Program-made: the position numbers and the translations under genes
Shown here: one piece after another, positions 1 to 34,390 of the stretch
How positions within the stretch are numbered: position 1 is the stretch's first letter
How the letters are laid out: every line of letters starts with the position of its first letter
The notes under the pieces: model-generated
Told to the model about the DNA's origin: nothing
What the model saw: the letters and a program-made list of their open reading frames with translations, nothing else
Database searches by the model: none
Source of the DNA: a virus
DNA: 34,390 nt
Strand: one strand, 5' to 3'
IMG/VR virus record: IMGVR_UViG_3300031951_000656
Location: 1-34,390 of that record

Positions 1-130
1 GTCGTGGAACCCTGCGAATCTTGAGAACGCGATCCGAGACAACTATGTCAATCGGCTCCAGATGTCCATCGGGTCCATTGCGTGGATGGGATGGCCTGAA
101 CTGGACGGCGGCGCATATCGGTCCACGATG
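1..130. repeat. Left copy of terminal overlap (contig circularity)
   Basis: Bases 1-126 are identical to 34261-34386. Base 127 is G here and A at 34387, and bases 128-130 match again. The difference is the third base of a Thr codon (ACG/ACA), so it is synonymous. A tail gene reads through the junction without a stop. The simplest reading is a circular or circularly permuted molecule of about 34,260 bp assembled with a 130-base overlap. A true physical direct terminal repeat of this size is possible but less likely because it lies inside a gene. Confidence 0.9.
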
Positions 131-799
131 CTCCGGTACGGGCTTGCATACAGAAGCCGGAAGTTCGTTGATGAGCGCCCGGTGAATCCAGATGAGGATG
201 AAAAGCGCGTTCTGGTTCCTCTGACGGTGACTGTGTGCGACGATCAGGATTGGGTGTTCGGCCCTAGCGGGCTTGACGATCCCGACCCGCGCCAGATGAT
301 CTTCAGCAAGGGGATCGCCCATGCCCGCAGGCTGTCAAGCGGCGCACTCATTGTCGATGTGGCCGCGCCCAACACGCGCGTCTTCGCTGCGGAAATCCTC
401 GCGAGCGAGGCGCATCCGACCAAGGCGTGGAACTGGCGATACAAGTTCAGGGAACTTGAACCCGTCGCGACCGGGGGCGTTTGGACGCAGATCGGGGATT
501 TCGCACGCGAGGCCGACGCTTTCATCGCGTTGAACACCGTGGAGAGCGGGAATGTGTACATCGCCGCAGGCGCGGCGGGGAACCTCATCGCGCCGGGTGT
601 CTCCCAAGCCGACTACGCGGCGGCGACCGTGGAACCCGTCCCGGTGTCGAATGGCACCATCGTGATGATGGTGGAGCAGTTCCCGGCGAACATGGCGTAC
701 GATGGTGCCGCCTACCTCTCGACTCCGCAGAACGCATCCGCAAGGTCGAAGATGTATTGGTTCTCGGTTCCGAACGCAGTCAAGGTCACTTGCGAGTAA
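2..799 (+). CDS. Tail/tail-tip protein, 3' part (continues gene starting at 33038)
   Basis: This open frame enters from the left edge without a start and ends at 799. It is the C-terminal continuation of the gene that starts at 33038: frame and sequence match through the 130-base overlap, giving a joined protein of about 673 aa. The C-terminal part has aromatic and Gly/Ala-rich beta-type sequence (for example GSIAWMGWPELDGGAYRS) and no recognised catalytic motif. It lies after the tape-measure candidate and a 629-aa tail protein and before the fibre genes, so a tail-tip or baseplate-hub role is inferred from position. The fibre-adaptor gene begins four bases after its stop. Confidence 0.8.
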   Translation, partial: SWNPANLENAIRDNYVNRLQMSIGSIAWMGWPELDGGAYRSTMLRYGLAYRSRKFVDERPVNPDEDEKRVLVPLTVTVCDDQDWVFGPSGLDDPDPRQMIFSKGIAHARRLSSGALIVDVAAPNTRVFAAEILASEAHPTKAWNWRYKFRELEPVATGGVWTQIGDFAREADAFIALNTVESGNVYIAAGAAGNLIAPGVSQADYAAATVEPVPVSNGTIVMMVEQFPANMAYDGAAYLSTPQNASARSKMYWFSVPNAVKVTCE

Positions 800-802
800 A
801 TC

Positions 803-1144
803 ATGGCCCGATGGAACATCATCTTCGCTAAGGGCAAGACCTATCAGCAGACGATCACGCTCGACGGCGTGGCCGACATCGCCTCCGCGACGAACTGGCA
901 GATCGACTGCGCCTTCCCGAACGAAGCGCCGTTCCTGCAGGCATCGACCGCGAACGGTCTGCTACAGGCGGGGTTGACCAACAACCAGAAGATCATGGTG
1001 ATTCCCGCCGCGACCACGGCCCTGTTCGACACGGGGAACGGGCGGTTCGACTTCTACATCGAATGGGCGGGCGGCGTGAAGCGCCCGTACTACATCGGCG
1101 GCAATGTGCAGGTGCTTCCCTATGCGGGCGAGGTGTCGCCGTGA
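803..1144 (+). CDS. Small tail-fibre-associated protein, Ig-like fold candidate
   Basis: This 113-aa protein starts with ATG four bases after the preceding stop. It begins MARWNIIFAKGKTYQQTITL and ends in a YIEWAGGVKRPYYIGG strand-turn-strand segment. Many phages place a small protein of this shape (leading strand, a central LTGATW-like segment, final EW..G...L.G.V strands) just before fibre genes, where it resembles the N-terminal domain of baseplate upper proteins. That family assignment is by pattern only. The next gene overlaps its stop (GTGA), so the two are translationally coupled and probably part of the same fibre assembly. Confidence 0.7.
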   Translation: MARWNIIFAKGKTYQQTITLDGVADIASATNWQIDCAFPNEAPFLQASTANGLLQAGLTNNQKIMVIPAATTALFDTGNGRFDFYIEWAGGVKRPYYIGGNVQVLPYAGEVSP

Positions 1145-1440
1145 GCGTCATCAATGTCGCGAACACGGAGGTGACGGTCACGGTATCCGACACGGGCGTG
1201 AACCTCACCGTAGAGCAGGGACAGCCCGGTCCTCCGGGCGGTCTGGTTCCTCTGTCTCCGAATCCCGCCGGAACCTTCACGGCGGCGACCGTGACCATCG
1301 ACCAGTACGGTCGCACGACGGCTGCGAGCAACACGCCGAACCTAGCGTCTCAGACCACGGTCGCGCAGATTCAGTTCGCTCTCGACGCGCTCATCGTCGC
1401 ATACGGCGACGGCTCCATCGACGCGGGACAATGGATTTGA
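1141..1440 (+). CDS. Short tail-fibre protein with collagen-like turn and fibre repeat motif
   Basis: This 99-aa protein starts at GTG 1141, overlapping the previous stop. Residues about 30-36 read GQPGPPG, a short collagen-like triplet patch of the kind used in phage fibre shafts. It is followed by the segment TVTIDQYGRTTAAS, which closely matches the ITVDAQGRITAAS repeat common in tail-fibre proteins. The C-terminal third is predicted helical. It probably forms an adaptor or trimeric shaft piece between the tail tip and the larger fibre proteins downstream. The exact partner cannot be told from sequence. Confidence 0.7.
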   Translation: MSVINVANTEVTVTVSDTGVNLTVEQGQPGPPGGLVPLSPNPAGTFTAATVTIDQYGRTTAASNTPNLASQTTVAQIQFALDALIVAYGDGSIDAGQWI

Positions 1441-1443
1441 TCC

Positions 1444-2604
1444 GTGCTGATTCCGTATGTGTACAACCCTGCGCTGCACGACCTGTTCCTGTATCAGCCG
1501 GAAACGGTCACATGGACGCTGAACGGCGGCGGAAGCGCCGTAGTTGCCGCTCCGTACGCATGGAATCCAAGTTCGCCGCTCTACGGCTACCGCTACAGCC
1601 TTGAGGGGCTGATGGCGTGCTACAGGTGGATGTCCTCCTGCCCGCCGTATGGATCGACCTGCGACCCGGCGGTTCTGTCGGCTATCTATCCGCAGTACAA
1701 CGCAATCAACAGCGTGTTTGATTTCTTCAACGCGCCCGCGTGGAGGAATTCGTATCCGCCCGCGAACTGCATCATCCATCCGAACTTCGGTTGGGTTTGT
1801 TGGCACGCCGTCAACGGCAGCGCGATCTACAACTACCGCGATCTCACCAAGGTGTTCGACAGCATCGGCGGAATCGGATCGCAGCAGATGGCCGGGTTCT
1901 CGCACCGATACATCAAGGGCGACAACACAATCGTGCAACTGAGCGGAACGACGCTTGGGTTCCCTTATCAGCGCGACATCTCCTACGACCCGACCGATGG
2001 TGCGTACATCGTCTCTCCACGCGGGGGCGATCATGGAGTGTTTGAACTCCCCACTCCGTTTCCCGGAACTCCGCTCCGCGTCGTGAACGCTCAGAGCATC
2101 TACTACGATACGAATGTCTGGTGCATCGACGGTTCGCAGAAGATATGTGGCCCAATCGCATACAAGAGAAGCGGCTACAACTACGATCCGGGTCAGCAGG
2201 TCGGACAGGTCCGTTCCTTCATGCGGCTTACCGAGCAGACATCCGCGCCGGGATTCAGTTTGTACCTACACGACAGCGGTTCGACATTCTTCATCGAACT
2301 GAAGCCGCCGACGAGCGCGGCAGCAGGCGATGGAGTGTTGGGATTCCTTCCGGGAACCGTGATCTATATAGGCAACCTCAATCCTATAGGCCCAAGCAAC
2401 GATCCGATCCCAAGTTGCATACTGGTGGACGGCGATCCCGCTTCCGCGCTCGTCACGGCGTACTGGACCTCCCGTGGGTATCCCGACTACCCGTTCTTCA
2501 ACCTCGCGCCTCGCACGAATCAGGCGCTCGCGACCGAGAGCGAAGCACAGGCGATCCTTGCCGATGTGCAGGCGTTGCTCGCGATCATGGAACTACGGAA
2601 CTGA
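1444..2604 (+). CDS. Putative receptor-binding/tail-fibre protein, unknown family
   Basis: This 386-aa protein starts at GTG 1444, three bases after the previous stop. It is rich in Tyr, Pro, Gly and Ser with few charged residues, and has six or more cysteines in the first half (for example SSCPPYGSTCDP and NCIIHPNFGWVCW). A short C-terminal helix contains TESEAQAILADVQALLAIME. Composition and position between the fibre adaptor and a lectin-like fibre suggest a surface-exposed receptor-binding protein. I see no hydrolase motif, although an enzymatic role on host polysaccharide cannot be excluded. The family is not recognised. Confidence 0.65.
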   Translation: MLIPYVYNPALHDLFLYQPETVTWTLNGGGSAVVAAPYAWNPSSPLYGYRYSLEGLMACYRWMSSCPPYGSTCDPAVLSAIYPQYNAINSVFDFFNAPAWRNSYPPANCIIHPNFGWVCWHAVNGSAIYNYRDLTKVFDSIGGIGSQQMAGFSHRYIKGDNTIVQLSGTTLGFPYQRDISYDPTDGAYIVSPRGGDHGVFELPTPFPGTPLRVVNAQSIYYDTNVWCIDGSQKICGPIAYKRSGYNYDPGQQVGQVRSFMRLTEQTSAPGFSLYLHDSGSTFFIELKPPTSAAAGDGVLGFLPGTVIYIGNLNPIGPSNDPIPSCILVDGDPASALVTAYWTSRGYPDYPFFNLAPRTNQALATESEAQAILADVQALLAIMELRN

Positions 2605-2607
2605 CCC

Positions 2608-3792
2608 ATGCCGTTCATCAAGCACAAGCGATATCTGCTCCCGTTCGCAACCTCTCCGATTCCAACGCAGGGTGCATCGGGAGCGGTCATCGGGGAACTC
2701 GTCCTTTGCACGGCGACAGGGCGCGTGTGGTCGGTCGGATCGCCTAACAACGCGACTCCTTGGGTTCCGTTCCCGGTCGCTCCGATTGCGGTCGGAGAAA
2801 CCAACCCCGGGGTTCGCGAGCGCGTTTTTTTCGATCAGGGCGGGACCGCTCCCGCCGAACTGCTCCTGAAGCGCGAGGTCGGTGGTGTATTCACGAATCA
2901 GGTTCCAACGACCTTCACGAACGACTTCACGCTGTCATCGCTCGTCTCGTCGCTCGTCTCGACCGATGGAACGGGCAAACTCGTCGCCACGAACCTGAAC
3001 GCCTCGACGCTGCTCGGTCGCCGTTCCGGCTCGTCCGGGGCTGCGGAGGCAGTCACGGTCGGAACCGGGCTGACGATGACGGCGGGCGCAGACCTTTCGG
3101 TCAGTCCGGCATTCATTCAGGAAGAGGTCGAGAACGACTTCCTGCGACCGAACAATCCGAGCCTGTTCCGGGACGAGTTCTGTAGCCTGACGCTGACCAC
3201 AGGACTGATCGGGGAACTTGGGTGGCGCTTTACGAACGGCTCGGTGAGCGCACCGAACGCCGTCACGGGACACCCCGGTGTGATTCAGCGCACTTCAAGC
3301 GCCACCACGAATCAGGTGTCTTCCTTCTACCTCAACGCCACCACGACAGGCACATTGTTCGTGTGGGAAAACTTTGAGCAGATGACATTCCACTTGAAAG
3401 CCGACACGGCGGGAGCGGACTTCACGCTTCGATTCGGTGTCGGAACCTCGGCTGATGGAAACAGCCCCGGAAGCGGCGCTTGGTTTGAGCGACTTGCCAC
3501 GAACGCCTACTTCACGCCCGTTCTGAAGCAGGGCGCGAATCTAAACTCTACAGCGGTTCAATGGCCCCTTGACACGAACTGGCACACCTTCCACATCCAC
3601 AGGCTGTCGAGGAACTCTGTCAAGTTCCAAGTCGATGGAGGCACGCAGTACACGGAGAGCATCCCTGTCGGCGGCGGCATCCTTGACACGGACGGCCTGC
3701 AATGGTTCCTACAGATCATTCCGACAACCGCCTCGGCCCGGTCCTGTTCAATCGACTTCTTCTCCTCTAAACTTGGGGCAACTTCCCGCTGA
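2608..3792 (+). CDS. Tail fibre protein with C-terminal concanavalin/LamG-like domain
   Basis: This 394-aa protein starts with ATG four bases after the previous stop. Residues about 1-110 hold shaft-like Ser/Thr/Gly sequence, including TLLGRRSGSSGAAEAVTVGTG, a typical phage-fibre repeat. From about 185 to the end there are alternating beta strands: LFRDEFCSLTLTTG, then GWRFTNGSV, then FHIHRLSRNSVKFQVDG. That last pattern, a strand with a polar N.VKF.VDG turn, is characteristic of concanavalin/LamG jelly-roll domains in fibre tips. It is the likely carbohydrate-binding adhesin. It is the last fibre gene before the lysis cassette. Confidence 0.7.
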   Translation: MPFIKHKRYLLPFATSPIPTQGASGAVIGELVLCTATGRVWSVGSPNNATPWVPFPVAPIAVGETNPGVRERVFFDQGGTAPAELLLKREVGGVFTNQVPTTFTNDFTLSSLVSSLVSTDGTGKLVATNLNASTLLGRRSGSSGAAEAVTVGTGLTMTAGADLSVSPAFIQEEVENDFLRPNNPSLFRDEFCSLTLTTGLIGELGWRFTNGSVSAPNAVTGHPGVIQRTSSATTNQVSSFYLNATTTGTLFVWENFEQMTFHLKADTAGADFTLRFGVGTSADGNSPGSGAWFERLATNAYFTPVLKQGANLNSTAVQWPLDTNWHTFHIHRLSRNSVKFQVDGGTQYTESIPVGGGILDTDGLQWFLQIIPTTASARSCSIDFFSSKLGATSR

Positions 3793-3808
3793 CCCCAAGG
3801 GCCGCGAC

Positions 3809-3991
3809 ATGAACATTGAGAATTTCGGAACGATCCTCGCACCAATCGCCGCCATCGTCGGCGCGACCGCGTGGCTGCACGCAAGCCTCTCTGGACTACG
3901 CGAGCAGATCGCCGGAATGCGCCGCGACATCGAACACCTCAACTCGGAGGTGAACCGCCTCCGGGATCAGCACAAGGACATCCACCGATGA
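3809..3991 (+). CDS. Membrane/coiled-coil lysis protein (holin or XhlA-like accessory)
   Basis: This 60-aa protein starts at ATG 3809. An N-terminal hydrophobic helix (about residues 7-25, ILAPIAAIVGATAWL) is followed by a charged heptad-like coiled coil (REQIAGMRRDIEHLNSEVN). One membrane helix plus a coiled coil resembles XhlA-type holin partners and antiholins, and also inner-membrane spanin subunits. The next gene starts in an ATGA overlap at 3988 and encodes a two-helix holin candidate, so both are probably made from one message in the lysis cassette. The cassette assignment is firm by context; which role each small protein plays is inferred. Confidence 0.65.
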   Translation: MNIENFGTILAPIAAIVGATAWLHASLSGLREQIAGMRRDIEHLNSEVNRLRDQHKDIHR

Positions 3992-4194
3992 AGAACGCCT
4001 CTTGGAGAACCACCGCCGCCGGAATCTGCGCGATCATCGTCGCCGTCGCGACCGCCGCCGGAGCGATGTTCGACACCGATGCCGCCACCAACCCGGATTG
4101 GGGATCGACGGTCGCCGCCGTGCTTGCGGGAATCGGCCTCCTCGCCGCCCGTGACAACAAGGTGACGAGCGAGCAGGCGGGCGCGGGTGCTTGA
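3988..4194 (+). CDS. Putative holin, two hydrophobic segments
   Basis: This 68-aa protein begins MKNASWRTTAAG and has hydrophobic segments at about residues 8-27 and 38-53, separated by TDAATNPDW. It ends with the hydrophilic tail LAARDNKVTSEQAGAGA. The layout (short basic N-terminus, TM, DxxxATNPDW loop, TM, AARDNxVTSE tail) is a recurring small phage protein found in lysis cassettes and often annotated as holin. It would oligomerise in the inner membrane to time lysis. Its end overlaps the GTG start of the next gene at 4187. Confidence 0.65.
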   Translation: MKNASWRTTAAGICAIIVAVATAAGAMFDTDAATNPDWGSTVAAVLAGIGLLAARDNKVTSEQAGAGA

Positions 4195-4381
4195 CCGGGC
4201 GCTCGCCGCCATCGCGCTCGCTCTCATCGAACATCTCACCCGGCGCATGGAGCGCGGGAAGGTTGCCGAAGATGCTCAGGTACAGCGTGACCGTCTTTCT
4301 CTGGGTGGCGCTCGGATTCGGGAGTGGCTGCGCCAGAACCGTTCTGGTGAGCGAGGCGAGTCCGGTTCGGATCGGACCTGA
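4187..4381 (+). CDS. Putative inner-membrane spanin (i-spanin) subunit
   Basis: This 64-aa protein starts at GTG 4187, overlapping the holin stop by eight bases. It has a short N-terminal hydrophobic helix (ALAAIALALIEHL) and then a charged helical stretch rich in Arg/Glu, ending in REWLRQNRSGERGES. Its last 110 bases overlap, in another frame, the start of a lipoprotein gene at 4272. The arrangement resembles lambda Rz/Rz1 (an integral-membrane subunit with an embedded lipoprotein subunit). The membrane helix is short, so the call rests mainly on gene arrangement. Confidence 0.55.
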   Translation: MLDRALAAIALALIEHLTRRMERGKVAEDAQVQRDRLSLGGARIREWLRQNRSGERGESGSDRT

Positions 4382-4502
4382 GACGCGTGGCAAGGTGTAC
4401 ACGCTCGTTGACGGAGAGTGGCGGATGTCGCCGCACCTTGTGACGCTGCCGGAGGGTTGGTACTGCGTGCCGCCGTCGTTCGTGGAGGTCGGAGGAGAAT
4501 GA
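4272..4502 (+). CDS. Outer-membrane spanin-like lipoprotein (Rz1-like)
   Basis: This 76-aa protein starts at ATG 4272 inside the preceding gene, in a different frame. Its N-terminus, MLRYSVTVFLWVALGFGSGC, is a lipoprotein signal peptide with a lipobox-like GSGC at residues 17-20. The mature part contains RTVLVSEASPVRIGP and a LPEGWYCVPP segment, a pattern I recognise from short phage lipoproteins in lysis cassettes. An outer-membrane spanin implies a Gram-negative-type host. The Cys-rich gene downstream starts in its stop codon (ATGA). Confidence 0.65.
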   Translation: MLRYSVTVFLWVALGFGSGCARTVLVSEASPVRIGPETRGKVYTLVDGEWRMSPHLVTLPEGWYCVPPSFVEVGGE

Positions 4503-6508
4503 GCGGAGAAACGACTGCCGCCTGCTGCTGCGGACCCGGCCAATGCTGCGGCGACTGTCTCGACGGCTGCGATGCGACGGACGGATGCTGCACCTGCGCG
4601 GACACGCTTGTCCTGTGGAACAAGCGTCCCGCGTACACGGTCGAGCAGCACTACCTCGACGGGAACTGCGAGGTTTGCTACACGCGATCTCAGCCAGAGA
4701 TGGACCCGGTGCAGTCGATCTACCACTTCTACGACTGCTTCTATCGGTGCGTCTATCCCGGGGTCGGCGGCGCGATCAACCTGATTGATATGCCGTACGG
4801 GGACGGCTACTTCGCGGGAGAGGGCTGCGCGAACCCCAACTGCGAGCCTGCGTACGCGAGCGATGTCTGCTGCTCGACCACGCTTCCGTCGTTCCCGAAC
4901 GACTGTCTCTACGACACTTGGTTCGGCCCCGGCATCGGTGGCCTGAGCAACTGGAGGCGCGACAAACTTCACTCCGAGTGCGCGACACGATGGTTCGTGG
5001 AGATGGTCGGGCATAAGGGGGATGTCAATGCGCCGCTCGGGGGTCCGCAGTCGGTTGGTTCGATGTACGACACATTCGTGTTCCTCCTGCATCACGAACG
5101 ATGGTGGAGGATCGCGGAGGACTGCGCTCCGTCCGTTCGGATCAGGGTTCCGGGATGCGTGCAGGGCGCGGGGGAGCCTCCGTCGAGCGACTGCGGCGGC
5201 ATACCGTTCCAAGAGGACGATCTGGTTCCCAAGTGGTGGATTTTCGCGTGCAGCGGAGTTCCGATCTACCAATGGGAGATTGACGAGGCGCTCGCGCTCG
5301 GCGTGATCTCGTCGGGCGACTACACGCAGTTGATGAACGCCATCGCGCTGAACCAACAGCCTCCGCAGGCCGTCATCAAAAAGTTCGCTGCGGTCTATGG
5401 TCAGACCCGCGATTGGAGGGCGGATCAGAGGCAGGCGTACATCGACTTGCACGCCAAGTTCCCGAACGCCGGGTACGACGCTTGCATTGAGGATTGCGCG
5501 ACGATGCCGATGCTCGGACCCGTTCGGAAGCGGCTCACCGCTCCATCGGTGACGGACGGTGTGTTCACGCCTCTTCTGCGGAAGTCGGATGTGATCCCCG
5601 AACTGCTTCCGAAGCAGGCCGCGTGCTTCCTCGACTACGACGGCAAGCCGGGGAACGAGTCGGACTACCAGTTCTGGCGCGAGCGGCAATGGGTGTACTT
5701 CAGCGCGGTTCCCGGCGGGTGGACATGGGCCGGGTGGAACGCCAACTGCGACCCGACGAAGAGCGAGGTCGAGAACATCCTTGAGGGGTGCAGCCGGGGA
5801 GAGGGGATCGGAGGACCGACCCTGATCGGGAGTCCGATGCTCGCGTTCGCCGGGGAGCCTCGACCCCCGTCGATCTGCGTCCCCTGCGCGTGCGTGTGCA
5901 GGACGGACCCGGAGGCCGGGGATGTGTGCTGCAACGACTGCGTGCAGGATTGCGCGACGGTCTGCGGTCCCGCCCCTCTTCAGGGCTGCGATCCTCCGAG
6001 CGCGTGCCGTCGATTCTGCGTGATCCCGACCTGCGAGGGGGTCCGGTTCATCGCCTCGCAGTATTACTTCTCCAACGATGTCGATCCGATCCTCTGCGTC
6101 AACACGGGCGAGTACCGATGCCTGTGGACGGTCGAATCCTTCCTGACCACGGCGCAGCGCAGCCGGAATTCATGGGATGCGGCCTGCCCGTACCGATGCA
6201 GGACGGAGAACCCCCCGCTCCCGGCGTTCAACAACTGGCCCGCCGTGGTCGCCTGCGCGACCGGACAGGATGCGATCTGCGGCGACCTGATTGACCCCGC
6301 GCACCCGCTCGGGTACACGGTCAACGACCTGTGCTGCGGCAACTACTGCGTGGATTACAACTACGCGAACCCGGCGGGCTTTCCCTGTCCGATCATCGGT
6401 CCCAAGAAGGACTGCCCTGCCGCCGATGATTGTCCTCCGCACGACACCCCCGCGCAGGTCGCGTGCATCGGACATCCAATCGACTGCACGGAGCCGCCGC
6501 CGCCATGA
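4499..6508 (+). CDS. Large cysteine-rich protein of unknown function
   Basis: This 669-aa protein starts at ATG 4499 with Shine-Dalgarno GGAGGAG at 4490-4496 and an ATGA overlap with the upstream stop. By hand count it has about 56 cysteines (over 8%), concentrated at the N-terminus (CCC, CC and CxC within the first 35 residues), around residues 460-520 (CVPCACVC, then CCNDCVQDC) and at the C-terminus, which ends in Pro. The centre is Trp/Tyr-rich with a helical segment around residues 260-330. No signal peptide or known domain is evident. The gene lies between the lysis genes and a small virion-type protein. Possibilities are a disulfide-stabilised virion or fibre protein or a metal-binding protein; none is proven. 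Confidence 0.8.
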   Translation: MSGETTAACCCGPGQCCGDCLDGCDATDGCCTCADTLVLWNKRPAYTVEQHYLDGNCEVCYTRSQPEMDPVQSIYHFYDCFYRCVYPGVGGAINLIDMPYGDGYFAGEGCANPNCEPAYASDVCCSTTLPSFPNDCLYDTWFGPGIGGLSNWRRDKLHSECATRWFVEMVGHKGDVNAPLGGPQSVGSMYDTFVFLLHHERWWRIAEDCAPSVRIRVPGCVQGAGEPPSSDCGGIPFQEDDLVPKWWIFACSGVPIYQWEIDEALALGVISSGDYTQLMNAIALNQQPPQAVIKKFAAVYGQTRDWRADQRQAYIDLHAKFPNAGYDACIEDCATMPMLGPVRKRLTAPSVTDGVFTPLLRKSDVIPELLPKQAACFLDYDGKPGNESDYQFWRERQWVYFSAVPGGWTWAGWNANCDPTKSEVENILEGCSRGEGIGGPTLIGSPMLAFAGEPRPPSICVPCACVCRTDPEAGDVCCNDCVQDCATVCGPAPLQGCDPPSACRRFCVIPTCEGVRFIASQYYFSNDVDPILCVNTGEYRCLWTVESFLTTAQRSRNSWDAACPYRCRTENPPLPAFNNWPAVVACATGQDAICGDLIDPAHPLGYTVNDLCCGNYCVDYNYANPAGFPCPIIGPKKDCPAADDCPPHDTPAQVACIGHPIDCTEPPPP

Positions 6509-6792
6509 GATATCTAAGGGTCGGACAGGTCCATCACCTGAACCCGGCGTTCGTTCCTAAGGCCCGCCAAGCCCCGCCAGAGCCTCCGCAGGCCGAACCC
6601 GGCCCGCCGCCGCCCCAAGCGCCGGAAGCCGCCACGGGCGCTCCTAGCCGGGGTCTAGGCGACACGGTGGCGAAGGTGCTTGAGGCGACCGGGGTCGCCC
6701 GGGTTGTCAAGGCAGTTGCCGGAGAGAACTGCGGGTGCAAGAAGCGACAAGAGGCGCTGAACCGTCTCGTCCCGTACTCGGAGTCCAAATAA
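6505..6792 (+). CDS. Small protein with Pro-rich linker and CGCKKR C-terminal motif
   Basis: This 95-aa protein overlaps the Cys-rich gene stop (ATGA at 6505). The N-terminus MRYLRVGQVHHLNPAF is followed by a Pro/Ala-rich linker (about residues 22-48) and a helical C-terminal domain with TVAKVLEATGVARVVKAVAG and then CGCKKRQEALNRLVPY. The ATG..KVVKAVAG..CGCxKRQexLN..xPY pattern recurs in small proteins of many phages, without a known function that I can state. It is the last gene of the rightward late operon, and a symmetric terminator starts one base after its stop. Confidence 0.75.
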   Translation: MRYLRVGQVHHLNPAFVPKARQAPPEPPQAEPGPPPPQAPEAATGAPSRGLGDTVAKVLEATGVARVVKAVAGENCGCKKRQEALNRLVPYSESK

Positions 6793-6824
6793 CGAACCCC
6801 CGACGAATCGTCGCCGGGGGTTCG
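6793..6824. terminator. Symmetric terminator between convergent operons
   Basis: The arms CGAACCCCC (6793-6801) and GGGGGTTCG (6816-6824) form 9 bp, and the interior GACGA-A-TCGTC (6802-6812) forms a second perfect stem. There is no strong T-run on either side. It begins directly after the stop at 6792 and faces the end of the leftward operon, so it probably serves both strands. Confidence 0.7.
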
Positions 6825-6884
6825 CACAGGGGAAAAGATCGCGGTAGGGGGTTGGGGTGCATCATAGCGACCCCCTCGCCGCTT

Positions 6885-6962
6885 TCAATCCAGTTCGATT
6901 GGCATCCCGTGCATGAAGGGCGGGATGTCGTTGTCTTCGGGGCGGTCGGGTCGGTCGTTCAT
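6885..6962 (-). CDS. 25-aa acidic microprotein
   Basis: This short reading frame encodes MNDRPDRPEDNDIPPFMHGM plus PIELD. It starts at 6962 with a good Shine-Dalgarno (AGGAG, about 8 nt upstream) and ends at 6885. It is the last frame of the leftward operon, 23 bases beyond the stop of the winged-helix gene. The strong ribosome site and the placement before the terminator support translation. It is rich in Asp and Pro with no predicted structure, and its function is unknown. Confidence 0.5.
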   Translation of the reverse strand: MNDRPDRPEDNDIPPFMHGMPIELD

Positions 6963-6985
6963 GGGGTTTGTCTCCTGTGCGGGAT

Positions 6986-7402
6986 TCATCGGCTGTCCGG
7001 TTCCAGAACCTTGAGGATTTCCCAAATCGGTGCGCCGAGATGCGCGAGGGCGACCGCATCTTCGATCCGGCGCTCAAGTTCCCGCCGGGTCGGGCGCTCG
7101 TCCTTGATCGGGACCGGATGCGACACGGCCCGCCAGACGATTGCACTCCGACCCGTGCGGGTGTTCCTCCGCTCGCCCGAGTCGATCACGAAGCCGTTCC
7201 GCATCAGCCAGTTCACCGCCGCGCTCGCGCTCTGGTGCTGAAGGTCGTGCGCCTGCATGAGTTCGTCGCAGGTCTGCGGGCGCTCCCGAAGGAGCCGCAG
7301 GACGGTCGCTCGCGACGGGGCTAGTTCCGCGCTCGCGTACGCCTCGTCGCTCGTCGCCCGCCGGGTGGCGAGCATCTCGGTGGGGTATCCGATGTCAGCC
7401 AC
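6986..7402 (-). CDS. Winged-helix DNA-binding protein
   Basis: This 138-aa protein starts at GTG 7402, overlapping the upstream stop, with an AGGAAGGGGA Shine-Dalgarno. Residues about 30-85 form a MarR-like winged helix: ATVLRLLRERPQTCDELM (helices 1-2), ASAAVNWLMRNGFV (recognition helix), and the wing DSGERRNTRTGRSAIVWR. The SGERR..xxGRxAIVW wing is widespread in phage winged-helix proteins. The C-terminal helix (RRELERRIEDAVALAHLG) may dimerise. It is probably a transcriptional regulator or DNA-binding accessory protein; the target is unknown. Confidence 0.7.
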   Translation of the reverse strand: MADIGYPTEMLATRRATSDEAYASAELAPSRATVLRLLRERPQTCDELMQAHDLQHQSASAAVNWLMRNGFVIDSGERRNTRTGRSAIVWRAVSHPVPIKDERPTRRELERRIEDAVALAHLGAPIWEILKVLEPDSR

Positions 7403-7652
7403 GGCGCTTCCCCTTCCTGACGAGCCGGAGTTCAAGGCCCGCTTCCTCGGCCATCGCGATGGCGACGAGAAGCCCGGGAACCCGGTCGGAGGAAACCGAC
7501 CCGGGGTCCGCGAGCAGGCATTCGCCCGTGTGGATGGAGCAGATTTCCTTCCGAACGCATTCGCGGATGAACGCATACCGCGAGGTTCCCCTGCGGTCGA
7601 GCGCCTCGCGGATCGCGCCCTTCCAATCCTCAGCCGTTCGCATCGTCTTCAT
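7395..7652 (-). CDS. Small HTH-like protein of leftward operon
   Basis: This 85-aa protein starts at ATG 7652 with a GAGGAG Shine-Dalgarno, and a second in-frame Met follows three codons later. The N-terminal half (AEDWKGAIREALDRRGTSRYAFIREC) resembles the start of a Cro/XRE-type helix-turn-helix (SRYAFIREC in place of SQYELAR). The middle reads TGECLLADPGSVSSDRVPGLL, and the C-terminus is basic (RKGKRRG). A DNA-binding role is plausible but not certain. It is coupled to the winged-helix gene by an 8-base overlap. Confidence 0.6.
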   Translation of the reverse strand: MKTMRTAEDWKGAIREALDRRGTSRYAFIRECVRKEICSIHTGECLLADPGSVSSDRVPGLLVAIAMAEEAGLELRLVRKGKRRG

Positions 7653-8094
7653 CGTTCTCTCCTCTGGGGTTTTCCTCGTAGCAGTCCCAATTTCGGCTTG
7701 CCGCGACCTGCTTCCGTCCATGACGGGAGGTCGACAGCGATTCACAGTACAGCCGCCGCGCCTCGTCGCGTTCAAACTCGGCATCGGCCATGCGGAGATC
7801 GCTGCGGATCGCCTCGGCCTTCGCCTCGTCGCGCTCCTCCGTCATGCGGCGCATCTCATTGCAAATGCATGAGTAGTCACGGCGCAGCCGTTCGATCTCT
7901 GCGCGCATCTCCGTCGATTGCGTTCGCCGCTCCCACAACTCGTTCAACAACGGTTCCGCATCATCTCGCTCCTTCCGCAGCCGTTCGATCTCGTCGGCGG
8001 CTGCTCGGAGGTCATTTCGAACCTCGGTATCCGGGCAACGCTCGTTCAGCCAATCGGACCAGACGCGCAGCCGCGCCACGATGTCACTTCCCAA
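7630..8094 (-). CDS. Coiled-coil accessory protein (DIVARLR family)
   Basis: I place the start at TTG 8094, which has GGAGG six bases upstream; alternatives are GTG 8112 and GTG 8079. The protein is 154 aa. Its N-terminus GSDIVARLRVWSDWL and the segment AAADEIERLRKERD match a common pattern in small phage accessory proteins (DIVARLR...AADEIERLR). It continues as a long charged coiled coil, with a CIC at about residues 73-75 and an acidic C-terminus. It overlaps its upstream neighbour by about 11 bases and its downstream neighbour by 23. Molecular function is not known. Confidence 0.7.
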   Translation of the reverse strand: MGSDIVARLRVWSDWLNERCPDTEVRNDLRAAADEIERLRKERDDAEPLLNELWERRTQSTEMRAEIERLRRDYSCICNEMRRMTEERDEAKAEAIRSDLRMADAEFERDEARRLYCESLSTSRHGRKQVAASRNWDCYEENPRGENDEDDANG

Positions 8095-8602
8095 AATCCA
8101 CCTCCAGATCACCGATGGTGACGATCACGCTTAGGTCGCATGATCCGTGGCCGACCGACTTCGCATCCTTCCCGTGGCAGTCGCTCGCGCAACGCTCGAC
8201 CATCGCCGCAAGCGTGCTTGCCGTGGCAATTCGGGTCGGCATCATGCGCCCCATCGAAAAGTCGGACGCGCGGACCATGTAGACGCGCTGAATGCCGTTC
8301 CCGATGCAGTCCGGTGGCCTGTTGGCCGCATCCGATGGTGGGGTCAACGCGAGTTTCCGATACTGCTCCAGTTCGGAGGAGAGCCGTTCGATGGCATCGG
8401 CTGCGTGCTGAGTCACGCGGAAGTTCTCTGATCTCAACCACGGTGGCAAGTCACCGATATGGCCGCTGAAATGCCACTCGGAATCGACCGATTGCGATTG
8501 ACTGCGAACGATGGTGGTTCCACGCATCGACCGCAGCAGGTGCGCGATCTCCTCGTAGTATCCCGGCTTCTCGACCTTCGTCGGTTCGTCGTTTCCCATC
8601 AT
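8084..8602 (-). CDS. Hypothetical protein of leftward accessory operon
   Basis: This 172-aa protein starts at ATG 8602 in an overlap with the upstream stop. It has two apparent parts: an N-terminal mixed segment with YYEEIAHLLRSMRG and a heptad helix (QHAADAIERLSSELEQYRKL, about residues 65-84), then a Cys/His-containing C-terminal region (residues about 130-160, ERCASDCHGKDAKSVGHGSC) that could bind metal. The AADAIERL helix echoes the one in the next gene, which suggests relatedness or duplication. No catalytic motif is evident and the function is unknown. Confidence 0.65.
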   Translation of the reverse strand: MMGNDEPTKVEKPGYYEEIAHLLRSMRGTTIVRSQSQSVDSEWHFSGHIGDLPPWLRSENFRVTQHAADAIERLSSELEQYRKLALTPPSDAANRPPDCIGNGIQRVYMVRASDFSMGRMMPTRIATASTLAAMVERCASDCHGKDAKSVGHGSCDLSVIVTIGDLEVDFGK

Positions 8603-8925
8603 CGTTCATCCCGTCCTTTCTGCGGAACTCCCGTCCGCGTCCAGTTCACATCGGCGGCGGCGTGCATCGCGTCTGCGATATCGCATACCCGGCGCAGAAG
8701 CGCGATGGGGACGCTCCACATCCGCCTGACGCTGTCGCCTCTCTCGTCCTGTTCCCGCATCGCGATCCAGACGGAGTTCACATCATCCGCGCCCGCATCA
8801 TGGGAGATGATCGCCGCATACAAAATCGCTCCCGTGTCGCTGTCCTGATCCAAGTCGATTCCGATTTCACCGCGCATCATGTTGGACTGCGCGTTCGTCC
8901 ACAAATCCTTGAACTCTTCGCTCAT
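8599..8925 (-). CDS. Hypothetical acidic protein of leftward accessory operon
   Basis: The start is ATG 8925, coupled to the upstream stop and preceded by a GGAAGGCGGA ribosome site; an in-frame ATG 15 bases upstream is less likely. The 108-aa product is acidic, with GEIGIDLDQDSDTGAILYAA and ending in VCDIADAMHAAADVNW plus a basic tail. The IGIDLD...TGAILY stretch looks like a beta hairpin. I do not recognise the family. Small size, acidic composition and placement in a coupled early operon fit a host-takeover or anti-defence protein, which is inference only. Confidence 0.65.
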   Translation of the reverse strand: MSEEFKDLWTNAQSNMMRGEIGIDLDQDSDTGAILYAAIISHDAGADDVNSVWIAMREQDERGDSVRRMWSVPIALLRRVCDIADAMHAAADVNWTRTGVPQKGRDER

Positions 8926-9161
8926 TGTTCCGCCTTCCATGTGTTGAGCCGTTCCCGGTGGCGGTCAACGGCGACGCGCCACGCGGCCCGGTCCTTCTCG
9001 TCCAAAGCGTCGATGTTGTGGAGCAGGTCGAGCATCGCGTCGATCTGTTCGATGCGGCACCACGCCGCCGCAGAATCCCGCTCGCGCACCGACTCCGCGA
9101 GCGCGAGGATGTAGGAGTTGACCACGCCTCGGGCGCGGTTCATCTGGGATCGGTTCAGCAT
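8922..9161 (-). CDS. Small helical hypothetical protein
   Basis: This 79-aa protein starts at ATG 9161 with a GAGGAG ribosome site and overlaps the upstream stop by 7 bases. It looks almost entirely helical: NSYILALAESVRERDS, then IEQIDAMLDLLHNIDAL, then a basic C-terminal helix ending TWKAEQ. It has no recognised domain. It shares the operon and style (short, helical, highly charged) with its neighbours. Confidence 0.65.
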   Translation of the reverse strand: MLNRSQMNRARGVVNSYILALAESVRERDSAAAWCRIEQIDAMLDLLHNIDALDEKDRAAWRVAVDRHRERLNTWKAEQ

Positions 9162-9391
9162 CCGGCGCTCCTCTCGGCATCGCGGGAAGCGACGGCGTTG
9201 AGCGTTTCGCGAGCGTCGGCGGCGATGCAGTTCGCGATGCGCTCGACCTCGCACGCGAGGTCGAACACCGACCCGTCCGACGCGCTCGACCCGTCGTTGA
9301 CGCGGACGGCGCTCCGAAGCGCCGCGACCGCCCTTCGCAGGGCGAGCGAGTCCCGGTTCATCCGGGTAGAGGTACGGGGAAACTTCGTCAC
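9155..9391 (-). CDS. Small helical hypothetical protein
   Basis: The start is GTG 9391, overlapping the upstream stop (GTGA) and preceded by AAAGGGG; a longer version from 9427 is less likely. The 78-aa product begins with the basic segment VTKFPRTSTRMNRDS and continues as helices (RRAVAALRSAVRV, then DLACEVERIANCIAADARET). No family is recognised. Its position between coupled genes makes expression likely. Confidence 0.6.
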   Translation of the reverse strand: MTKFPRTSTRMNRDSLALRRAVAALRSAVRVNDGSSASDGSVFDLACEVERIANCIAADARETLNAVASRDAERSAGC

Positions 9392-9780
9392 GACGCACCC
9401 CTTTCGTTCCAACACTTCTCGCAGCACGACCAGTACTGAGTCTCGTAGAACTCTCCGTGCGTTTGGCAGTACGCATAACCGGGAGCGGGACGCTCCGCAC
9501 CCCCTTCCGAAAAGGCACGCTCGGCATCGGCGCGGTCGATGTACTCAGAACGCGCGGCATAAGCCGCATCAAGTCGCGCGTGAACGGCGTTGCAGCAGGC
9601 AAGCGCCTCCGACAAGCGGCGGCGAGCGACCGGGGTGTCGCGGGACTCGACCGCCATCTCGGCGCGGCGATACGCGCTGTCGGCGCGATCCACCATTACG
9701 GCGGCGCGTTCGCACGCTTCGTCAAGCCGAGCGAGCGTGTTCTGGTGCTTGATGTGGTCAAAGTGGCGGGCGTTGTTCAT
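9388..9780 (-). CDS. Helical protein with C-terminal zinc-ribbon-like motif
   Basis: This 130-aa protein is the first gene behind the leader at 9781-9865. Residues 1-90 are helical and Arg/Ala-rich (for example ARLDEACERAAVMVDRADSA). The C-terminus reads YCQTHGEFYETQYWSCCEKC, a C-x2-H then CC-x2-C set that fits a zinc ribbon, so it may bind nucleic acid or protein. It is translated from the hairpin leader with the GAAAGGAAT Shine-Dalgarno. Function is otherwise unknown. Confidence 0.7.
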   Translation of the reverse strand: MNNARHFDHIKHQNTLARLDEACERAAVMVDRADSAYRRAEMAVESRDTPVARRRLSEALACCNAVHARLDAAYAARSEYIDRADAERAFSEGGAERPAPGYAYCQTHGEFYETQYWSCCEKCWNERGAS

Positions 9781-9868
9781 GGCTGATTCCTTTCGGGTTC
9801 GTTTCCGAGCGACTTGCTCGGCTCGGGGATACTAACCCCCATCGACAAAGGGTGCAACCCCCTTGGGG
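9781..9868 (-). promoter_or_regulatory. Composite leader A: operator, promoter, 5' hairpin, SD
   Basis: On the minus strand, in order: CAAG (9865-9862) with an imperfect partner GTTG, -35 TTGCAC (9857-9852), a 17-base spacer containing CGATGGGGG, -10 TAGTAT (9834-9829), a hairpin CCGAGC-AAGTC-GCTCGG (9821-9805) beginning 7 bases after the -10 so that it should sit at the RNA 5' end, and a GAAAGGAAT ribosome site before the start at 9780. It is one of five such leaders in the genome and drives the leftward accessory operon. Confidence 0.75.
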
Positions 9869-9887
9869 ACATTTTTGGAAAATCGTC

Positions 9888-10367
9888 TCAGACCGTCGCG
9901 ATGCGGACGATGCGCTTCGCCATCTCAATCTTCCGCTCTGCGGTGTCCTCGCGCGAGCGCCAGTAGCGGTCGCTGTGGCGGTCGTGCGTGTCGGCGTACT
10001 CCTTGCCATCGGAAACCTGCGCGTGAATCCGCGCCGCCTCCTCGCACAACTGGAAGGCGTAGGCGGTCGCGGCCTCGGGACCGACCTTCGCGATGAGCGC
10101 CGCGACGGAGCGGTCGCAGCACTCCTCTGCCAACCAAGTGCGCCACTCGTCGCGACGGCTGCGCCAGAAGGCGTTCGCCCACGCCTTCTGCTTCGCGCTC
10201 CATCGGCCATACTGCCGCAGCAGGCTCGCGGCGAATTCGCGCTGCGACTGACGATAAGCGCGGGTCGCGGCGCGATTCAGGCACCACCGCAACTCCGCTT
10301 CGGACGAGGTGTCGATGCCGAGAGCGGTGGGGTCCATCGTGTAGGCGAAGTTCGTGACGGTCTGCAT
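9888..10367 (-). CDS. Hypothetical helical protein, leftward early gene
   Basis: This 159-aa protein is transcribed alone from leader B. It is Trp- and Arg-rich and looks all-helical: SEAELRWCLNRAATRAYRQS, a central WSAKQKAWANAFWRS, then AARIHAQVSDGKEYADTHDR. Two adjacent Cys (residues about 83-84) have no obvious metal partners. No family is recognised. It ends 20 bases upstream of leader A's operator, so leftward readthrough into the accessory operon is possible. Confidence 0.7.
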   Translation of the reverse strand: MQTVTNFAYTMDPTALGIDTSSEAELRWCLNRAATRAYRQSQREFAASLLRQYGRWSAKQKAWANAFWRSRRDEWRTWLAEECCDRSVAALIAKVGPEAATAYAFQLCEEAARIHAQVSDGKEYADTHDRHSDRYWRSREDTAERKIEMAKRIVRIATV

Positions 10368-10455
10368 GGCGATTTCCTTTCGTGTTCGTGTCCGGGCGAC
10401 CTGCCCGGTTCAGGGATGTTAGCCCCTATCGACGGGGGTTGCAAGCCGACTTGAG
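10368..10455 (-). promoter_or_regulatory. Composite leader B: operator, promoter, 5' hairpin, SD
   Basis: Minus strand: CAAG-TCGG-CTTG (10453-10442), overlapping -35 TTGCAA (10444-10439), a 17-base spacer with CGATAGGGG, -10 TAACAT (10421-10416), hairpin CCGGGC-AGGTC-GCCCGG (10408-10392) starting 7 bases past the -10, then GAAAGGAAATCGCC before ATG 10367. It shares all elements with leaders A, C, D and E. Confidence 0.8.
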
Positions 10456-10610
10456 GACATTTTTGGAAATCTCCTCGGTCCTGCGTGCCTTGCCGCTCCC
10501 GGCCCTCAGAAGGGGGCCGGGGCGGCGGCGGCGGTTCCGCAACGGCATGGGGGTCGGCTCGCCGTCGCTTCGCTCCGGCGCTCGTCGGCGCTCCGCGCCT
10601 CCGCAGTTGC
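10456..10610. other. GC-rich divergent control region with no supported gene
   Basis: This stretch lies upstream of leader B and left of a weak reading frame at 10611. It contains G/C-rich low-complexity runs (GGGGCCGGGGCGGCGGCGGCGG near 10515) and short inverted GCCGG/CCGGC elements. The reading frames that cross it have repetitive Arg/Pro/Gly composition and no ribosome site, so I see no protein gene. A replication origin or regulatory role is possible because it separates the divergent early units, but no iterons or DnaA boxes are visible. Confidence 0.4.
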
Positions 10611-10817
10611 ATGGTGAGCGACAGGAACACCATGACCCCGCAGGCGCGAGGTCACGGGATCGTTCAGCCGCACGGAGCCGCCGACGAGGTTTCCCAAGGC
10701 ATCGGTTTCACCATTTCGCCGGGTGGCCGCTTCTCCGATGCAAGAGCGCACGGCGAGGCCGTGGCCGCGAGTAGGGTCAGGTTCGCGGACTTGGCAGGCC
10801 GAAGCCTGCACCCGTAA
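10611..10817 (+). CDS. Doubtful small reading frame in control region
   Basis: This possible 68-aa frame starts at ATG 10611, with an internal Met at residue 8. It contains GHGIVQPHGAADEVSQGIGF and ends AGRSLHP. Codon use is not unlike its neighbours, but there is no convincing ribosome site (only GCAGTTGC precedes the ATG) and no family resemblance. Immediately downstream the DNA turns into hairpins (GCAGGC-CGAA-GCCTGC near 10795, AGCCTC-TG-GAGGCT near 10829). It may be non-coding. Confidence 0.25.
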   Translation: MVSDRNTMTPQARGHGIVQPHGAADEVSQGIGFTISPGGRFSDARAHGEAVAASRVRFADLAGRSLHP

Positions 10818-10864
10818 CCAGATACCGAGCCTCTGGAGGCTGCGTCCTTCCGGGGCTGACCCGT

Positions 10865-10893
10865 TTGATTCCCCTTGGGTTCGGCGGTAGGAT
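10865..10893 (+). promoter_or_regulatory. Promoter of small RNA
   Basis: The -35 TTGATT (10865-10870), a 17-base spacer and -10 TAGGAT (10888-10893) give a sigma70-type promoter with a start near 10900. It lacks the CAAG/CTTG operator and the leader hairpin of the five composite leaders, so it should be regulated differently. Confidence 0.55.
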
Positions 10894-10899
10894 GCGACC

Positions 10900-10997
10900 G
10901 CCCACGGAAGCGTTGCGCGGCCTGTCCTATCAAGTAGGGCCGCGCGACGAGAGCATAACGACCCGGCGAGCCTCGGCAAGCCGGGTTGTTCTTTTTT
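10900..10997 (+). ncRNA. Candidate ~98-nt small RNA with own promoter and terminator
   Basis: The predicted transcript starts near 10900 and contains no credible reading frame. It folds into a long first stem: CGTTGCGCGGC (10911-10921) pairs with GCCGCGCGACG (10939-10949), then a CTGT bulge and an inner CCTA-TCAAG-TAGG stem-loop (10926-10938). After a short single-stranded GAGCAT it ends in an intrinsic terminator. Promoter, fold and terminator within 135 bp, between divergent operons, are the hallmarks of an autonomous phage small RNA. The loop TCAAG or the linker could pair with target mRNAs; no target is evident. Confidence 0.55.
10957..10997 (+). terminator. Intrinsic terminator of small RNA
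   Basis: The arms AACGACCCGGC (10957-10967) and GCCGGGTTGTT (10980-10990) form an 11-bp stem (one G-U pair) with a 12-base loop, followed by C and six T (10992-10997). It is the most canonical intrinsic terminator in the window, and leader C begins about 20 bases downstream. Confidence 0.85.
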
Positions 10998-11018
10998 CCG
11001 AAATCGCAGAAATCCGGT

Positions 11019-11105
11019 CAAGAGGACTTGCACCCCTTGCCGATAGGGGCTAAGGTTCCGACATCGGGACGCACGCCGCGTCCCTCAACCCGAAAGGAAA
11101 TCGCA
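11019..11105 (+). promoter_or_regulatory. Composite leader C: operator, promoter, 5' hairpin, SD
   Basis: CAAG-AGGA-CTTG (11019-11030) overlaps -35 TTGCAC (11028-11033); then a 17-base spacer with CCGATAGGGG, -10 TAAGGT (11051-11056), hairpin GGGACGC-ACGCC-GCGTCCC (11066-11084) and GAAAGGAAATCGCA before ATG 11106. The -10 is the weakest of the five copies. Confidence 0.75.
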
Positions 11106-11444
11106 ATGCAGAACACGACCACGACCGCCCCGAAGTTCCTCAACGCGCACGGCTACAGCGATGTGATCCCCTACGAGGTCGTTCGCGTGATCTCCGAGCA
11201 GACCGTCGAGATTCGCGAGATGAGCGCCACGCTCGACCCGTCGTGGAAGATGGAGTCCACCCCCGGCGGGTTCTGCCGCCATGTCTCCAATCAGGACTCG
11301 CAGCGGTGGATCATCGCAAGCGAGCCGTCGAACCCGGTCATCCGCGCCCGCCGCACGAAGCGCGGCACTTGGAACGCGAAGGGGGCGCGTGGTGTCCTCA
11401 TCGCCGCCGACAAGCCGACCCGTTTCTACGACTACAACTTCTGA
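11106..11444 (+). CDS. Conserved phage early protein of unknown function (YDYNF C-terminus)
   Basis: This 112-aa protein follows leader C. The body contains DVIPYEVVRVISEQTVEIRE, MSATLDPSWKM, GGFCRHVSNQDSQRWII and ends RFYDYNF. I recognise the whole pattern (IPYEVVRVxSxxTxExRxM, PGGFxxHxxNQxxQRW, FYDYNF ending) as a small protein present in many phages and some bacterial genomes, but no function is established to my knowledge. It is followed by a GC-rich hairpin that probably ends this transcript. Confidence 0.8.
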   Translation: MQNTTTTAPKFLNAHGYSDVIPYEVVRVISEQTVEIREMSATLDPSWKMESTPGGFCRHVSNQDSQRWIIASEPSNPVIRARRTKRGTWNAKGARGVLIAADKPTRFYDYNF

Positions 11445-11455
11445 GCCGCGAGCGG

Positions 11456-11478
11456 CCCCCCGGCACCGGGCCGGGGGG
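11456..11478 (+). terminator. GC-rich hairpin after leader-C gene
   Basis: CCCCCCGGC (11456-11464) pairs with GCCGGGGGG (11470-11478) across loop ACCGG. It is followed by ATTTC and an A-run rather than a T-run, so it may be a weak terminator or a 3'-end stabiliser separating this gene from leader D. Confidence 0.5.
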
Positions 11479-11494
11479 ATTTCAAAAAAATATG

Positions 11495-11578
11495 CAAGTC
11501 CGCTTGCACCCCCGCCGATACAGGTTAGTATCCCCGAGTCAGGCAAGCCGCCTGACCTAGCACCGAAAGGAAATCGCC
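11495..11578 (+). promoter_or_regulatory. Composite leader D: operator, promoter, 5' hairpin, SD
   Basis: GCAAG-TCCG-CTTGC (11494-11507) overlaps -35 TTGCAC (11504-11509); then a 16-base spacer with CCGATACAGG, -10 TAGTAT (11526-11531), hairpin GTCAGGC-AAGCC-GCCTGAC (11538-11556) six bases after the -10, and GAAAGGAAATCGCC before ATG 11579. The operator arms are the most symmetric of the five copies. Confidence 0.8.
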
Positions 11579-11836
11579 ATGTCCGAGCAACTCTTCTCCT
11601 TCCTCCAGACCCTCGACACCGCCGACCGCGCCGAGTATTTCGCGGGCAGGGTCAAGGTCTACGAACTCTGCTTCCCGTTCGCGGATGCGGGTGGCACCGT
11701 CCACTCTCAGGAGTTCCAGACCATCCTTGCGATCAACGCCGTGTACGCCCGCTGCATCGGCAAGATGATCGCGGAGAACCTTGGCTACAAGTCCTCCGGG
11801 TGGAACGGCCATGTGCAGGTGACGAAGGTCGGCTGA
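11579..11836 (+). CDS. Small hypothetical early protein
   Basis: This 85-aa protein follows leader D. It contains LFSFLQTLDTADRAEYFAGR, a Cys in YELCFPFAD, and a helical segment TILAINAVYARCIGKMIAE, ending in GWNGHVQVTKVG. No domain is recognised. After its stop there is a hairpin (11855-11876) with a GCGA tetraloop but no T-run, then the next gene with its own ribosome site, so the two may be co-transcribed. Confidence 0.7.
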   Translation: MSEQLFSFLQTLDTADRAEYFAGRVKVYELCFPFADAGGTVHSQEFQTILAINAVYARCIGKMIAENLGYKSSGWNGHVQVTKVG

Positions 11837-11922
11837 CCGACGATCCCCCGCCAACCCTCCGGCGCGAGCCGGGGGGCTGCGGGCGACCGTCGCCCAACCG
11901 CCCGAACACGAAAGGAATCGAC

Positions 11923-12171
11923 ATGAACGACACCGAACCGAAGACCGTCACGCTGCTCCTGACCATCGACATCGACACCGCCGAACTGCTCTGGCGCTCC
12001 CTGCTCGGCGCTCGCGCCGAGGTCGAGCGGCAGGTGGAGCGCCTTGAGGACGAGGGCATCTGGGGGAGCGTGGAGGCGCAGGCCCGCCACGCCGTTCTGT
12101 GCGAGGTCGCCCGCCAGTTCAACAACCTGTCCGACGCTTTCCGCACCGCCGCGACGGAGGCCGCGAAGTGA
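11923..12171 (+). CDS. Small acidic helical protein upstream of CsrA-like gene
   Basis: This 82-aa protein starts at ATG 11923 with the ribosome site CGAAAGGAATCGAC, the same block as in the composite leaders but without the promoter. It is helical: LTIDIDTAELLWRSLLGARA, then VERQVERLEDEG and HAVLCEVARQFNNLSDAFRT. Function is unknown. Its stop codon overlaps the GTG start of the CsrA-like gene (GTGA at 12168), so the two are translationally coupled. Confidence 0.7.
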   Translation: MNDTEPKTVTLLLTIDIDTAELLWRSLLGARAEVERQVERLEDEGIWGSVEAQARHAVLCEVARQFNNLSDAFRTAATEAAK

Positions 12172-12368
12172 CTGTGAACGAGCCGAACCGGGGATGCGTC
12201 GTGGTCACGATCCGCGAGGGTGTCGAGTTCCTTCGACTCAACACGACGGACGGGCCGATTGACATCGAACTCAAGCCGGGACACAGCAACCGGGCGAAGG
12301 TCGCCGTCCGCGCCCCGCTCGCGGTCGGTGTCGGGCGCGAGAGGTATGAGGCCGACGATGCAGATTGA
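12168..12368 (+). CDS. csrA-like: CsrA-like RNA-binding protein
   Basis: This 66-aa protein starts at GTG 12168, inside the upstream stop. Aligned by eye to CsrA/RsmE, the first strand VVVTIREGVEFLRL stands for LILTRRVGETLMI, DGPIDIELKPG for the second strand, and KVAVRAPLAVGVGRERYE for VRIGVNAPKEVSVHREEIY. Arg57 falls at the position of the RNA-contacting Arg44 of E. coli CsrA, and Arg16 near Arg6. CsrA dimers bind GGA-containing loops at ribosome sites and alter translation. The shared AAAGGAA block of the phage leaders contains GGA, so these leaders are candidate targets. Confidence 0.6.
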   Translation: MTVNEPNRGCVVVTIREGVEFLRLNTTDGPIDIELKPGHSNRAKVAVRAPLAVGVGRERYEADDAD

Positions 12369-12447
12369 AGCGACCATCGCCACGCTCGCGGCCTGCGCCG
12401 CCGCGCTGATCTGCGTCTACCTTGTGGTCGCAGGGGGTGACGAATGA
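12358..12447 (+). CDS. 29-aa single-pass membrane microprotein
   Basis: The start at ATG 12358 lies 11 bases inside the end of the CsrA-like gene, preceded by a weak GAGG ribosome site. The product has the hydrophobic helix ATLAACAAALICVYLVVAG and ends GDE. It is a typical small phage membrane peptide, too short to classify; superinfection exclusion and membrane signalling are possible roles. Expression is inferred from coupling and the hydrophobic pattern. Confidence 0.45.
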   Translation: MQIEATIATLAACAAALICVYLVVAGGDE

Positions 12448-12472
12448 CCGCGCCCGGATATGCTGCGGCATC

Positions 12473-12661
12473 ATGCAGCCGCAACCACAGAAGCGCAGGC
12501 GCAGGCTCACGCCCGACGAGGTGCGAGACATCATCCGATCCGCTCGCGCAGGCGAGCAGCAGAAGGCCATCGCGATCCGGCTGCGCGTCACCGAAGCGTG
12601 CGTGTGCCTCATCGTCAAGGGGAAGCGCCATGCGGCACTCTGGCGCGACACAGTCGTTTGA
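12473..12661 (+). CDS. Small helix-turn-helix DNA-binding protein
   Basis: This 62-aa protein starts at ATG 12473. The basic N-terminus MQPQPQKRRRRLTPDEVRDI leads into a compact HTH: IIRSARAGEQQKAIAIRLRV then TEACVCLIVKGKRHAAL, with the Q(Q)xAIAxRLxVTxxxVxxIxxGKRW pattern of homing-endonuclease-associated and small phage HTH domains. It is a candidate regulator of the composite operators. Its 3' end overlaps the resolvase gene by 32 bases. Confidence 0.65.
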   Translation: MQPQPQKRRRRLTPDEVRDIIRSARAGEQQKAIAIRLRVTEACVCLIVKGKRHAALWRDTVV

Positions 12662-13067
12662 GATCGTCGGCGCTCGGCCCGCGCCGCAGGGGTCGAAGTC
12701 GCTCATGCGGCTCCGCTCCGGCAGGTCGATCATGGTCGAGAGTTCCCGCATGGTGAAGCCGTGGCGCTCGCTCGTCGCGAACGCCGCGCGTGACGCGGGC
12801 ATCGCGATGCGCGATGGTCCGGTCGCCGTCAGCATCGTGACCAGATGGACGCGGCCCGCGTCCCACTACGGGAAGCGCGGCCTCCGCGCCACCGCAGCCG
12901 CCTACCCCGGATACGCGGACTGCGACAAACTCGCACGCGCGATCTTCGACGCGCTCGCGGGCATCGCGTACAGGAACGACAGGCAGGTCGTTCGGTTTGA
13001 GATCAGCCGCGTGTGGTGCGGCGACGGCGAAGCGCCGGGAGCGTTCGTCACCGTGTCGGACGCTTGA
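12630..13067 (+). CDS. rusA-like: RusA-family Holliday junction resolvase
   Basis: This 145-aa protein starts at ATG 12630 with the ribosome site AAGGGGAAG. The N-terminus contains FEIVGARPAPQGSKSLMR, the usual RusA opening (G.P.PQGSK). The metal-binding core is seen at Asp97 and Asp99 (YADCDKLARAIFDAL) and Asp117 (YRNDRQVV), equivalent to the catalytic aspartates of RusA; the usual Asn after the second Asp is Lys here. It resolves branched DNA made during recombination-dependent replication. It lies directly before the Bet-type annealase. Confidence 0.85.
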   Translation: MRHSGATQSFEIVGARPAPQGSKSLMRLRSGRSIMVESSRMVKPWRSLVANAARDAGIAMRDGPVAVSIVTRWTRPASHYGKRGLRATAAAYPGYADCDKLARAIFDALAGIAYRNDRQVVRFEISRVWCGDGEAPGAFVTVSDA

Positions 13068-13091
13068 CAACGGCGAATCCCGAAGTACATT
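13064..13091 (+). promoter_or_regulatory. Promoter of Bet-like gene
   Basis: The -35 TTGACA (13064-13069), a 16-base spacer and -10 TACATT (13086-13091) are followed by a strong AGGAGG (13102-13107) ahead of ATG 13115. The -35 overlaps the resolvase stop. It has no CAAG/CTTG operator and no hairpin, so it appears constitutive relative to the composite leaders. Confidence 0.6.
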
Positions 13092-13114
13092 CAGAGAACA
13101 CAGGAGGAAACACA

Positions 13115-14104
13115 ATGGAGCAGCGACAGGAGAACGCGCTTGTCCGTCTCTCGGACGAGCAGGTTTCGATCATCACGCAGACCATCGCGAAGGGTGCCGA
13201 GCCGCAGGAACTCGCGCTCTTCATCCAAATCTGCAACCGCACGGGCCTCGACCCGTTCACCCGGCAAATCTACCTTGTGCCGCGCTACGACCGTGCGCTC
13301 GGTCGCAATGTGCGACAGCCACAGGTCAGCATCGACGGCGCTCGGCTCGTCGCGCAGCGCAGCGGCGAGTACGAGGGGCAAGTGCCTGCGATGTGGTGCG
13401 GCGAGGACGGCGAGTGGCGCGAGGTCTGGCTAGACGCTCGGCCCCCGGTCGCCGCCCGCGTCGGGGTCTGGCGCAGGGCGTTCCGCGAGCCTACATACGC
13501 CATCGCGCTGTGGCGCGAGTACGCGCAGCGCGGGCGCGATGGCGAGGTCACGGGGATGTGGGGGAAGATGCCCGCCCTGATGTTGAGCAAGTGCGCTGAG
13601 ATGCTCGCGCTCCGCAAGGCGTTCCCGGCGGAACTCAGCGGCCTCTACAGCGCCGAGGAGATGGCGCAGGCGGATGATCCGGCACCCGCCCCCGCGCCGC
13701 AGGCTCAGGAAGCCCCCGAGAAGCCCCGCAGGAAGGCCGCGACCGTGGCCGAGGTGTTCGACCCGGTCCCGGCCAAGCCCGCCCCTACGGCGCTCTCCGC
13801 GCCCGCGAAGCGGCCCCCGGCGGTCAAGTGGTCGGACACCGGATCGGATGTGGTCGAGGTCGAGCGGATCGTCCCCCGGGGGAACGGCGTGAGCGCCCTT
13901 CTGTGCAGCCACGCGACGGCGGGCAAGGCGTGGGTCAGCGCGTCCGACCAGATGGTCGGGAGCATCGGGGAGATGGATCGGATCAATCTGTCGTGGAGGT
14001 CGAACGGCGCGTATGTCGAGGCCGTGACCATCGCTCCCGCGCAGTCGCTCGCGGCGTTCCGCGACGAAGCCGGGGAACTCTGCATTCCGTTTGAAGGGAA
14101 GTGA
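13115..14104 (+). CDS. bet-like: Bet/RecT-type single-strand annealing recombinase
   Basis: This 329-aa protein starts at ATG 13115 behind AGGAGG. Residues about 15-200 match the Redbeta/RecT group: a helical N-terminus followed by FIQICNRTGLDPFTRQIYLV, QVSIDGARLVAQRSGEYEGQ, and GMWGKMPALMLSKCAEMLAL then RKAFPAELSGLYSAEEM. These are the conserved Bet segments. Residues about 200-255 are a Pro/Ala-rich linker, and an extra C-terminal domain (about 260-329) is not part of classical Bet. It anneals complementary single strands. No partner exonuclease or SSB is evident nearby. Confidence 0.9.
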   Translation: MEQRQENALVRLSDEQVSIITQTIAKGAEPQELALFIQICNRTGLDPFTRQIYLVPRYDRALGRNVRQPQVSIDGARLVAQRSGEYEGQVPAMWCGEDGEWREVWLDARPPVAARVGVWRRAFREPTYAIALWREYAQRGRDGEVTGMWGKMPALMLSKCAEMLALRKAFPAELSGLYSAEEMAQADDPAPAPAPQAQEAPEKPRRKAATVAEVFDPVPAKPAPTALSAPAKRPPAVKWSDTGSDVVEVERIVPRGNGVSALLCSHATAGKAWVSASDQMVGSIGEMDRINLSWRSNGAYVEAVTIAPAQSLAAFRDEAGELCIPFEGK

Positions 14105-14107
14105 ACG

Positions 14108-14353
14108 ATGGCAAGAGACGCAGGATGGCGCAAGGTGGCGATGTTGGATGACGAGAACCGCGACTACATCCTTGTCGCAAACGACACGCTCGGACGGGCG
14201 TTCGCGCTCTACGACGCGACCGACGCGGATCAGTTGTGCGTGCTGCTCAACAGGCTTCGGGACGGGCTTGTCGTGATCGCCGCGAACCGAGACGAGCCGT
14301 ATGCGGCAGATGCGGCGAACGACCTGCTCGCCGGGAAGGAGATCGTGCCGTGA
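14108..14353 (+). CDS. Small hypothetical protein of recombination operon
   Basis: This 81-aa protein starts four bases after the Bet stop with GGGAAGTGAACG ahead of the ATG. Its sequence VAMLDDENRDYILVANDTLG looks like a beta hairpin, and ATDADQLCVLLNRLRDGLVV is a helix. Function is unknown; it is co-transcribed with the Bet-like gene and overlaps the next gene by GTGA. Confidence 0.65.
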   Translation: MARDAGWRKVAMLDDENRDYILVANDTLGRAFALYDATDADQLCVLLNRLRDGLVVIAANRDEPYAADAANDLLAGKEIVP

Positions 14354-14574
14354 AGGACATGAAGAAACTGCCCGAGGACCGCGCCTGCGGGATCGTGAAC
14401 GCCCTACAGGCCCGGGGCGCTATCACGCCCGTGGAGGCGATGGCGCTGATCGAATGCGCGGAAACCCTGCGCGAACTCCGAGCCGCCGTCATGCAGGCCG
14501 CTCGCGACCGGATCGCGCTCCGCGCCACGGACGAGGACCATCCGGTCGGACCCAACGCAGGGAGGAAGCCATGA
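14350..14574 (+). CDS. Small helical hypothetical protein
   Basis: The start is GTG 14350 in the upstream stop. The 74-aa product is helical with KLPEDRACGIVNALQARGAI, then TPVEAMALIECAETLREL and a basic helix, ending GPNAGRKP. No domain is recognised. Overlaps with both neighbours indicate a coupled operon with the Gp157-family gene. Confidence 0.6.
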   Translation: MKDMKKLPEDRACGIVNALQARGAITPVEAMALIECAETLRELRAAVMQAARDRIALRATDEDHPVGPNAGRKP

Positions 14575-15092
14575 GCCTGTACGCGATCACCGAGGAGATG
14601 CAGGCGGTGCAGACGGCGTTCGACCGCCTGATCGGGGACGGCGACGAGGCCGACCCGGAGGGCGCTTCGGCGGCTCTGGAACACATCGACGCGCTCGCGC
14701 AGGCGTTCGACGCGAAGGCCGACTCCTACGCCGCCCTGATCCGAAACGCGGAGACGAGGGCTGCGGCGCGGCGCGAGGAGGCCCGCAGGTTCGCCGCCCT
14801 CGCGGAGCGGGACGAGTTCCTAGCCACCCGGCTCCGGCTCGCGCTCATGGAGGCGATGCAGCGCACGAACCGCACGAAGGTGCAGACCGAGCGGTTCCAG
14901 TTGTCCGTCCGCGCGAACGGCGGCAAGCGGCCCGTTCTGGTGGATGACGAGGCGGCGCTGCCGCCCGAGTTCGTGGTCCCGGTCTACTCCGTCAAGGTCG
15001 ATAAGGACGCGATCCGGCAGGCGATTGAGGCCGGGTCGGAGGTTCCCGGCGCGAGGCTCGCGGAGCGGGGAACCCGGCTTGACCTGAAGTAA
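14571..15092 (+). CDS. Gp157-family protein (Sipho_Gp157)
   Basis: This 173-aa protein starts at ATG 14571 with AGGGAGGAAG upstream. The layout fits the siphophage Gp157 family: N-terminus MSLYAITEEMQAVQTAFDRL, a long helical hairpin (KADSYAALIRNAETRAAARR onward), ATRLRLALMEAMQRTNRTKV, and the beta-rich C-terminus FQLSVRANGGKRPVLVDDEA followed by PPEFV and a GARLAERGTRLDLK end. The family was first linked to phage resistance in Streptococcus thermophilus and is usually found near recombination and SSB genes. It closes the recombination operon; leader E begins 16 bases on. Confidence 0.85.
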   Translation: MSLYAITEEMQAVQTAFDRLIGDGDEADPEGASAALEHIDALAQAFDAKADSYAALIRNAETRAAARREEARRFAALAERDEFLATRLRLALMEAMQRTNRTKVQTERFQLSVRANGGKRPVLVDDEAALPPEFVVPVYSVKVDKDAIRQAIEAGSEVPGARLAERGTRLDLK

Positions 15093-15107
15093 ATCGAAAA
15101 ATCCGGT

Positions 15108-15193
15108 CAAGTCGGCTTGCACCCTGTGCCGATAGGGGTTAGCATCTCCGTGTCGCGGGGCAAGTCGCCCCGCTCAACCGAAAGGAAATCGCA
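15108..15193 (+). promoter_or_regulatory. Composite leader E: operator, promoter, 5' hairpin, SD
   Basis: CAAG-TCGG-CTTG (15108-15119) overlaps -35 TTGCAC (15117-15122); then a 17-base spacer with GCCGATAGGGG, -10 TAGCAT (15140-15145), hairpin GCGGGGC-AAGTC-GCCCCGC (15155-15173) and GAAAGGAAATCGCA before ATG 15194. The bases upstream of the -35 (AAATCCGGTCAAG) match leader C exactly. Confidence 0.8.
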
Positions 15194-15610
15194 ATGCTGA
15201 CCGAATCCGAGATCGCGACCGCCTCCCCCGCCGACCTGTACGAGTTCCGCATGGCTGAGTTGAACCGCGCTGTGTATCAGGGGGAGGTCATGCCGCTCCC
15301 GCCATTCCGCAAGGTCGCCCGCGTCGTGTCGGGATGCTCCGTCGAAAACCCCTCCACGATGAGCCTGCTGCACGAATCGCTCTGCGGAGCGATCAAGAAT
15401 CTCGCGCATTGCGGACGGGGCAACACGGACGCGCATTGGAACTTCGTCGAGGGAATGATCGGTGCCACGGTTATCGTGATGGGTGGAGCCGCCTACGACC
15501 CCGCGTTCGACGGGTGGAACACCAAGCAGCGAACGCACTACATTCATGCGCTGATGTTCGCCGCTGATGCGGCCCTCCGCTTCGCTGAGTCGAATGGGGG
15601 TGCCAAGTGA
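15194..15610 (+). CDS. Hypothetical early protein
   Basis: This 138-aa protein follows leader E. It contains SPADLYEFRMAELNRAVYQG, then SLLHESLCGAIKNLAHCGRG, and a hydrophobic stretch EGMIGATVIVMGGAAYDP, ending in a helix (HALMFAADAALRFAESN). The middle could be a membrane-proximal or buried helix. Family unknown. Its stop overlaps the GTG of the next gene. Confidence 0.65.
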   Translation: MLTESEIATASPADLYEFRMAELNRAVYQGEVMPLPPFRKVARVVSGCSVENPSTMSLLHESLCGAIKNLAHCGRGNTDAHWNFVEGMIGATVIVMGGAAYDPAFDGWNTKQRTHYIHALMFAADAALRFAESNGGAK

Positions 15611-15831
15611 GCGACGGAATCAACTGGGTGCGAATCCGGGAGGCCGTCATCCTCCGCGCCGACCGCGCCTGCCCCCATTGCCGGGGACGCGGATTCACCG
15701 TCGAGAGGCATGGGTTCCGGCAGGGCGAGGAACTGATCGACTGCGACTGCGCCCTCGACTCCGTCCGCGACGGAACCCCCGAGGCCCGCGAGGTCGAGAA
15801 CGGCAACTACATCATCCTTCAGGCGCTTTGA
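15607..15831 (+). CDS. Small zinc-finger-like protein (CPHCRGRG)
   Basis: This 74-aa protein starts at GTG 15607, coupled to its upstream neighbour. Cys residues in ACPHCRGRGF and DCDCA form a possible four-cysteine zinc site of the DnaJ CxxCxGxG type, the two halves about 20 residues apart. It may bind zinc and nucleic acid or protein. The terminator begins 24 bases after its stop. Its last 20 bases overlap the 3' end of the oppositely oriented sigma-like gene. Confidence 0.65.
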   Translation: MSDGINWVRIREAVILRADRACPHCRGRGFTVERHGFRQGEELIDCDCALDSVRDGTPEAREVENGNYIILQAL

Positions 15832-16396
15832 CCGAATCGCCCCGACCATCCGCTCTCCGGCGCGAACCCCGACCGCGCCGGAGGGCGCTTGGCTTTTTCA
15901 GGCGATGCCCCTCCAGACGGACCCTGCGGTCCCGGTCGCCGGAGAACACATCCGACCCCTGCTCCATCACCCGAATGGCGATCCGGTCGCAGAGTTGACA
16001 CACCCGCGCAAGGCTGATCCCGAGCCGCATGGCCGTCTCCGGCTTGGTCGCCCCCGCCGCGAGCAAGAGCGCGACTTCCCGCTCCCGCTCGGTCTTCAAC
16101 GGCCAGAGCGCGATCCAATCACGGTCGGTTCTGTCGTGAGTGACGGGGATTCCCCGTAGCGGGAGAGGGTCATGCCATCGTCGCATCGACCGCCTCCCGT
16201 CCTTGACGCGACCGTACTCGCGGCGCTGTCCGTCGATGAGGTCGAAATAGAGCCGCCGAGCCTGTGTCTGCTCCGGCGCTCGCATCGCTTCAAGCGCGTA
16301 GTCCTCCGGCTCCCTGCCGTCGAGGCTAGACACCCTGCGACGGGTGAACCACGCCTGAGCCTGTCGCACAAGCCTGTTATACTCAACCCAATTCAT
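15812..16396 (-). CDS. Sigma-factor-like regulator
   Basis: This 194-aa protein starts at ATG 16396. Residues about 28-65 (GREPEDYALEAMRAPEQTQA, then YFDLIDGQRREYGR) resemble sigma70-family region 2 (DPEDLaQEa..RA and xxIDalRRxYGR). Residues about 105-150 (KTEREREVALLLAAGATKPE then TAMRLGISLARVCQLCDRIA) match a region 4 helix-turn-helix. The C-terminal about 45 residues are basic and low complexity. A phage sigma-like factor could redirect host polymerase to late or leader promoters. It is the only minus-strand gene in the right two-thirds of the genome. An anti-sigma or a plain HTH regulator is the alternative. Confidence 0.6.
   Translation of the reverse strand: MNWVEYNRLVRQAQAWFTRRRVSSLDGREPEDYALEAMRAPEQTQARRLYFDLIDGQRREYGRVKDGRRSMRRWHDPLPLRGIPVTHDRTDRDWIALWPLKTEREREVALLLAAGATKPETAMRLGISLARVCQLCDRIAIRVMEQGSDVFSGDRDRRVRLEGHRLKKPSALRRGRGSRRRADGRGDSVKAPEG
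15855..15898 (+). terminator. Intrinsic terminator of leader-E operon
   Basis: A perfect 10-bp stem, CTCCGGCGCG (15855-15864) with CGCGCCGGAG (15874-15883), is followed by GGCGCTTGGC and five T (15894-15898). It lies within the 3' end of the opposing sigma-like gene, so that gene's C-terminus encodes the terminator in reverse. Confidence 0.65.
16375..16383 (+). promoter_or_regulatory. Extended -10 promoter candidate for packaging/structural operon
   Basis: TGTTATACT is an extended -10 (TG-N-TATACT) with no good -35. It would start transcription near 16390, ahead of the gene at 16455 and the terminase/head/tail genes. It sits inside the first codons of the divergently oriented sigma-like gene, so the two transcripts overlap and could interfere. 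Confidence 0.5.
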
Positions 16397-16454
16397 GCGC
16401 CGATGATCCCGGCGATGCCGAGCGGAATCCCGACCCGAGACACGGTGTAAACGG

Positions 16455-16784
16455 ATGGCGCAGACAGACAAGCAACTCGCGTCGGAACTGCGTGCGCTCG
16501 CCTCTGGACTCGTTCCCGAGGCCGAACGCCGCGCGATGACCGCCGCCGCCGACCGGATCGAATCTCTCGCGACCGAGCGCGACCGGATGTGGATGGAGAA
16601 CGAATCGTTCAATCGGTTCATCACGGGCGACGGCAAGGCCGTCCTGTCCCACGCGGATTGGCTCCGAATCGCGATCCACGACCTGAACGCGGAAACCGTC
16701 ACCGTGCCGCTCAAGCCGCTCTGGGCGGCGATGGCCGAGGAGCGGGGCCGCAACGAACCCGACGATGACGAGTGGGAGGATTGA
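16455..16784 (+). CDS. Hypothetical protein ahead of terminase genes
   Basis: This 109-aa protein starts at ATG 16455 with only a weak ribosome site. The N-terminal half is helical (LASELRALASGLVPEAERRA, then DRIESLATERDRMWMENE), a coiled-coil style also seen in the leftward operon. The C-terminal half contains LSHADWLRIAIHDLNAETVT and an acidic end EPDDDEWED. It is the first gene of the late rightward transcript. Function unknown. Confidence 0.6.
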   Translation: MAQTDKQLASELRALASGLVPEAERRAMTAAADRIESLATERDRMWMENESFNRFITGDGKAVLSHADWLRIAIHDLNAETVTVPLKPLWAAMAEERGRNEPDDDEWED

Positions 16785-16818
16785 TGGCGCAGCCAGAATC
16801 GCCGGATACCATGCCCGC

Positions 16819-17226
16819 ATGAGCGACGAGCGCCACAACCCCGAGGGGGGCGAGGGGGGACCGCGTCGTACAGGGACTCGCGGACATCTCCGCATCCTTG
16901 AAGCCGCCGTCTATCAGGGATGGGACATCCCGGAAGAGGCGTTCGCGACCATCCCCATCGACCTCCTCTCCATCGCTCAGGACGAGCAGGCCGCGACCCG
17001 CGACCGCATCCGGGCGAGCGAGGCGCTCGCGCACCTGACCCAACAGCGGATCGACGCGGCGATCCAGTTGGATCGCATCATCCGGCTCGACGCGGGTCAG
17101 GCGACCGACCGGGTGCAGATCATGGATAGCCTCTCGGAAGCGCAGTTGCAGGCCGTAGCGGCCTCGCTGCGGCCCGCCGCCCCGACCAAGCCCACCAAGC
17201 CGTGCCGAAAGCCCAAGCCCCGCTGA
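16819..17226 (+). CDS. terS: Putative small terminase subunit
   Basis: The preferred start is ATG 16819; an ATG at 16765 would overlap the previous gene. The 135-aa product contains LRILEAAVYQGWDIPEEAFA, ATRDRIRASEALAHLTQQRI and DRIIRLDAGQATDRVQIMDS. The xxAVxxGWDIPxxA...ARxRxxASxxL...LDxGxATDR layout is one I associate with small proteins directly before large terminases. It would recognise phage DNA and recruit TerL. Its 3' end overlaps the TerL start by 25 bases. The assignment rests on position and this pattern. Confidence 0.65.
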   Translation: MSDERHNPEGGEGGPRRTGTRGHLRILEAAVYQGWDIPEEAFATIPIDLLSIAQDEQAATRDRIRASEALAHLTQQRIDAAIQLDRIIRLDAGQATDRVQIMDSLSEAQLQAVAASLRPAAPTKPTKPCRKPKPR

Positions 17227-18659
17227 AGCCCGAGGAGGCCGTCAAAGCCGCCCGGGAGAATCCGGCGGCGTTCGTCGCTCTGTGCCTTGGAAGGCCCGTC
17301 AGCGCCCTTCAGCGCGATTTCCTGTGCCATGCGATTGAGAACGGGAGTTGGTACGCGGAACTGCCGCGCGGCCACGCCAAGACAAGCACGGGCGCGTACC
17401 TGCTTGCGTGGTGGCTAGGGGTCAGGCCGGAAACCCGGTTCAAGTACATCTCGCAGAACGACGAGGCCGCAGCCGCCACGACGCGATTCGTGCGCGAGAT
17501 CGTCCGCAGCCAAGCGTTCCAAGCCGTGTTCCCGAAGGTGCGGCTCAAGCCGGGTGAGGACACCGTGACGGCGTGGTCGGTCACGGCTCCCGGACTTCCG
17601 GCCCGCCGCGACCCGTCCGTGCAGGGAGCGGGCATCTTCGGTCGAACCGGAGGCCGAGCCGACATCCTGTGGTTCGATGACATCTGCGACCTTCGGAACA
17701 GCGTGCTACAGCCCGCGCTCCGCGATCAGGTCAAGGAAGCCGTCGCGAACATCTGGATGCCGATGCTCGACCCGTCCGCGCAGCATCCGAGCCGGGTCTG
17801 GAGGACCGCGACCCCGTTCCACACCGATGACCAGACCGCCGATTGGCGCAAGACGCACGCGGCAGACGGTTCGCTCTTCCGGCGACCCTGCCGGGGTACC
17901 GACAGCCCGTGGCCCGAGGTGTTCACCCCCAAGGTGCTTTCGGATCGCCGGAACGAACTCGGCCCGATGGCCTACGCCCGAGCCTACGAACTGGTGCCGC
18001 TGTCGAGCGACCTGCTTGTGTTCCGGCCCGAGTGGGTGCGCTACTACCGGGCGGGCGAGCGCCCGACCGTCTCCCGGGTCGTGGCGGCGGTGGATTGGGG
18101 CTACGGTCGCAAGGCGCAGGAGCGCGACGATCCCGACTTCTCGGTCTGCCTCGTCGGGGAGGTCGATCAGGACCGGAACCTGTACCTCACCGACATCCTG
18201 CGCGTCCGCGAGGCGTTCCCCGAGTTCGCGAAACTGGCGGCGGCGCTGCTGTCCCGCCGGGGCGCGAGCGTGGTTCTGGCCGAGGCGAACGGCCCTCAGA
18301 AGGGCATCTTCGACCAGTTCGTGACGATGACCTCGCAGCCGATGGTCGCGGTCGAGCGTGCGACCGACAAGCACATCCGCGCGGCGGGAGCGCAGCCGTT
18401 CGTGGCCGGAGGCAAGTTGCTGTTCCCGACCGACGAGCGCGGATCGGTGCTTCCTCAGTTCCAACCCGTGCTAGACGAGATGATGTCGTTCCCCGCCGGA
18501 TCGCACGACGATACGGTTGACACGGTCGTTGACCTGTGCGGCGAGGCGACGAGGGGATCGCTTACCCGGGGCGACATGAATGTCAAGCGAATAGAACGGC
18601 CCGACGCGATTGGTAGGCTGTTTGGCGCGACGAAGCCCAAGCGACCGATGTTCGGCTGA
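17202..18659 (+). CDS. terL: Terminase large subunit
   Basis: This 485-aa protein starts at GTG 17202, overlapping the small subunit gene. The ATPase domain has a Walker A-like PRGHAKTS (residues 55-62) and Walker B ILWFDD with Asp159/Asp160. The nuclease domain has AAVDWGYGRK (Asp298), VLAEANGPQKG (Glu361) and SHDDTVD (Asp436/Asp437), the acidic triad expected of an RNase H-like terminase nuclease. It drives DNA packaging into the prohead and cuts the concatemer. Length and motif order are normal. Confidence 0.95.
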   Translation: MPKAQAPLKPEEAVKAARENPAAFVALCLGRPVSALQRDFLCHAIENGSWYAELPRGHAKTSTGAYLLAWWLGVRPETRFKYISQNDEAAAATTRFVREIVRSQAFQAVFPKVRLKPGEDTVTAWSVTAPGLPARRDPSVQGAGIFGRTGGRADILWFDDICDLRNSVLQPALRDQVKEAVANIWMPMLDPSAQHPSRVWRTATPFHTDDQTADWRKTHAADGSLFRRPCRGTDSPWPEVFTPKVLSDRRNELGPMAYARAYELVPLSSDLLVFRPEWVRYYRAGERPTVSRVVAAVDWGYGRKAQERDDPDFSVCLVGEVDQDRNLYLTDILRVREAFPEFAKLAAALLSRRGASVVLAEANGPQKGIFDQFVTMTSQPMVAVERATDKHIRAAGAQPFVAGGKLLFPTDERGSVLPQFQPVLDEMMSFPAGSHDDTVDTVVDLCGEATRGSLTRGDMNVKRIERPDAIGRLFGATKPKRPMFG

Positions 18660-18672
18660 TACACTCGCCACC

Positions 18673-21600
18673 ATGTGCGGAACCCGCTCCACATTCTCGC
18701 GAACGGAAACCAAGTTCTTCGCAGGGGGGACAAGGGTCGAGCAGGGGCAGTTGCGCGAGGTCACGGCAATGCAGTTTGCGAGGCTGTTTCCGACGCGCAA
18801 GGATGGGTACACGAAGAAATCGGGTGCGAAGCGTCAGCCGCTAGACGAACGCGCTCTGTGGCCCGAATCGAAGTGGCGTGAAATCTATCTGAGCAGGGCG
18901 CACGCCGCTCTCGACCCAAACAGGGAGTGGGGACAGGCCGAAGCCAACGAGGTTCGCGCTGTCGGGGTCGATGCGTGGGTGCGCGAGAAGATGCAGGCGC
19001 TCTACGCGGATCGACCGCCTATCGGAATCCCAAGTTCCCGGTTTCTCGTCACGAACTCGTCGCCGCCACAGGCAATCGACCGGGTCGTGAAGTGGGAGCG
19101 AACCGAAACGCCCACGACCTGCGGCGCACGGTGCCGCATGGCGCGGGGACCGATGTGCGACTGCGTCTGCGAGGGCCAGTTCCACGGCGCGGGTGCGACG
19201 ATGTCCCGCGCCCGGTTCTCCGAGATCGACCTGAAGCCCACCGAGCAGATGGCATCGAACGCGGCTCGCGGGCTTGAACTCCGCGAGAAGCACGGCAAGG
19301 GCGGAACCGCCGTGGGGGTCGCCCGCGCACGCGACATCAAGAACCGCGCGAATCTCTCCCCCGACACCGTGCGCCGGATGCACTCGTTCTTCTCGCGGCA
19401 CGCGGGGAACGAGAAGGGCGGCGAGGACGATGCGGGCTACATCTCGTTCCTGCTCTGGGGCGGCGCTGCGGGCCGCGAGTGGGCCGCGAGCAAGTCAAGG
19501 CAACTGGACAAGAGCGAATCGGCCCGTGGGGCCGCAAGGAAGGCAACGATGGGGTCACTTCGTGTTGGAAAGGTGCCGCTTGATTATGCCAAGTCCATTG
19601 GTGAGGAATACGGGCAGCGGGCATCGCGGCGCGGGATCAAGCGCCTGATTGATGACCCGGAAGCCCTTGCGCGAATCAGACTGCTGAAGCATGGATATGA
19701 ACCGATGTCCTCAGCGGCAGAGAAAATCGACAAGGCGTTTTACGACGGATGGCTGCGCGGCCTGACGCGCGATCACATCCGGGGCGTTGAACATCCCCCG
19801 AAGTTCAAGATCGGAGATCGCGTCACCCATAATGTTGGCTCTTCGCTTCATGTCGGGACTGTCGTTCGGGTTCTTGCACACTCGGAACCGGAACCGGAGT
19901 ATCAGGTGGACTTCAACTCGCTTCCGACCGGGCGGTCAAGGCTTATGCTTTCCGAATCGTCACTCCACCCATACAACCCCCAGAGGGGACTGAAGGCCGC
20001 AAGGAAGGCAACGATGGCAAAGTTCAAGATTGGCGACCGGATTGCGTACAAGCCGTCCCCTGCGAAAACTGCCGGGGAAATCGTGGAAATCCGTGAGCCG
20101 GATTCGGTGGGCGACATTCAGCGCCGCCGTCCGGGGCAGCGCCTTGAGGTCGAGTACGGCGTTCGGCAGGAGGGTGGAGCGATCATGTGGATTTCCGAGG
20201 GCATGGCGGTGAAGGCATCGCGCCCCGGCACGAAGGCGAAGATGGGACGAACCGAAGAGGAATACCGCGAGGACATCGGTAACGCCATTGCCCTGTTGAA
20301 GAGTTGGACGAAGGCTCTCGACGCGGCGTTGCTCGCGGGAAACTATCGCGAGGCACAGAAAATCATCGCGAAGATGTCCACAACCGCGCAGCAACTGCAG
20401 GCCGAACTCAAGAACCCCGTGCAGAGAATGTCCCGCCCCGGCAAGGCGAAGATGGGACGCGCCGAACGCGAACTGCCGAATGGCGAGGTGCATCTTGATT
20501 TTGCCGCCGCAAAGGAATGGCTGTCGGGTCTTTCCGACGAGCAGTTGCGCTATGTCATCAAGGACGCGCGAGAGGCGGCGAACGCGATGCCGGAAGGGAA
20601 GAAGTTCAACTACTACCACGACCTTGTTCTGACGGCGGCACAGATGCTCACCAAGCGAACCAAGGCATCCCGCCCCGGCACCAAGTCCACTCACAAGGAA
20701 CCCGACATGAACCGCATTGAGATGTCGCGCCCCGGCGCGAAGGACGCTTTCGCGCTCGGACAGGCCGCTGCGGCTGCGGGCATCGACCGCCCGGAGAACG
20801 ACGAGGCGCTGCGCGAACTCGTCAAGAAGGTCGGCGGCGCTGAGACGGTCAGCCTGTTCGCCCGATGGAGCGAGGGCAAGGCCAAGTTCGCTCATGCGTC
20901 ATGGCATCAGGGAATCCTTGGCGCGGAAACTGCGCCGCAACTGGCGGCGCATTCGTGGATCGACCAGAACCTGTATTTCCTCCGGGGTCGCACGGCGATG
21001 CTGCTTGCCGACCTTGCGGCGGGCGTTCATGCCACCAATCCGAACCTGCCGCTTCCGCAGGCCGTGATGCAGGCGGCGAAGGACATGGTCCGCAAGGGCG
21101 TTGCGACTAGCGAACTGCGGGATTGGGTCGCCAATGGCGGCAAGTTCTCCCGCTCCGGCGCGAAGGCGAAGTTCGGGACTCCCGACGAGGCGCTTCATGT
21201 GTTCAATGTTCTCGCGGAAGCGGAGAAAGCGGGCATGAACGGCAACCGCGCAAAGATGCGCTCGCTCCTCGCTTCGATTTCCGCGATGGTCGAGCGCGAC
21301 CGCTCCAAACTCCCTGCGGGGGCGGTGGCCTTCTATGACGAAATGAAGGCCAAAGCCGCCATGTCCCGCCCCGGCACAAAGGCAGAGTTTGCGGATTACG
21401 CATCGTTTCACCCAACTGCCCCGTGGACTCCAAACCCGCAGGGAAATCACCGCTACAAGAAGGGTGATCGCGTTGTAAGCCATGAGGGCCGAAACCCGAA
21501 AACAGGCGTTATTGATAGGTTGATGCGCGATGCACATGGCTATCCGACCTATGTTGTGTATTGGGACGAGGGCGGTACTAGAGATGTTGCAGATGCTCAT

Positions 21601-22038
21601 CTAACCAAGATGTCCCGTCCCGGCGCGAAGGTGAAGTTTGGAAATGCTGACGCGCTTTTAGACCTTGCAAGCGGATACATCGCGGACGGCGACGATGAGG
21701 CGGGGCTGCTGCTAACCGATCTTGTCAAGATGCAGAATCGCGGGCTGTTGTCTGAGGATCAGAAGAAGTACCTTCGCAAACTGATTCAAGAGGGCCGCGC
21801 TATGGGCGTTTTTTCCCGCCCCGGCGCGAAGGCGCGGTTCGGAGATGCCGAGAAGTTGAACTCCCTACTCGCTGCCGCCGTTGAGGCGATGAGGCGCGGT
21901 GATAAGTCGGCTTTGTACAACTTGATGGCGCAGGCTCTACGCGAGATTGATGAAAACACCCCCGCAGGACTGCGGCACGACTATCAGCACCTGAAGAGCA
22001 TGATGTCCCGCCCCGGCGCGAAGGCGACGAAGCCGTGA
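18673..22038 (+). CDS. Giant modular protein with nine SRPG(A/T)KxxFG linkers
   Basis: This 1121-aa protein starts at ATG 18673, 13 bases after terL. Residues 1-145 are unrecognised. Residues 150-171 carry a Cys/His cluster (Cys150, 154, 162, 164, 166, His171) ending in GQFHGAGAT, and 188-273 a GGTAVGVARARDIKNR...LSPDTVRRMHSF...LLWGGAAGREWA domain; both are widespread phage modules. The rest is a string of small domains: SH3-like units opening KFKIGDRV (377), KFKIGDRI (450) and KKGDRV (about 928), and short helical bundles. They are joined by the basic peptide SRPG(A/T)KAKFG at residues 516, 587, 666, 685, 826 (SRSG), 898, 981, 1048 and 1112, the last closing the protein. Position between terminase and portal suggests a virion or head-assembly role; processing is inferred. 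Confidence 0.85.
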   Translation: MCGTRSTFSRTETKFFAGGTRVEQGQLREVTAMQFARLFPTRKDGYTKKSGAKRQPLDERALWPESKWREIYLSRAHAALDPNREWGQAEANEVRAVGVDAWVREKMQALYADRPPIGIPSSRFLVTNSSPPQAIDRVVKWERTETPTTCGARCRMARGPMCDCVCEGQFHGAGATMSRARFSEIDLKPTEQMASNAARGLELREKHGKGGTAVGVARARDIKNRANLSPDTVRRMHSFFSRHAGNEKGGEDDAGYISFLLWGGAAGREWAASKSRQLDKSESARGAARKATMGSLRVGKVPLDYAKSIGEEYGQRASRRGIKRLIDDPEALARIRLLKHGYEPMSSAAEKIDKAFYDGWLRGLTRDHIRGVEHPPKFKIGDRVTHNVGSSLHVGTVVRVLAHSEPEPEYQVDFNSLPTGRSRLMLSESSLHPYNPQRGLKAARKATMAKFKIGDRIAYKPSPAKTAGEIVEIREPDSVGDIQRRRPGQRLEVEYGVRQEGGAIMWISEGMAVKASRPGTKAKMGRTEEEYREDIGNAIALLKSWTKALDAALLAGNYREAQKIIAKMSTTAQQLQAELKNPVQRMSRPGKAKMGRAERELPNGEVHLDFAAAKEWLSGLSDEQLRYVIKDAREAANAMPEGKKFNYYHDLVLTAAQMLTKRTKASRPGTKSTHKEPDMNRIEMSRPGAKDAFALGQAAAAAGIDRPENDEALRELVKKVGGAETVSLFARWSEGKAKFAHASWHQGILGAETAPQLAAHSWIDQNLYFLRGRTAMLLADLAAGVHATNPNLPLPQAVMQAAKDMVRKGVATSELRDWVANGGKFSRSGAKAKFGTPDEALHVFNVLAEAEKAGMNGNRAKMRSLLASISAMVERDRSKLPAGAVAFYDEMKAKAAMSRPGTKAEFADYASFHPTAPWTPNPQGNHRYKKGDRVVSHEGRNPKTGVIDRLMRDAHGYPTYVVYWDEGGTRDVADAHLTKMSRPGAKVKFGNADALLDLASGYIADGDDEAGLLLTDLVKMQNRGLLSEDQKKYLRKLIQEGRAMGVFSRPGAKARFGDAEKLNSLLAAAVEAMRRGDKSALYNLMAQALREIDENTPAGLRHDYQHLKSMMSRPGAKATKP
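19531..20017 (+). repeat. 22-bp direct repeat at module boundaries
   Basis: A 22-base sequence starting GCCGCAAGGAAGGCAACGAT occurs exactly at 19531-19552 and again at 19996-20017, both in the same frame and both encoding AARKATM. The copies flank a 465-base unit that includes the first SH3-like module, and a second SH3-like module starts right after the downstream copy. This fits duplication or shuffling of modules. Confidence 0.8.
20218..22035 (+). repeat. Nine dispersed SRPG-linker repeats
   Basis: Nine in-frame copies of a ~30-base unit start at 20218, 20431, 20668, 20725, 21148, 21364, 21613, 21814 and 22006. The core TCCCGCCCCGGC is near-invariant (one copy has CGC-TCC, encoding SRSG) and is followed by codons for (A/T)K(A/V)(K/E/R)(F/M)(G/A). 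The copy at 20431 lacks one codon. The distances in residues are 71, 79, 19, 141, 72, 83, 67 and 64, so linkers recur about every 65-85 residues. Confidence 0.9.
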
Positions 22039-22202
22039 TCCCCGCCCTTCAGGTCAGCGAACAGGTCTGGATTCCGTGGGCGCGGATCGTCCGCGTGAGC
22101 CTGTTCGGCGGTACCGTGACCGTCACCACCGACCACGGGGTCGAGCAGTTCGATGGCGAGGATGCCGAGCGCATCCTGCGCCAGTTGAAGCCCCTGATCT
22201 GA
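22035..22202 (+). CDS. 55-aa small protein between modular protein and portal
   Basis: The GTG start at 22035 overlaps the stop of the modular protein (GTGA). The product reads VIPALQVSEQVWIPWARIVR, then VSLFGGTVTVTTDHG and a helical end EDAERILRQLKPLI. The beta-hairpin-plus-helix layout (V.L.GG.V.V.T..G...F.G..A..I...L) recurs in small proteins near phage portal genes. Tight coupling on both sides, and the open frame with normal codon use, support it as a real gene. Function unknown. Confidence 0.65.
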   Translation: MIPALQVSEQVWIPWARIVRVSLFGGTVTVTTDHGVEQFDGEDAERILRQLKPLI

Positions 22203-22209
22203 GGACGCG

Positions 22210-23685
22210 ATGGCGAAGAAGAAGCCCACGGACGGAAACCCGCTCACCAACGGCCTGACCGTCGAGGAGAGGCCGCGCAAGCCGCTCCCGGCTCCGGTCG
22301 AGCGCGGGCTTACTTCGCCGCTCGCGACCGCAGTCGAGGTGCAGCGTTCGTTCTTCACGACCGCCGACAAGATGCTGCGGAACAGCAGCATCGCCTACCG
22401 CCTGAATCCGCAGTATCAGCAGATGATGCGGGCCGACGCGGACATCGAAGGTGTCCTGCGTTCCCTTCAGGTCACGCTCGCGAGCCTTGAATGGGCCGTG
22501 ACCTGCACGGACGAGGACAACGCCGCCGCCGCCGAACTCGCGGAGAAGGTGGCGAAGGTGTTCGACGCGATGCCGCGCCGCTCGGATTTCGTGCGTGCGA
22601 TGCACGAAGCCGTGTGGTACGGGAACGCCGCCTGCAACCTTGTCTACGAGCGCGACTCCCGGCTCGGGGTCAGGGTCCGCGAGTGGTATCCGTTCCACCC
22701 GGACACGCTTGCATACGACCAACGGGGCAACCTAGCGATGCGCGTCGGCGCGGACTACTCCGCGCACGGGCCGTCCTCGCAGAACATCGGCTTCGACAGC
22801 CGCGTCCACATCTTCGATGAGCGCGAGCGCAAGGCCGTCGTGCTGCACCGCGTGTTCGTGAACGCGCCCGACTTCAACGACCCGAACTCCACCGAGAGCA
22901 TCTATCGCGGCGTGGGCGCTCGCGATGTCTGTTGGTTCATGTGGCTCGCGAAGCAGGAAATCCTTCAGGACGCGATAACCTACGCGGAGCGGTACGCGAT
23001 GGGCATTCGCGTCGGCTACTACCCGCTCGGTCAGGACGCGGGCCGGGAGATGATGGAGACGGTTCTGTCGAACCTCACGAACGACAACTCCGTCCTGCTC
23101 CCGCAGAGCGGAACCGAGAAAATCTACGACATCGACATCAAGGAACCGAACGCAGGCCGCGCTCAGGTGTTCATGGAACTGGTGAACTGGTTCAGCGGCA
23201 AGATCAAGGAAGCGATCCTCGGTCAGTCGCTGTCCTCTGAGGCTCAGGGGACCGGGCTTGGTTCCGGGGTCGCGAACCTGCACGCGGACACGCTCTCGCG
23301 AATCATCCGCTACCACGCGGACGCGCTCGCGGACAGCCTCACGAACGACTTCGTGCGGATCGTCGCGAAGATGCTCGGCGGCAAGGACGAGGACATTTCG
23401 TGCCTGCGATTTGAGTTCGCGCCCGAGCGCCCGGACCCGAAGGAACGCCTTGAAGCGATCCGCGCGTTCGTGGAGATGGGCGGCAGGGTCGCTGAGTCGG
23501 AGGTCCGCGACCTCCTCGGCCTCTCGCAGCCCGGAGAGGGTGAACCCGTTCTCGGCATGGCCTCGCAGGCGGCGGGCGCACCCGACCCGCTGTCGGCCAT
23601 CCTCGGGGGCGGATCGGTCCCTGACGAGGGCGAGCCGCCCGCGCAGGGCGCTCCCAAGGCGTTCAGCCGCCGCAGTTGGTGGTGA
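22210..23685 (+). CDS. Portal protein, Mu gp29-like (DUF935)
   Basis: This 491-aa protein starts at ATG 22210 with GAGGA upstream. Characteristic segments are YQQMMRADADIEGVLRSLQV, LEWAVTC, FVRAMHEAVWYGNAACNLVY, LAKQEILQDAITYAERYAMG and VNWFSGKIKEAILGQSLSSE followed by ADTLSRIIRYHADALADSLT. These match DUF935 portals of Mu-like head modules. It forms the dodecameric ring at the capsid vertex for DNA passage and tail attachment. It ends AFSRRSWW, and the next gene starts in its stop codon. Confidence 0.9.
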   Translation: MAKKKPTDGNPLTNGLTVEERPRKPLPAPVERGLTSPLATAVEVQRSFFTTADKMLRNSSIAYRLNPQYQQMMRADADIEGVLRSLQVTLASLEWAVTCTDEDNAAAAELAEKVAKVFDAMPRRSDFVRAMHEAVWYGNAACNLVYERDSRLGVRVREWYPFHPDTLAYDQRGNLAMRVGADYSAHGPSSQNIGFDSRVHIFDERERKAVVLHRVFVNAPDFNDPNSTESIYRGVGARDVCWFMWLAKQEILQDAITYAERYAMGIRVGYYPLGQDAGREMMETVLSNLTNDNSVLLPQSGTEKIYDIDIKEPNAGRAQVFMELVNWFSGKIKEAILGQSLSSEAQGTGLGSGVANLHADTLSRIIRYHADALADSLTNDFVRIVAKMLGGKDEDISCLRFEFAPERPDPKERLEAIRAFVEMGGRVAESEVRDLLGLSQPGEGEPVLGMASQAAGAPDPLSAILGGGSVPDEGEPPAQGAPKAFSRRSWW

Positions 23686-24791
23686 TGGCCGCGACCTCGG
23701 ACAACCTCCTCAAGCGGCTCCTAGAGGACGGGGCGACCGCCTACCGCGAGGCCGTCGCCGCCCGCGTCGAGGGCAAGGACGCTTCGGAGGCGTGGGATCG
23801 GTGGACCGCCGACACGGCGGCGATCCTTCTGGTGTCGTGGGCGATGGGCGCGACGGCGAGCGCCCGAGCCGCCGGGGTGCCGCTGCGCGAGATTCGCGAG
23901 CCGCCCGTCTCCCGGTTCGACCGGGGCATCGACAACCTCACGATGCGGTTTGAGTCCGGCCCCGCCCGGGAAGTCGTGGATCGGTTCATTCGGCTTCTGC
24001 CGATGACCCGGGAGAAGTGGGAGGCGCTTATCGCGCACGCCTTCAGCGCAGCCGGGGAACTGCGGGATGACGAGGCCGCGAACGCCCTGTCGGAGATCGC
24101 CGCCCGGTCGCCCGACCTCGCCGCGCTCATCTCCGGCACGGCCCGACCGGAGCCGCCCAAGACCAAGAAGCCGTTGCCGGAGGCGGTCAAGGTCCGCAGG
24201 ACTCCCGCCGTGCAGGCGGCGGTGCAGGGGTCGTTCTTCGCCACCGGGATGACACAGGAACAGGTCGAGGGAACCCGCGACCTGCTCGCCAAGGCGATTC
24301 GGGGAGAGGTCACGAAGAGCGTGGCAGGCAAGACGCTGATCGACCTCGGGGTCGGGGACTTTGTCGAGCAGACGGTGCTTGAGACGGGGACCGACCTGAC
24401 GGCGGCTCGCCTTGAGACGATCTACCGAACGAACATCAACCGCGCTCAGACGCAGGGTCAACTTGACATCTGCCGCGATCCGGTGGTTCGGAAGTTCGCT
24501 CCGCTGATGCGGTTCCGGGCGACCAAGGACACCCGGACCCGGGAATCGCATCGTGCGCTCGACGGCTACATTGCCACGACGGATCAGATCGACGGCATGG
24601 GCATCCCCACTCCGCTCGGGTTCAACTGCCGATGCTCTTGGACTCCGATCCCGATTGCGAAGGCGCTCGCGGAGGGTCTGTGCGACGAGGACGGCGTGCC
24701 GGACATGGAGGCGATCCGACGCGCGAACGGCAACCGTCAGGCGCTTATTGACAAGGGTCTTATTCCCGATCCCGGCTTCATTTCCGGCTAG
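23685..24791 (+). CDS. Mu gpF-like head morphogenesis protein
   Basis: The start is ATG 23685, overlapping the portal stop (TGATG); a TTG at 23676 is less likely. The 368-aa protein has the Mu gpF/SPP1 gp7 signature in its C-terminal third: TIYRTNINRAQTQGQLDICR, then FRATKDTRTRESHRALDGYI and GIPTPLGFNCRCSW, with the conserved R.SH..LDG and P..FNCRC motifs. Family members are minor head proteins acting near the portal during assembly or DNA ejection. Confidence 0.9.
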   Translation: MAATSDNLLKRLLEDGATAYREAVAARVEGKDASEAWDRWTADTAAILLVSWAMGATASARAAGVPLREIREPPVSRFDRGIDNLTMRFESGPAREVVDRFIRLLPMTREKWEALIAHAFSAAGELRDDEAANALSEIAARSPDLAALISGTARPEPPKTKKPLPEAVKVRRTPAVQAAVQGSFFATGMTQEQVEGTRDLLAKAIRGEVTKSVAGKTLIDLGVGDFVEQTVLETGTDLTAARLETIYRTNINRAQTQGQLDICRDPVVRKFAPLMRFRATKDTRTRESHRALDGYIATTDQIDGMGIPTPLGFNCRCSWTPIPIAKALAEGLCDEDGVPDMEAIRRANGNRQALIDKGLIPDPGFISG

Positions 24792-24808
24792 TATTCTGGT
24801 GACACACG

Positions 24809-26035
24809 ATGACGCAGCCATCGCATCGAATCTCTGACATGGGCGACAAGGTCGTGATCCACGATCTTGAGGTCTTCTGCGCTTATGACCGTGGGATCGA
24901 CGGCGACCACGATGACGAACTGAAGAAGTTCGACAACGACCGCGTGCGCGACATCGTCGCATCGACGGCGCAGTACATGGATCGCGGATCGTATCCACGG
25001 CTCGTCGTGATGCACGAACGCGACGGCAAGGAACCGAAGTCGAGCGTCGGGCGCTTCACCAAGATTCGCTACGAGGAGCGTGGCGGCGTTGGATACATCG
25101 TGGGCGACTGCGAGGTCGAGCGCGGCGTGTTCGACAAGTTGCTCGCGACCAATGCGTTCCCGCGTCGAAGCGCGGAAATCTGGCAAGAGCAGAACCATCT
25201 GTCGGAGGTCGCGCTGCTTGGTCGCGAGACTCCGCGAAGGCCGCTGCCGGACACGCATTTCGTGCGGTCTGGCGACCGCGTGACCTTTGCTCGCTCACTC
25301 CGCTTCGACATGGGGACGGTCGGTGGCGGGCTTTCCACTTTCATCCCCGGAACGAAGGATCGCAACATGGCAGACGATGACATTCGCGGCGAACTCGCTG
25401 CGATGAAGGCTTCGATGGAGGCTCTTCAGGACGAGTTCAAGAAGCGGTTCGGATACGACGAGGAGTCGGACGAGCCGATGGAGAACGCCGAGCGCGAGGG
25501 CGAGAAGGAGGAGATGGAGGCCGACGATATGCTCACTCAGCAGTTCGCTGAGGAGGAGGGCGACGGCGACGGCATCCACATCGACATCGACTCGCACGGC
25601 GATGAGGAAGAGGAGGAAGAGGAGGACGAGGAGGCCGAGATGTTCCCGGCTTCGCGTCCGGGCCGCGCCGATGTCTTCGCGCTCCGTCGCGAGAACGCCC
25701 GCATGGCCCGCGAACTCCGCGAGATTCGCAGCGAACTCGCGCAGGAGAAGTTCTCCCGCGAACTCGACGCGATGGAGCAGGACGGCTACCGGATTCCGTC
25801 CGAGCGCCGCCCGCAGTTGATCGCGGAACTCGCCGCGAGCCGCGACCCGGCCTCGCTCATCGACACTTGGCGCGACCTGTTCTCGCGTGACTCGACCGGA
25901 GTCCGCATCGACATGGGCCGCGCCACTCTCCGTCACTCCGATTCGGATACCCGAAACATCTCCGACCTTGTCCGCGAGTTCGCGGGCAAGCCGGAGGAGT
26001 TCGTGAAGGCAGTCAACGCCCGCGTGAAGCGGTAA
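24809..26035 (+). CDS. Prohead protease-scaffold fusion, Mu gpI-like
   Basis: This 408-aa protein starts at ATG 24809; an ATG at 24839 is possible. Residues about 10-170 form the protease domain: DNDRVRDIVASTAQYMDRGS, LVVMHERDGKEPKSSVGRFT, and FPRRSAEIWQEQNHLSEVAL then LGRETPRRPLP, matching the L.RRS.E.......L..VALLG..PP motif of Mu-type proteases. Residues 172-184 carry GGGLSTFIPGTKD. After a likely internal start at Met187 comes a scaffold part: helical, then very acidic (about 215-278), then SRPGRADVFA at 282 and a coiled coil to the end. It should build the prohead and then degrade the scaffold and itself. Confidence 0.85.
   Translation: MTQPSHRISDMGDKVVIHDLEVFCAYDRGIDGDHDDELKKFDNDRVRDIVASTAQYMDRGSYPRLVVMHERDGKEPKSSVGRFTKIRYEERGGVGYIVGDCEVERGVFDKLLATNAFPRRSAEIWQEQNHLSEVALLGRETPRRPLPDTHFVRSGDRVTFARSLRFDMGTVGGGLSTFIPGTKDRNMADDDIRGELAAMKASMEALQDEFKKRFGYDEESDEPMENAEREGEKEEMEADDMLTQQFAEEEGDGDGIHIDIDSHGDEEEEEEEDEEAEMFPASRPGRADVFALRRENARMARELREIRSELAQEKFSRELDAMEQDGYRIPSERRPQLIAELAASRDPASLIDTWRDLFSRDSTGVRIDMGRATLRHSDSDTRNISDLVREFAGKPEEFVKAVNARVKR
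25367..26035 (+). CDS. Nested in-frame scaffold protein (internal start)
   Basis: ATG 25367 lies in frame within the protease gene, seven bases after AAGGA, and would give a 222-aa protein starting MADDDIRGELAAMKASMEAL. It would contain only the scaffold half: acidic region, SRPGRADVFA and coiled coil. Nested scaffold genes read from an internal start of the protease gene are known in Mu (I/Z) and lambda (C/Nu3). The internal ribosome site supports the same plan here; it is not proven. Confidence 0.55.
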   Translation: MADDDIRGELAAMKASMEALQDEFKKRFGYDEESDEPMENAEREGEKEEMEADDMLTQQFAEEEGDGDGIHIDIDSHGDEEEEEEEDEEAEMFPASRPGRADVFALRRENARMARELREIRSELAQEKFSRELDAMEQDGYRIPSERRPQLIAELAASRDPASLIDTWRDLFSRDSTGVRIDMGRATLRHSDSDTRNISDLVREFAGKPEEFVKAVNARVKR

Positions 26036-26051
26036 GCACAAGGAACCCAAC

Positions 26052-26444
26052 ATGGCAGACTTCGGATTCATCCCCAACCTCGTCGCTTCCGGCGACATCT
26101 CCCCGTTCCGCTTCGTGAAGATCAGCGGTGCCTTTCAGGGCGCTCAGGCCGCTGCGGAAGGCGACTACGCAATCGGCGTGACGGACGGCTCCGTGAACAA
26201 GTTCGACGGAACCTTCCACGCGGTCAGCGGTCAGCAGATCAGCCTTCAGCCGACGAACACCGTACAGATCGAATGCGGTGGCAATGTGACTGCGGGCGCG
26301 TTCCTTGAATCGGATGCGAACGGAAAGGCCGTCGCTGCGGGAGGCGCGGCTGCGGTTTCCTCGTACATCGCGCTTGAGGGTGGAGCGAGCGGAGAAATCA
26401 TCCGTGCGTTCCGCTTCGGCTATCGCGGCCCCGTCTTCTCCTGA
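26052..26444 (+). CDS. Putative capsid decoration protein (DUF2190-like)
   Basis: This 130-aa beta-rich protein has AAAEGDYAIGVTDGSVNKFD, NTVQIECGGNVTAGAFLESD and ANGKAVAAGG. The segment with G.V..G..L..D..G.A..A matches DUF2190-type decoration or capsid-stabilising proteins, which commonly precede the major capsid gene. It has few Lys/Cys and no TM. Likely role: trimeric decoration of the capsid surface. Confidence 0.75.
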   Translation: MADFGFIPNLVASGDISPFRFVKISGAFQGAQAAAEGDYAIGVTDGSVNKFDGTFHAVSGQQISLQPTNTVQIECGGNVTAGAFLESDANGKAVAAGGAAAVSSYIALEGGASGEIIRAFRFGYRGPVFS

Positions 26445-26481
26445 TCCAACCCCTGACTCCGACTAGAAAGAGAGCAATCAC

Positions 26482-27534
26482 ATGGCATTTACCGTCGCGG
26501 GTGGTGGTCTTTCGACCTTCATCCCCTCCACGAACGATCTCGCGACCGGGGCGCTTCAGGTCGAGTTCACGCGCAGCGTCAACTCGTTCGCGCTGTCCCG
26601 CTACGCGCAGTTGGTCCCCGTCACCAAGATGACGGGCTACTATCTCCGTCAGGATGTCTCGGACAATGTCCGCGTCACCGACGAGAAGGAGTTCGTGTGG
26701 CCGCTCGGCAACGACGCGCCCACGGGCAAGCAGAACTCGTTCGACTTCATCCAGTACAGCACGCAGCGGTTCGCGTTCCCGTTCTACATCCCGCAGGAAA
26801 CGACCGCGCAGGCGGCGTGGGATGTGGTCGCGCAGCACGCCCGCAGCAAGGCGCAGTTGGCGATGACCCGCCGCACGATGCAGGCGGCGACCGTCCTTTC
26901 CACCTCGGGCAACTGGGGCAACAACTACGCGGCCTTCTGCAACTCGTCCCCCCTGTCGGTCGGCGCGGGGTCGAAGTGGGATGGCAGCACCGAGGCGAAC
27001 GGCTACATCCAGAAGTCGATTCAGACCGTCATGCGGCTCGTCTCGCTGTCGAGCGGCGGCGCGGTCAGCCCGAATCAACTCATCATGGTCATCAGCCCGA
27101 CCGTCGCTCAGACCGTTTCTCAGTCGCCGGAGGTCAAGGCGTATGTGAAGAACTACGGCGCGGCGCTGTCGTTCCTTCAGGGTTCGGACACCTTCTCGCG
27201 GTGGGGCATCCCGCCGACCCTGTTCGGACTTGGCGATGTCGTGGTCGATGACTCGGTGAAGGTGACGAGCAAGAAGGGCGCTGCCTCCCTCACCTCGTCG
27301 TATGTCCTCGGCAACGGCGCGTACTTCGTGTCGCGTCCCGGCGGTCTGGTCGGTGTCGAGGGCAGCACCTCGTTCTCGACCCTCCAGATTTTCGCGTACG
27401 AGGACATGACCGTCGAGCAGTTCAGCGATCCGCGCAACCGTCGCCTTGAGGGCCGCGTGATCGACAACAGCGCCGCCGCGCTCGTCGCCCCCGTGGGTGG
27501 CTTCGCGATTGGCGATGTCATCAACGCATCGTGA
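26482..27534 (+). CDS. Major capsid protein
   Basis: This 350-aa protein starts at ATG 26482 with AGAAAGAGAG upstream. It begins MAFTVAGGGLSTFIPSTND and lacks a long N-terminal delta domain, as expected when scaffold is supplied in trans. Features of an HK97-fold protein are visible: a long N-arm, then QSPEVKAYVKNYGAALSFLQ (spine helix region) and VSRPGGLVGVEGSTSF, with an A-domain-like end NRRLEGRVIDNSAAALVAPV. Position after the protease-scaffold and decoration genes supports the call. The GGGLSTFIP motif is shared with the protease-scaffold protein. Confidence 0.85.
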   Translation: MAFTVAGGGLSTFIPSTNDLATGALQVEFTRSVNSFALSRYAQLVPVTKMTGYYLRQDVSDNVRVTDEKEFVWPLGNDAPTGKQNSFDFIQYSTQRFAFPFYIPQETTAQAAWDVVAQHARSKAQLAMTRRTMQAATVLSTSGNWGNNYAAFCNSSPLSVGAGSKWDGSTEANGYIQKSIQTVMRLVSLSSGGAVSPNQLIMVISPTVAQTVSQSPEVKAYVKNYGAALSFLQGSDTFSRWGIPPTLFGLGDVVVDDSVKVTSKKGAASLTSSYVLGNGAYFVSRPGGLVGVEGSTSFSTLQIFAYEDMTVEQFSDPRNRRLEGRVIDNSAAALVAPVGGFAIGDVINAS

Positions 27535-27550
27535 TCTTCTCCCCTCCATG

Positions 27551-27594
27551 CAGCCCGCAGGGGCGGGGTTCGCCCCGTCCCTGCGGCTGTTTTT
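27551..27594 (+). terminator. Terminator/attenuator after major capsid gene
   Basis: A long GC-rich hairpin (27551-27589, CAGCCCGCAGGGGCGGGG, loop TTCG, then CCCCGTCCCTGCGGCTG) is closed by a UUCG tetraloop and followed by five T (27590-27594). It lies between the capsid gene and ATG 27606, inside what must be a single late transcript, so partial termination would raise capsid output relative to tail genes. Confidence 0.8.
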
Positions 27595-27605
27595 AGGAGC
27601 ATGAC

Positions 27606-28094
27606 ATGGCTGCATACGCGACCTACGCCGATCTGGAACACGCTCTCGACGCGAACATCATCGCGCAGTTGTGCGGCGATGCGGGAGTTCCGATGCCCGG
27701 GCCGAACTCGGCTACGGACGCGGCGTTGGAGCGCGGGACGGCCACCCTGCGGGCCTACTGCCGGGTGGGAGACATCTACAACGACACGGAACTCGCGGCG
27801 CTCGTCGCGGCTAAAGACCCGCTCGTCATCGCGATTGTGGTCGATCTCGCGACCGAGTTCCTGTTCCAGAGGCGCGGCGCGAAGATCAGCCCTGCGATTG
27901 AGCAGCGGATCAAGCAGGCGTATTCGTACCTTGAGGGACTGCGCGACGGCAAGATGTTGTTCGGCACGGTCGAACAGAATGTGCAGGCGGGACTTCCGCT
28001 CGTCGCTGCGGTCAGCCCATCGAATCTCGCGTGGTACAACAGCGCCGCGAACTCGGCGTTCTTCCCGGCACGAAGGGCCACGACCTATCCATGA
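27606..28094 (+). CDS. Head-completion protein, DUF1320/Mu gp36-like
   Basis: This 162-aa protein starts at ATG 27606 with AGGAG upstream. It contains MAAYATYADLEHALDANIIA, DAALERGTATLRAYCRVGDI and VVDLATEFLFQRRG followed by IEQRIKQAYSYLEGLRDGKM. The pattern Y.t..DL....g......L......D...(v)..al..A...id.yl..RY matches DUF1320 head-tail connector proteins. It would attach to the portal after packaging. Confidence 0.8.
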   Translation: MAAYATYADLEHALDANIIAQLCGDAGVPMPGPNSATDAALERGTATLRAYCRVGDIYNDTELAALVAAKDPLVIAIVVDLATEFLFQRRGAKISPAIEQRIKQAYSYLEGLRDGKMLFGTVEQNVQAGLPLVAAVSPSNLAWYNSAANSAFFPARRATTYP

Positions 28095-28756
28095 GCGAAG
28101 AATGGCGCAAGAAGGTCCGTGAAGCCCTGCGTAACCCCCGAGTCACGCAGGGCATCGCCGTCGTTGCGTCCGCGTGGATGAAGGACCACATTGATGAGAA
28201 CGAAGGGCGATCAAAGGGCGGCAAGACCGTCAAGCACGCCCCGATCAAGCGTGTGGTCGGTCGCTCATGGATGAGCAGGGTTCCCAAGGGTGCGGTTGCG
28301 CTCTTCAAGCGGCGGCGCACCGTCATGGTGAACGGCAAGCCCGTGAAGCGGACCTTCTACCGGGTGGAGACTGTGAACTACAGGTTCGGCGGTCAGCCTC
28401 TCCGCGATACCGGAAAGTTGCAGCGCAGCCTGTCCGCGCTAGGGAGCGCCGAAGGCAACACGATCAAGATCGCGATGCGCGGGCTTCGATACGGCGCGTA
28501 CCACGACCGTGGATTCAAGACCCGTGGGCGAAACTTCATCCCGCTCACCAAGAAGGGGAAGCGACAGCACGGAACGGGAAATAACCCGGAACTGGAGGGT
28601 CTGGTCCGTGGTCGCGATTACATCGTCACCGGAACGCGCAAGATTCGCCGGGGCGTGACTGTTCCGTCGCGCCCGTTTATCATGCCGACGCGGGATGACC
28701 TGCGGACGCTCGGAACCTCAATCTATCTCGGACTTCGTTCGCTCCTGAAAGGCTGA
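28091..28756 (+). CDS. Virion morphogenesis protein, Mu gpG-like
   Basis: The start is ATG 28091, overlapping the previous stop. The 221-aa basic protein contains GQPLRDTGKLQRSLSA, GLRYGAYHDRGFKTRGRNFI and VTVPSRPFIMPTRDDLRTLG. L.dTG.L..Sl....... YA.iHe.G......(i)P.RPFl is the signature of the phage virion morphogenesis/tail completion family (Mu gpG, P2 gpS). It probably caps or joins the tail at the neck. Confidence 0.85.
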   Translation: MSEEWRKKVREALRNPRVTQGIAVVASAWMKDHIDENEGRSKGGKTVKHAPIKRVVGRSWMSRVPKGAVALFKRRRTVMVNGKPVKRTFYRVETVNYRFGGQPLRDTGKLQRSLSALGSAEGNTIKIAMRGLRYGAYHDRGFKTRGRNFIPLTKKGKRQHGTGNNPELEGLVRGRDYIVTGTRKIRRGVTVPSRPFIMPTRDDLRTLGTSIYLGLRSLLKG

Positions 28757-28758
28757 TT

Positions 28759-29244
28759 ATGCCGACCAATCTGTTCATCCCCGGTCCTACTGAAATCTCC
28801 GTAAACACCGCCGGATCGTTCGTGACGCTCGGATACAGCGACAACGACAACCTTCCGGCTGTGCAGTTCACCGACAATCACCATGAGGTGAAGACGGTAA
28901 TCGGCGGCGCGGTCCCGGTCGAACTTGTTCTGACCGGAACGAGCGCCCGCATCTCCGTCGCCCTCGTCAAGTGGGATAGTGCGGTTCTGTCGGGCCTCCT
29001 CGCGAAGCAGCGCGGCACATACAACTCGGCGGCGGTCGGAACAACGATGGTTGCGGGCGTGAAGACATTCGGCGTTCGGATCGAATCCATCGCGACCGGG
29101 CAGGCGTTTGAGTTCACCCGCTGCTATCTTCAGCCGGATGGATACGGCGACTCGCAATGGGGAAATCGCGAGCGTGTCCTGACGCTTGCGTTCAGCGCCA
29201 TTCCGAACGGCAGCAACATCCTGTACACGCTAGTGGATTCCTGA
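28759..29244 (+). CDS. Putative major tail tube protein
   Basis: This 161-aa protein starts two bases after the previous stop. The sequence is beta-rich with AVPVELVLTGTSARISVALV, TYNSAAVGTTMVAGVKTFGV and RERVLTLAFSAIPNGSNILY. The central P.EL.LTG....I...L..WD..vl........g pattern resembles tail tube proteins of siphophages. It sits directly before the G/GT frameshift pair, where the tail tube gene is found in lambda-like tails. Confidence 0.7.
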   Translation: MPTNLFIPGPTEISVNTAGSFVTLGYSDNDNLPAVQFTDNHHEVKTVIGGAVPVELVLTGTSARISVALVKWDSAVLSGLLAKQRGTYNSAAVGTTMVAGVKTFGVRIESIATGQAFEFTRCYLQPDGYGDSQWGNRERVLTLAFSAIPNGSNILYTLVDS

Positions 29245-29246
29245 AC

Positions 29247-29510
29247 ATGATCGACCTCAACGACGAAAACGACCCGATGCTGTTCGCCGTCTCGCTGCCG
29301 AACGGCAAACTGATCGTGCAGTACATGGAGGTTGTCGCCACCATTCAGGCGACCGCCGTCCCCGGCGCGGAACCGTCGCCGCAGGTCGTGATCGACGCGA
29401 TTCGGAAGGCATCGCGCACGCCAGAGGTCGCAATGGGCGCGATGGACGCATGGCTGATCGCGGCATGGCATCGCATGACCATGCGGATGGATGCAGCGGG
29501 AAAAGGCTAA
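29247..29510 (+). CDS. Tail assembly chaperone, short (G-like) product
   Basis: This 87-aa protein starts at ATG 29247 and contains PMLFAVSLPNGKLIVQYMEV, ASRTPEVAMGAMDAWLIAAW and ends MRMDAAGKG. It is the unshifted product of a frameshift pair: near its end the sequence G GGA AAA (29498-29504) is a canonical slippery heptamer, in the correct phase, two codons before the TAA stop. Tail assembly chaperones coat the tape measure during tail assembly and are absent from virions. Confidence 0.75.
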   Translation: MIDLNDENDPMLFAVSLPNGKLIVQYMEVVATIQATAVPGAEPSPQVVIDAIRKASRTPEVAMGAMDAWLIAAWHRMTMRMDAAGKG

Positions 29511-29761
29511 GGGCAACCGCAAGGTTCCTTTCCGTCTACGGGCGGTTGCCGCAGGAATTCGACCCCGACACCGCTATGGGCCTTCATGCAAACATTCCCG
29601 CCGTGGAGGCTTCGGAGGCGCTCGTCATGGCGCGGGCGATTGCAGTCGCGCTTGGGGATTCCAAGATGCTCGCAGCCTGCATCTATCAGTCGAGCGGGAA
29701 CGACGCTCTCGCGCAGCGGGTCGAGATACAGGCACGCATGAACAGGGGGGCGAATGGCTAG
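29504..29761 (+). CDS. Tail assembly chaperone, T extension via -1 frameshift
   Basis: This is the -1 frame extension of the gene at 29247. After slippage on GGGAAAA, translation continues at 29504 as RLRATARFLSVYGRLPQEFD and ends ARMNRGANG, giving a GT fusion of about 171 aa (86 + 85). The frame has no good start near its beginning (an ATG at 29577 would cut it short), which supports expression by frameshift. It also contains ALGDSKMLAACIYQSSGND. The next gene starts eight bases before its end. Confidence 0.75.
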   Translation, partial: RLRATARFLSVYGRLPQEFDPDTAMGLHANIPAVEASEALVMARAIAVALGDSKMLAACIYQSSGNDALAQRVEIQARMNRGANG

Positions 29762-30212
29762 CGTTTCGGAAATCCTGTACGCGATGCGCGACGATCTTGC
29801 GGCATGGATGTCCCAACAGGGCTTGGGTGATGCCGTGTATGTGGTCGAGGCTCCGATTGACGAGGTGGTCGGCCAGTACGCGATCCAGATCGTTCCCGGC
29901 CCGGATACCGCCGTGCATCCGAACAGCGGTGTCGGCCTGATCCGAACCACGATTGAACTCACGGTCTGGTGGCGCGGGTTCCTCGACCCCATGCAGCGCG
30001 GAACCGAACGGATCGCGGGTCAGCAGGGCATTCAGCAGTTCGTTGACACGCTGCGCGAGTATCTGGTGCAGCGTACCTATCCCGGGATGGTCATCTCGCT
30101 TGTCTTCAGGAACGGGGGGACCGTACAGGCCGTTCCCGAACTGGACGGATGGCTGACCCTGAAGGATTCTTGGGACTTCGGCTATGAAATGGAATGGACG
30201 GTGAAGTTCTGA
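29754..30212 (+). CDS. Tail terminator/completion-like protein
   Basis: This 152-aa protein starts at ATG 29754, overlapping the GT extension. It contains VSEILYAMRDDLAAWMSQQG, EVVGQYAIQIVPGPDTAVHP, TTIELTVWWRG and GYEMEWTVKF. A long N-terminal helix followed by alternating strands and a final DFGYEMEW.v.F strand resembles tail terminator (lambda gpU-like) or minor tail completion proteins. The role is inferred from fold-like pattern and position. Confidence 0.6.
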   Translation: MASVSEILYAMRDDLAAWMSQQGLGDAVYVVEAPIDEVVGQYAIQIVPGPDTAVHPNSGVGLIRTTIELTVWWRGFLDPMQRGTERIAGQQGIQQFVDTLREYLVQRTYPGMVISLVFRNGGTVQAVPELDGWLTLKDSWDFGYEMEWTVKF

Positions 30213-31144
30213 TGGAAGACCTCGGAACGATCAACATCAACATCAAGGACATGGGATCGGCGGGTCGGTTCGGTGGCGGCGGTGGTCCGGGTGGTGGTCC
30301 CGGACCCGTCGTTCCTCGCATCGTCCCCGTGCGTCCGTCGATGCCTGTTCCGATGCCTCCCCCGCTGCCGGAACCGACCGCGCCACCGAAGACCATGTGG
30401 GAACGGGTGCTTGGTCGGCTTGGGCAGGTCGAGGAAGGGTCGCTCATCAAGGGCGAGATGCTGTCGTTCGTGCGGTCGCCCTCCATTGGCGGGATGGCAT
30501 CGCTGTTCAGTACGAGCGCATCGACGGGGAAGGCCATTGCCGCTCTCGGCGCGGCGGCTGCGCCCGTCGCCGTGGTGGTCGGTGCCGCTCTTGTAGGGGT
30601 CGCGGGGACGATTGCGGCGTACAACCTGCTCTCGGCTTCCGCCGATCTGGTCAGGCGGCGGTTCGATGAGATCACGCGGTTCAGCGGGGCCATGATGTTC
30701 GCGCAGGCGAACGAACGACTGTCGCAGTTCCGCCGACAGTTGACCGATGCGTCGGTCAATGGCACGGCTTACGCCCGAGCGCAGTTCTACGCCACGCAGG
30801 CATCCGACGCGCAGGCCGCGATGATGATCCATGTGAACGCCGCAGCGGCGGAACTCAGCGTCGTGTTCAGTCAACTCTGGACTGCGGTCTACAGGACGCT
30901 CACTCCGTTGGCTCAGTTCGCGGCATGGCTCACGAAGGCGACGGATTGGGGAACGGTGCTTCTCAGCGCGTTCACCACGATGTTGAGCGCGACTTTCCCG
31001 ACGCTATCGGTGATCCTCAACGGAATTCTGATCGCCACGAAAACGACGGCGCAGAACACGACACCGAAGGGTGCCGGGAGCGTGAACAACTGGTTCATGG
31101 GCGATATTCAGGCAATCACGCGGCGGAACTACGCCGCGATGTGA
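30212..31144 (+). CDS. Short tape-measure candidate
   Basis: This 310-aa protein starts at ATG 30212, in the previous stop. A Gly/Pro-rich N-terminus (residues about 15-65: GGGGGPGGGPGPVVPRIVPV) precedes a helical body with a strong hydrophobic segment (IAALGAAAAPVAVVVGAALV, then GVAGTIAAYNLL; about residues 112-143) and a second one near the C-terminus. The order tube, G/GT, terminator-like, then this gene marks it as the tape measure, but at 310 aa it is short and would specify a tail of only about 45-50 nm. An unrelated tail membrane-pore protein is the alternative. Confidence 0.55.
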   Translation: MEDLGTININIKDMGSAGRFGGGGGPGGGPGPVVPRIVPVRPSMPVPMPPPLPEPTAPPKTMWERVLGRLGQVEEGSLIKGEMLSFVRSPSIGGMASLFSTSASTGKAIAALGAAAAPVAVVVGAALVGVAGTIAAYNLLSASADLVRRRFDEITRFSGAMMFAQANERLSQFRRQLTDASVNGTAYARAQFYATQASDAQAAMMIHVNAAAAELSVVFSQLWTAVYRTLTPLAQFAAWLTKATDWGTVLLSAFTTMLSATFPTLSVILNGILIATKTTAQNTTPKGAGSVNNWFMGDIQAITRRNYAAM

Positions 31145-31151
31145 GGTAACG

Positions 31152-33041
31152 ATGCCCGCTCCCGTCTGCTCTCTCACATTCCGTCCGGTTGGTGCTGTGT
31201 CGGATGTGGTGTTTCAGCACATCAACATCGAATCCTTCACCTCCGAGCCGTGGCTTGCTGACGATCAGGCGACTCCGAACGGCGTTCGATATGCGGTTTC
31301 AGGCACCGCGATGATTTCGGAGGCGGATTGGGATGCGATCCGGTCGAGCATTCTTGACAATGCGTCCCGTCTGGACTTCGCGAAGATTGACGATGGAAAC
31401 GGGAACCTTCTTGTGGACATGGACAACGCGACCTCTTCAATCGGAGGTCCGTGGCTCAAGATCACCGCAAATCAGGTGATCGGCGCGGGTGTCGCTCTCC
31501 TGCACTTTGAACTCACCGAGACAACGACAAAGTGCGATATGCCTATCGTTTCTCATGTCTGGACGCAGCGGATGAGCATTGACCCCACGGGGCGCATGAC
31601 CCGATCCGTGAACGGTACGGTTCGGGCGGTTCGTAACGCGACGGCATCCGACACTCAGATTCCGGCTAGGGATTCCGCGTCGTGGTACACCTACGCGCCG
31701 ATTGCCGATCTATTCCGCCGTGCGATTCTGCCGGAGGTGCCGGGGCCGGGATGGCGGCGAGAGACTCAGGAGTTCGCGTACGACCAGTACAGCACGGCGC
31801 TCGTATACAGCATCGTGGACAAGCAGTACGCGCATGATCTCCCCGATGGGGTCCGCGTCGGGGACATGGAGTTCTCCTACGAGCGAACCGCGCAGGACGC
31901 GGGCATCGGCGTGTGTCGGTTCTCCGTCGATCTGGAGGGCGACTTCAACCTGATGAACCTCACGACGGGTTCTCCGAATCGGAAACTCGTTGAGGCGGCG
32001 GTAAAGTTGAGCAAGGCGCGTATCAACGCGCAGTTCAATAACTGCATCATCACGCGAATGCAGATCACCGAGAGAAACCTGCTCACCGCGTACAGCATCC
32101 GGTTTGAACTCGACGCGCAGGTGTTCCCGACGAGCAGCACGGCGACATCGGTCCTCGCTCCAATCGCGTTCATGGTCGGCCAGAAGTTCAAGATCAAGCG
32201 GGTTGAATCGCGGACGATGGACCCCTACGGGGCATTCACCGCCCTTGAGGCTTCCCCGACAGGTTGCCCGACTCCCCCCGCAACGCGCTCGTCCTATCGG
32301 ATGGTGCCGCACTACATCGACAACCTCATTTCCGGCATGGATTGCTCTAGCGAGACGGCGGGGCCGATCAAGTACGCCGCGCTCACGCAGATCACGGCGG
32401 GCGAATACACCGACAGCCCGATCACGATCTATGTGTGTCCTACAGACGATGGGATTGTGACGAGCAACACGGAACTTTCGGGTGGACAGTATTCCGCAAG
32501 CATGGAGCAGCCGGAGAACACCGCAAACGGAACTCAGATCGTCGCCCACAGCGTATCGACCTCGTCGGTGAACTACGACTCCGGCATCATTCGGATGTCT
32601 CCGATGTACTTGACCGGGGCCGATCTGATTGTGCAGACGAGACGGCCCACGGTCATCGTGCGCGAGCGCATTGAGGTCAGCCGCGCGAACACCGCTCCTC
32701 AGAAGCGAGTAAGGCCGCTTCCGTCCTACGCCTACCTTATCGGTGAGACTTGGGATGTTGCGTTCGGGAAGTTCGACCCGCAGGGAAACAGGCTCTTCGT
32801 CGGCGTGTACGAGCGAAAGTTCGCGATGTACGACCACGGCGCGGCTGGAGGAGGATTCGGAACCGAGTCGAGCGCCTACGCGGGCGAGATCAAGACTTGG
32901 TCGGCACCGAACGGGACAATCGTCCCGACTTTGGCACCCATCGCGACCCTGACCTCGCAGGCTCACACCACATCGGTATTCACCGCGTCGGTGGGGGCGA
33001 CCGAACGGTACACGGTTCCTGCGGAGACTTTCGTCCCATGA
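31152..33041 (+). CDS. Minor tail protein (tail-tip/hub), unknown family
   Basis: This 629-aa protein starts at ATG 31152 behind GAGGTAACG. The sequence is mostly beta: TFRPVGAVSDVVFQHINIES, GVRYAVSGTAMISEADWDAI, MSFERT-like MEFSYERTAQDAGIGVCRFS, and an Ala/Thr/Ser-rich C-terminus ending TVPAETFVP. Two halves, about 1-130 and 140-325, both contain an AMISEADW/RITRM strand pattern that may reflect related tail-tube-like folds. It shares a stop/start overlap with the next tail gene, so a baseplate or tail-tip complex is likely. Confidence 0.65.
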   Translation: MPAPVCSLTFRPVGAVSDVVFQHINIESFTSEPWLADDQATPNGVRYAVSGTAMISEADWDAIRSSILDNASRLDFAKIDDGNGNLLVDMDNATSSIGGPWLKITANQVIGAGVALLHFELTETTTKCDMPIVSHVWTQRMSIDPTGRMTRSVNGTVRAVRNATASDTQIPARDSASWYTYAPIADLFRRAILPEVPGPGWRRETQEFAYDQYSTALVYSIVDKQYAHDLPDGVRVGDMEFSYERTAQDAGIGVCRFSVDLEGDFNLMNLTTGSPNRKLVEAAVKLSKARINAQFNNCIITRMQITERNLLTAYSIRFELDAQVFPTSSTATSVLAPIAFMVGQKFKIKRVESRTMDPYGAFTALEASPTGCPTPPATRSSYRMVPHYIDNLISGMDCSSETAGPIKYAALTQITAGEYTDSPITIYVCPTDDGIVTSNTELSGGQYSASMEQPENTANGTQIVAHSVSTSSVNYDSGIIRMSPMYLTGADLIVQTRRPTVIVRERIEVSRANTAPQKRVRPLPSYAYLIGETWDVAFGKFDPQGNRLFVGVYERKFAMYDHGAAGGGFGTESSAYAGEIKTWSAPNGTIVPTLAPIATLTSQAHTTSVFTASVGATERYTVPAETFVP

Positions 33042-34390
33042 TCGAAGCGTGGTTTGAGCGATGGACGAACCATACGACCCCGGGTGCGGGGAACATTCCT
33101 GCGTTTTTCCCCTCCGAGGAAATCTTGGAACTGGCGGAACTCGCGGGCCTTTCGATGGACGATCTGTTCAGCATCCATATCCCGGGCGGCGCAAGCCGTC
33201 ACAGCCGAATCCGATGCCTTGTTCCTCGCGATCAGATAGCGTCGCTCTATCTCTCAAACGGCCCATACGGAAAGGCGAGCGCGACATTCCATTGGCGGGA
33301 GCGGAACAGCGCGACCGTCTACACGGCCTCCAAGGTAAGCATGGATGTGATTCTGCTGCCGCCTCGACCGATCTTCGGTCGTTCCGATGCGGCAGGCGTG
33401 ATGATGGTCGAGGCGGTGGATATCCGGTACTGGTGGAAGCAGACTAGGAATCGCGGCGCGTTCAACGCGCCGGAGAACGACATCTACACCGGGGATGGTC
33501 GTTTCCTCTCATGGAGCAGCGCGAAGACGCTTCCTGAACTGCTTCAATGGATGTGGGAGGAACTGGACGATCTGCGCGGGGCGACATTCACAGCGTCCAA
33601 GTTCCTGTTCGACTTCGATTCGTATCTTCCGAACGCGGCCCTGATCGACAGGCTCGCGGACTACGAACTCTGGCCGACGATGTCCACGGCCTCGCGCATC
33701 GACCTCCTGCTTTCCCTCACGGGGTATGTGCTGAACTGGATTCCCGTCCCCACTCCTGTGACGGGATACAGTTACAAGGTATTCAAGATCGAAGACGATT
33801 CCGCGAAACTGGATGCGATGATGTCCGGCGCGGGTTCCGCTAAGGTCGGCAAGCGTGCGTACTGCGGAGGTCTTGAGCCGTCGAGCGCGAACGCATCGAC
33901 TACTGACGAACTCCTATCCATCTGGAAATCCACGATCCGGGCGCAGATCAACCGCTCGGCCTCCAAGATGGCGATGGAGATTCCGTTCCGTTCGACGGAG
34001 TCGGCCACGGACTATCACGGTGCGTCCAATCCGCTCCTGTTTGAGCCTCTCGACTTCCCGGCATCGAAGGTCGCGTTGAACGCAGAGATGACGGTGAACA
34101 CCGCCCGCGCCCGCGCTGACGATCTAGGGACCGCAGCGGGTTCGCTCCCCCTGCCGTTGATGCGCGAGACGCGCCCTTGGCTATCGCTGCCGGATACGAC
34201 GGTGCCATCCATCAATCCCGATGGCGACATCATCCTGACCCCGACCTATCCGTCTCCTCCGTCGTGGAACCCTGCGAATCTTGAGAACGCGATCCGAGAC
34301 AACTATGTCAATCGGCTCCAGATGTCCATCGGGTCCATTGCGTGGATGGGATGGCCTGAACTGGACGGCGGCGCATATCGGTCCACAATG
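33038..34390 (+). CDS. Tail/tail-tip protein, 5' part (continues at left edge)
   Basis: This gene starts at ATG 33038, in the previous stop, and stays open to the end of the window. It continues in frame from base 131 to 799, for about 673 aa in total. The N-terminus MIEAWFERWTNHTTPGAGNI is followed by a Trp/Tyr-rich domain (MVEAVDIRYWWKQTRNRG, then DGRFLSWSSAKTLPELLQWM) and, around residues 220-245, RLADYELWPTMSTASRIDLL. No enzymatic motif was recognised. Position after the 629-aa tail protein and before the fibre adaptor suggests a hub or tip protein to which the fibres attach. Confidence 0.75.
   Translation, partial: MIEAWFERWTNHTTPGAGNIPAFFPSEEILELAELAGLSMDDLFSIHIPGGASRHSRIRCLVPRDQIASLYLSNGPYGKASATFHWRERNSATVYTASKVSMDVILLPPRPIFGRSDAAGVMMVEAVDIRYWWKQTRNRGAFNAPENDIYTGDGRFLSWSSAKTLPELLQWMWEELDDLRGATFTASKFLFDFDSYLPNAALIDRLADYELWPTMSTASRIDLLLSLTGYVLNWIPVPTPVTGYSYKVFKIEDDSAKLDAMMSGAGSAKVGKRAYCGGLEPSSANASTTDELLSIWKSTIRAQINRSASKMAMEIPFRSTESATDYHGASNPLLFEPLDFPASKVALNAEMTVNTARARADDLGTAAGSLPLPLMRETRPWLSLPDTTVPSINPDGDIILTPTYPSPPSWNPANLENAIRDNYVNRLQMSIGSIAWMGWPELDGGAYRSTM
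34261..34390. repeat. Right copy of terminal overlap
   Basis: This is the second copy of bases 1-130, offset by 34,260, with one mismatch at 34387. It lies inside the tail gene that starts at 33038 and preserves its reading frame (34,260 is divisible by three). The mismatch near the edge of the overlap suggests either a real polymorphism in the sampled phage population or an end-of-contig base-call error. Confidence 0.9.

Follow-up and report, generated by a model that had tools for sequence, protein, structure and literature searches.

Why do two head proteins of one phage, a protease-scaffold protein and the major capsid protein, carry nearly the same short peptide? In the window, by which we mean the whole stretch of 34,390 nucleotides of viral DNA that was analysed, GGGLSTFIPGTKD forms residues 172-184 of the protease-scaffold, and GGGLSTFIPSTND forms residues 7-19 of the major capsid protein, at the tip of its N-arm (Table 1). 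The first-pass annotation had reported that these peptides agree at 11 of 13 positions and that the two proteins are otherwise unrelated, and on both points we come to the same result. When the proteins are compared by BLASTP, the shared peptide is the sole match (11/13, E 3e-4), the next alignment having an E of 5.8. From composition, the number of matches of at least 11/13 expected by chance is 2e-7, and in an ungapped test none of 300 shuffles went beyond 8/13. In a gapped local-alignment shuffle test, which is less sharp than the ungapped one, the observed score was attained in 3 of 2000 shuffles. No third copy of the peptide occurs within the window, where the best other 9-mer agrees at 5 of 9 positions, and a search of the scaffold and portal for an additional site found nothing consistent.

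The peptide within the head module

The Portal_Mu and Mu F proteins adjoin the protease-scaffold, as is characteristic of a Mu-like head module. The 130-aa protein further downstream carries the phrog_673 label ‘head scaffolding protein’, though the scaffold appears to be fused to the protease here, and the 1142-aa ORF at 18610-22038, upstream of the portal gene, has a weak match to phrog_2859 only.

Table 1. Features of the head module in the window
Feature	Position (nt)	Strand	Basis or remark
Portal protein, Portal_Mu family (context)	22210..23685	+	Pfam PF06074, E 2.8e-48
Mu F-like head protein (context)	23676..24791	+	Pfam PF04233, E 1e-13
Protease-scaffold ORF, 408 aa	24809..26035	+	
Protease domain, residues 1-153; putative catalytic His69 and Ser121, with invariant Glu123	24809..25267	+	Conservation, AF2, PDB matches
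Shared peptide, protease copy; putative protease/scaffold release site	25322..25360	+	Core GGGLSTFIP at 25322-25348, plus GTKD
Shine-Dalgarno-like GAAGGA of internal scaffold start	25354..25359	+	Sequence; similar in clades A and B
Scaffold part, probably also made alone from internal ATG	25367..26035	+	Shine-Dalgarno-like sequence and ATG
130-aa head protein (context)	26052..26444	+	phrog_673, E 1.5e-17
Major capsid protein, HK97 fold, 350 aa	26482..27534	+	AF2 model; structure matches
Shared peptide, capsid copy, at N-arm tip	26500..26538	+	Sequence; low pLDDT

Of the 13-residue match as first described, the core stands, and the C-terminal end has in part another cause. The K-D codons of GTKD form the Shine-Dalgarno-like GAAGGA, and the meaningful shared core is therefore V/A-GGGLSTFIP. 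Across the family TKD is variable, and STND is almost fixed in the capsid proteins of clade A. GAAGGA lies seven bases 5’ of an ATG, and an internal ATG with a Shine-Dalgarno-like sequence is found 5-8 codons after the motif in clades A and B, with counterparts in most of clade C. From these signals, the internal ATG probably gives a scaffold-only product. Inside the protease-scaffold gene, the segment that holds both signals (25354-25369) is strongly conserved.

In the protease domain, H69, G81, S121, E123 and P142 are invariant in 44 of 44 diverse relatives, and the conserved H69 and S121, together with E123, are putative catalytic residues. The AF2 model is well ordered to about residue 150, with a core mostly above pLDDT 90. 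Residues 161-187, which include the motif, fall below pLDDT 50 and are predicted to form a disordered linker, and a scaffold helix is predicted from residue 192. When Foldseek candidates were realigned with VIA-align, T4 gp21 (5jbl) came first (Z 7.8), followed by herpesvirus assemblins (Z 5-7); these matches rank above unrelated rows, yet all of them have a Z below 8. Plain Foldseek of the protease model against the PDB gave no match at E<0.001, PHROG and Pfam searches with the window protease-scaffold gave no protease match, and matches of the model in BFVD include named capsid maturation proteases. The AF2 model of the capsid protein has the HK97 fold (3bjq, Z 21.7; HK97 1ohg, Z ~15.6) and a disordered N-terminus, with residues 1-9 and 18-20 below pLDDT 50. 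A PHROG search with the window capsid (P0002) found no match to the Mu-like phrog_371 type, and the distant capsids of clade C match phrog_1005 weakly.

The peptide pair among relatives

With the capsid protein as query, 80 IMG/VR loci were found, all of which have the capsid copy, and every one whose protease ORF was found has the protease copy as well. Altogether, the N-terminal tip of the capsid protein carries such a peptide in more than 200 IMG/VR loci, and the linker copy accompanies it at every locus whose sequence covers the end of the protease domain, save for clade D and for L271, an ambiguous case; the few seeming gaps in clade B are truncated ORFs. Clade A has GGGLS in both proteins, and clade B, with capsids of ~62% identity, has GGGLN in both. 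At 35-40% capsid identity, members of clade C have P-[S/G]-x-x-[N/S]-[T/V]-[F/Y]-V near the capsid N-terminus and a corresponding peptide following the protease domain. These distant relatives use PSATNVFV, PGPTSVFV or PGGNNTFVK, with a matching one in both proteins, as is seen in the capsid/protease pairs PGPTSVFV/PGPTSVYV (L168), PGQSNTYIR/PGCSNTFLR (L220), SVHVP/NVHIP (L245) and NVAVP/NVAVP (L257), and in L170, with PSATN in both. The linker itself is free in length, since in one protease-scaffold (L177:2646-4430) the protease domain and the peptide are ~50 residues further apart. In the metagenomic contig L167/L237 the protease ORF seems to be interrupted, and the peptide lies in a different frame.

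As a held-out check, a profile of the whole capsid protein, not of the motif, was run against 392 genomes of the phylum to which a planctomycete MAG with a relative of the head module belongs. Besides that MAG itself, the search found one further genome (L276, genome G358), and this genome also has a pair (capsid PSQSNTYVP, protease linker PSGGNVFVP). Relatives of the head module are thus present in two genomes of one phylum, the other being L084 in the Planctomycetota MAG, an indication of where the hosts of the distant clade may lie. Protein searches of annotated phages found no cultured relatives of clades A, C and D, and a sequence search of solved structures gave no match.

Clade D (L240-L267 type) keeps the capsid peptide, as FPSGTNTYIPSF, and its protease ORFs (e.g. 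L240:2836-4005) have no linker peptide, the protease running directly into the scaffold. As such, the capsid copy can stand alone, and the copies need not go together.

Elsewhere, the two copies change together. Among 17 unique pairs of clade C, identity within the own genome averages 5.47/9, versus 4.00/9 across genomes; none of 20000 permutations attained the own-genome value. When partners were exchanged between the members of 33 disjoint sister pairs, from a tree that left the N-terminus out, the copies became less alike in 12 pairs and more alike in 3 (sign-flip p 0.003). It should be noted that some copies missed by the pattern search were located by visual inspection, which could bias these coupling tests somewhat. 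Within clade A alone no covariation was measurable, because both copies are nearly fixed there. Coupling by MI/APC was dominated by the split between clades, and the ranks of the motif diagonal (43, 276, 364, 33020, 4566, 2692, 2197, 10577 and 221 among 50232) were not used as evidence. The fraction of identical codons at shared residues, 0.37, is not above the 0.41 expected from usage; selection therefore acts on the peptide, and with differing codons, DNA copying does not explain why it is shared. Coupled evolution of the copies in turn points to one partner that recognises both. This much is common to the two options raised in the first-pass annotation, a protease site or a common binding surface.

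A putative cleavage site and its alternatives

Of these options, a putative protease site is favoured by the position of the copy in the linker, by the predicted protease fold and by the weaker constraint on the C-terminal half of the protease copy. We consider it probable that the phage’s own capsid-maturation protease recognises and cleaves the shared peptide, the linker copy serving as the site of release from the scaffold and the other copy as a site at the N-terminal tip of the major capsid protein. Once the procapsid has formed, the enzyme would detach itself from the scaffold by cleavage and shorten every capsid subunit by ~12 residues. It would read motif residues 1-6, [G/P]-[G/S]-[G/A]-x-[S/N]-[T/V], and the [F/Y]-[V/I]-x that follows the cut would stay on the mature capsid protein. 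We infer that the enzyme is active as a protease and cuts at the motif, and place the scissile bond, with low confidence, near T177-F178 and T12-F13, to within about one residue.

Several observations favour such a common cleavage site. Copies occur in clades A, B and the distant C and change together, and the held-out genome has the pair as well. The protease copy lies in a disordered linker just before an internal Shine-Dalgarno sequence and ATG, as in UL26/UL26.5. The structural matches to gp21 and assemblin, with His, Ser and Glu invariant in 44/44, agree with a protease of this kind, and there are precedents in SPN3US gp245 and in the motif common to the capsid and scaffold proteins of 80alpha. 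Furthermore, the protease copy is relaxed at position 7, where it has R, H, C, N, S, M or A, and the capsid copy is there almost always F/Y. In clade C, the entropy at positions 7 and 8 is 2.35 and 2.12 bits in the protease copy versus 1.19 and 0.91 bits in the capsid copy, with similar values in both at positions 5-6. The looser positions 7-8 fit recognition on the N-terminal side of a cut, though this is suggestive only, and the contrast between positions 1-6 and 7-9 depends in part on the search pattern with which the protease copies were found. Against a cleavage site it can be held that a shared stretch of 9 residues exceeds sites of the AXE type in length, that clade D has a capsid copy without a protease copy, and that scaffold and portal have no extra site, unlike the substrates of many maturation proteases. 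The fold matches, with Z <8, and clade A, which taken alone is without covariation, count against it too.

The strongest alternative is that the N-terminal tip of the capsid protein docks on a neighbouring subunit and that the protease linker copies this peptide. The linker would then hold the protease at the shell, or fill the docking site until the real arm replaces it, and cleavage at the motif would be unneeded. Coupled evolution is equally expected here if the common partner is the capsid surface, and a capsid copy without a protease copy, as in clade D, fits well. The F/Y-V/I of the motif resembles a hydrophobic anchor, altered in both copies of L245 and L257, and N-arm hooks do interact in JBD30 (PMC11445458). 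However, the anchor-like position 7 is the very one that is most relaxed in the protease copy, the fused scaffold would presumably already bring the protease into the procapsid, and a release site would be expected at just the place of the protease copy. We therefore prefer the common cleavage site and regard mimicry of the N-arm as unlikely, albeit a serious contender. Rather doubtful, too, is the more specific proposal that the mimic docks where a capsid arm would otherwise sit in the shell as it grows, the lattice thereby counting or positioning the enzyme or keeping it inactive, and the peptides being tied to each other through competition for one site. If true, N-arm mimicry would be a new way of placing a protease inside the procapsid.

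A third partner, such as a chaperone, the portal, the scaffold or a host protease like Prp, might instead bind the peptide in both proteins and coordinate assembly. In 80alpha, the host protease Prp recognises one N-terminal peptide that is present in the capsid and the scaffold protein alike, and a common chaperone has also been suggested (PMC5744158). In the window, however, neither copy has an F-A bond at the motif, which is where a Prp-type site (the L27/capsid/scaffold motif) is cut; the phages encode a putative protease of their own, with invariant His and Ser, and a partner encoded by the phage would more simply account for co-change across many distant lineages. As such, we find a third partner improbable.

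That the match is left over from a duplication of DNA or from gene conversion, or is a chance resemblance, without common function, has next to no probability: the window match is long at the DNA level too (23 of 27 nucleotides identical in the core), but codon identity does not exceed usage and both copies persist at 35-40% capsid identity. A chance match was rejected on its expectation of 2e-7, and recent DNA copying or conversion on the absence of excess nucleotide identity across the family.

If the common cleavage site is correct, cut sites of a capsid protease would be predicted from sequence only, in the enzyme and in the capsid, for an uncultured phage family, and the dozens of natural variant pairs would make a ready-made specificity panel.

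Relation to known systems

In gene order, the module resembles that of the Casadabanvirus phages JBD5 and JBD30, in which the genes for the protease-scaffold, a ~130-aa protein and the capsid follow in the same order. However, in sequence their capsid and protease are of different families from those of the window; hhalign of our protease profile (A5) against the JBD5 protease-scaffold, of the Mu-like phrog_328 type, gave a probability of 0.1, and the JBD5 protease and capsid, when inspected, have no such common peptide.

The occurrence of one short peptide in two head proteins has a counterpart in 80alpha, where an N-terminal cleavage motif is common to the capsid and scaffold proteins and host Prp removes 13-14 residues (PMC5744158). 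There, the protease is that of the host and the motif is another one, whereas the window phage has its own putative protease and an internal second copy. Closer in its logic is SPN3US gp245, which cuts its own C-terminal propeptide and the N-propeptide of the capsid protein at one motif, AXE (PMC10052503), and T4 gp21 is the best structural match of the window protease (Z 7.8). In contrast to gp21 and gp245, the motif of the window is unrelated to AXE, the propeptide would be ~12 residues, and two candidate sites only were seen.

In herpesviruses, the linker peptide between protease and scaffold in UL26/UL26.5 is the R-site, and the R- and M-sites of this one enzyme resemble each other (PMC4498786). 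The M-site is near the scaffold C-terminus, whereas the second copy in the window phage is at the capsid N-tip, and the herpesvirus motifs, YLQA/T and VQA/S, differ from the motif found here. Nevertheless, the window phage shares with the assemblin system (MEROPS S21) the fusion of protease and scaffold, a putative site in the linker and a probable scaffold-only product from an in-frame overlapping gene; the predicted fold may be similar too (Z 5-7).
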